Shown: positions 1 to 36,231 of the stretch, one piece after another
Layout of the letters: each line of letters opens with the position of its first letter
Numbering within the stretch: position 1 is the stretch's first letter
Source of the DNA: Flavobacteriales bacterium
GTDB lineage: Bacteria > Bacteroidota > Bacteroidia > JANQJC01
Direction of reading: 5' to 3'
Length of the DNA: 36,231 nt
Assembly (NCBI GenBank): GCA_028281825.1
Contig: JANQJC010000024.1
Location: 1 to 36,231 of the forward strand
Position numbers and translations under genes: made by a program
The notes under the pieces: generated by a model
What the model saw: the letters and a program-made list of their open reading frames with translations, nothing else
Databases searched by the model: none
What the model was told of the DNA's origin: nothing

Positions 1-719
1 TGTTTCACTCTTTCCTGCTCATCGTATACCCAAATTGACTCCCCTGGCTTTATATTTTCTATCTGCTCTTCACTCACGTTAAAGCCTACAGCTTCAATAA
101 AGTGTTTTAGATATCTTGGTCCCTCACCAACATATCCCATGGTTAAAAAATGAATATCATGATATAGAGTTCTTTCGCCCGAATAAATTTTAGTGCCATC
201 TTCAAACCAAAACTCAATTTCAAAGTCTGGATAATGGCTCAGGAATTTTACCTGTTCCAATTTTCCCCTTTGCTTTACAATATCTGCTGACATTTCTCGA
301 TAAAAACTCTCTATGCTATCATATCCCCCTTTGAAAACCCTATCCTCTGGCAATCCTTCTTTATTAGCTAGAGAGCTTCGGATGAGAATAGGAATGCCGT
401 TATTCATCTTAAGTATGTACTCAAAATCAACGCCTGGCACAGCCCCAAGTTCATTAGGGGCTTTATTACTAGCGCCCATTATAAAGGCACCCCCGGCAAA
501 CTCTACACCATTACCTACATGCACCTCGTCATTGTTTACCCTTCTGGTTGGTTCTCTTCTCAAATAAGCAGAAAGCATAGGCGCAACGTGACCTATTTCC
601 ATGAAGTTAACTTCGTCTGGTACTATTTCAAGGTTCTGGGGAAATTGTAACCAAGTTCCTATTAGGGATAGCTTATCGCCTTCAGCTTGTTCAAAAATAG
701 GGCATACTTGTCCTGCCAT
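1..719 (-). CDS. Hypothetical protein, 5' part only (3' end outside window)
   Basis: An open frame of about 239 codons runs on the minus strand from ATG at 719 off the left edge with no stop. Its start reads MAGQVCPIFEQAEGDKLSLI. An in-frame TAA lies about 20 bases upstream of the ATG, so 719 is the first available ATG. A near-match to the Bacteroidota -7 box (TAATATTG) lies on the minus strand at 766-773, about 45 bases upstream. There is no signal peptide or membrane segment, so the product is probably cytoplasmic. It is rich in acidic and aromatic residues, with a Gly-rich stretch (GNGVEFAGGAFIMG) around residue 70. I do not recognise the family and assign no function. The open frame through the whole segment and ordinary-looking protein composition make it a convincing gene. 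Confidence 0.75.
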   Translation of the reverse strand, partial: MAGQVCPIFEQAEGDKLSLIGTWLQFPQNLEIVPDEVNFMEIGHVAPMLSAYLRREPTRRVNNDEVHVGNGVEFAGGAFIMGASNKAPNELGAVPGVDFEYILKMNNGIPILIRSSLANKEGLPEDRVFKGGYDSIESFYREMSADIVKQRGKLEQVKFLSHYPDFEIEFWFEDGTKIYSGERTLYHDIHFLTMGYVGEGPRYLKHFIEAVGFNVSEEQIENIKPGESIWVYDEQERVK

Positions 720-815
720 GGTGGTGTTGGTTTTAGGTTAGTTTATAGTTGTTTGATGCTTAGAGCAATATTAGCTTTTTCAGTAACACAAAGCAACCTT
801 TAACAAAACTTATAT

Positions 816-866
816 GCCCTCTCCCTAAATCCCTCTCCCAATGGGAGAGGGGCTGGGGGTGAGGGC
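816..866. repeat. Palindromic intergenic repeat with CCCTCTCCC/GGGAGAGGG hairpin
   Basis: A perfect 9-bp stem (CCCTCTCCC at 831-839, GGGAGAGGG at 843-851, loop AAT) is nested in an outer stem GCCCTC/GAGGGC (816-821 with 861-866). Sequences of this type are familiar as dispersed intergenic repeats in Bacteroidota and other genomes. Short reading frames through it on the minus strand are not credible genes. Confidence 0.7.
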
Positions 867-870
867 ACAA

Positions 871-900
871 AGATTGCTTCGTCGTGTCTCCTCGCAATTG
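871..900 (-). repeat. Dispersed REP-like repeat, copy 1 (CATTGCGAGGA...GAAGCAATCT family)
   Basis: Read on the minus strand this segment begins CAATTGCGAGGAGACACGAC and ends CGAAGCAATCT. It matches the copy at 5055-5089, apart from a few substitutions. The motif is a widespread intergenic repeat in many bacterial genomes. It lies 5 bases from the preceding hairpin repeat. Confidence 0.65.
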
Positions 901-937
901 TAGATGCCAAGTAATTCGTTGACAGAATCCGCAACCT

Positions 938-1039
938 TTTACACCCCATCCCCAACTCTTCCCCTTCCTGAAATTCTTCGGGGTAGGCATAGGAAAGGGA
1001 ACACAATGCCCCCTTGAGGGGAACGATAGGGGGTGTAAA
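938..1039. repeat. 102-bp element with 10-bp terminal inverted repeats (MITE-like)
   Basis: The segment begins TTTACACCCC (938-947) and ends GGGGTGTAAA (1030-1039), a perfect 10-bp inverted repeat. Inside are a second, one-mismatch stem (TTCCCCTTCCT at 959-969 against AGGAAAGGGAA at 991-1001) and a CCCC-TTGA-GGGG hairpin at 1010-1021. The nested palindromes would fold into a branched structure. There is no coding capacity for a transposase. It could be a non-autonomous element or a large REP/BIME-type repeat. Confidence 0.5.
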
Positions 1040-1050
1040 CGCTCTAAGTT

Positions 1051-1077
1051 CCTCGCAATGACGGATTCAGTCCTAAT
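1051..1077 (-). repeat. Dispersed REP-like repeat, copy 2 (partial)
   Basis: On the minus strand this reads TATTAGGACT, a short spacer, then GTCATTGCGAGG. It matches 5040-5066, including the flanking TATTAGGACT, so the repeat unit is longer than the core seen in copy 1. The second half (GAAGCAATCT) is missing. Confidence 0.6.
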
Positions 1078-1146
1078 ACTTAGTACTTAATACCAATAGT
1101 CCAATTACTGACACAAAACTGCCTTAACTCGTATTACTTAATCCCC

Positions 1147-1154
1147 TATCTTTG
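1147..1154 (+). promoter_or_regulatory. Bacteroidota -7 promoter box upstream of DUF4175 gene
   Basis: TATCTTTG is an exact match to the TAnnTTTG box used by the Bacteroidota primary sigma factor. No clear TTG/TTTG -33 element is seen at the usual spacing. It would give a leader of about 100 bases before ATG 1262 and may serve the DUF4175 and RsbW-like genes together. Confidence 0.45.
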
Positions 1155-1261
1155 TATCTAACATAATAAGGAAAGCCCGATAACGTTATGGATTTACCCC
1201 AAAACGAGCATCTATTAAAGGGCATCATTTTTGTGGCGAAAAGAGAAAGGGAAAGGCTTTT

Positions 1262-4200
1262 ATGGCAAGCAACTACGAGATATTAATCAATAAGCTGGAT
1301 GAATTCATCCGCAAGTACTACAAAAACCAACTGATTCGCGGGGCTATTTACGCTGCCTCGGTGTTTATTGGTTTTTACCTGGCACTGGTAGTTTTGGAGC
1401 ATTTCGGGCATTTCGGCACGGGTATGCGCACCGTATTCTTCTGGGGCTTTGTGTTGAGCAATGCCTTTATTCTCGGTAAGTTGGTGGTTATTCCACTACT
1501 GCAACTCAATAAAATCGGCAAGGTCATCAGCCATGAGCAAGCCTCGGGCATCATCGGCAAGCACTTTCCTGATATTAGTGATAAGCTGCTAAACACCCTT
1601 CAATTGCACAAGTCGGCAGGTAGTGTAAGTGGCAGCACCTCAGTCGAGTTGATTAACGCCAGTATCAATCAACGCATCGGTGAGTTACAACCTGTGCCTT
1701 TCGTTTCCGCTATCGATTTAAAGAAAAACCGCAAACACTTAAGATATTTATTGCCTCCCTTATTGGTGTTCTTTGTATTGCTATTGGGCGCCCCCAGCAT
1801 GATGAAGGATAGTACCAAGAGACTGGTGGAGCACGGCACCTACTTTGAGAAGCAAGCCCCTTTTCAATTCATCATTGAGAATGGAGATTTAGAGGCTATC
1901 CAGCATGAGGACTTCAACCTTGAGGTGAAAGTGGAAGGCAAGGAAATACCCGCTGAAGCCTATGTGGTAATTGACGACAATCGCTACAAGCTGAATAAAG
2001 AGAGTACCATCCGCTTTAAGCATACCTTCAAAAATGTTCAGAAAACTTTCAAGTTCCGTTTCTATGCAGATGGGTTCTATTCGCCTGAGTATGAGTTGAA
2101 TGCACTGCCTAATCCTGTGGTGCTCAACTTCCAGATTGAGGTGGACTACCCCGCCTATACTGGGCGCAAGGATGAAATCATCAACAATTCGGGTGACCTA
2201 TTAGTCCCTACCGGTACCAAGCTGAATTGGCTTTTCCGTACTAAAGACACGAGAGAGTTAAGGCTTTCATTTGCTGATACAGCCATTGCCGTTAACCGCA
2301 AAGGGGACGATGAATTTGAATATGCCCGCAGGTTTCTGCGCAACACTTCTTATGCTATCACTGCATCCAATGAGTTCTTGAAAAGCAAGGATAGTATTAC
2401 TTACCAAGTAAATGTGGTACAAGACCTTTACCCTACTATTGACGTTGAGGAAGTAATTGACTCACTTTCATCCAAGCGCTTATTCTTCAACGGAACGGTG
2501 AAGGATGATTATGGCTTTAAGAAGTTGGAGTTCCATTATAGTTACATCAATAAGAAAGACAGCGCAGCGGGAAGTAATGAAGCTCAAATCTTCATTCATA
2601 AGGATAGGACACTCGATAACTTTTTCCACTACTGGGATTTGAACGAATTGAACATCAACCCGGGTGATGAGATTGAGTATTACTTTGAGGTGTGGGACAA
2701 TGATGGTGTATCAGGCAGCAAGTCAACCCGCAGCCAAAAGAAAATATATAAAGCCCCTACCCTGCGTGAGTTGAGCGAGAAAACCGAGGAACAGAGCAAA
2801 AACATCAAAAAGGATTTAAGTGCTGCCATCAAAGAGGCACAAAGCCTGCAAAAGAGTATGAAGAACATGCAGGAGAAGCTGCTCGATAAAAAGAACCTGA
2901 GCTGGGAAGATAAAAAGAACCTGCGCGACCTGCTGGACAAACAAAAGGAACTCGAGAATAAAATCGAGAAAATGAGCCAGCAGAACAAGAAGAAAAACAA
3001 CGATGCTGCCGAGTTCAATCCGTTGGAAGAAGAAATCTTAGAAAAGCAGAGAAAACTGGAGGAGCTTTTTGAAGAAATCATGACCGATGAAATGAAGAAG
3101 CTTTTTGAGGAGATGGAAAAGCTGATGGAAGAAATGAATAAAGACCAGGCCAAGGACATGCTTGAGCAAATGGAAATGACCAACGAGGAGATAGCTGAAG
3201 AGTTGGACAGGACTATGGAGCTTTTTAAGCAATTGGAATTTGACCAAAAGCTGAGCGAAACCATAGAAAAGCTGGACAAACTGGCTGAAGAGCAAGAGAA
3301 GTTGAGTGAAGAAAGCAAAGAGGCCAAGGGCGAAGAAGAAAACAAAGAGATACAAGAGAAGCAAGAGGAGTTGAATAAGGAGTTTGAGGAAATCCAAAAG
3401 GATATGGATGACCTGGAGAAGAAAAACGATGAGCTTGAGCGCCCCAATGATATGGAGGACACCCAGCAGCAGGAAGAAGACATCAAAAACGACCAGAAGC
3501 AAAGTCAGGAGCAATTGCAGCAACAGAAAAACAGTAAAGCTTCACAATCACAGAAGAATGCATCACAAAAAATGAAAGACTTGGCTAAAAAGATGCAGCA
3601 AATGCAAATGGATATGCAGATGCAAGGCGCCAGTGAGGACATCAATGCTTTGAGAAACATATTAGAAAACCTGTTAAAGCTATCCTTTGACCAGGAGAGC
3701 CTGATGGGGAAACTGAGCAAGACCAACCGCAATGACCCCAATTATGTAAACATAGCCCGTGAACAACAAAAACTGAAGGACGACTCAAAAATCATTCAAG
3801 ACTCACTATTTGCATTAAGCAAGAGGGTGATACAGATAGAAACAGTGGTAAACAGGGAGATTAGGGAAATCAACCAAAACATGGATGAAGCCATTGAAGA
3901 CCTTGCAGAAAGACAAACCAATAAGGCTTCCAGTCGCCAACAGTTTACCATGACTTCCATTAACAACCTTGCGCTACTACTGAGTGAGGTGGTAGAACAA
4001 ATGCAGCAGCAAATGGCTCAGCAGATGATGGGTAACTCCAGTTGTAATAAGCCTGGCAGCAGCATGCCTTCGGCAGCCACTATGCGTCAAATGCAGGAGC
4101 AACTCAATAAGCAGATTGAGAAAATGCGCCAAGGCATGAAGCAGGAGAAAGGCGAGGGAAAGAAACCCGGTACAGGTCAACCAGGTGGACAGGGCATGAG

Positions 4201-4630
4201 CAAAGAACTTGCTAAAATGGCTGCCCAGCAAGAGGCCATACGCCAAATGCTGCAGGAAATGAACAGCAAGAACAATAAAGACGGCAAGGGCAGCATGGGT
4301 GATTTAGAGAAACTGGCCGAACTGATGGAAGAAACTGAGACTGACCTGGTGAATAAGATGATAAACCAAGAGACTTTGATGCGGCAACAGGAAATTTTAA
4401 CAAGGTTGTTAGAAGCTGAAAAAGCTGAACGGGAGCGGGATGAAGAAGAAAGGCGCCAAAGTAAAGAAGCAAAAAATGAAAATTATAGTAACCCTGAGTT
4501 GTTTTTGGAGTATAAGAGGCAGAAACAGAAGGAAATTGAACTGCTAAAAACAGTCCCTCCTTCGTTGAATCCCTTTTATAGGGAAAAGGTGAATGATTAT
4601 TTCAACAATTTTGAAGACGAGCCTAACTAG
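1262..4630 (+). CDS. DUF4175 family membrane-anchored coiled-coil protein
   Basis: The 1122-residue protein has the architecture of the Bacteroidota DUF4175 family. There are hydrophobic segments around residues 25-45, 57-80 and 158-180, then a beta-rich, probably periplasmic region to about residue 500. A very long charged coiled coil, rich in Glu, Lys, Gln and Met, fills residues 500-1100. The C-terminus (YFNNFEDEPN) is compact. The molecular function of the family is not known; a role in the cell envelope is inference from the membrane segments. The stop codon abuts the ATG of the RsbW-like gene (TAG at 4628-4630, ATG at 4631), so the two are almost certainly co-transcribed. The Gln/Met-rich stretches around residues 750-800 and 895-910 are low-complexity. 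The strongly biased codons of the coil produce long false reading frames on the other strand. Confidence 0.85.
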   Translation: MASNYEILINKLDEFIRKYYKNQLIRGAIYAASVFIGFYLALVVLEHFGHFGTGMRTVFFWGFVLSNAFILGKLVVIPLLQLNKIGKVISHEQASGIIGKHFPDISDKLLNTLQLHKSAGSVSGSTSVELINASINQRIGELQPVPFVSAIDLKKNRKHLRYLLPPLLVFFVLLLGAPSMMKDSTKRLVEHGTYFEKQAPFQFIIENGDLEAIQHEDFNLEVKVEGKEIPAEAYVVIDDNRYKLNKESTIRFKHTFKNVQKTFKFRFYADGFYSPEYELNALPNPVVLNFQIEVDYPAYTGRKDEIINNSGDLLVPTGTKLNWLFRTKDTRELRLSFADTAIAVNRKGDDEFEYARRFLRNTSYAITASNEFLKSKDSITYQVNVVQDLYPTIDVEEVIDSLSSKRLFFNGTVKDDYGFKKLEFHYSYINKKDSAAGSNEAQIFIHKDRTLDNFFHYWDLNELNINPGDEIEYYFEVWDNDGVSGSKSTRSQKKIYKAPTLRELSEKTEEQSKNIKKDLSAAIKEAQSLQKSMKNMQEKLLDKKNLSWEDKKNLRDLLDKQKELENKIEKMSQQNKKKNNDAAEFNPLEEEILEKQRKLEELFEEIMTDEMKKLFEEMEKLMEEMNKDQAKDMLEQMEMTNEEIAEELDRTMELFKQLEFDQKLSETIEKLDKLAEEQEKLSEESKEAKGEEENKEIQEKQEELNKEFEEIQKDMDDLEKKNDELERPNDMEDTQQQEEDIKNDQKQSQEQLQQQKNSKASQSQKNASQKMKDLAKKMQQMQMDMQMQGASEDINALRNILENLLKLSFDQESLMGKLSKTNRNDPNYVNIAREQQKLKDDSKIIQDSLFALSKRVIQIETVVNREIREINQNMDEAIEDLAERQTNKASSRQQFTMTSINNLALLLSEVVEQMQQQMAQQMMGNSSCNKPGSSMPSAATMRQMQEQLNKQIEKMRQGMKQEKGEGKKPGTGQPGGQGMSKELAKMAAQQEAIRQMLQEMNSKNNKDGKGSMGDLEKLAELMEETETDLVNKMINQETLMRQQEILTRLLEAEKAERERDEEERRQSKEAKNENYSNPELFLEYKRQKQKEIELLKTVPPSLNPFYREKVNDYFNNFEDEPN

Positions 4631-5032
4631 ATGGAAACTCAGAGGTTAAACTTCCCTTCCGCTCAGGAGAATTTACTGATAGTGGAAAAACTCATTGACG
4701 ACGTTTGCAACAAATACGAGGTAAACGAAGATTACTACGGAAATATATTAATAGCGGTAACTGAAGCCGTGAACAACGCCATCAACCATGGCAATAAACT
4801 GAACCCCGATAAAAAGGTGGATGTTGATTTAACCGTGGATAATGGTTCATTGGTTTTCAAAATAAAAGACGAAGGCGAGGGCTTTGACTACGATACCCTG
4901 CCTGATCCAACAGACCCGGAAAACCTGGAAAAGATAAGTGGCCGTGGGGTATTTCTGATGAAAAACCTTGCCGATGAAGTTACTTTCGAAGACGATGGCC
5001 GAATAGTTGAGCTAACATTTAAGATTAATTAG
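4631..5032 (+). CDS. RsbW-like ATP-binding protein (anti-sigma regulatory factor family)
   Basis: This 133-residue single-domain GHKL ATPase resembles RsbW/SpoIIAB serine kinases (HATPase_c_2). The N box is at residues 45-55 (EAVNNAINHGN), the G1 motif at 80-86 (DEGEGFD) and the G2 motif at 104-111 (GRGVFLMK). Length is normal for the family. Characterised relatives bind a sigma factor or phosphorylate an STAS-domain antagonist on serine. No sigma factor or STAS protein is present in this window, so its partner is unknown. It begins directly at the stop of the DUF4175 gene, implying translational coupling and possibly a functional link to that membrane protein. Confidence 0.88.
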   Translation: METQRLNFPSAQENLLIVEKLIDDVCNKYEVNEDYYGNILIAVTEAVNNAINHGNKLNPDKKVDVDLTVDNGSLVFKIKDEGEGFDYDTLPDPTDPENLEKISGRGVFLMKNLADEVTFEDDGRIVELTFKIN

Positions 5033-5039
5033 CATCAGG

Positions 5040-5089
5040 TATTAGGACTCATAGGTCATTGCGAGGAGGAACGACGAAACAATCTCATT
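5040..5089 (+). repeat. Dispersed REP-like repeat, copy 3 (longest)
   Basis: TATTAGGACT at 5040-5049 is followed by GTCATTGCGAGGAGGAACGA from 5055 and CGAAACAATCTCATT ending at 5089. It is the same family as 871-900 and 1051-1077 but in the opposite orientation. It sits in the 124-bp gap between the RsbW-like gene and ybeY. Confidence 0.65.
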
Positions 5090-5119
5090 CTATTGAACTT
5101 TCAAATTTCTCCATACATT

Positions 5120-5152
5120 AGCTAATCAGCCAATTATCTCATCAGCTAATCA
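5120..5152. repeat. Short direct repeat AGCTAATCA upstream of ybeY
   Basis: AGCTAATCA occurs at 5120-5128 and again at 5144-5152, a 24-base period, ending 4 bases before the ybeY ATG at 5157. The intervening bases are related (AATTATCTCATC). It looks like a degenerate tandem repeat and has no obvious function. Confidence 0.5.
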
Positions 5153-5156
5153 AAAA

Positions 5157-5579
5157 ATGCCAATCAACTTCTATAACCATCAGATTGAGCTTAATCTGAA
5201 ACACAAAAAAGAAGTGAGGGATTGGCTGAATGAAGTAGCCACTGAAGAAGGCGTTAAGATAGACGAGTTAAGTTACATTTTTTGCGATGATGAATACCTG
5301 TTAAGCATCAATCAGCAATACCTCAATCACGATACCTATACTGACATCATTACCTTTGATTTAACGGAAGAAAAAGGTATAATGAATGGTGAAGTATACA
5401 TCAGTATAGAACGCGTGGGTGAGAACGCTAAAAAGTTTAAAAACAGCCCAGAAGACGAACTGCACCGGGTTATGGTTCATGGCTTGCTTCACCTTATTGG
5501 TTATGATGATAAAAACCCAGCAGAAAAAGCAGGCATGCGTGAAAAAGAGGACGCCTGTCTCAGTATGAGAGGGTTTTAA
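5157..5579 (+). CDS. ybeY: Endoribonuclease YbeY, rRNA maturation factor
   Basis: The 140-residue protein matches YbeY/UPF0054, a zinc-dependent single-strand endoribonuclease that acts in 16S rRNA 3' maturation and ribosome quality control in the cytoplasm. The N-terminal half contains the family pattern NQQYLNHDTYTDIITF (residues 52-67). The metal motif is HGLLHLIGYDD (residues 108-118), giving His108, His112 and, at the third ligand position, Asp118 instead of the His of Escherichia coli (HGxLHLxGYDH). I recall Asp at this site in other Bacteroidota YbeY proteins, so it is probably a lineage feature, not a defect. The start is the ATG immediately after the A-run at 5152-5157. mnmG follows downstream after 152 bases. 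Confidence 0.93.
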   Translation: MPINFYNHQIELNLKHKKEVRDWLNEVATEEGVKIDELSYIFCDDEYLLSINQQYLNHDTYTDIITFDLTEEKGIMNGEVYISIERVGENAKKFKNSPEDELHRVMVHGLLHLIGYDDKNPAEKAGMREKEDACLSMRGF

Positions 5580-5610
5580 ACCACCATATTTTTAGAACAG
5601 GTTTTTTGGT

Positions 5611-5618
5611 TATCTTTG
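5611..5618 (+). promoter_or_regulatory. Bacteroidota -7 promoter box upstream of mnmG
   Basis: TATCTTTG matches TAnnTTTG exactly and lies 31 bases past the ybeY stop and about 113 bases before the mnmG ATG. It indicates that mnmG has its own promoter. The resulting leader would contain the parS-like site at 5704-5719. Confidence 0.5.
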
Positions 5619-5703
5619 CAATCCTAATAATCAAAGACATTTTTTGATGTAAGTAGTTGATTTTCAGATGCTTGCACAAGACAAACACTAAATAGTCATC
5701 AAT

Positions 5704-5719
5704 AGTTCCACGTGAAACA
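5704..5719. promoter_or_regulatory. parS-like ParB-binding site (15/16) upstream of mnmG
   Basis: AGTTCCACGTGAAACA differs from the ParB (Spo0J) site consensus TGTTNCACGTGAAACA only at the first base. It lies 12 bases upstream of the mnmG ATG. In many bacteria parS sites cluster near the replication origin and mnmG (gidA) is an origin-proximal gene. A second site, with a full match, lies just after mnmG at 7615-7630. Confidence 0.7.
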
Positions 5720-5731
5720 ATTAACGAACAG

Positions 5732-7606
5732 ATGATATTCCCAGAATATGATGTGATTGTAGTTGGTGCTGGCCATGCTGGTGGTGAAGCCGCTGCTGCT
5801 GCTGCCAATCTTGGTTCCAGGACGCTGATGGTTACCATGAACATGGGCACTATTGGTCAGATGTCGTGCAATCCTGCTATGGGTGGCATCGCCAAGGGGC
5901 AAATAGTAAGGGAGATAGATGCACTAGGAGGCTATTCTGCTATCATCAGTGATAAGTCAGCGATACAGTTCAGGATGCTTAATAAATCCAAAGGCCCTGC
6001 CATGTGGAGTCCCCGCACCCAGAACGACAGAATGATATTTGCCTGGGAATGGAGAAAGATGTTAGAAGCCACACCCAATCTTGATTTTTGGCAGGATATG
6101 GTAGTAGGACTCCTAATGAAGAATGACAAAGTAGTAGGCGTTAAAACGTCCATGGGCTTGGAAATCGCTGCGAAATCCGTGATACTCACCAGTGGTACTT
6201 TCCTGAACGGGGTGATACACATTGGAGAGAAAAACTTTGGAGGTGGTCGAGCTGGTGAAAGAGCAGCCACAGGCATCACCGAGCAATTGGTTGAGCTAGG
6301 CTTTGAGAGTGGCAGAATGAAAACAGGTACTCCACCAAGAGTGGATGGTCGCTCATTGGATTACAGTAAAATGGAAGAACAGCCTGGTGATGAAAATCCT
6401 AGTAAGTTCTCTTATACTGATACGAAACCACTCAGTAAGCAAAGAAGTTGCCACCTAGCTTACACCTCAGATGAAGTACATGATATCCTAAGAACTGGTT
6501 TTGAGAAATCGCCCATGTTCACAGGCCGAATACAAGGTATCGGCCCTAGATATTGTCCTTCGATAGAGGATAAAATTGAACGTTTTTCGGATAAGAACAG
6601 GCACCAGTTATTTATAGAGCCAGAAGGCTGGGATACCGTAGAGATATACGTAAATGGTTTCTCTACCTCACTACCTGAAGATATTCAATATAAGGCCTTG
6701 AGTAAAATACCAGGATTTGAAAATGTAAAGATGTTTAGGCCTGGTTATGCTATTGAATACGACTATTTTCCACCACTGCAATTAAGCTATAGCCTTGAAA
6801 CCAAATTAGCAGAGAACCTATTCTTTGCTGGTCAAATTAATGGTACAACCGGATATGAAGAAGCAGGTTGTCAGGGATTAATGGCTGGTATAAATGCACA
6901 CCAAAAAGTACATGGACTTGACCCTTTTATTCTGAAAAGGTCTGAAGCCTACATAGGCGTATTAATAGACGACTTGATTACTAAAGGTACTGAAGAGCCT
7001 TACCGAATGTTCACCTCAAGGGCTGAATACAGAATATTATTGAGGCAAGATAATGCTGATACCAGGTTATCGCCGAAAGCATATGAACTGGGTTTGATTA
7101 GCGATGAAAGATACCAAACAGTAAGAGATAAAACCGAAAAGGTCGAAGGGCTAATTAAATACATACAAAAGTATAGTGTAAAACCAGAACAATTGAACGC
7201 TTTGCTTGAAGAAAAAGGAGGCAGCCCTCTAAGACAACAAGTGAAATTAGACGGAATAATTACCAGGCCAGAGGTAACTTTGGATGACCTTGTGAACGCC
7301 TTACCAGATTTAAAAGAGCAAATATCAAACCTTGGCTACAAGCAAAATGAAATAGCAGAGCAAACGGAAATAAGAATGAAGTATCAAGGGTATATCTCCA
7401 AAGAGCAGGAGATGGCTGACAAGTTGAGCAGGTTTGAAAACATTAAGCTACACAGCGATTTTGATTATCAAAAACTACATTCTTTATCCGCTGAAGCAAG
7501 AGAAAAACTTAGCAAGATGAAACCCCAAACCCTAGGACAAGCATCAAGAATTAGTGGGATTTCACCCGCTGATATTTCTGTCCTAATGGTCTATTTAGGT
7601 AAATAA
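5732..7606 (+). CDS. mnmG: tRNA uridine-5-carboxymethylaminomethyl(34) synthesis enzyme MnmG (GidA)
   Basis: The 624-residue FAD protein is the normal length for MnmG. Together with MnmE, MnmG installs the 5-carboxymethylaminomethyl group on the wobble uridine of certain tRNAs, using FAD, NADH and a folate donor. The N-terminal dinucleotide fold is VVGAGHAGGEAA (residues 9-20), followed by the family block SCNPAMGGIAKG near residue 50. MnmG signatures include FGGGRAGERAATGIT around residue 170, MKTGTPPRVDGRSLD around residue 200 and the C-terminal tRNA-binding helical region (GQASRISGISPADISVLMVY). It starts at the first ATG after a parS-like site and is followed by another. The MnmE partner is not in the window. 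Confidence 0.97.
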   Translation: MIFPEYDVIVVGAGHAGGEAAAAAANLGSRTLMVTMNMGTIGQMSCNPAMGGIAKGQIVREIDALGGYSAIISDKSAIQFRMLNKSKGPAMWSPRTQNDRMIFAWEWRKMLEATPNLDFWQDMVVGLLMKNDKVVGVKTSMGLEIAAKSVILTSGTFLNGVIHIGEKNFGGGRAGERAATGITEQLVELGFESGRMKTGTPPRVDGRSLDYSKMEEQPGDENPSKFSYTDTKPLSKQRSCHLAYTSDEVHDILRTGFEKSPMFTGRIQGIGPRYCPSIEDKIERFSDKNRHQLFIEPEGWDTVEIYVNGFSTSLPEDIQYKALSKIPGFENVKMFRPGYAIEYDYFPPLQLSYSLETKLAENLFFAGQINGTTGYEEAGCQGLMAGINAHQKVHGLDPFILKRSEAYIGVLIDDLITKGTEEPYRMFTSRAEYRILLRQDNADTRLSPKAYELGLISDERYQTVRDKTEKVEGLIKYIQKYSVKPEQLNALLEEKGGSPLRQQVKLDGIITRPEVTLDDLVNALPDLKEQISNLGYKQNEIAEQTEIRMKYQGYISKEQEMADKLSRFENIKLHSDFDYQKLHSLSAEAREKLSKMKPQTLGQASRISGISPADISVLMVYLGK

Positions 7607-7614
7607 TTTTGGAA

Positions 7615-7630
7615 TGTTCCACGTGAAACA
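7615..7630. promoter_or_regulatory. parS ParB-binding site (16/16 consensus)
   Basis: TGTTCCACGTGAAACA matches the ParB/Spo0J site TGTTNCACGTGAAACA at every defined position. It lies in the 36-bp gap between mnmG and the methyltransferase gene. A chance full match to a 15-base-defined motif in 36 kb is very unlikely, and finding it beside mnmG strengthens the case. Confidence 0.8.
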
Positions 7631-7642
7631 TTTTATAAAATA

Positions 7643-8557
7643 ATGGAAATATTATCCCATTGCCCAGTATGTGAAAGTACAGAATCTACACCCTTTTTAG
7701 AGTGCAAAGATTATACCGTTAGCAAAGAAAAATTCAATATTGTCTCTTGCAAGAAGTGCAGCTTTAAATTCACTAACCCACGCCCCGAGGAAACTAACTT
7801 AGGTCAGTATTATGAGTCTGATGAATACATCTCACACTCTAACACCAACCAGGGACTAATAGCTAAACTATACCAAGCTGCGAGGCACTATACCTTGGCT
7901 AAAAAGCTACAACTTGTATCTTCTCTATCAAAGAAGAAAGGTGCCATTCTAGACTATGGATGTGGCACTGGTGAGTTCCTTAGTACTTGCAAAAATGCCA
8001 AATGGGAAACCATGGGGGTGGAGCCTAGTGAAATAGGTCGAGCACAAGCCACAAAGGATCATGGCCTCGAAGTATACGATGACGTATTTGATACCGCATT
8101 CGATGGAAAGGAATTTGATGTTATTACCCTTTGGCACGTATTGGAACATGTTTCGAAACTTAAGCCTACTTTAGAACGACTTTTAGGTTTGATGCCGATA
8201 AATGGGCATATTGTAATCGCCGTTCCTAACCCCGCTTCACTTGATGCGAAAATCTACAAAGAGCATTGGGCAGCTTACGATGTTCCCAGGCACTTATACC
8301 ATTTCACACCCCACAGCATGATTACGCTTTGTACCCACTACTCTTTAAAGCACATCAAAACACTTCCAATGGTTTTGGATTCATTCTACGTAAGTATGCT
8401 GAGTGAGAAATACAAATCTGAAGATTCTGGCAAAAGTTCACTACTCGGATTACCAAAAGCATTTTGGAACGGAATCCGTTCAAATGTAAATGCAAGTTTA
8501 CATCCAGGCACTTCTTCCAGCCAAATTTACATTTTTAAGAAGGTTGACGCAATTTAA
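7643..8557 (+). CDS. Class I SAM-dependent methyltransferase with N-terminal zinc ribbon
   Basis: The 304-residue protein opens with a four-cysteine ribbon (Cys7/Cys10 and Cys36/Cys39; CPVC and CKKC). A Rossmann methyltransferase domain follows: motif I is ILDYGCGTGEFL around residues 102-113, the acidic end of strand 2 is GVEP, and motif IV lies around FDVITLWHVLEHV. This Cys-ribbon plus methyltransferase layout is common in methyltransferases acting on sugars, lipid precursors or small metabolites, so the substrate cannot be named. The ATG is 13 bases after the parS site. It probably reads through from mnmG, since no separate promoter or terminator is evident between them. The next gene is convergent. 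Confidence 0.88.
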   Translation: MEILSHCPVCESTESTPFLECKDYTVSKEKFNIVSCKKCSFKFTNPRPEETNLGQYYESDEYISHSNTNQGLIAKLYQAARHYTLAKKLQLVSSLSKKKGAILDYGCGTGEFLSTCKNAKWETMGVEPSEIGRAQATKDHGLEVYDDVFDTAFDGKEFDVITLWHVLEHVSKLKPTLERLLGLMPINGHIVIAVPNPASLDAKIYKEHWAAYDVPRHLYHFTPHSMITLCTHYSLKHIKTLPMVLDSFYVSMLSEKYKSEDSGKSSLLGLPKAFWNGIRSNVNASLHPGTSSSQIYIFKKVDAI

Positions 8558-8701
8558 AGCCTTCAGACGAACGAAACCCCTTCTACAATACACTCACCCC
8601 ATTTTGATGAGATACTTCCTCCAGATTGAGAAAAAAGCCGTCTTTTGGAAACTCCCATTACTAAAGGGATACAGAACCACCTATTGTTCTTTTATTCTTT
8701 G

Positions 8702-9205
8702 TTATAAAGCCTCGCTTCTTTCTTCAACCTCTTCAGCAGTCAATCCATAGAGAGGGGGAGTGGTAACACCTAAAATTGAGAGGTACATATAAATTTGTCC
8801 ACGATGATGAATTTCATGCTCCACCATCGCCCTCAACCATTTCCAAGTTGTGATTTTAGCACCACCTGGAGTTAAACACTTTCCATTGAGTTGTTCAGTA
8901 CTTAACCCTTTAAATATCTCTATAGACTCATTATGACACTTGTTAAAATATGCCAATACATTATCATACCCTTCGGCATATTCCGTTCCACATCCTAAAT
9001 AAGCCGATGGTTTGTTCTGAACCGTTTCACCATACATATATCGTTCAATATTAGCGATGTGTCTTATCATATCGCCTAATGTAAACTTACCCTCCTTATA
9101 GGTCCACTCTATTTTATCTGGAGGGATGTACTTAATCACCCTAAGCGTTCTTCCTCTTATTCGTTCATAATAGTCCAGAAAGGTATTTATGTCATCTATT
9201 TGCAT
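8702..9205 (-). CDS. DinB/YfiT family putative metal-dependent protein
   Basis: The 167-residue all-helical protein fits the DinB_2/YfiT four-helix-bundle superfamily. These usually bind a metal through three histidines; candidates here are the His of DMIRHIANIE near residue 49 and those in EHEIHHRGQ near residue 131. Family members include thiol-dependent transferases (bacillithiol, mycothiol), but most are uncharacterised, so the reaction is unknown. It is convergent with the methyltransferase, with 144 bases between them in which I see no strong terminator. A terminator of the upstream gene lies just before its start. Confidence 0.85.
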   Translation of the reverse strand: MQIDDINTFLDYYERIRGRTLRVIKYIPPDKIEWTYKEGKFTLGDMIRHIANIERYMYGETVQNKPSAYLGCGTEYAEGYDNVLAYFNKCHNESIEIFKGLSTEQLNGKCLTPGGAKITTWKWLRAMVEHEIHHRGQIYMYLSILGVTTPPLYGLTAEEVEERSEAL

Positions 9206-9221
9206 ACATCAAAGTTTAAGC

Positions 9222-9250
9222 AAAAAGGGCCACCATGTAACGGCAGCCCT
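9222..9250 (-). terminator. Rho-independent terminator after the T9SS cargo gene
   Basis: On the minus strand AGGGCTGCC pairs with GGTGGCCCT (9 bp including two G-U pairs, loop of 7), followed by a T-run. It lies 25 bases past the stop of the T9SS sorting-domain gene and separates it from the DinB-like gene. Confidence 0.7.
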
Positions 9251-9274
9251 CCTCCCAATAACAAAAGATTGAGA

Positions 9275-10036
9275 TTATTTCTTAGCTACAATCATCCTTT
9301 GGTTTAGTAACTGCTTGCCATTGCTTACAGTATAAATATACATACCATCCGCCAATTCGGCAACAGATACCGGTATCTCATTCAGGCCGCGTTCAGCGTC
9401 TATATCCTGATGATATACTATTTGCCCCATAGTGTTGTAAATGTTCAATTCAATACGCTCATTAACTGGCGATGTGAAACGAATGTTAGTCACATTAAAG
9501 GCAGGGTTAGGAACGTTTTGGGCTAAAGCAAACACATTTTCGTTCACTACTTCCACACCCACAGTATTATCAATTACAACCTTGTACCCAGTAATCTCAG
9601 CCTGCTGCGACCCGGGTAAAGGGGCAGTAATATTAGCTGTGACATGCACTACCAAAGGAAAAGTGCCTGCTGCTACTGGATTAGCCGACTCTAATACCAG
9701 GCATCCCGTTGACCCGCCTGGGAATACACAATTTGCAGGATTACATTGGAAAGTGAAACCAGGCGGCAACCCAACAACACTATCAAGTGTATAATCCCCA
9801 ATAGTTGCAGTAAGAGGAATTGGATTAGTAACCATAGTGTCGGTTGGCACAACCACCGTTATAGTAGTCGAATAAGCTATGCCAACTTGCGCATGCGGTA
9901 AGTTTGTAATCGTATCAGGACAAATCCTGCCCCCAGAACTAGTACAATTTGGGTCTGGTGTACAAGCCTGGCCATAGCTGCTAACAGTACCAATGGCCAA
10001 CATTGAAACGAATAGTAAAAGTAATTTTTTCATCAT
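9275..10036 (-). CDS. Secreted protein with T9SS type A C-terminal sorting domain
   Basis: The 253-residue protein has a classic signal peptide (residues 1-23, MMKKLLLLF...SYGQ). An Ig-like beta-sandwich region with paired cysteines (CTPDPNC, CNPANC) spans residues 25-165. The C-terminal 80 residues form a T9SS type A sorting domain: it begins FALAQNVPNPAFNVTNIRF and has the typical GQIVYHQ...GLNEIPV...GMYIYTV...QRMIVAKK pattern. The product should cross the outer membrane by type IX secretion and have this domain removed on attachment or release. The short N-terminal part gives no enzymatic motif. A second Met two codons downstream is an equally possible start. A T-rich terminator follows it. 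Confidence 0.9.
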   Translation of the reverse strand: MMKKLLLLFVSMLAIGTVSSYGQACTPDPNCTSSGGRICPDTITNLPHAQVGIAYSTTITVVVPTDTMVTNPIPLTATIGDYTLDSVVGLPPGFTFQCNPANCVFPGGSTGCLVLESANPVAAGTFPLVVHVTANITAPLPGSQQAEITGYKVVIDNTVGVEVVNENVFALAQNVPNPAFNVTNIRFTSPVNERIELNIYNTMGQIVYHQDIDAERGLNEIPVSVAELADGMYIYTVSNGKQLLNQRMIVAKK

Positions 10037-10140
10037 GTGGTAATTATTTGGTTTGGCATAAATTTAGATATTTCTAACATAAAACAAAATGTACTGCTCA
10101 AACTAACCCTTCCATATTAAACAAATAGTTAACACAATTG

Positions 10141-10148
10141 TATTTTTG
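10141..10148 (+). promoter_or_regulatory. Bacteroidota -7 promoter box for the gene at 10164
   Basis: TATTTTTG matches TAnnTTTG and is 15 bases before the ATG at 10164, giving a very short leader. No good TTG -33 element is seen. Confidence 0.45.
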
Positions 10149-10163
10149 TATTAAGGCATTACT

Positions 10164-11057
10164 ATGAAACAACTGGCATTTATTCTATCGCTTTTTATAA
10201 CCTGCACAGCGGGAGAGAGAACCACATTACCTACCCCAAAAGATTTTAGCAACTACTGGTACCAAGGCAAAGCCGAAGTGAGTAGCTATAAATTAGAACA
10301 AGCAAGATACGGGGAAATGCGAAAAGGAAATACGGTGCTAATTTTCGTAACCGAGGATTACTCAAAAGAAAAGCATATTAAAATCAACACTCCAACCAAT
10401 AATGGTGATAATGATTTGGTGAAAATCCTCAAGCTTAATATGGACAAGAAGTTTAATACCGGGTTTTATCCATACTCCTTGATGCAAAGCACCTTCACTC
10501 CTGTTGACCTTGATACTTATCCCAATAGTATGCGAGTGACAGCCACTGTGCAGGAGTGGTGTGGCCACACTTTTAGCATGCTTGACCGTAAGAAAGACAA
10601 GTACGAATACACCCTCCACAGCTACTTTGATGGAGAGGGAGACCAACAACACACTCTTGGGGAAGCGCTCTTAGAAGATGAAATTTGGACATTGATTCGT
10701 ATTGATTACAAGAAGTTACCAATTGGTGGAATAAAGGTTATTCCCAGCTTATTAGCACAGAGATTAAGTCATAGGCCTTTACAAGCAGAAAACGCAACTG
10801 CCAGTATGACCGAAGAAGGCAATAATCTGATTTATAGGCTTAAATACAAAAACTTTGACAGGGTTTTATCTATTCGTTTTGAAAAGGAATTTCCACATAA
10901 GATACTTGGGTGGGAAGAAACCTATATGAGTGGATTTGGCGCAAACGCCAAGAAAATGACCACTAAGGCAACTCTAAATAAAACCCTTATTACAGACTAT
11001 TGGAGCAAAAACAGCAATAGTGATTCTTACTTAAGAAAGGAACTAGGGTTAGAATAA
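10164..11057 (+). CDS. Exported protein of unknown function
   Basis: The 297-residue protein starts with a short hydrophobic signal (MKQLAFILSLFITC). The Cys at residue 14 could be a lipidation site, although the preceding FIT is a poor lipobox. The body is beta-rich and contains YWYQGKAEVSSYKLEQARYG (residues 32-51) and LIFVTEDYSKEKHIK, a pattern I recall from conserved Bacteroidota proteins sometimes mislabelled as septum-formation Maf. It lacks the Maf nucleotide-pyrophosphatase fold signatures, so I do not use that name. It is convergent with the response regulator gene, 7 bases apart. Confidence 0.8.
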   Translation: MKQLAFILSLFITCTAGERTTLPTPKDFSNYWYQGKAEVSSYKLEQARYGEMRKGNTVLIFVTEDYSKEKHIKINTPTNNGDNDLVKILKLNMDKKFNTGFYPYSLMQSTFTPVDLDTYPNSMRVTATVQEWCGHTFSMLDRKKDKYEYTLHSYFDGEGDQQHTLGEALLEDEIWTLIRIDYKKLPIGGIKVIPSLLAQRLSHRPLQAENATASMTEEGNNLIYRLKYKNFDRVLSIRFEKEFPHKILGWEETYMSGFGANAKKMTTKATLNKTLITDYWSKNSNSDSYLRKELGLE

Positions 11058-11064
11058 AATCCTC

Positions 11065-11817
11065 TTAAACAAACTTAAACCTGCTAGTCAGTTCATCTTT
11101 GTATGAGCCTCCAATTGGGATAAGCTTTTTACTCTCTTCCATCACCAGGTTAGGATGCTCGATAGCAGTTATTTTATCCAACCTTACAATGTATGACCTA
11201 TGTACCCTTAAGAAGTCGTTAGCAGGTAGCTTTTTGTAGATATCCTTCATAGTAGAGTGCACGGTATACTTAGCATCTCTTGTGTGCAGGATTACGTAGT
11301 CCTTTAATGCTTCTACATAGAATAGGTCAGCTGTTTTCACCTTTACCAAACGAGAGTTTGATTTCACAAATATGCTGTCTTGTGTATTCTTATCAGTAAT
11401 GATAGAAGAGTAAAGGTCTCTTTCCTTTTTCACTTCACTTTCTTTGGCATGTTTATAAAGCGCCATCTCAATAGAAGTGTGAAGGTCAATTTCCTTAAAA
11501 GGCTTAATGATATAACCATATGGCTCTGTAACTTTTGCTTTGCTCAGCGTGCTTTCATCAGCATAGGCTGTGAGATAAATTACAGGTATATCCAACTGGC
11601 TCTTGATTTGATTAGCCGCTTCAATGCCACTGATATCACCTTGCAGCATAATATCCATAAGCACTAAATCTGGCTTATGTTCACCAGCTGCATCAACAGC
11701 AGCTTCACCTGATGCCACTACCGCAGGCACATTGTAACCTAATTTTTTGAGACTGTTTTGGATATCCTTCGCAACAATGCTTTCATCTTCCACTACAAGA
11801 ATGTTAATCTTAGACAT
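11065..11817 (-). CDS. LytTR-family response regulator
   Basis: Residues 1-125 of this 250-residue protein form a receiver domain: acidic pocket Glu10/Asp11, phospho-acceptor Asp55 (LVLMDIML), Thr83 and Lys105 (IIKPFKE). Residues 146-250 form a LytTR DNA-binding domain (DLFYVEALKDYVILHT, DFLRVHRSYIVRLDKI). It should be a cytoplasmic transcription factor that binds DNA when phosphorylated. The ATG lies 4 bases past the stop of the six-PAS histidine kinase gene, so kinase and regulator are a cognate operon pair. Target genes cannot be read from this window. Confidence 0.94.
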   Translation of the reverse strand: MSKINILVVEDESIVAKDIQNSLKKLGYNVPAVVASGEAAVDAAGEHKPDLVLMDIMLQGDISGIEAANQIKSQLDIPVIYLTAYADESTLSKAKVTEPYGYIIKPFKEIDLHTSIEMALYKHAKESEVKKERDLYSSIITDKNTQDSIFVKSNSRLVKVKTADLFYVEALKDYVILHTRDAKYTVHSTMKDIYKKLPANDFLRVHRSYIVRLDKITAIEHPNLVMEESKKLIPIGGSYKDELTSRFKFV

Positions 11818-11821
11818 ATGG

Positions 11822-14818
11822 CTATATTCTTATTTGTTTAGACTCTTCAAATATAATAGTAAACTTACTACCGTTGCTGTTATCAAGGTCTATTTCACCT
11901 TTTATTTGCCCTACTAAAGTAACAACTAATTGCAAACCAAGCGAATCTGTCTCCCTATAATCTATATCATCAGGAAAGCCGACACCATCATCTGCAATCA
12001 TCAGTTTCAACTTTCCATCATCAAGTTTCTTCAGTTCAACTTGTAGCTTTCCTTCATCCCTACCTTTAAAAGCATATTTCAATGCATTGGAAATCAACTC
12101 ATTAATAACCAAACCACAAGGTATGGCCGTATCAATATTTAAGGGCACTTCATCCAGTTCATATTCCAACTTCAATCCTGAGATATTGATACCATACGTT
12201 CTGAAGAGATTGTTTACCAAGTTACGAACATATTCTGTAAAATTCACATGCGAGAGGTCTTTTGATTGATAAAGACTCTCATGTATGAATGACATCGACT
12301 TAATCCTATCCTGGCTTTCACGAAGCATATCAATAGCTTCAGGGTCTTTTATATAAGACGATTGAAGGTTCAAAATACTTGATATCACCTGCATATTGTT
12401 CTTCACCCTGTGATGCACTTCTTTTAGCAACACTTCCTTCTCCTTCAATGATTGCTGAAGCTTTATTTCCTGCTCTTTTCTCTCTGTGATATCCTCAAAT
12501 ACAGCTACATAATAATTAGGATTACCCTTTGCATCCCTCACCATTGATACAGTAAGGTTAGCTACAACATAGGTTCCATTTTTATGGATATAACGTTGCT
12601 CGCTAGTAAAGTTCTTAATTTCATCACTCAATAAGGCATCCCAGTTTTTCAAACTGTTTTCAACTTCATCAGGATGGGTCAATTCAAAAAAGGCTTTCTT
12701 GTACAGTTCATCTGAACTATATCCCAGCATATCACATAAGCGTTGGTTAACCAGCAAGAACCTACCTACCTTACCAATACGCGCGATACCAATATATGCC
12801 TGGTCGTAAATAGCACGATGCCTTTCCTCACTCAGCCTCAGTTCTTCCTCTGCCTTTTTCATAGCGGTGATATCCCTCGATACACCCATCGCACCAATCA
12901 CTTCACCTTTTTCATCTTTTAATATCGAAGCTGACAGGAAAGAAATAAACAAAGAATTATCACTGCGCTTGTTCACTATTTCACCAGCAAAAGTTCCTTC
13001 ATTCTCCAATAAATTATTTACTTGCTCATGTTCATCATTATTGGCAAATAGTATTTCAATATGTTTTCCCAGTACTTCTTCTCTGCTATATCCAAAAGTT
13101 TTCTCAGCTGCTTCATTAAATTCATTGATAAGATTATCAATATCAGTAGCCACAATCATATCCAATGAACTCTCAATGATACTCTTGGTATATTTTTGTG
13201 CTTTGGTGAGCTTATTTTCTGCTTTCTTCCTTTCTACAATCTCACGTTGAAGCTGTATGTTGGTTTCCTCAGCAATTTGTGCCCTTAATTGCTCACGTGC
13301 CAGCTGTTTACGAGTGGAAATATCATGCACCACCAACTGAATAGAATCCTCACCACGGAATTTAACCAACCTACCATTAGCCTCTATATCAGCAATACCA
13401 GAATCATTAGGGCGTTTGATTTTCAACTCCGACAAGTAGTCAGTTTCGCCTTCCTTAATACTCTTAATCAGGTTTACATATTCCTTCACATATTCTTTTA
13501 AAAGATAACCCTCAAGGTTTGATTTTTTGATTTTGGTGGCTGTAGTACCTAATATTTTTAATGCGCTAGGGTTAGCAAAAACAATGGTGTCATTTTCTAA
13601 TATCAGTACTCCATCAGGCAATGATTCTATATGGTTTTTATAACGTTCATGGCTTTCTTTTAACTGATTCTCATAGTTGATACGTTCGGTTATATCACTC
13701 ATAGCTACTATTCGAACCGTTTTACCATAGTAGGGTATGTTCTCACCACGGGCTTCAACTGTTATTATGCTGCCATTCTTTTTAGTTGATTGTAACATAA
13801 ATGACTTGTGATAACCCATTTCAATGTGTTCAAAAGCCAGTTGGATATACTCTTTAGTAATAAAGTCCTCCAGCTTTTTACCAACTACATCTCCTCTATC
13901 CTTGTAACCATGCATGGTGGCAAACTGCTCATTAGCATCTATTATAACTCCCCCCTCACTTATGGTAATACCTTCCAATGCAGCGCCAGACAATAACTTA
14001 AAACGCTCTTCGCTCTCCTTCAATAAGTTTTGTGCTTCCTCTCTGGTGGTAATATCACGAACTATAGCTTGCAGATATTTCTTCTCACCAATTGTAAAAA
14101 CATTAAGACTTACTTCAGCATCAAATTCTCTCTCTTTTTTGGTCTTATGCTTCCACTTAAAAAATTGTGACTCACCAGTAAAAGCGGCATTAATATATTT
14201 CTTTGCTTTCTTTTTCGATTGTATTCCATCAGGCTGTTTAACAGGAGAATATTCCCAAGGCGTGCGACCAATAATGTCATCCGCCTCACACTCAAACATT
14301 TTAAGTGTCTTTTCATTACATTCTATAAATACATTATTATCCATTATAAAAATGGCATCATTAGCCTCAGAGAATAATAATCTATATTTTTCTTCTTCGT
14401 ATTTGAGTGTTTCTTCGGCAAGTTTTCTAGGTGTAATATCAATCATCACACCAGCCATATATACCGGTTGACCTTCAGGTTTTATAGCCATGATAAAATC
14501 CTGGAGCCATACCCATTCTCCGTCTTTGCTCTTACACCTGAACTCCATGCTTATTACACCCGGTTCACCTTCACTATGCCATTTCTTGAGTTTCTCTTTT
14601 GACATCTTAGCATCATCTGGATGCATTACTTGCACAAAAAAGTCTCTATCCTTAGTAAATTGATCGGGTGTATAACCTAAAAGCTGCTCTATATTTTCAG
14701 AGATAAACTCCCTACCTCCACCTGTTTCATAAAGTATTACATTAGGTAGCTTTCTTAAGACTTGGTAAAGTCTTTCTCCAGTCTGACCTATTTCTTCTAA
14801 GGCTTTATTAGTTGGCAT
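11822..14818 (-). CDS. Cytoplasmic sensor histidine kinase with six PAS domains (HisKA_2 type)
   Basis: From ATG 14818 the protein has 998 residues and no membrane segment. Six PAS domains lie at about 20-135, 143-260, 270-380, 393-505, 543-655 and 665-780, each ending in a DIT/DIS-type linker. A HisKA_2 dimerisation region follows, with the phospho-acceptor His in EVHHRVKNN (His802/803). The HATPase domain has an N box NELISNALKY (905-915), G1 DDGVGFPDD (about 943-951) and G2 SLGLQL. It is expected to phosphorylate the adjacent LytTR regulator. The signals sensed by the PAS domains are unknown; no haem or flavin motif is obvious. An upstream in-frame ATG at 14893 would overlap the MORN gene by 35 bases and add 25 atypical residues, so I prefer 14818, though the longer form is possible. 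Confidence 0.92.
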   Translation of the reverse strand: MPTNKALEEIGQTGERLYQVLRKLPNVILYETGGGREFISENIEQLLGYTPDQFTKDRDFFVQVMHPDDAKMSKEKLKKWHSEGEPGVISMEFRCKSKDGEWVWLQDFIMAIKPEGQPVYMAGVMIDITPRKLAEETLKYEEEKYRLLFSEANDAIFIMDNNVFIECNEKTLKMFECEADDIIGRTPWEYSPVKQPDGIQSKKKAKKYINAAFTGESQFFKWKHKTKKEREFDAEVSLNVFTIGEKKYLQAIVRDITTREEAQNLLKESEERFKLLSGAALEGITISEGGVIIDANEQFATMHGYKDRGDVVGKKLEDFITKEYIQLAFEHIEMGYHKSFMLQSTKKNGSIITVEARGENIPYYGKTVRIVAMSDITERINYENQLKESHERYKNHIESLPDGVLILENDTIVFANPSALKILGTTATKIKKSNLEGYLLKEYVKEYVNLIKSIKEGETDYLSELKIKRPNDSGIADIEANGRLVKFRGEDSIQLVVHDISTRKQLAREQLRAQIAEETNIQLQREIVERKKAENKLTKAQKYTKSIIESSLDMIVATDIDNLINEFNEAAEKTFGYSREEVLGKHIEILFANNDEHEQVNNLLENEGTFAGEIVNKRSDNSLFISFLSASILKDEKGEVIGAMGVSRDITAMKKAEEELRLSEERHRAIYDQAYIGIARIGKVGRFLLVNQRLCDMLGYSSDELYKKAFFELTHPDEVENSLKNWDALLSDEIKNFTSEQRYIHKNGTYVVANLTVSMVRDAKGNPNYYVAVFEDITERKEQEIKLQQSLKEKEVLLKEVHHRVKNNMQVISSILNLQSSYIKDPEAIDMLRESQDRIKSMSFIHESLYQSKDLSHVNFTEYVRNLVNNLFRTYGINISGLKLEYELDEVPLNIDTAIPCGLVINELISNALKYAFKGRDEGKLQVELKKLDDGKLKLMIADDGVGFPDDIDYRETDSLGLQLVVTLVGQIKGEIDLDNSNGSKFTIIFEESKQIRI

Positions 14819-14858
14819 TCTTTTGAGCGTAAAATCGGTCCGTTCTGCTAAATTAGTG

Positions 14859-16373
14859 TTATTGTTCAGAAACTGGAATCTTAACCCCATCAATTGCTAT
14901 TTCCATACCATTCTGAAATGTTATGGTTTGCAGGATGGTTCCATCTTCAAAGTATTTTATCCAGTTACCTTCTTTGCTGCCTATAATGTATTTTCCACGT
15001 TCTTTTACTTTGCCACTGCCGTGATAATACCAGGTATGTTTTCCGTCAGGTTGGCCATCAACAAAAGTCCCTTCGAAAACCAAAATATTATCGTCATCAT
15101 AAAACTTCCAGTCGCCATGCATTTCACCATCACGATAACTACCTTCTTCCCTATGGTCATTTACATGTATCACCCAAGCACCTTCTCTTAACCCTTCTAT
15201 ATAATCACCTTTTGTCATCACACCACTGGTATCATTATACTCGATAGAAGTACCATCTTCTTTACCCTTGTAATAGGTTTCTTCACGTCTCAAAACACCA
15301 TTAATGTAGTACCATTTCCACTTTCTATCTGGTAAACCATCTATATAAGTTCCAGTTTGTTCTATTTTTCCATTCAGGTGATAGTGTTTCCAAGGGCCTA
15401 CCCGCTTACCATCCTTGTATTTTCCTTCACTTCTCAACTCGCCTGTTTCATAATACTCTTTCCAATCACCTTGCCTTTTACCTTCAGGGTCAACGATACC
15501 TTCACCCAACAACACACCTTTGCGGAAAATTTTTGATGCTTTTACCTTTCCATCTTCAGAATAAAACCTGTGCACCCCTTCAGGTATATCTTTATTGTAG
15601 CTACCTACAAACTTTGGTTTAGCATCTGGATAATATTCAGTTTTCACATCCAGTTTTGATAACTCAATAGGGTCAGGAATAAGTATTCCATCCTTCCATT
15701 TGGTGGTAGTTAACAGGCTTCCATCCTCACCATAGTCTTTAAAATAACCATCTTTCTTACCATTCTTATACCTGCCCTCGAGCTTCACTTTCATATCATC
15801 ATGAAACTCAATCCATTTTCCCTGTTTTTGTCCAAACTTATCTATCCTGTTTATCTCTTCTTTTTTGTTTACATAACCGTTTTTGTATGTCACCATACTG
15901 ATTATCCTTCCATCATCTTCTGCATATTCATAAGCAACACCACTCTCTCTACCTTCCACAAAAGGTATCTCCTTATGCACCTTACCATTTGGATAATAGG
16001 TTTTGGTTAACCCCTCTTTCAAGTCATTCTTATAATTTTCTTCTTTCTTTAATTTTCCCTCTTCATAGAACTTTCTAGGGCCATCTTTTTTTCCAGCGCT
16101 GTAGTTAATCTCAACCGTTATTTGCCCCTCCTCATTGTAGAACTTCCACGAACCTGCAAGCTCATATTCTACCCTATTACCTTCAGACTTTAGCTTCCCA
16201 TTTTCATAATAGGTTTTCCAATATCCATCAGGATTACCATTCTTCAGGGTTCCTTCGCTTGAAATATTACCATTAGGGAAATAGAACTTATTATACCCAT
16301 TAGGATCTGTGTCCTGGGCCTGTAAAGTCCAGAGGACAGTCAAAGAAAGTAATATGGTGAACAGGTATTTCAT
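14859..16373 (-). CDS. Secreted MORN-2 repeat protein
   Basis: The 504-residue protein has a signal peptide (MKYLFTILLSLTVLWTLQAQ). It then consists almost entirely of about 20 tandem repeats of roughly 23 residues, each of the form G.W..Y...G.L..EG.Y..G...G. This is the MORN-2 (YwqK-like) repeat, which builds a beta-hairpin solenoid. It probably acts in the periplasm or at the cell surface as a binding scaffold; no catalytic motif is seen. 'YwqK antitoxin' is a common label for this family, but nothing here supports a toxin-antitoxin role. It is the first gene of a likely operon with the histidine kinase and response regulator, so it may supply or modulate a signal for them, which is inference. 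Confidence 0.88.
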   Translation of the reverse strand: MKYLFTILLSLTVLWTLQAQDTDPNGYNKFYFPNGNISSEGTLKNGNPDGYWKTYYENGKLKSEGNRVEYELAGSWKFYNEEGQITVEINYSAGKKDGPRKFYEEGKLKKEENYKNDLKEGLTKTYYPNGKVHKEIPFVEGRESGVAYEYAEDDGRIISMVTYKNGYVNKKEEINRIDKFGQKQGKWIEFHDDMKVKLEGRYKNGKKDGYFKDYGEDGSLLTTTKWKDGILIPDPIELSKLDVKTEYYPDAKPKFVGSYNKDIPEGVHRFYSEDGKVKASKIFRKGVLLGEGIVDPEGKRQGDWKEYYETGELRSEGKYKDGKRVGPWKHYHLNGKIEQTGTYIDGLPDRKWKWYYINGVLRREETYYKGKEDGTSIEYNDTSGVMTKGDYIEGLREGAWVIHVNDHREEGSYRDGEMHGDWKFYDDDNILVFEGTFVDGQPDGKHTWYYHGSGKVKERGKYIIGSKEGNWIKYFEDGTILQTITFQNGMEIAIDGVKIPVSEQ

Positions 16374-16388
16374 TCAAATCAAGTGAGA

Positions 16389-16396
16389 CAAAGATA
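16389..16396 (-). promoter_or_regulatory. Bacteroidota promoter for the MORN-kinase-regulator operon
   Basis: On the minus strand TATCTTTG matches TAnnTTTG and lies 15 bases before the MORN-2 gene ATG. A TTG 23 bases upstream could serve as the -33 element. This places the operon start here and leaves the rest of the A+T-rich gap outside the leader. Confidence 0.5.
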
Positions 16397-16831
16397 TGTT
16401 TTCAAAGCCAGCGAATTATCAACTGCCAAATTTTAGTATTCACACTATATCATATTATATTCTTTTTAATTCTTAAAAAATGTAATGTATATAATAGCCT
16501 GTTAATACTGTTCAATTCTTTTTTGGCATTAGTTTGATAATGTGATTTATTAGAAGTTAATAACAGCTTTTTGACAAAATATGTTTTTTAAACACTTATA
16601 AATCAAACAATTAAAAATATCGTAGTGATTGTTGACAACTCATATTTGTTGATAACTCTACTTAGATATTAACTCGATAATTTGTTAAGTTATTGTCAAG
16701 AATTGATTCAAAAACTGAGGCTAACTTTCTTGTGGTTTAATAGTATTTTTTGAATCTATCAGATTTTGGAGAACCTTTATTAATATCTTTTATTACTTAT
16801 TAACACCACTTTTTACAGAATAAACACAAGG

Positions 16832-16861
16832 TTGTTTATAAAATATCAGAATATAATTTTG
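16832..16861 (+). promoter_or_regulatory. Promoter-like sequence reading antisense into the TlpA-like gene
   Basis: TTG at 16832-16834, a 19-base spacer and TAATTTTG at 16854-16861 match both elements of the Bacteroidota promoter. It points rightward, so any transcript would be antisense to the gene at 16872-17387. In such A+T-rich DNA a chance match is possible. Confidence 0.3.
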
Positions 16862-16871
16862 TACGGTGTTA

Positions 16872-17387
16872 TTACTTATAATGGTTTCTGATAATACCTT
16901 CAATATTGCTTCTATCAACGTTTTTAGCAATAATTACTCCATTTTCATCCAACAAAAAGTTGGTGGGTATCCAGTCAATTCCCAATGATTTTATTTGTTC
17001 TGAATCATAACCTTTCATATCTGCAATGTGGTTAGGCCAGTATAAATTTTGCCTGATGATGTTTCTTCTCCATTGTTGTTCATTTTTATCCAGTGAAATA
17101 CTAATGATATCAATAGTTTTTCCGTTTATTTCAAAGTCTTTGTACCTGTCATAAAGGGCTACCAATTCAGGATTATGCTGTAGGCAATCCCCACACCAAC
17201 CGGCCCAAAAATTAACTAGCAAAATTTTGTTTTTATCATAAAAGGAGTGAAGGTTAATACTATCTCCTTGCAAGTTAATCCCCTTATAATCATCCAGTAT
17301 TTCATTCTTTGACGGTGTTGCCATATTATGGCAACTGGCTATGGTTAAAGCAAGCAAACCAATTTTAAGAATATTGGGAGCATTCAT
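16872..17387 (-). CDS. TlpA-like thioredoxin-fold lipoprotein
   Basis: From ATG 17387 the protein has 171 residues. A lipoprotein signal (MNAPNILKIGLLALTIASC) places the lipidated Cys at 19. The thioredoxin fold carries the active-site motif WAGWCGDC (Cys65/Cys68) and a cis-proline in WIPTNF (Pro141), as in TlpA/ResA-type periplasmic disulfide reductases. It probably acts on thiols in envelope proteins from a membrane anchor. The electron donor and substrate are unknown; no cytochrome c maturation genes are nearby. An upstream in-frame ATG at 17432 is unlikely, because it falls inside a TATATTTG promoter box and would bury the signal peptide. It is divergent from porZ. Confidence 0.9.
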   Translation of the reverse strand: MNAPNILKIGLLALTIASCHNMATPSKNEILDDYKGINLQGDSINLHSFYDKNKILLVNFWAGWCGDCLQHNPELVALYDRYKDFEINGKTIDIISISLDKNEQQWRRNIIRQNLYWPNHIADMKGYDSEQIKSLGIDWIPTNFLLDENGVIIAKNVDRSNIEGIIRNHYK

Positions 17388-17429
17388 TAATACAATTTTT
17401 ATTCTTGTGATACGTTTATTTTGATTGTG

Positions 17430-17437
17430 CAAATATA
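17430..17437 (-). promoter_or_regulatory. Bacteroidota -7 box for the TlpA-like gene
   Basis: On the minus strand TATATTTG matches TAnnTTTG and is 42 bases before ATG 17387. It decides the start choice, since transcription would begin downstream of the alternative ATG at 17432. Confidence 0.5.
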
Positions 17438-17474
17438 GGTTTGCTGAACAGCCTGCTTTTGTCGGTATTTAGCA

Positions 17475-17503
17475 TTGGTAATCATTTATATTCGCTAATT
17501 TTG
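17475..17503 (+). promoter_or_regulatory. Bacteroidota promoter for porZ
   Basis: TTG at 17475-17477, an 18-base spacer and TAATTTTG at 17496-17503 match the -33 and -7 elements. The leader before ATG 17513 would be only a few bases. A second -7-like box (TAGGTTTG, 17436-17443) lies upstream with a poorer -33. Confidence 0.5.
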
Positions 17504-17512
17504 GACATCCTT

Positions 17513-19819
17513 ATGATTAGATACTTTATTTTTCTTTCAGTTTTTGTTTTCCTTTCGTTGCAAACTACCAAAGGTCAGGGTATTGGCATTGGCGAATGGA
17601 GAACACACCTACCTTATAATAATGGCGTAGCTGCTGTTGATGCAGGAGACATTATATACTGTGCTTCTGGTTCAGGCCTGTTTTCATACAGTAAAACAGA
17701 TAATAGCCTGGAAAAGTTGTCAAAAGTAACGGGATTAAGTGATGTAGGCATCGCAGCCCTCACATATGACAAGGCCAACAACACCCTGGTAATAGTATAC
17801 AGAAACGCTAATATAGACCTGATACAGAACAAACAAATTATTAATATATCAGACATCAAACGCAAAACCATATTGGGTAACAAGAACATCAATGGTGTCT
17901 TTATGATTGACGAGTATGTTTATATTTCTTCTGGTTTTGGAATAGTGGTGGTAGATATTATTAAAAAAGAGGTAAGGGATACCTATATTATTGGTCCTGA
18001 CGCAAGTTTTATTGAGGTTTTTGCTATTACTACAGACGGGACTAATTTGATTGCTGCAACCGAGGATGGTATTTATTATGCACCGCTTTCAAATCCTAAC
18101 CTGGCAAATTTTGGGGTTTGGAATAAGTATACGGATATACCTGTTGGTTCTTATCAGGATGTGTGTTTTGTGAATGGGATGCTCTATGCACAATTTGAGC
18201 ACACTGATCATGATACCATCTTTACATATGATGGTGCTGTTTGGGATAGGTTAGACGTGAACGAACATACCGATGTTAAGTTTTTAGAAGCTGCCAAAAA
18301 CCAATTGATAGTAGGTAGCTCCGGGTACTTTGATTCTTATAATGCCAATCATGAAATAGTCTATCATATATTTGATTATGGGTTTGCTTCGCCCCGGCCA
18401 AGGCAGGTTTTTGTTGATGATGAGGATAAATACTGGATAGCAGATTTTGAGTCAGGATTGGTAAGGTATGAGCCACCTTTTAATTTTAGTAAGGTATATC
18501 CTAATGGGCCTGAGAGTAAGTCGGTATCTGCTGTAGATGCAGTTGGTGGCGATGTGTGGGCAGTATCAGGTGGTAAAAACGATATATGGGGTGGTAATGG
18601 TGATAGGTCAGGCACCTATTCTTATATTGATGATGTTTGGGACACCCAAAATGCAAGGGATGGTTTCGGTTTGGATACTATTGAAGATGTGCTAACAGTC
18701 GCTGTCAACCCTAGCAATCCAAATGTAGTTTATGCGGGTTCTTGGGGTAAGGGTTTATTGGAGTTCACCAACGGGGAGTTAAGCAAAGTATACAACCACA
18801 CCAATAGCTCACTACAAAAGACTGGATTACCTTTTTATCACCTGAGAGTAGGTGGATTGAAATATGACTCACAAGGTAATATGTGGGTGAGTAATTCTGA
18901 TGTGAAACGGGTAATAAGTGTATTAAAACCCAATGGCCAATGGAAATCATTTGACCCAGGCCCTGTTTTTGGGCAAAACTCAACCTTCTCAATTGAAGTG
19001 AATGATATCAATCAAAAATGGCTGTTGACCAGGAGCCTTGGCATTTTGGTTTTTGATGATGGGGGTACTATTGACGATACGAATGATGACCAATACAGAA
19101 GGTTGACCACAACAATTGGTAATGGAGCTTTACCCAGTGCTGATGTGTATAGCATAGCCAATGACCATGACAATGAAATGTGGATTGGAACTTCAAAAGG
19201 CGTAGCTGTGTTTTACAACCCCAGTGCAATATTTAACAATGGAAACTTCGATTGCCAACAGATACTTGTAGAACAAGATGGTTTTGCTCAGTATTTATTG
19301 GAGTCAGAGATAGTTACAGCAATTGCTATTGACGGAGGTAACAGGAAATGGTTGGGCACACAAAGTGCTGGAGTATTCTTAATGTCTGAAGATGGTACAG
19401 AAGAAATTTATCACTTTACTGAAGATAATAGCCCATTGCTTTCCAACACTATTACCAGCATTGGTATTGACCATGAAACGGGAGAGGTATATTTTGGGAC
19501 TGGTGAAGGTATTATCTCCTTCAAGAGTACTGCTACACAAGGTGGTGATACTAATGAGAACGTTTATGCATATCCAAACCCTGTGAGGAATGACTATGAT
19601 GGCCCTGTAGCTGTTAAAGGGTTGGTGACTAATGCTGATGTGAAAATAACAGACGTGAGCGGTAACCTGATGCTAGCTACCAATGCCGAAGGAGGTCAAG
19701 TGGTGTGGAACGGAAAAGACTTGGATGGACAAAGAGCCAAATCGGGTGTGTACTTGGTTTTCGCCTCAAATGAGGATGGTTCAGAGACTGTAGTTACCAA
19801 GATACTATTTATCAATTAA
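17513..19819 (+). CDS. porZ: PorZ-like type IX secretion system protein
   Basis: From ATG 17513 the protein has 768 residues with a signal peptide (MIRYFIFLSVFVFLSLQTTKGQ) ending just before GIGIGEWRTHLPYN. That opening, the repeated WIGT/KWLGT beta-propeller blades (DNEMWIGTSKGVAVF, RKWLGTQSAGVFLM) and a C-terminal sorting-like domain (VYAYPNPV...DVSGNLML...SGVYLVFAS) are the PorZ layout of two propellers plus CTD. In Porphyromonas gingivalis PorZ is a surface partner of the PorU sortase complex and binds anionic LPS to supply it for cargo attachment. An upstream TTG at 17441 is in frame but would place 24 residues before a good signal peptide, so ATG 17513 is chosen. recO follows 13 bases downstream, an association I recall from other Bacteroidota. 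Confidence 0.88.
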   Translation: MIRYFIFLSVFVFLSLQTTKGQGIGIGEWRTHLPYNNGVAAVDAGDIIYCASGSGLFSYSKTDNSLEKLSKVTGLSDVGIAALTYDKANNTLVIVYRNANIDLIQNKQIINISDIKRKTILGNKNINGVFMIDEYVYISSGFGIVVVDIIKKEVRDTYIIGPDASFIEVFAITTDGTNLIAATEDGIYYAPLSNPNLANFGVWNKYTDIPVGSYQDVCFVNGMLYAQFEHTDHDTIFTYDGAVWDRLDVNEHTDVKFLEAAKNQLIVGSSGYFDSYNANHEIVYHIFDYGFASPRPRQVFVDDEDKYWIADFESGLVRYEPPFNFSKVYPNGPESKSVSAVDAVGGDVWAVSGGKNDIWGGNGDRSGTYSYIDDVWDTQNARDGFGLDTIEDVLTVAVNPSNPNVVYAGSWGKGLLEFTNGELSKVYNHTNSSLQKTGLPFYHLRVGGLKYDSQGNMWVSNSDVKRVISVLKPNGQWKSFDPGPVFGQNSTFSIEVNDINQKWLLTRSLGILVFDDGGTIDDTNDDQYRRLTTTIGNGALPSADVYSIANDHDNEMWIGTSKGVAVFYNPSAIFNNGNFDCQQILVEQDGFAQYLLESEIVTAIAIDGGNRKWLGTQSAGVFLMSEDGTEEIYHFTEDNSPLLSNTITSIGIDHETGEVYFGTGEGIISFKSTATQGGDTNENVYAYPNPVRNDYDGPVAVKGLVTNADVKITDVSGNLMLATNAEGGQVVWNGKDLDGQRAKSGVYLVFASNEDGSETVVTKILFIN

Positions 19820-19832
19820 TATCTACTAAGGA

Positions 19833-20564
19833 ATGATCTGTACAGCCAGGGGGATCGTTCTTCGAACTTTTAAGCATACTGACAACTCAGTAATAGCCAA
19901 AGTATACACTGACCAATTTGGCCTGCAAAGCCTATTAATAAAAGTTGGTAAGACAGCCAGGTCGAAAAACAAGGCCAGTATGCTTCAGCCTTTATCTTGT
20001 CTTGAATTATCTATTTATTTCAAGGAAAAGAATAACCTTCAATCGGTGCGAGAATTTACTAACCATGTGGTGTTTACATCTATACCCTTTGACACATTAA
20101 AAAGCTCCATTGCCCTATTTATGGCTGAAATGATGTATAGATGTATCAAGGAAGAAGAACAAAACCTGGACTTATACAACTTTTTTATAAGCCAGATTAA
20201 GCAACTTGACCTAACAGAAGATAGGTTGGATGTAAATAACTTTCACTTAAAGTTCTTGGTTAACTTTTCCAGATATCTGGGATTTTATCCTGGTAACAAC
20301 CATTTTCAATCAGCTGTTTTTGACCTTTCAGAGGGTGTGTTTATACAGCATGGGCATATAAATGAATACAGGTTGGAGCGAGAATTAAGTGAAGCATTGC
20401 AAAGAGTGCTGGAAAGTTCTGCAATAAACGCCCCAGCGCCTAAAATAAGCGCCGTAGAGCGCAGATTACTTCTAAAAGCGCTGATAGATTACTACACGCT
20501 TCATTTACCCGGCATGGGACCCGTAAAATCACGTGAAGTGCTAGAGACAGTATTGAATGATTAG
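19833..20564 (+). CDS. recO: DNA repair protein RecO
   Basis: The 243-residue protein has the RecO N-terminal OB fold (MICTARGIVLRTFKHTDNSV; LIKVGKTARSKNKASMLQPL) and the C-terminal helical domain (FLVNFSRYLGFYP, ending KSREVLETVL). RecO works with RecR to load RecA onto SSB-coated single-stranded DNA in recombinational repair. The zinc-binding Cys cluster of some RecO proteins is absent, as in Escherichia coli. The start is 13 bases after the porZ stop, so it is probably co-transcribed. Its last 4 bases overlap the end of the convergent S46 peptidase gene. Confidence 0.93.
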   Translation: MICTARGIVLRTFKHTDNSVIAKVYTDQFGLQSLLIKVGKTARSKNKASMLQPLSCLELSIYFKEKNNLQSVREFTNHVVFTSIPFDTLKSSIALFMAEMMYRCIKEEEQNLDLYNFFISQIKQLDLTEDRLDVNNFHLKFLVNFSRYLGFYPGNNHFQSAVFDLSEGVFIQHGHINEYRLERELSEALQRVLESSAINAPAPKISAVERRLLLKALIDYYTLHLPGMGPVKSREVLETVLND

Positions 20565-22702
20565 TTGGCGAATTTTAGTTCGTCAATCAACCTTTGACAC
20601 TTAGCGTATTTATCAATGATAAATAATACATAACGCACATCCACACTTATGGTGCGGTTGATTTCTGGCTCATAAATAAGGTCAGATACCATAGACTCCC
20701 AGTTGCCATCAAAGGCAATACCAATCAAATTGCCTTCACCATCAATTACCGGGCTACCTGAATTACCACCTGTGATATCATTAGACGAGATAAAACAGAC
20801 AGGGAGTTCACCTTTTTCATTGGCGTACTGGCCGTAGTCTTTGTTCATCAGTAGGTCATGCAAACCCCCTGGTACTGAGAATTCTTCATCGCCAGGCTTT
20901 TCTTTCTCCAGGATTTCTTGGCCTATGGTGTAATAACTGAACTCTTTGCCATCAGCTTTATATGGTTCAACCTGCCCAAAAGACATGCGCATGGAGAAGT
21001 TAGCATCAGGAAAGAAGAGTTTGTCAGGTCGCATTTTTCTCAACCCTTCTATGTATATTTTCATTGACTCTTCCCTTTGCAAATTGCCCATTTCAGTTTG
21101 AGCCATTATACTTCTGTACATTGCAATTCCATCCAATAAAATTTCCATACCAGGGTCTTTGTCCAATTGTTTGAATGAAGGTTTCTTCAAGAATTTCTTG
21201 AGTTTAGTGGTGTCTGCAAGCATTGATTTACCGTAGATTTTTTCCGCATATACCTCAAACCTGCTCTTTCCTTTTTTCGCCTTGCTTTTTAGGAATGTTT
21301 TTGAATTAAAAAAGTCAGGACGCTGTTGGATAGGCAAGTCATTATGCATTGCTTCCATCAATTCGGCAAACACTTTCTGGTCTGTATTTGGTTCATAGCC
21401 CTTATAGTTTTCGGTAAGCCCTTCACTTATGCTAGTCAATAAAGATTCCCATCGGCTTTTGTCTTCAGGGTTCGACTGCATAGCTGTGTGCAACCTCCAT
21501 AAAGTGAAGTTTTTGGCAGTCAAATTGGTACTAAAAAGGGCCATATTCAGATAGGTATTTGCTTTTGATGCCACTTTTGAGTCTTCATAGCTTCTCTTAA
21601 TATCATCAACAACAGTTCCGTATCTTTCATTTTTCTCAGGAGTTTCCTTTGCCCAAGCGTTGAATGTTTTTTCAAGAGCCAGCTTTTCCTTCATCAATCC
21701 AGTTTTACCAGCTCTTTCAATAACTCCCTTAAAGTATTTATGACTATTTGCCAGTGAAGCATAATCAGACGCCAAAGCAAGTCTCACAGACTCATCAGCA
21801 TCCATATCAGCTTTCATTACTTTCAACTTTTTGCCCATCAAGTTCACATAGTCTGGGTACTCATTGGTAAGCAAGTAATTGATAGCTCCACTAGGTATAT
21901 ATCTTTCAGTGCTTCCAGGAAACCCAACAGTCATGCTAAACATGCCCTCTTTAGCACCTTTTAGTGAAACAGGTAAAAAGTGCCTTGGCTTCAACGGTTT
22001 GTTTTTTGTAGAAAAATCCGCAGGCTCGTTATCTTCACCAGCATAAACACGGAAGATGGAAAAATCACCCGTATGTCTTGGCCACATCCAGTTATCGGTA
22101 TCACCACCAAATTTTCCTACCGAAGCAGGAGGTGTGCCCACCAACCTAATATCTCTGTATACCTTATAAACTTCTAAGTAATACTCAGAACCACTATACA
22201 TAGAAGAGACTGTTACCTTATAGTTATCGCCATACTGCTCTGAATACTCTGACTCTACTGTCCACATTTCCGCCTCTGGGTCATCTGCTACAATAACCCT
22301 ATCCGTCACATCAACCAACTCTACCAAGAATGAAATGGTCAAGCCTGGTACGTTTAGTTCTTCTTCAAATGACTTGGCCCAAAAGCCATTGTCTAGGTGG
22401 TTTTCTTGAGTAGTGCTTAAAGAAGCAATGGCATCGTAACCGCAATGGTGATTGGTAAACAAAAGACCTTTATCAGAGACTACTTCAGCTGTGCAAAATG
22501 TTCCAAACTGAACAATAGCATCTTTAATACTGGAGTTATTGATGCTGTATATATCTTCAGGGGATAGCTTGCCACCAAGTGTGGTAATTTTACCTTGCAT
22601 TTGTTTAATCTGCAAAGGCAACCACATTCCTTCATCGGCAGAGGCAGTTACAAAAAGTAAGCTGGCTAGTAGGCTGAGAAAAATATTTTTAAAGATTTTC
22701 AT
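20561..22702 (-). CDS. S46 family dipeptidyl-peptidase (DPP7-like)
   Basis: From ATG 22702 the protein has 713 residues with a signal peptide (MKIFKNIFLSLLASLLFVTASA). It has the S46 chymotrypsin-like serine peptidase signatures: catalytic His in LLFTNHHCGYDA (residues 81-92), the block GGDTDNWMWPRHTGDF and nucleophile Ser near 648 in TGGNSGSPVID. These periplasmic enzymes release dipeptides from oligopeptides for uptake. The specificity position reads IAFDGNWE, with Gly as in DPP7 (hydrophobic P1) where DPP11 has Arg for acidic P1, so DPP7-type specificity is inferred. An upstream ATG at 22747 precedes the promoter box at 22727-22734 and is rejected as the start. Confidence 0.93.
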   Translation of the reverse strand: MKIFKNIFLSLLASLLFVTASADEGMWLPLQIKQMQGKITTLGGKLSPEDIYSINNSSIKDAIVQFGTFCTAEVVSDKGLLFTNHHCGYDAIASLSTTQENHLDNGFWAKSFEEELNVPGLTISFLVELVDVTDRVIVADDPEAEMWTVESEYSEQYGDNYKVTVSSMYSGSEYYLEVYKVYRDIRLVGTPPASVGKFGGDTDNWMWPRHTGDFSIFRVYAGEDNEPADFSTKNKPLKPRHFLPVSLKGAKEGMFSMTVGFPGSTERYIPSGAINYLLTNEYPDYVNLMGKKLKVMKADMDADESVRLALASDYASLANSHKYFKGVIERAGKTGLMKEKLALEKTFNAWAKETPEKNERYGTVVDDIKRSYEDSKVASKANTYLNMALFSTNLTAKNFTLWRLHTAMQSNPEDKSRWESLLTSISEGLTENYKGYEPNTDQKVFAELMEAMHNDLPIQQRPDFFNSKTFLKSKAKKGKSRFEVYAEKIYGKSMLADTTKLKKFLKKPSFKQLDKDPGMEILLDGIAMYRSIMAQTEMGNLQREESMKIYIEGLRKMRPDKLFFPDANFSMRMSFGQVEPYKADGKEFSYYTIGQEILEKEKPGDEEFSVPGGLHDLLMNKDYGQYANEKGELPVCFISSNDITGGNSGSPVIDGEGNLIGIAFDGNWESMVSDLIYEPEINRTISVDVRYVLFIIDKYAKCQRLIDELKFAN

Positions 22703-22726
22703 AAGTGTATTGTATTGTAAAGGCCG

Positions 22727-22734
22727 CAAAGATA
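22727..22734 (-). promoter_or_regulatory. Bacteroidota -7 box for the S46 peptidase gene
   Basis: On the minus strand TATCTTTG matches TAnnTTTG and is 24 bases before ATG 22702. It supports that start over the in-frame ATG at 22747. Confidence 0.5.
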
Positions 22735-22819
22735 GCAGAAAAGCCAAAAAATCTAGGGCCCATAACCTTGTTAATCGGCCACAGGCTCATAAATAATGTT
22801 AAAACGTTTTTAATAGAAA

Positions 22820-23257
22820 TTATTTGCCGTCCATTAGGGCTTCTAGCTCCTCAAGGAATTTTTTGGCAGTAATGGGGCATAAGTAGTTTTTGTAGTAGAA
22901 TTCACCTCCCCAATTCCATGTTTTCTTTTCAAGTGTTTTTACCCGCCCATCCTTCACGTAGATGTATTGAATAGTCACGGCTTCATCATCTTTTATAGTT
23001 TCTTCACTAAAACCTTCAGGATACTTGCTTATGATATCTTTTAAGTAGTTTGCAGGCATTTCCTGTAAGCAAACAGTATGGTTGCTGATGTAGTCGTTAC
23101 AGCAATTTTCAAGCAAGCGGGCATTGCTTTCAGCTTTCTTGGTTACACTCTCTTCAGGTAGGTTCAAAGTGCTTGCAACGTTGTAAGACAATTCATCATC
23201 CTGAGCTAAAGCAACAAGCGCAAACGCAGTAAAAAAATATGTAAAGAGTACCTTCAT
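22820..23257 (-). CDS. Small secreted protein of unknown function
   Basis: The 145-residue protein has a signal peptide (MKVLFTYFFTAFALVALAQ) and a mature region of about 126 residues. It contains four cysteines (ENCCNDYISNHTVC, then NYLCPIT), which may form disulfides in the periplasm. The central part is helical and the C-terminus ends FLEELEALMDGK. I do not recognise a family. It has 80 bases upstream before the end of the coiled-coil lipoprotein gene on the same strand, and no clear promoter of its own, so it may be the last gene of that run. Confidence 0.7.
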   Translation of the reverse strand: MKVLFTYFFTAFALVALAQDDELSYNVASTLNLPEESVTKKAESNARLLENCCNDYISNHTVCLQEMPANYLKDIISKYPEGFSEETIKDDEAVTIQYIYVKDGRVKTLEKKTWNWGGEFYYKNYLCPITAKKFLEELEALMDGK

Positions 23258-23337
23258 GAGTACCCTTATACCACGTTGACCAGATTAAGGTTCTCAAAAC
23301 CTCGATTTTATCGACAAACGACAAAAACTATTACTAA

Positions 23338-24204
23338 TTAGTCTTTTACTACAACCAGGTACTTACTGGTTTTCCAGAACTCATATGGGTCTTTCACAAT
23401 AAGGCTATCCACCATTTTATCACTTTCTTTTAGCTCGTATGAGCCGCTTGGGTGAACAGAAATGACCTTGGCTTTTTTGCTGCCTATTGCAAAGGCCTTT
23501 TTATTCAGAATGTCTATTTGGGTAAAATGCGTTACGTCAATATCAGGTGATATTTTTTCTGTTTTACCCAAGCCAATGAAACCACCTTCTTTGGTAATGA
23601 CCCCCTTGTTTTTCAGGTCTTTGTCTTCACCTACTACGTAATAAGCCCTGTTCATTTCTTTTCTCTGACCTTCTAGCAATTCAGATTTTTGTTCGCTTTC
23701 TGTTGCTAGCTTGTCTACGTCTTGAACAAGGTTTTCAATAATGATATCAAGATTGGTCAACTCGGTCTTCAAAGATTCTATTTCCATGTCTCTGTCTATA
23801 ATCTCTTGTTCCAATTCTTTAACCAGCGCTTGCAATTTAGAGCCTTGACCTTGTGAATTCTTAAGTTGCTTATTAAGTGTTGCAATCTTCTTCTTGTTTT
23901 CCTGCATCAAGTTGTATATCAGTTGTATATCCTCCTTGATAAGGTCTTTTTGGTTAGCATTGTTTTCTATTCCCTCCTTTGTTCTGGCGGTGATAATTTT
24001 TTCTTTTGCTTTGATAGTGTCTAGGTTGGCTTGTATCTCTTCAAACGAAGAAATAAAAGTATCTATAGACTGGTCATCTTGTTCTGCTTGTTGCTTAAGC
24101 AGTTCGTTTTCTTGCTGCAACTGTTTGTATTCCGGGCTGTCTTCAACTTTGGTGCATGATGATGCCAGCATGGCAACAATAGCGAGTAAGGTTAGGTATC
24201 TCAT
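23338..24204 (-). CDS. Coiled-coil lipoprotein, function unknown
   Basis: The 288-residue protein begins with a lipoprotein signal (MRYLTLLAIVAMLASSC, lipidated Cys17). A long coiled coil (about residues 22-185, QLQQENELLKQQAEQ onward) leads to a small C-terminal globular domain with YYVVGEDKDLKNKGVITKEG near residues 198-217 and GGFIGLGKTEKISPD. I recall this C-terminal pattern in many Bacteroidota lipoproteins, some named as collagen-binding adhesins; I would not transfer that function. It should be anchored to the inner or outer membrane with a stalk in the periplasm. It starts 19 bases after the stop of the next coiled-coil gene, so the two are likely co-expressed. Confidence 0.82.
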   Translation of the reverse strand: MRYLTLLAIVAMLASSCTKVEDSPEYKQLQQENELLKQQAEQDDQSIDTFISSFEEIQANLDTIKAKEKIITARTKEGIENNANQKDLIKEDIQLIYNLMQENKKKIATLNKQLKNSQGQGSKLQALVKELEQEIIDRDMEIESLKTELTNLDIIIENLVQDVDKLATESEQKSELLEGQRKEMNRAYYVVGEDKDLKNKGVITKEGGFIGLGKTEKISPDIDVTHFTQIDILNKKAFAIGSKKAKVISVHPSGSYELKESDKMVDSLIVKDPYEFWKTSKYLVVVKD

Positions 24205-24223
24205 AGCTGTTTTGTGTTTGGTT

Positions 24224-25126
24224 TTATCTTAAAAGGTATGAACTTACGGAACTTAATTGCCCATCGACATATATTTCAAAAAGGTAGGTGCCGGGTGCAA
24301 GAACTCTCTCATCTTCCTCATATGTCATGCACAAGTCAAGTTTCTTCTTCTCATAATCAATCAACTCACTAGCGCTGTACATAACCTGTTCGCCGCTTGG
24401 GCCCTTGAACGATCCGGAACCTACCAGTTTATTTCCTAACGGCAGGCCCTCGGGAGTTATTATACGCAGGTATAGCGTTTTTTTGCCAGAGCGGGCAATT
24501 TGGTTTTCCAGTAGGCTAAAGCATGCTTCCAGTTTGTTTGTCTTTTTAGCGAGCGAGGTTTCACTATACGTTCCGTTTCGTCTCTTTTTTGAGGCTTTTA
24601 TTTGAACATACTCAACCTTGAGTTTAGCACCTGTAGTAACTTTCTCCTGCAGGTCGTTTTTCTCAACAGATAACGCAGCTACGTTGTGGCTAAGCACCAT
24701 GTTTTCTCGCTGTAAGGCAAGGTTTTCAGTCATTAACTCATCTATCTTTTCAAGATACTCATCTTTCAGCCTTTTCACTGTTTCAAGCTCTTCCCTTAGC
24801 TCTTTAATCAGGTTTTCAGCATTATGTCCTTTTTTCAGCAGCACCCTTATTTTTTCTTGCTGCGCTTTTATCTTGTCATTAGCCTCAATCACCAAACTAT
24901 CAAGATTGGCGGCAATACCCATGTAATTATTCAACTCATTGGTAGTAGCCAAAAGCTCACTACCTAGGTCTACCCTTACCACAATAAGACTATCAATTTG
25001 CTGGTTGAAGCTTTTAACTGCAGCATCATGAGTAAAAAGCTGAAAAACATTCCAGCTCAGGGATATAAGCAAGAGGATAACTAAAGTGATAAGTATTGAA
25101 CGTTGACTTTTCTTCTTTTCGTCCAT
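24224..25126 (-). CDS. Membrane-anchored coiled-coil protein, function unknown
   Basis: The 300-residue protein has a short cytoplasmic N-terminus, one membrane segment (residues 11-30, ILITLVILLLISLSWNVF), then a coiled coil (about 36-170). The C-terminal beta domain (about 195-300) contains TLYLRIITPEGLPLG and PGTYLFEIYVDG, resembling a small Ig-like fold. Topology suggests a periplasmic stalk anchored in the inner membrane. The layout mirrors the adjacent lipoprotein (anchor, coil, compact C-terminus), so they may form a complex, which is inference. No enzymatic motif is visible. Confidence 0.8.
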   Translation of the reverse strand: MDEKKKSQRSILITLVILLLISLSWNVFQLFTHDAAVKSFNQQIDSLIVVRVDLGSELLATTNELNNYMGIAANLDSLVIEANDKIKAQQEKIRVLLKKGHNAENLIKELREELETVKRLKDEYLEKIDELMTENLALQRENMVLSHNVAALSVEKNDLQEKVTTGAKLKVEYVQIKASKKRRNGTYSETSLAKKTNKLEACFSLLENQIARSGKKTLYLRIITPEGLPLGNKLVGSGSFKGPSGEQVMYSASELIDYEKKKLDLCMTYEEDERVLAPGTYLFEIYVDGQLSSVSSYLLR

Positions 25127-25154
25127 TGGGTTAATAATGAGATTTTATGGTGGG

Positions 25155-25162
25155 CAAATTTA
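25155..25162 (-). promoter_or_regulatory. Bacteroidota -7 box for the coiled-coil gene pair
   Basis: On the minus strand TAAATTTG matches TAnnTTTG and is 28 bases before ATG 25126. It overlaps the stop of the DUF2807 gene, so the coiled-coil pair may be transcribed both independently and from upstream. Confidence 0.4.
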
Positions 25163-25876
25163 ATCAATAGAACTGATTGAACCAGCACCATTTACATCTT
25201 TACTTACAACGGGGTTTCCTTTGTATCTAATGCTTCCTGCACCTGATATCTCAGCGTCTAACTCCTTGTTTACAAACACAGTTGCAGAACCAGCACCACT
25301 GATATCTATATCCATGTAGTCTGTTTCAAGTTCCTCTGCTTCTAATTCTCCCGCGCCTGATATGTCAAAAGAAGCTTCAGCAGCTCGCCCTTTAATGCTT
25401 ATTTCGCTTCCACCGCTTAGGTCAAAATCGAGTTCATTGGCATCTACATCCATTTCAATATTACCAGCCCCACTAAGGTCTAGCGACAGCGTATTAGTTT
25501 TGATAACCGACTTGCTGCGCAACTCAACCGCGCCTGAAATATCTACTTCGTCAAGGTCTACTACCGTAATGTATAGCCTTAAGGCCTTGGAACCATGGAT
25601 AGGTTCATCTGTGGATACTTTAAGCCAACTGCCTTGATTTTTAGTTATGATATGCTTGTGTAGATTTTCATCAGCTTCAACCTCAAGCATGCATTGGCTT
25701 CCCTGGCGTAGAAAAACCTCATAACCACCCTCAATTGATATCTTGCTAAACTCACTAACCTCTCGAGAAACCTTTTTTACATTGCCATTGCCATGGATAG
25801 AGCCAATGCATGATGAAATGAACAACACAAAAGAAAGTGAAACTACGATTGCCAGGCGGGGGATAATGTATTTCAT
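25160..25876 (-). CDS. DUF2807 (head GIN domain) lipoprotein
   Basis: From ATG 25876 the protein has 238 residues with a lipoprotein signal ending FVLFISSC (Cys23). After GNGNVKKVSREVSEFSKISI the protein is a right-handed beta-helix of short turns containing repeated SGAG/SGGS steps (DISGAVEL, DLSGAGNIEMD, DLSGGSEISI, DISGAGELE, DISGAGSATV). This is the DUF2807 pattern, with a GIN head domain of unknown function. It should be an envelope lipoprotein, possibly surface-exposed. An in-frame ATG at 25936 would put 20 residues before the signal peptide and is less likely. A near-match promoter (TATCTTGG) lies between the two candidate ATGs on the minus strand. Confidence 0.88.
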   Translation of the reverse strand: MKYIIPRLAIVVSLSFVLFISSCIGSIHGNGNVKKVSREVSEFSKISIEGGYEVFLRQGSQCMLEVEADENLHKHIITKNQGSWLKVSTDEPIHGSKALRLYITVVDLDEVDISGAVELRSKSVIKTNTLSLDLSGAGNIEMDVDANELDFDLSGGSEISIKGRAAEASFDISGAGELEAEELETDYMDIDISGAGSATVFVNKELDAEISGAGSIRYKGNPVVSKDVNGAGSISSID

Positions 25877-26021
25877 AACAGGTTTGATTTTTGCTCGCAC
25901 CAAGATAAACAAATAAGCTAATTGTGTGCTAGGCAAAAATGGTGAAGATTAGGTTATAATTTGATAAGAAACGCTTATTTCTATATCTGAAATATAGGAT
26001 GAAGGGAGTTATATGGCTGTT

Positions 26022-26462
26022 TCAGGAATGATGGTGTTCCTTCAACCAATTCAGGGCTGTTTTTAATATATCCGAATGGTCAAAGGCTAACTGGGGTAAA
26101 TTGTTGATAGAGAACCATTTGGCTTCTTTTGCATCATCCCCGCCAATCGCCTTTTGAGTGTGTTTATCCACAAAGCAGGTGTAAACAACAGAAACTGTTC
26201 TGAAGCGAGGGTCTCTATTGGGTGTGCCAACAGTATATAATTGCTTCCACTGGCCGGTCTTGATGCCTGTTTCTTCCTCCAATTCGCGGGCCGCCGCCGG
26301 TTGAAGGTCTTCATCATCTTCTACAAAGCCACCCGGCAAAGCCCATTGGTCTATGAAAGGTTCATGACCTCGTTTTATGAGCAAAACTTCAAATTCAGTT
26401 TCTTTTTCCTTGTGAAACACCACAGCATCTACTGTCAGGTATATATTTTGCTCTATTGGCAT
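26022..26462 (-). CDS. NUDIX hydrolase
   Basis: The 146-residue protein has a complete Nudix box GX5EX7REUXEEXGU from Gly45 (GFVEDDEDLQPAAARELEEE, then TGI), so it should bind magnesium and hydrolyse a nucleoside-diphosphate-linked substrate. The pattern AKWFSINNLPQLAFDHSDIL near the C-terminus resembles ADP-ribose pyrophosphatase and the sensor half of NrtR regulators, but there is no DNA-binding domain here. The exact substrate cannot be assigned. Its ATG overlaps the stop of the upstream gene (TAATG at 26460-26464), so the two are translationally coupled. Confidence 0.92.
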   Translation of the reverse strand: MPIEQNIYLTVDAVVFHKEKETEFEVLLIKRGHEPFIDQWALPGGFVEDDEDLQPAAARELEEETGIKTGQWKQLYTVGTPNRDPRFRTVSVVYTCFVDKHTQKAIGGDDAKEAKWFSINNLPQLAFDHSDILKTALNWLKEHHHS

Positions 26463-27019
26463 TATCTGCGCATTCTAAAGTTCATCCATATAGTGTATGT
26501 TGCCATAATTCCACCCTTCAACTTGTTTTCTATTTTTTCCTGGTTCACGGTGGTCTTATTTTCCAAATCAACGTAAATATTATAGTCACCCAGCAAAAGA
26601 GCATAACCAAGCGCAAAAGTGTGGTTCATTTGTTCTCCAAATAATGTAAAACCTAAGTGGGGGTGAACATAATGATTGGGATAGGTTTTATACCGTTCGG
26701 ATGAAAGGCCGTTTTGGCTTCTCACCAATTGTCCTGTGGTGTTGCTGTAATAGCCGCCAATGTAAGGGTTGAAAGACTTTCTCTTGAACGGGTAAAACCG
26801 CAAGCCACCTGAATATTTGAAGCCATTAAATGCGGTTTTGCCAAAGCCAGCGTCAATGTGCATAAAATCCCAGGGAGTATAGATAAGTTTGGCACCCATA
26901 CCCACAGAAGTGTTAAGGCCAAGAGTAAGGCCGGCACCAAATTTCGTCTTATACCCGTCTTGGGCGTAGCCAAGAGACATAAGCAAAGCTAACAAGATTG
27001 TAATGACTAAACGTGCCAT
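26462..27019 (-). CDS. Small predicted outer-membrane beta-barrel protein
   Basis: The 185-residue protein has a signal peptide (MARLVITILLALLMSLGYAQ) and alternating hydrophobic/polar strands rich in Gly and aromatic residues (GAGLTLGLNTSVGMGAKLIY, HIDAGFGKTAFNG, GGLRFYPF, FALGYALLLGDYNIYV). It ends TIWMNFRMRR; barrel proteins usually end in an aromatic residue, so this tail is slightly atypical. About eight strands fit the length, similar to small OmpW/OmpA-type barrels. Function is unknown. It shares its stop with the start of the NUDIX gene. Confidence 0.7.
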   Translation of the reverse strand: MARLVITILLALLMSLGYAQDGYKTKFGAGLTLGLNTSVGMGAKLIYTPWDFMHIDAGFGKTAFNGFKYSGGLRFYPFKRKSFNPYIGGYYSNTTGQLVRSQNGLSSERYKTYPNHYVHPHLGFTLFGEQMNHTFALGYALLLGDYNIYVDLENKTTVNQEKIENKLKGGIMATYTIWMNFRMRR

Positions 27020-27060
27020 TTGTGAATTTAACGTGCAAATAACGGTATTATTTGAAAGTC

Positions 27061-28224
27061 TTATATCTTTTCCAATGCTTGTTCTAAATCCTTTATTAAC
27101 AGTTCTGGGTCTTCAAGTCCTATATACATACGCACCAAATTAAACGGTTGGGTAGTATTACCATAGTTTTGCGATGAATACAAGGCGCTTGTTGGAAATA
27201 TCAGCGACTCATAGCCACCCCATGAACAAGCCATCAAAAAGCAATTCAGTGAGTTACAAAAAGTGTCAGCCTGTTCCAGGTTTTCAATATCCAGTTTGAA
27301 GGAAAACATAGCACCACCTCTTTTCATTTGCTTTTGAGCTAAATTATATTGAGGGTTATACTTTTTTGAGAAAGGATAGTTGATGTGGATAACCTTTGGA
27401 TGGTTTTCCAGATAAGCTACTACTTTCTCTGTGCTATCGGTGCTTCTATCCAACCTAATGGGCAATGTTCTAAGTCCGCGTATCATTAACCAGGCATCAT
27501 TGGGTGAAATAATGCCTCCCAACGTCATAAACTCATTGTGGAATATGTTTTCTATTCTTTTAGCACCAGAGCAGAGCACTCCAGCTACCACATCACTATG
27601 TCCATTGATGAATTTGCTGGCTGAATGAACTACAATATCAATGCCCATTTCAATAGGTTTTTGATAAAGTGGGGTGCAATAGCTATTGTCAATCATTGTG
27701 GCTATGCCTTTAGATTTAGCTAAGTCAGCAACGGCTTTAATATCCTGTAATTCAAAGGTTACTGAATTAGGGCTTTCAATGATGATGAGTTTAGTATTGG
27801 CTTTCAGTGCTCTTTCAAAGTTTTCAATTTCGTTACCATCAATCATTGTGGTTTCAATGCCATAATTCACCAGCAATTTATTCAAGAGCTTATCTGTCCA
27901 ACTGTAAGGTTTTTTCACACAAACTACATGGTCGCCATTGTTCACGCTATTCATAACGGCAGCAGCAATTGCCGCACTTCCGCTGCCGAAAATAAGCGCA
28001 TCTTCAGCGCCTTCAAGCGCAGCAACTTTTTTGCGAAGTATCTCCACAGTTGGGTTGTTTCCTCGAGTATAAAAGTGAACCCCAAATTCATCTTTTAGTG
28101 CTTCTCGCATAGCCTGAATGGTAGGGAAGTGGAAGTTGCTACTTTGCATCAATGGTGGTGTAACGGCATCAAAGTAGCTTTCTCTTTCTTCACCCAGGTG
28201 GTTAAGAATATCTGATGTTTCCAT
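27061..28224 (-). CDS. Trans-sulfuration family PLP-dependent enzyme (Cys/Met metabolism)
   Basis: The 387-residue protein is the usual length of the cystathionine gamma-synthase/beta- and gamma-lyase family. PLP-binding features are the Schiff-base Lys204 in HSASKFINGHSD, Asp179 in MIDNSYCTPLY and the cofactor-phosphate loop GSGSAAIAAA (80-89). The neighbouring-subunit motif HFYTRGNNPT supplies Tyr52 and Arg54. Whether it is a cystathionine synthase, a lyase, methionine gamma-lyase or O-acetylhomoserine sulfhydrylase cannot be decided from motifs, so I keep the broad call. It acts in the cytoplasm on sulfur amino acids. No obvious partner gene from methionine synthesis is adjacent. Confidence 0.93.
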   Translation of the reverse strand: METSDILNHLGEERESYFDAVTPPLMQSSNFHFPTIQAMREALKDEFGVHFYTRGNNPTVEILRKKVAALEGAEDALIFGSGSAAIAAAVMNSVNNGDHVVCVKKPYSWTDKLLNKLLVNYGIETTMIDGNEIENFERALKANTKLIIIESPNSVTFELQDIKAVADLAKSKGIATMIDNSYCTPLYQKPIEMGIDIVVHSASKFINGHSDVVAGVLCSGAKRIENIFHNEFMTLGGIISPNDAWLMIRGLRTLPIRLDRSTDSTEKVVAYLENHPKVIHINYPFSKKYNPQYNLAQKQMKRGGAMFSFKLDIENLEQADTFCNSLNCFLMACSWGGYESLIFPTSALYSSQNYGNTTQPFNLVRMYIGLEDPELLIKDLEQALEKI

Positions 28225-28294
28225 GGCTAGTTAAATTTTGGCGGCAAGGTAGGGAATGTAAATTGTAGAAGGTAATGAAATAGTCTATTAGCTG

Positions 28295-29083
28295 CTATTT
28301 TGCCTTCCACCAAGAGGTCATATAAATATCTCTATATGGTATCCAGGGGTTTTTGGATACGTCGCGACCATGAAGCTTATATAACTGCCCCAGATTTTTA
28401 TTGCAAATTACCTCAAGATGTATATTGTGACCTGAGCCACCTTTGAGTTCCAATTCAAAGTCTTCGTCTGGATAATAGTTCAATAACTCTTCGCGGAAAA
28501 GCTCATCAAATGCTTTCCAATTCCCCAGGCATACATCTGGGTTTTTGCAGTAGTAATTAAACTCAAAACTCCCATCAAACCTGGCCCACAAAGGGGCTTC
28601 AACCATCAATATATTGGGATTTTTTAGAATAGTGTTTCGATAGGTTCTAGCCTCTTGAGGGGTCTCAAAATTTTTCTCCACCGATTTTGGTTTATTGACT
28701 TTGGTTTTGAATTTCCTGAGTTTTTCAGCATCAAAATAAAAGTAATCCCTGTCACAAACTATTTCATTGCAGTTGATATTGAGGTGAAAGTATTTAAGGG
28801 GTATGCCGTCTTTGGTTAGTACAATCTCATAATGATAACCACAGGCGTACATCTTGCCAGGGGTATCGAAGACCCATTCTTCTTTAAGCTCATTAAGCAC
28901 AGCAACATCGTCTACATACCAGTAATCCATTGAATCTGCAAGGCTGTTTTCTTCCGCTTGTAAGCGAAGAGCAACCAAGGCATAGCCACCTTCTTCAAAA
29001 TTGTAATCGCCAAAAACTGCGGTTTGACTGGTAGCTATTTGGGTAGCTAAACACAAGATGGATAAGGACAATGAGCGCATCAT
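28295..29083 (-). CDS. Secreted protein of unknown function
   Basis: The 262-residue protein has a signal peptide (MMRSLSLSILCLATQIATSQ) and a mature domain rich in Trp, Tyr and acidic residues. Several cysteines (YACGYHYE, NCNEIVCDRD, YYCKNPDVCLG) could pair in the periplasm. The segment GGSGHNIHLEVICNKNLGQL lies near residue 214. I do not recognise a family and see no catalytic motif or T9SS sorting domain. A weak -7-like box (TAACTTTA) lies just upstream of the start. It is flanked on the same strand by the PLP enzyme and, after a 230-base gap containing a terminator, a large lipoprotein. Confidence 0.75.
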   Translation of the reverse strand: MMRSLSLSILCLATQIATSQTAVFGDYNFEEGGYALVALRLQAEENSLADSMDYWYVDDVAVLNELKEEWVFDTPGKMYACGYHYEIVLTKDGIPLKYFHLNINCNEIVCDRDYFYFDAEKLRKFKTKVNKPKSVEKNFETPQEARTYRNTILKNPNILMVEAPLWARFDGSFEFNYYCKNPDVCLGNWKAFDELFREELLNYYPDEDFELELKGGSGHNIHLEVICNKNLGQLYKLHGRDVSKNPWIPYRDIYMTSWWKAK

Positions 29084-29151
29084 ATGGCAAGAGGGCTTGC
29101 ATAAAGTTAGGTAATTATTTTGCTAGTTGAAAATGGTACTTAGATATCCAT

Positions 29152-29174
29152 AAAAAAAGGGGGCTGGCGCCCCC
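29152..29174 (-). terminator. Rho-independent terminator of the large lipoprotein gene
   Basis: On the minus strand GGGGGC-GCCA-GCCCCC forms a 6-bp G/C stem with a 4-base loop and is followed by seven T residues. It lies 140 bases past the stop at 29314. The rest of the gap 29084-29313 shows nothing further. Confidence 0.8.
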
Positions 29175-29313
29175 AATAACAGAACAGCTTGAAGAAAGGT
29201 TTTATCAATAGCTATTTATTGCTTGCCTTTCTACTTGTGTGGTTCAAATGTATGAAGAGCAAGTAAAGCAAAGTGTTAAACGCTTCCCTTATTTTGTTAA
29301 AAAAGGTTAAAAC

Positions 29314-30963
29314 CTAACTTGAAAGGCATGAAGCCAGTGAGTCACTCAAAGCTGCTACAGGGATAGGCTGCATGTTCATATCCAGCTTTATTTTGTCTTC
29401 TACCTTTATCTTTTTTGAAGAGTAAAAAACCTTTCCGTCTTTAATAGAGACCCCAACTATAACAGCATCAGCACCAATAGGTAGCTTAGTGTAAGGGCCT
29501 TCTTTTTTAGTAAAAGCATACTGGCCATCATCCCAAACGAAGCTGCTCAAACGCACATTTAAATTGGGTATTACCAATGAGTAGTCAATGAATTCTAATT
29601 CTTGCCCAGTGTTGTTTACTAATATCTCAGCTGGAGCAGCGTTTGGGTCATCATAAAATCTATCGCAATTAATCCAACCAAGCTTATTGATAGCAAAAGA
29701 AGTTGTCTCATATGTTTCTAAGAGTTTTTGTCTTTCTTCAATTGCTTGTTTTTGGCGACGGAGCTTTTCAATAATAGCCTCTAGCTTGATGTTGTAAGAA
29801 AGAATATCCTCTATTTCTCGAGATGAAACTCCTTTAGCTGCTAATTCTGTAAAGGCAGTCGGGCTATTTAAATCAACTCCATAATCATCTATTACTTTTA
29901 CCTTGCCCTTGCCTGGAAGTTCTGTTAGGATGGTATCTAACTTAGCTACAAAGAGGTTCTTCCAACTTTCCCAGGGGTGGATAGTGTCATGATTAAAGTA
30001 CCAATACAGGAATCCGTAATGATACTTGTTATTCATGCTCTTATCATACAACCTTTCAAAATCACTATTGCGGTTGTCAAGGTGTTGTTTAACGCTTGTA
30101 ACAACTAACGAATCAACAGCCTGAATAGGTTTGTCTTTGTTTTCAAGATAAAGTATAATGGCAGTCATGTTCGGCTTAAATTCGCGATAATTCCAGGTAG
30201 AATTATTGAAGTAGTATCTTTCATTGTCCACGAAACTCATTAAATACACCATTTCATATATAAACCCCACACGGTCTCTAAATTCAGTGGTTGCTAAAAG
30301 TGAATTTTCATATTGCTTGTTGTCCAGTGAAACACCATCGTTTTTAAGATGATTACTTAACCAAGCACCAATTTCTCCCCACATTAGGAAGCTATCCATG
30401 TAAAGCAACTCCATAGGTACAGGTATCAGGTAATCCTGTTCTAATGCCGTGCTATCTAATTCCCAATTGATACTGTTTTCACTTAAGTCGCCAGTAAATA
30501 TTTGGTAGTCATCTTGGCCCATCAAGGGCATCACGACACTTATTTCTGAGCCGGGAGCCAATTCAAGATCACTGCCATTGGCAGTAGCATTGATATTCAT
30601 CATACCGCCAGAAAGTAGAAGCTTTCCATCGGAAGTAGTTGTTAATCCTGAAGTAATAAAATCTTCCAATTTAAATGCTTCAGTTACCTCTAATTCAATT
30701 TCACCTTTCACAGCATTGCCTTTATGGTCTACAAACCCATTGGCTGGGATGGTTAGCTTGGTTCCTCCCTTAGTTGTAATCAGCTTGGCTTCATCGTGTT
30801 TCAGCGTAAACGACTGGGTATCAGGCCTTATCTGGGAGTAAGCAGTGTCCATTGGGCTGGTGACAAATTTAGGCCTCTTAAATGGCAGCTCTGGTTTTTG
30901 TGTACAAGATTGAGCTAAAAAGAGCGTAATCAAAACTAAGCTGGTGTAAATGGTATTTTTCAT
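29314..30963 (-). CDS. Large lipoprotein of unknown function with N-terminal beta-sandwich
   Basis: The 549-residue protein has a lipoprotein signal (MKNTIYTSLVLITLFLAQSC, Cys20). Residues 50-170 resemble the ZU5-like beta domain seen in many Bacteroidota envelope proteins (TTKGGTKLTIPANGFVD, GEIELEVTEAFKLEDF, GSEISVVMPLMG). The middle (about 200-370) is rich in aromatic residues and helical, followed by a short coiled coil (EAIIEKLRRQKQAIEERQ near 410) and a C-terminal beta domain (PNLNVRLSSFVWDDGQYAF). No enzymatic motif is seen. It is probably outer-membrane or periplasmic. It is monocistronic, bounded by its own promoter box and terminator. Confidence 0.8.
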   Translation of the reverse strand: MKNTIYTSLVLITLFLAQSCTQKPELPFKRPKFVTSPMDTAYSQIRPDTQSFTLKHDEAKLITTKGGTKLTIPANGFVDHKGNAVKGEIELEVTEAFKLEDFITSGLTTTSDGKLLLSGGMMNINATANGSDLELAPGSEISVVMPLMGQDDYQIFTGDLSENSINWELDSTALEQDYLIPVPMELLYMDSFLMWGEIGAWLSNHLKNDGVSLDNKQYENSLLATTEFRDRVGFIYEMVYLMSFVDNERYYFNNSTWNYREFKPNMTAIILYLENKDKPIQAVDSLVVTSVKQHLDNRNSDFERLYDKSMNNKYHYGFLYWYFNHDTIHPWESWKNLFVAKLDTILTELPGKGKVKVIDDYGVDLNSPTAFTELAAKGVSSREIEDILSYNIKLEAIIEKLRRQKQAIEERQKLLETYETTSFAINKLGWINCDRFYDDPNAAPAEILVNNTGQELEFIDYSLVIPNLNVRLSSFVWDDGQYAFTKKEGPYTKLPIGADAVIVGVSIKDGKVFYSSKKIKVEDKIKLDMNMQPIPVAALSDSLASCLSS

Positions 30964-30979
30964 AGGGCTGGTATTTATT

Positions 30980-30987
30980 CAAATGTA
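30980..30987 (-). promoter_or_regulatory. Bacteroidota -7 box for the large lipoprotein gene
   Basis: On the minus strand TACATTTG matches TAnnTTTG and is 16 bases before ATG 30963. No clear TTG -33 element is seen. Confidence 0.45.
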
Positions 30988-31050
30988 TGTAATTGTTTTT
31001 GCAGAACTCTATAATCATAATGATAGACTGTTGATTTGTTACAATAGCTT

Positions 31051-31081
31051 TTTGCTCATTTTTCAATAATTGTTAAATTTG
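31051..31081 (+). promoter_or_regulatory. Full Bacteroidota promoter for the YD-like secreted protein gene
   Basis: TTTG at 31051-31054, a 19-base spacer and TAAATTTG at 31074-31081 match both the -33 and -7 elements of the Bacteroidota primary sigma factor. The ATG at 31111 follows 29 bases later. This is the best two-element promoter match I found in the window. Confidence 0.65.
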
Positions 31082-31110
31082 AGTAAAGCATAATTCAAAA
31101 TGTGGCCTAC

Positions 31111-31722
31111 ATGAAGAACTTAATGCTTTCCGTCACCTCGTTTCTAATTTCAATAACAGTCACTATAGCCCAAACAGGTCCGTCTGACTTTGAGGTGGAG
31201 TACGTCAAAAAGAATCTCATAAAAAAAGTAAAAACCACCTATGAATATTATGAAGCCAATAGAAAAGGGAAGGCTAAGAAACGGGATAGACGAATTGGAA
31301 GAGTAGTTTATACTTACGATGATGATGGGCGTATTTCAAAAGCTGATTTTTTTGATGCGAGTGGAAGCCCATCGCACAAAGACGAGTATACCTATGATGA
31401 TGTGGGTAGGATAGCATCGGTTAAAAAGTCACAAGTGCTTTCTACTTATGATAATACCCAGATAGAAAAGGTTTATCACTATGAGTTAGTTTATAATGCC
31501 GACGGAACCCTTGACCATTGCGATTTAGACATGTATGATGTGCGTAACGGAAAAAAGGGGTACGGGAGCGGTACCAAGCGATTAGAGCAGATAAACATCT
31601 ATTACCCATCATGCTTCAAATCTGACCAGGCAGATGCTTATGAACGCAACAATAAGGGATTAATTACCAAACTCACAAAAGGAAACGACGAAGAACAGAC
31701 CTTCGAGTATGAGTTTTTTTGA
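31111..31722 (+). CDS. Secreted protein with YD-like repeats, function unknown
   Basis: From ATG 31111 the protein has 203 residues with a signal peptide (MKNLMLSVTSFLISITVTIAQ). The mature part has repeats of the Tyr-Asp type (YTYDDDGRISKADFF, YTYDDVGRIASVKK, YELVYNADGTLDHCDL), which resemble RHS/YD-repeat beta-strands but are too few for a shell. A Lys/Arg-rich segment (RKGKAKKRDRRIGR) precedes them. It is probably a small envelope or exported protein. A GTG three codons upstream (31102) is a less likely start. The aldehyde dehydrogenase gene follows closely. Confidence 0.75.
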   Translation: MKNLMLSVTSFLISITVTIAQTGPSDFEVEYVKKNLIKKVKTTYEYYEANRKGKAKKRDRRIGRVVYTYDDDGRISKADFFDASGSPSHKDEYTYDDVGRIASVKKSQVLSTYDNTQIEKVYHYELVYNADGTLDHCDLDMYDVRNGKKGYGSGTKRLEQINIYYPSCFKSDQADAYERNNKGLITKLTKGNDEEQTFEYEFF

Positions 31723-31746
31723 TATTTGCATCTGAAGACCATTCAA

Positions 31747-33189
31747 ATGCAAAAAATACAGAACTATATAAATGGGGAGTTGGTAACTCCTAGAAGTGGT
31801 GATTATATTGATAATCATAATCCTGCAACGGGTAGTGTTTATTCATTGATACCAGATAGCGATGAACGGGATGTCGAGATAGCTGTGCAAGCAGCTAAAA
31901 AAGCTTTCCCTGCCTGGGCTGCTAAAAGCAATGAGGAACGAAGTAATATTCTGCTAAAAATTGCCGATTTAATCACCGATAATCTTGATCAATTGGCAGC
32001 AGCCGAATCGATGGATAATGGTAAACCCGTTTGGCTTGCCAAAAAAGTTGATATACCAAGGGCGGCTTCCAATTTTCACTTCTTTGCCACTGGCATAATT
32101 CACTATGCATCAGAAAGCCACAACATGGGTAGTGAGTATATCAATTACACACTTAGGCAGCCGATTGGAGTGGCAGGATGTATTAGCCCCTGGAATTTGC
32201 CTTTATATCTCTTCACTTGGAAAATAGCGCCGGCATTGGCATCGGGTAATTGTGTGGTAGCCAAGCCAAGTGAGGTAACTCCAATGACTGCCTACTTGTT
32301 GTCAGAACTGTGCATTAAGGCTGGGTTGCCCAAAGGGGTTTTGAATATAGTTCACGGTTATGGGTATAAAGTAGGAGCAGCCATTACCAGTCATAAAGAT
32401 GTGCCTTTGGTGTCATTTACTGGGGGAACTAAAACAGGTGCTGAAATAGCAAGGGTTGCAGCGCCAATGTTTAAAAAACTATCATTGGAATTGGGTGGGA
32501 AAAACCCAAACATAATCTTTGAAGACTGTAACTTTGACGATGCTTTGAAAACAACTGTTAACTCCTCATTTAGTAACCAAGGGCAAATATGCCTTTGTGG
32601 TTCAAGGATATATATACAGAGGCCAATTTATGATAAGTTTAAGGAAGCCTTGGTTGAAAGGGTGAAGAAACTGAAAGTGGCTGCACCTAAAGACCCAGAG
32701 GTGAAAATAGGCGCAGTGGTTTCTGAAGACCATATGAATAAGGTGCTTAGCTACATAAATCTGGCTCAAGAGGAGGGTGGTAAAGTGTTATGTGGTGGTG
32801 AAAGGGTGGTGCTTGATGGTGAGTATAAAAGTGGCTGGTATATTGCCCCTACTGTGATTGAAGGGCTTGACCATACCTGCCGCACTAATCAGGAAGAGAT
32901 ATTTGGCCCGGTAGTCACTCTACAGCCATTTGATGCAGAGGAAGAAGTGCTGGAATATGCCAATAGCACCGCTTATGGCTTGTCAGCTACTATCTGGACA
33001 CAGGATTTAAGTAAGGCCCATCGTGTAGCTGCAAAAGTTAAATCAGGGATTATATGGATTAATTGCTGGTTGGTTCGTGACTTACGAACGCCTTTTGGAG
33101 GGATGAAACAATCTGGTGTAGGCAGAGAAGGTGGTTGGGAAGCCTTACGCTTTTTTACAGAACCGAAAAATGTGTGTGTGAAAGTATAA
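31747..33189 (+). CDS. Aldehyde dehydrogenase, ALDH8/2-hydroxymuconic semialdehyde dehydrogenase-like
   Basis: From ATG 31747 the protein has 480 residues, typical for NAD(P)-dependent aldehyde dehydrogenases. Catalytic residues are Cys282 (NQGQICLCGS), Glu248 (LELGGKNP) and Asn150 (SPWNLPL); Lys173 (AKPSE) contacts the cofactor. The C-terminal block NCWLVRDLRTPFGG and SGVGREGGWEALRFF is characteristic of the aminomuconate/2-hydroxymuconic semialdehyde dehydrogenase subgroup (ALDH8A1-like), used in tryptophan or aromatic catabolism. No other genes of such a pathway are nearby, so the exact aldehyde is uncertain. An upstream TTG at 31726 adds seven unlikely residues. The last bases lie 4 bases from the end of the convergent MurD-like gene. 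A one-mismatch -7 box (GATATTTG, 31721-31728) may give it its own promoter. Confidence 0.92.
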   Translation: MQKIQNYINGELVTPRSGDYIDNHNPATGSVYSLIPDSDERDVEIAVQAAKKAFPAWAAKSNEERSNILLKIADLITDNLDQLAAAESMDNGKPVWLAKKVDIPRAASNFHFFATGIIHYASESHNMGSEYINYTLRQPIGVAGCISPWNLPLYLFTWKIAPALASGNCVVAKPSEVTPMTAYLLSELCIKAGLPKGVLNIVHGYGYKVGAAITSHKDVPLVSFTGGTKTGAEIARVAAPMFKKLSLELGGKNPNIIFEDCNFDDALKTTVNSSFSNQGQICLCGSRIYIQRPIYDKFKEALVERVKKLKVAAPKDPEVKIGAVVSEDHMNKVLSYINLAQEEGGKVLCGGERVVLDGEYKSGWYIAPTVIEGLDHTCRTNQEEIFGPVVTLQPFDAEEEVLEYANSTAYGLSATIWTQDLSKAHRVAAKVKSGIIWINCWLVRDLRTPFGGMKQSGVGREGGWEALRFFTEPKNVCVKV

Positions 33190-33193
33190 TGGC

Positions 33194-33763
33194 TTAGTAG
33201 GCCATTGTTTTCAGCCTTTCAACTACGGCATTATAAATAGCGCTTCTCTCTTGCAGATTGCGGTCTTCTTCAGCTATTTTTGAAGCAGGTGAGTAAAGCA
33301 CAGCATCTCCTTCTTGAGCGATGTAAAAAGCGATTTTTACAGCCTCAGAAATAGAGGCAACATTCACCATTAGTTGTACCTGGTTACCACCAAACTTTTT
33401 AAATAAGTCATTGCTGGCATTGGCTATACAAATAATTGCCTTAACCTTTTTGTTAATAAGTTTTGAAAAAGCAGAATAGTCCTGTGAGTTATCAATTTCA
33501 TTCATAATCCATATAATAGGATTTTCTGTTTCTTCAAGTGATTTAACTGAACTTTCTATATTAGTAGAAGTTGAATCATTGATATAGTCAACTCCATTGT
33601 GTTTAATGATAATATCACAACTTTTGCCTGAAGTTTCGAAAACATCGGAGATACTCTCTCTTATTATGTCTTCACGAATTTCAAGGACATCTATATAGCT
33701 TTGCTCGGATAAGTCGCCCTTAAAAGGGTTTCTTATTGGTATATAAATAGTAGATTTCCTCAT
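33194..33763 (-). CDS. Orphan protein resembling the C-terminal domain of MurD (probably non-catalytic)
   Basis: From ATG 33763 the 189-residue protein resembles only the C-terminal domain of UDP-N-acetylmuramoylalanine-D-glutamate ligase. The pattern INDSTSTNIESSVKSLE (61-77) aligns with MurD NDSKATN...L, IIWIMNEIDNSQDYSAF (83-99) with the GGxxKxxDF segment, VKAIICIANAS with the next strand, and GDAVLYSPA (152-160) with GDVVLLSPA. The ATP-binding GKT loop and central ligase domain are absent. In Escherichia coli MurD the D-Glu contacts are Thr321, Lys348, Ser415 and Phe422, and Lys319 is another active-site residue. By motif alignment Thr321 is kept, but Lys319 becomes Thr, Lys348 Asn, Ser415 Ile and Phe422 Leu. 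The frame is intact, so this looks like a repurposed domain and not a decaying fragment. An upstream ATG at 33832 is less likely. Confidence 0.72.
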   Translation of the reverse strand: MRKSTIYIPIRNPFKGDLSEQSYIDVLEIREDIIRESISDVFETSGKSCDIIIKHNGVDYINDSTSTNIESSVKSLEETENPIIWIMNEIDNSQDYSAFSKLINKKVKAIICIANASNDLFKKFGGNQVQLMVNVASISEAVKIAFYIAQEGDAVLYSPASKIAEEDRNLQERSAIYNAVVERLKTMAY

Positions 33764-34077
33764 AATTATACTATTGAACTTAAAAAACTCCCCCATACCA
33801 AGCCCTATTTCTGTTATTATGAATGAGCGCAAATTAACAATTAATTCTCATAAAAGCAAGACGAATTGAGGTATATGAACGACGAATGAAGGTTTGTTTT
33901 CGACGAGCGACACTGTTGTTAAATGTTAAGTGTATGTTGTTTAATTGAAAACATAAGGATTCTAGGAGTTTGGGTTATTACTTGCGGGGCTATAAATAAG
34001 ACCGAATTTTGAGTTTATTTTTTGTAACAGGAAATTGTGCATTTTGGGTTTTTCCTAAAATGTAAGGCCCAATGCTC

Positions 34078-34085
34078 TATATTTG
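34078..34085 (+). promoter_or_regulatory. Bacteroidota -7 box for the CocE/NonD hydrolase gene
   Basis: TATATTTG matches TAnnTTTG and is 28 bases before ATG 34114. The 281-base gap upstream (33833-34113) shows no other feature I can support. Confidence 0.5.
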
Positions 34086-34113
34086 CATAGCTTCTTAATG
34101 CATTAAAACTAGG

Positions 34114-35985
34114 ATGATTCGGGCATTTTCTCTGATTTTTTTGTGTATCTCATTACCTGGGTTTCAAGATGTTGTCGGGCAGCCCTACTTTACATTGAGT
34201 GAGTGCTCCAATTGTAGTGAGGAAAAATATAAAGGGTATAAGTATTCCTCATTCTACCTTGAAATGAGGGACGGCATTAAAATAGCTTGTGATTTGTACT
34301 TGCCCAAGAAACTTGAAGAGGATGCCAAAATTCCCGCTATACTTCAACAAACCAGGTATGTGCGCTCGATGAGGGCTAAGTTTCCGCTTAACCTTTTTAT
34401 ACACCCGGTATTGGCTTCTGTGAGCGAAGAAGAGATAGAATACTTCACTAAGCGGGGATATGCCTATATGGTAGTGGATGTGCGAGGAACAGGAGCATCT
34501 TTTGGTACAAGGGCAATGGAATTTTCGATGCCTGAGATAAAAGACGGAGAGGAGATAGTGGATTGGATTATCTCTCAACCATGGTCAAACCAAAAAGTTG
34601 GAACCACTGGGATATCCTATGCTGGTACTACTGCAGAGTTGCTATTGGTGAATAAACATCCAGCCGTAAGGGCATGCATTCCACGTTCAAACATATTCGA
34701 CCTTTATAATCACATGGTTTTCCCAGGAGGGGTAAGGCAAGGGCCATTTGTAAAGGTTTGGCAAAAAACCACAGAATACCTGGATAATAACCAGTTTTTT
34801 GCTTTTGGAAAGAAGGCCGAGAAGTATCTGAAGGGAATTAATCCAGTGCAGAGTGACAAGAAAGGAGAGATGCTAGTAAGTGCCTATGAGGAGCATAAGG
34901 GGAACTTTGATGTTTTTACCGAGCTATTTAAAGTAGAATACAGGGACGAAAAACACCCTGAGCTACACCTTCCATTGGACCATTTTAGTATTCAATATTA
35001 CAGAGATGAAGTAAAAGCATCTAGAACACCTATTTATCGCATCGGTGGCTGGTATGACGGGGCCCTGCAGCGCTCAGTGATAGAAGGCTTTCAGAACATA
35101 CCTAATACAAAAAGGGCACTTCTGGGGCCGTGGGATCACGGACCAGGTAGTAATGCCAGTCCGTTTGCTGAAAATAAAAAAAAGAAAGTGGATATCTATC
35201 TTGAGATGCTTCGTTTCTACGATTATCACCTGAAAGGGATAGACACAGAGATTAATAATGAGGCTCGATTTATATATTACACAGTAGGTGAGGAAAAATG
35301 GAAATCCACAAATTATTGGCCGCTGCTAAACCAGCAATTGATTCCATTGTATTTCTCTGAAGGCGGGAAGTTAGTAAAGGACAGTAATATAGGAGAAGGA
35401 AAGGCCACCTACCGGATGGATTCGACTACCACATCAGGCAATACCTCTCGTTGGAATAGCCAAACAGAGCTTTACAAGAATGGACTCACACATTATAACG
35501 AAAGAACGGAAGAAACCAAAAAGCTGCTGAATTTTACCCTGGAGCCTTTTATTGAAGATTTGGTTTTAACAGGCCATCCGGTTTTGGAAATCTACCTGAG
35601 TGCGACTGATAAGGATGCAACCCTTCACTGCTATTTGGAAGATGTGGCGCCCGATGGGAGCGTAACCTATGTGACCGAAGGGCAATTTAGGGCTATTCAT
35701 AGAAAGTTATCTAACCCTGAATTGTATGTTACTGTTGGCCCCTACCACAGTTATATGGAACAAGATGCGCAACCTTTGGTGCCGGGTGAGCCAGCTTTGC
35801 TTGCTTTTGACCTCCATCCGATATCCTATTTATTTAAGAAAGGGCATTCTTTGCGTATTTCATTCGCTGGAGCGGATTTGCAGCATTTTGACCTTGAAGA
35901 TAGTGTGGCGAATGAGTTTACCATTCATTACTCCGAAGAGAATCTTAGTAAGATTACAATTCCTTTCGAGACACCTTGGCAATAG
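34114..35985 (+). CDS. Secreted CocE/NonD family hydrolase (X-Pro dipeptidyl-peptidase S15-like)
   Basis: The 623-residue protein has a signal peptide (MIRAFSLIFLCISLPGFQDVVGQ). Residues 45-350 form an alpha/beta-hydrolase domain: VVDVRGTGASFG near 120, nucleophile Ser168 in TTGISYAGTTAE, Asp315 in GGWYDGALQR and His342 in GPWDHGPG complete the triad. Residues about 360-620 form the jelly-roll C-terminal domain (LEIYLSATDKDATLHCYLEDV, GHSLRISFAGADLQHF). This is the CocE/NonD and X-Pro dipeptidyl-peptidase (S15) architecture. Members cleave esters, amides or beta-lactams, so the substrate is uncertain, though exported Bacteroidota members often act as acylases or peptidases. No T9SS sorting domain is present, so it is probably periplasmic. 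Confidence 0.92.
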   Translation: MIRAFSLIFLCISLPGFQDVVGQPYFTLSECSNCSEEKYKGYKYSSFYLEMRDGIKIACDLYLPKKLEEDAKIPAILQQTRYVRSMRAKFPLNLFIHPVLASVSEEEIEYFTKRGYAYMVVDVRGTGASFGTRAMEFSMPEIKDGEEIVDWIISQPWSNQKVGTTGISYAGTTAELLLVNKHPAVRACIPRSNIFDLYNHMVFPGGVRQGPFVKVWQKTTEYLDNNQFFAFGKKAEKYLKGINPVQSDKKGEMLVSAYEEHKGNFDVFTELFKVEYRDEKHPELHLPLDHFSIQYYRDEVKASRTPIYRIGGWYDGALQRSVIEGFQNIPNTKRALLGPWDHGPGSNASPFAENKKKKVDIYLEMLRFYDYHLKGIDTEINNEARFIYYTVGEEKWKSTNYWPLLNQQLIPLYFSEGGKLVKDSNIGEGKATYRMDSTTTSGNTSRWNSQTELYKNGLTHYNERTEETKKLLNFTLEPFIEDLVLTGHPVLEIYLSATDKDATLHCYLEDVAPDGSVTYVTEGQFRAIHRKLSNPELYVTVGPYHSYMEQDAQPLVPGEPALLAFDLHPISYLFKKGHSLRISFAGADLQHFDLEDSVANEFTIHYSEENLSKITIPFETPWQ

Positions 35986-36016
35986 GGCAAATCCATAGAT
36001 TACGGCAAATGACGTA

Positions 36017-36047
36017 TTGGGCGGGCTAATGGGCTGAAGTACTTTTG
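36017..36047 (+). promoter_or_regulatory. Two-element Bacteroidota promoter upstream of a candidate small RNA
   Basis: TTG at 36017-36019, a 20-base spacer and TACTTTTG at 36040-36047 fit the -33/-7 consensus. Transcription would begin near 36053, just before a pair of hairpins, and not before a protein gene. Confidence 0.5.
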
Positions 36048-36052
36048 TTTCA

Positions 36053-36142
36053 TCCCACCTATAAACCCTAACACCTGCTTCCAATATAATTATTGGAAGG
36101 GTGGGAAAGGCCCTTACTCAACTTGTTTTGAGTAGGGCTTTT
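36053..36142 (+). ncRNA. Candidate small structured RNA of about 90 nt
   Basis: After the promoter at 36017-36047 the predicted transcript starts with CCCACC (36054-36059), which can pair with GGTGGG (36100-36105). Inside this closing stem is a perfect 9-bp hairpin, CTTCCAATA (36078-36086) with TATTGGAAG (36091-36099), leaving an 18-base single-stranded stretch on its 5' side. It then ends in a terminator hairpin. No credible reading frame is present. It matches no RNA family I recognise. The alternative is that the hairpins only terminate the upstream hydrolase transcript, or a convergent gene beyond the window. Confidence 0.4.
36110..36142 (+). terminator. Rho-independent terminator
   Basis: GCCCTTACTCAA (36110-36121) pairs with TTGAGTAGGGC (36128-36138), with one bulged base and a 6-base loop, followed by TTTT. 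It would terminate the candidate small RNA and any read-through from the hydrolase gene. Confidence 0.75.
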
Positions 36143-36231
36143 ATATTTACCAGTAATTAGTTTTACACAAACAAAAACTACATCAAGTGAGAAGAAACAG
36201 AGATTACGTTAGGGCTAGATAAGTCAAGAAC

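Follow-up and report, generated by a model that had tools for sequence, protein, structure and literature searches.

A non-catalytic MurD lid protein outside the dcw cluster, and a family of stand-alone MurD C-terminal domains in Bacteroidia

MurD is a universal enzyme and a heavily studied drug target. Its C-terminal domain is a lid that swings over to the central domain, already loaded with ATP, and brings D-Glu with it (PMC4816537). Among the relatives of the Mur ligases, MurT works with a second protein, GatD, and not as a stand-alone amino-acid ligase. There is also a precedent for the inhibition of MurD by another protein: MigC, a COG0523 zinc-dependent GTPase of Acinetobacter baumannii, binds MurD and lowers its activity with a Ki of about 32 uM, the interaction being mapped to MurD residues 53-103 (PMC12208494). 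Here we examine a gene in a 36,231-nucleotide stretch of a Flavobacteriales genome (the whole of this stretch is the window; assembly GCA_028281825.1, contig JANQJC010000024.1) whose product corresponds to the MurD lid on its own. We name this gene, which lies outside the dcw cluster, MDC2, and the stand-alone lid genes situated between murD and ftsW MDC1.

A first-pass annotation of the window had described an intact frame of about 189 residues encoding a stand-alone MurD C-terminal domain, with neither an ATP loop nor a central domain. The frame is indeed undamaged, running for 189 codons from an ATG at 33763 to a stop at 33194-33196. The NCBIfam murD model (TIGR01087) matches it at model positions 301-440 of 441 only (E 9.8e-23), with 80.9 bits, below the curated cut-off of 211.95 that applies to the whole three-domain MurD, and Pfam Mur_ligase_C (PF02875) scores 28.0 bits against a gathering cut-off of 28.4 (E 4.3e-6). 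The top phmmer matches in the PDB are MurD chains (best E 4.5e-10). An early structural model from 8 sequences was poor (pLDDT 65); the AF2 model used here, from a 26-sequence alignment, has a pLDDT of 78, with values >90 across most of the core. Its predicted fold fits the solved Mur ligase C domains, the best Foldseek match in the PDB being MurD (E 3.4e-9, TMq 0.61 over 140 columns, probability 1.00), and plastid RNA polymerase chains appear among the weaker matches. Neither the ATP-binding loop GxxGKT nor a catalytic central domain was found in the 189-aa protein by the Pfam, NCBIfam and PDB searches. The earlier description needs amendment on one point: MDC2 is slightly more than a C domain, since it adds the last helix of the MurD central domain (residues ~24-40, LEIREDIIRESISD) and a variable tail of ~20 residues, so that the central domain is essentially, not wholly, absent. 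Nine residues of this helix (E28, I29, R30, D32, I33, R35, E36, S37 and D40) are invariant in the alignment of the window protein with its orthologues described below. No match to the TAnnTTTG promoter motif occurs within 350 bases upstream of the MDC2 start; downstream, the end of an aldehyde dehydrogenase (ALDH) gene lies 4 bases from the MDC2 stop (Table 1).

The ligand pocket of this lid has been largely dismantled. In an alignment with E. coli MurD (2jff), whose numbering is given first, the four replacements proposed in the first-pass annotation are all borne out (K319 to T65, K348 to N92, S415 to I163 and F422 to L170), as is the retention of Thr321 (T67), and to these must be added H301 to K47, R302 to S48 and the Gly-Gly loop G344-G345 to N88-E89. 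N316-D317 and S410-P411 are also kept; of the D-Glu set Thr321, Lys348, Ser415 and Phe422, Thr321 alone is retained. Lys348 is a D-Glu contact, the roles of substrate residues being general knowledge from MurD structures. In 101 full MurD lids the examined residues are essentially invariant (K348 in 101/101). The 34 MDC1 proteins compared retain His301 (34/34), Asp317 (32/34), Thr321 (30/34) and Lys319 (26/34), and Lys348 in just 7/34, whereas in the eight MDC2 proteins only Asn316, Asp317, Ser410 and Pro411 are generally present: K319, K348, S415, F422, R302 and the Gly-Gly loop are changed in nearly all members, and even Thr321 is peculiar to the window copy, being absent from all seven of its f4 orthologues (f4 is one of the Bacteroidia families compared). 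Loss of the D-Glu lysine is hence common across the stand-alone lid family, and loss of the hinge and nucleotide contacts is the hallmark of MDC2.

Table 1. Coordinates of the window features and of the other stand-alone lids considered
Feature	Location	Strand	Neighbours or remarks	Basis
MDC2, stand-alone MurD C-terminal-domain protein, 189 aa	33194..33763	-		ORF; TIGR01087 C-terminal match, E 9.8e-23; PDB MurD matches
MDC2 N-terminal helix, residues 20-43	33635..33706	-	counterpart of last helix of MurD central domain	window/f4 alignment; model
MDC2 Mur ligase C-terminal (lid) domain, residues 46-187	33203..33628	-		TIGR01087; PDB phmmer; AF2; Foldseek
NDSTSTN motif (MurD NDSKATN)	33560..33580	-	Asp317 and Thr321 kept, Lys319 to Thr	alignment
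MNEIDN replacing MurD.GGDGK	33488..33505	-	Gly-Gly and Lys348 gone	alignment
SPASKIAEEDRNLQERS replacing SPACASLDQFKNFEQRG	33242..33292	-	Ser415 and Phe422 changed	alignment
Aldehyde dehydrogenase (ALDH)	31747..33189	+	convergent neighbour, not an operon with MDC2	ORF; comparison with f4 loci
Source genome's MDC1, 182-aa MurD lid	L005 7779-8327		dcw cluster, murD-MDC1-ftsW	
MurD-less clade lids	L058 5959-6510; L069 866-1417; L070 5959-6510; L187 10786-11334; L188 8923-9471		plus matches in G400-402, G404, G406, G408, G410	
Phage lid, IMGVR_UViG_3300002307_000082	L240 3035-3535		O-like replication initiator, NinG, exonucleases	
Phage lid, IMGVR_UViG_3300011443_000030	L244 4920-5432		helicase, YqaJ/RecE-like exonuclease, DnaD-like loader	
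Lid on phage-like contig G384:C72	L238 4670-5278		cysteine-rich (zinc-ribbon-like) N-terminal extension	

The first-pass annotation had called for a check that the source genome (~96% complete) also has a full-length murD. It does: this murD is a normal gene in a canonical dcw cluster, and its product has its own intact lid. A second stand-alone lid gene, MDC1, begins 28 bases past this murD and lies just ahead of ftsW, a place that MDC2 does not share. This better-preserved copy, which keeps His301, Arg302, Asp317, Lys319, Thr321, the Gly-Gly loop, Ser415 and an aromatic residue at 422 but not Lys348, turns one odd gene into the question of a family. The two proteins of this genome are 39% identical and are alike in length, in domain boundaries including the central-domain helix and in the kind of variable N-terminal tail. 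MDC1 differs from MDC2 in that it sits in dcw, retains most of the hinge and nucleotide contacts, is under tighter constraint and belongs to a separate clade.

The source genome is the sole member of its GTDB family and order among the genomes compared, and the wider distribution of MDC1 is seen in the rest of the class. Many of 395 genomes of class Bacteroidia contain additional lid frames, 180-240 aa long and standing alone, and about a dozen families of the class have an MDC1-type gene at the junction of murD and ftsW. Gene context places such genes there in families f1, f4, f5, f9, f10, f12, f28, f32, f38 and f75, the last with two tandem copies (L239 2564-3641, genome G332); in f45 the junction was judged from adjacent match positions, and in f43 MDC1 lies ahead of ftsW with murD on a different contig. 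MDC1 stands directly before ftsW at locus L050 (G042:C2), where the link to ftsW persists although murD lies on a separate contig. A scan of 148 genomes of the phylum gave the source genome's own lids as the only clear stand-alone cases, the other matches listed lying in full-length-sized frames except for one short split match in G430, and in an 80-locus GTDB scan MDC1 was absent from the named isolates with matches (Polaribacter, Tenacibaculum, Lutibacter and Wenyingzhuangia). In a tree whose root is not fixed, the MDC1 copies form clades apart from the MurD lids, which fits an old duplication and not many recent ones.

MDC2 itself is not confined to the window. In seven f4 genomes a lid gene lies outside dcw; five of these genes are convergent with an ALDH gene, like that of the window. 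The f4 ALDHs for which a full-length comparison with the window's was made are 75-76% identical to it. The window protein and the seven f4 copies form one clade (support 98/95); an f43 copy without an adjacent ALDH (L237 4371-4988), tentatively a more distant MDC2 member from a third family, can be added with a clade support of 97/94. The window copy sits on a long branch, at just 34-39% identity to the f4 copies, and because long branches meet in this clade, synteny weighs more than the tree for the orthology of the window and f4 genes. We considered a functional link between MDC2 and the ALDH; the neighbourhood is conserved but convergent, and it serves here solely as evidence of orthology. 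At four f4 loci (L035, L041, L043 and L048) MDC2 is also near a MerR/B12-type regulator, an ECF-like sigma factor and a photolyase-like protein, which do not stand beside the window gene.

All MDC2 frames are intact in the eight genomes, which represent two GTDB families, and those f4 genomes with MDC2 that are complete enough also carry MDC1 and MurD. Rough Nei-Gojobori estimates give omega values of 0.09-0.22 for the f4 MDC2 copies at dS 0.2-1.8, compared with 0.03-0.06 for MDC1 and 0.06-0.09 for both MurD and the ALDH. The f4 copies are thus under purifying selection, some two to three times looser than that on MDC1. Since dS is saturated between the window and f4, selection on the window copy is read from these orthologues; the dN/dS comparison advocated in the first-pass annotation is therefore informative within f4 and not across to the window. 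The loss of the pocket, together with purifying selection on the orthologues, upholds the earlier view of a domain kept without catalysis. Neither a fold foreign to Mur ligases nor a gene of one genome under relaxed selection, the two outcomes that would have told against that view, was found.

Lids free of the rest of MurD also occur in other settings. Two IMG/VR phage contigs encode lids on their own, 166 and 170 aa long, amid replication and recombination genes, and another lies on a phage-like contig (Table 1). These phage-region lids retain most ligand residues (that of L244 the full pocket), PHROGs holds no family for them, and in the tree they fall on long branches nearest the full MurD lids and separate from one another, a pattern suggestive of separate captures from Bacteroidota. 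Of the unannotated INPHARED matches, we checked the best four; all proved to be full-length MurD, encoded on unverified 'Bacteriophage sp.' scaffolds that are probably bacterial. In a Flavobacteriaceae-type clade (G395-397, G400-402, G404, G406 and G408-410) we found a MurD lid of ~182 aa with the conserved start MSIS.FALQTNFNVKNAMAS, and full MurD was not detected in these genomes, whose completeness is not reported. In the loci read, this lid occupies murD's place between mraY and ftsW, and wherever the stretch is present murG is followed directly by ftsQ; one of these dcw clusters lies on a contig of 3.53 Mb, and the part of it that was read contains no N. Full MurC was likewise not detected where searched, a MurC-like fragment at G396:C17 being the first part of a further Mpl, truncated where the contig ends. 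MurE and MurF are present, Mpl in most genomes and MurI in the three tested, which rules out a loss of the D-glutamate supply; L-Ala and D-Glu are possibly attached by an alternative stem-peptide route. Two genomes compared gave an omega of 0.04 for this lid, some copies of which retain the full pocket, and the three tested fall among Flavobacteriaceae MurD in the tree, as an independent truncation. The phage and MurD-less cases illustrate that an isolated lid has repeatedly been kept, and do not speak to the role of MDC2.

MDC2 is not a MurD enzyme. Our preferred reading, which we hold tentatively and with somewhat less than even confidence, is that it is a non-catalytic protein derived from the MurD lid that plays a regulatory role in peptidoglycan synthesis through protein-protein contact. 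It would descend from the MurD C-terminal lid by way of the older stand-alone family MDC1. A free lid that has kept the hinge and nucleotide contacts and lost the D-Glu lysine, as most MDC1 have, could dock as a dead lid on a Mur ligase, either MurD or a relative of it, and tune that enzyme in trans; because the MurD lid is known to move (PMC4816537), we infer that the residues retained by MDC1 may serve docking on the ATP-loaded central domain. MDC2 would be a step beyond: with the pocket lost and the fold, the N-terminal helix and selection remaining, it most likely acts through protein-protein contact only, as a partner or antagonist, made from its own locus, of MDC1, MurD or perhaps nearby division machinery. 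That a lid alone can be useful is supported by the free lids of phage early regions and of the MurD-less clade. Since MDC2 lies away from dcw and its sole conserved neighbour is the convergent ALDH gene, it is only ancestry that ties it to peptidoglycan.

That last point leaves room for a recruitment of the MDC2 fold outside the cell wall, with a new ligand or partner and the MurD ancestry a historical accident. We consider this somewhat unlikely. It would agree with the separate locus, the convergent ALDH neighbour and the different context of the f43 copy, and Mur-type folds do serve as structural parts elsewhere, as in the plastid RNA polymerase chains; however, the sufficiently complete f4 genomes with MDC2 also carry MDC1 and MurD, and the helix and core have been retained with no new domain. 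The first-pass annotation had offered two examples of a regulatory or binding role: an interaction with MurD, which is possible, and the sensing of muropeptide precursors. A sensor that binds the old MurD ligands (D-Glu, UDP-MurNAc-peptides or a nucleotide) and signals has in its favour that the ancestral domain binds D-Glu and contacts ADP, and that MDC1 retains many of the residues involved. The residue pattern argues against it and makes it improbable, as the examined D-Glu and nucleotide contacts, N316-D317 excepted, are lost in nearly all MDC2 members and Thr321 persists in the window copy only.

If MDC2 were instead a relic, a duplicated lid decaying without function, one would expect the long branch, the lost ligand residues and a constraint weaker than that on MDC1, all of which are seen; intact frames in eight genomes of two families, conserved synteny and the low omega among the f4 copies, a measure that does not cover the window copy itself, nonetheless render such decay very improbable. 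Least credible of all is a split-enzyme role, in which a Mur ligase would use MDC2 in trans as the lid for its catalysis. Some free lids do have a full pocket (f12 MDC1, that of phage L244 and some of those in the MurD-less clade), but MDC2 is without the D-Glu and nucleotide residues, and the MurD of its own genome has an intact lid already.

A broader proposal, which we regard as unlikely at present, would extend the preferred, regulatory reading to free MurD lids in general, which would form a class of proteins regulating the synthesis of peptidoglycan precursors in trans in Bacteroidota: an old duplication beside murD, loss of the pocket in a second paralogue (MDC2), survival in one Flavobacteriaceae clade as all that is left of MurD, and capture by phages that may use these lids on the host's MurD. 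The Mur lid fold is known, and its arrangement as a stand-alone lid family that adjoins murD in a dozen or so families seems not to have been described: a full-text literature search, with subscription journals largely outside it, returned no published description of a stand-alone MurD C-terminal domain of either type. Were free lids to act on MurD in trans, they would constitute a genetically encoded means of tuning or blocking the synthesis of cell-wall precursors, and inhibitors could be modelled on them. The recurrence of the fragment in so many guises makes the function of an isolated lid directly testable.

Compared with the described systems, MDC2 stands closest to MurD (TIGR01087; PDB 7sy9, 1uag and 2jff), with whose solved lids it shares 22-25% identity, the Rossmann-type lid fold, N316-D317, Thr321 and S410-P411; it departs from MurD in being without the UDP-binding domain, the ATP loop and nearly all of the central domain, and in the changes at Lys319, Lys348, Ser415, Phe422, Arg302 and the Gly-Gly loop. 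MurT, with which it has only a weak similarity of fold, differs in having kept its ATP-binding domain and in being catalytic. MigC, of an unrelated fold, offers the same kind of action on MurD as the one that we propose for MDC2.
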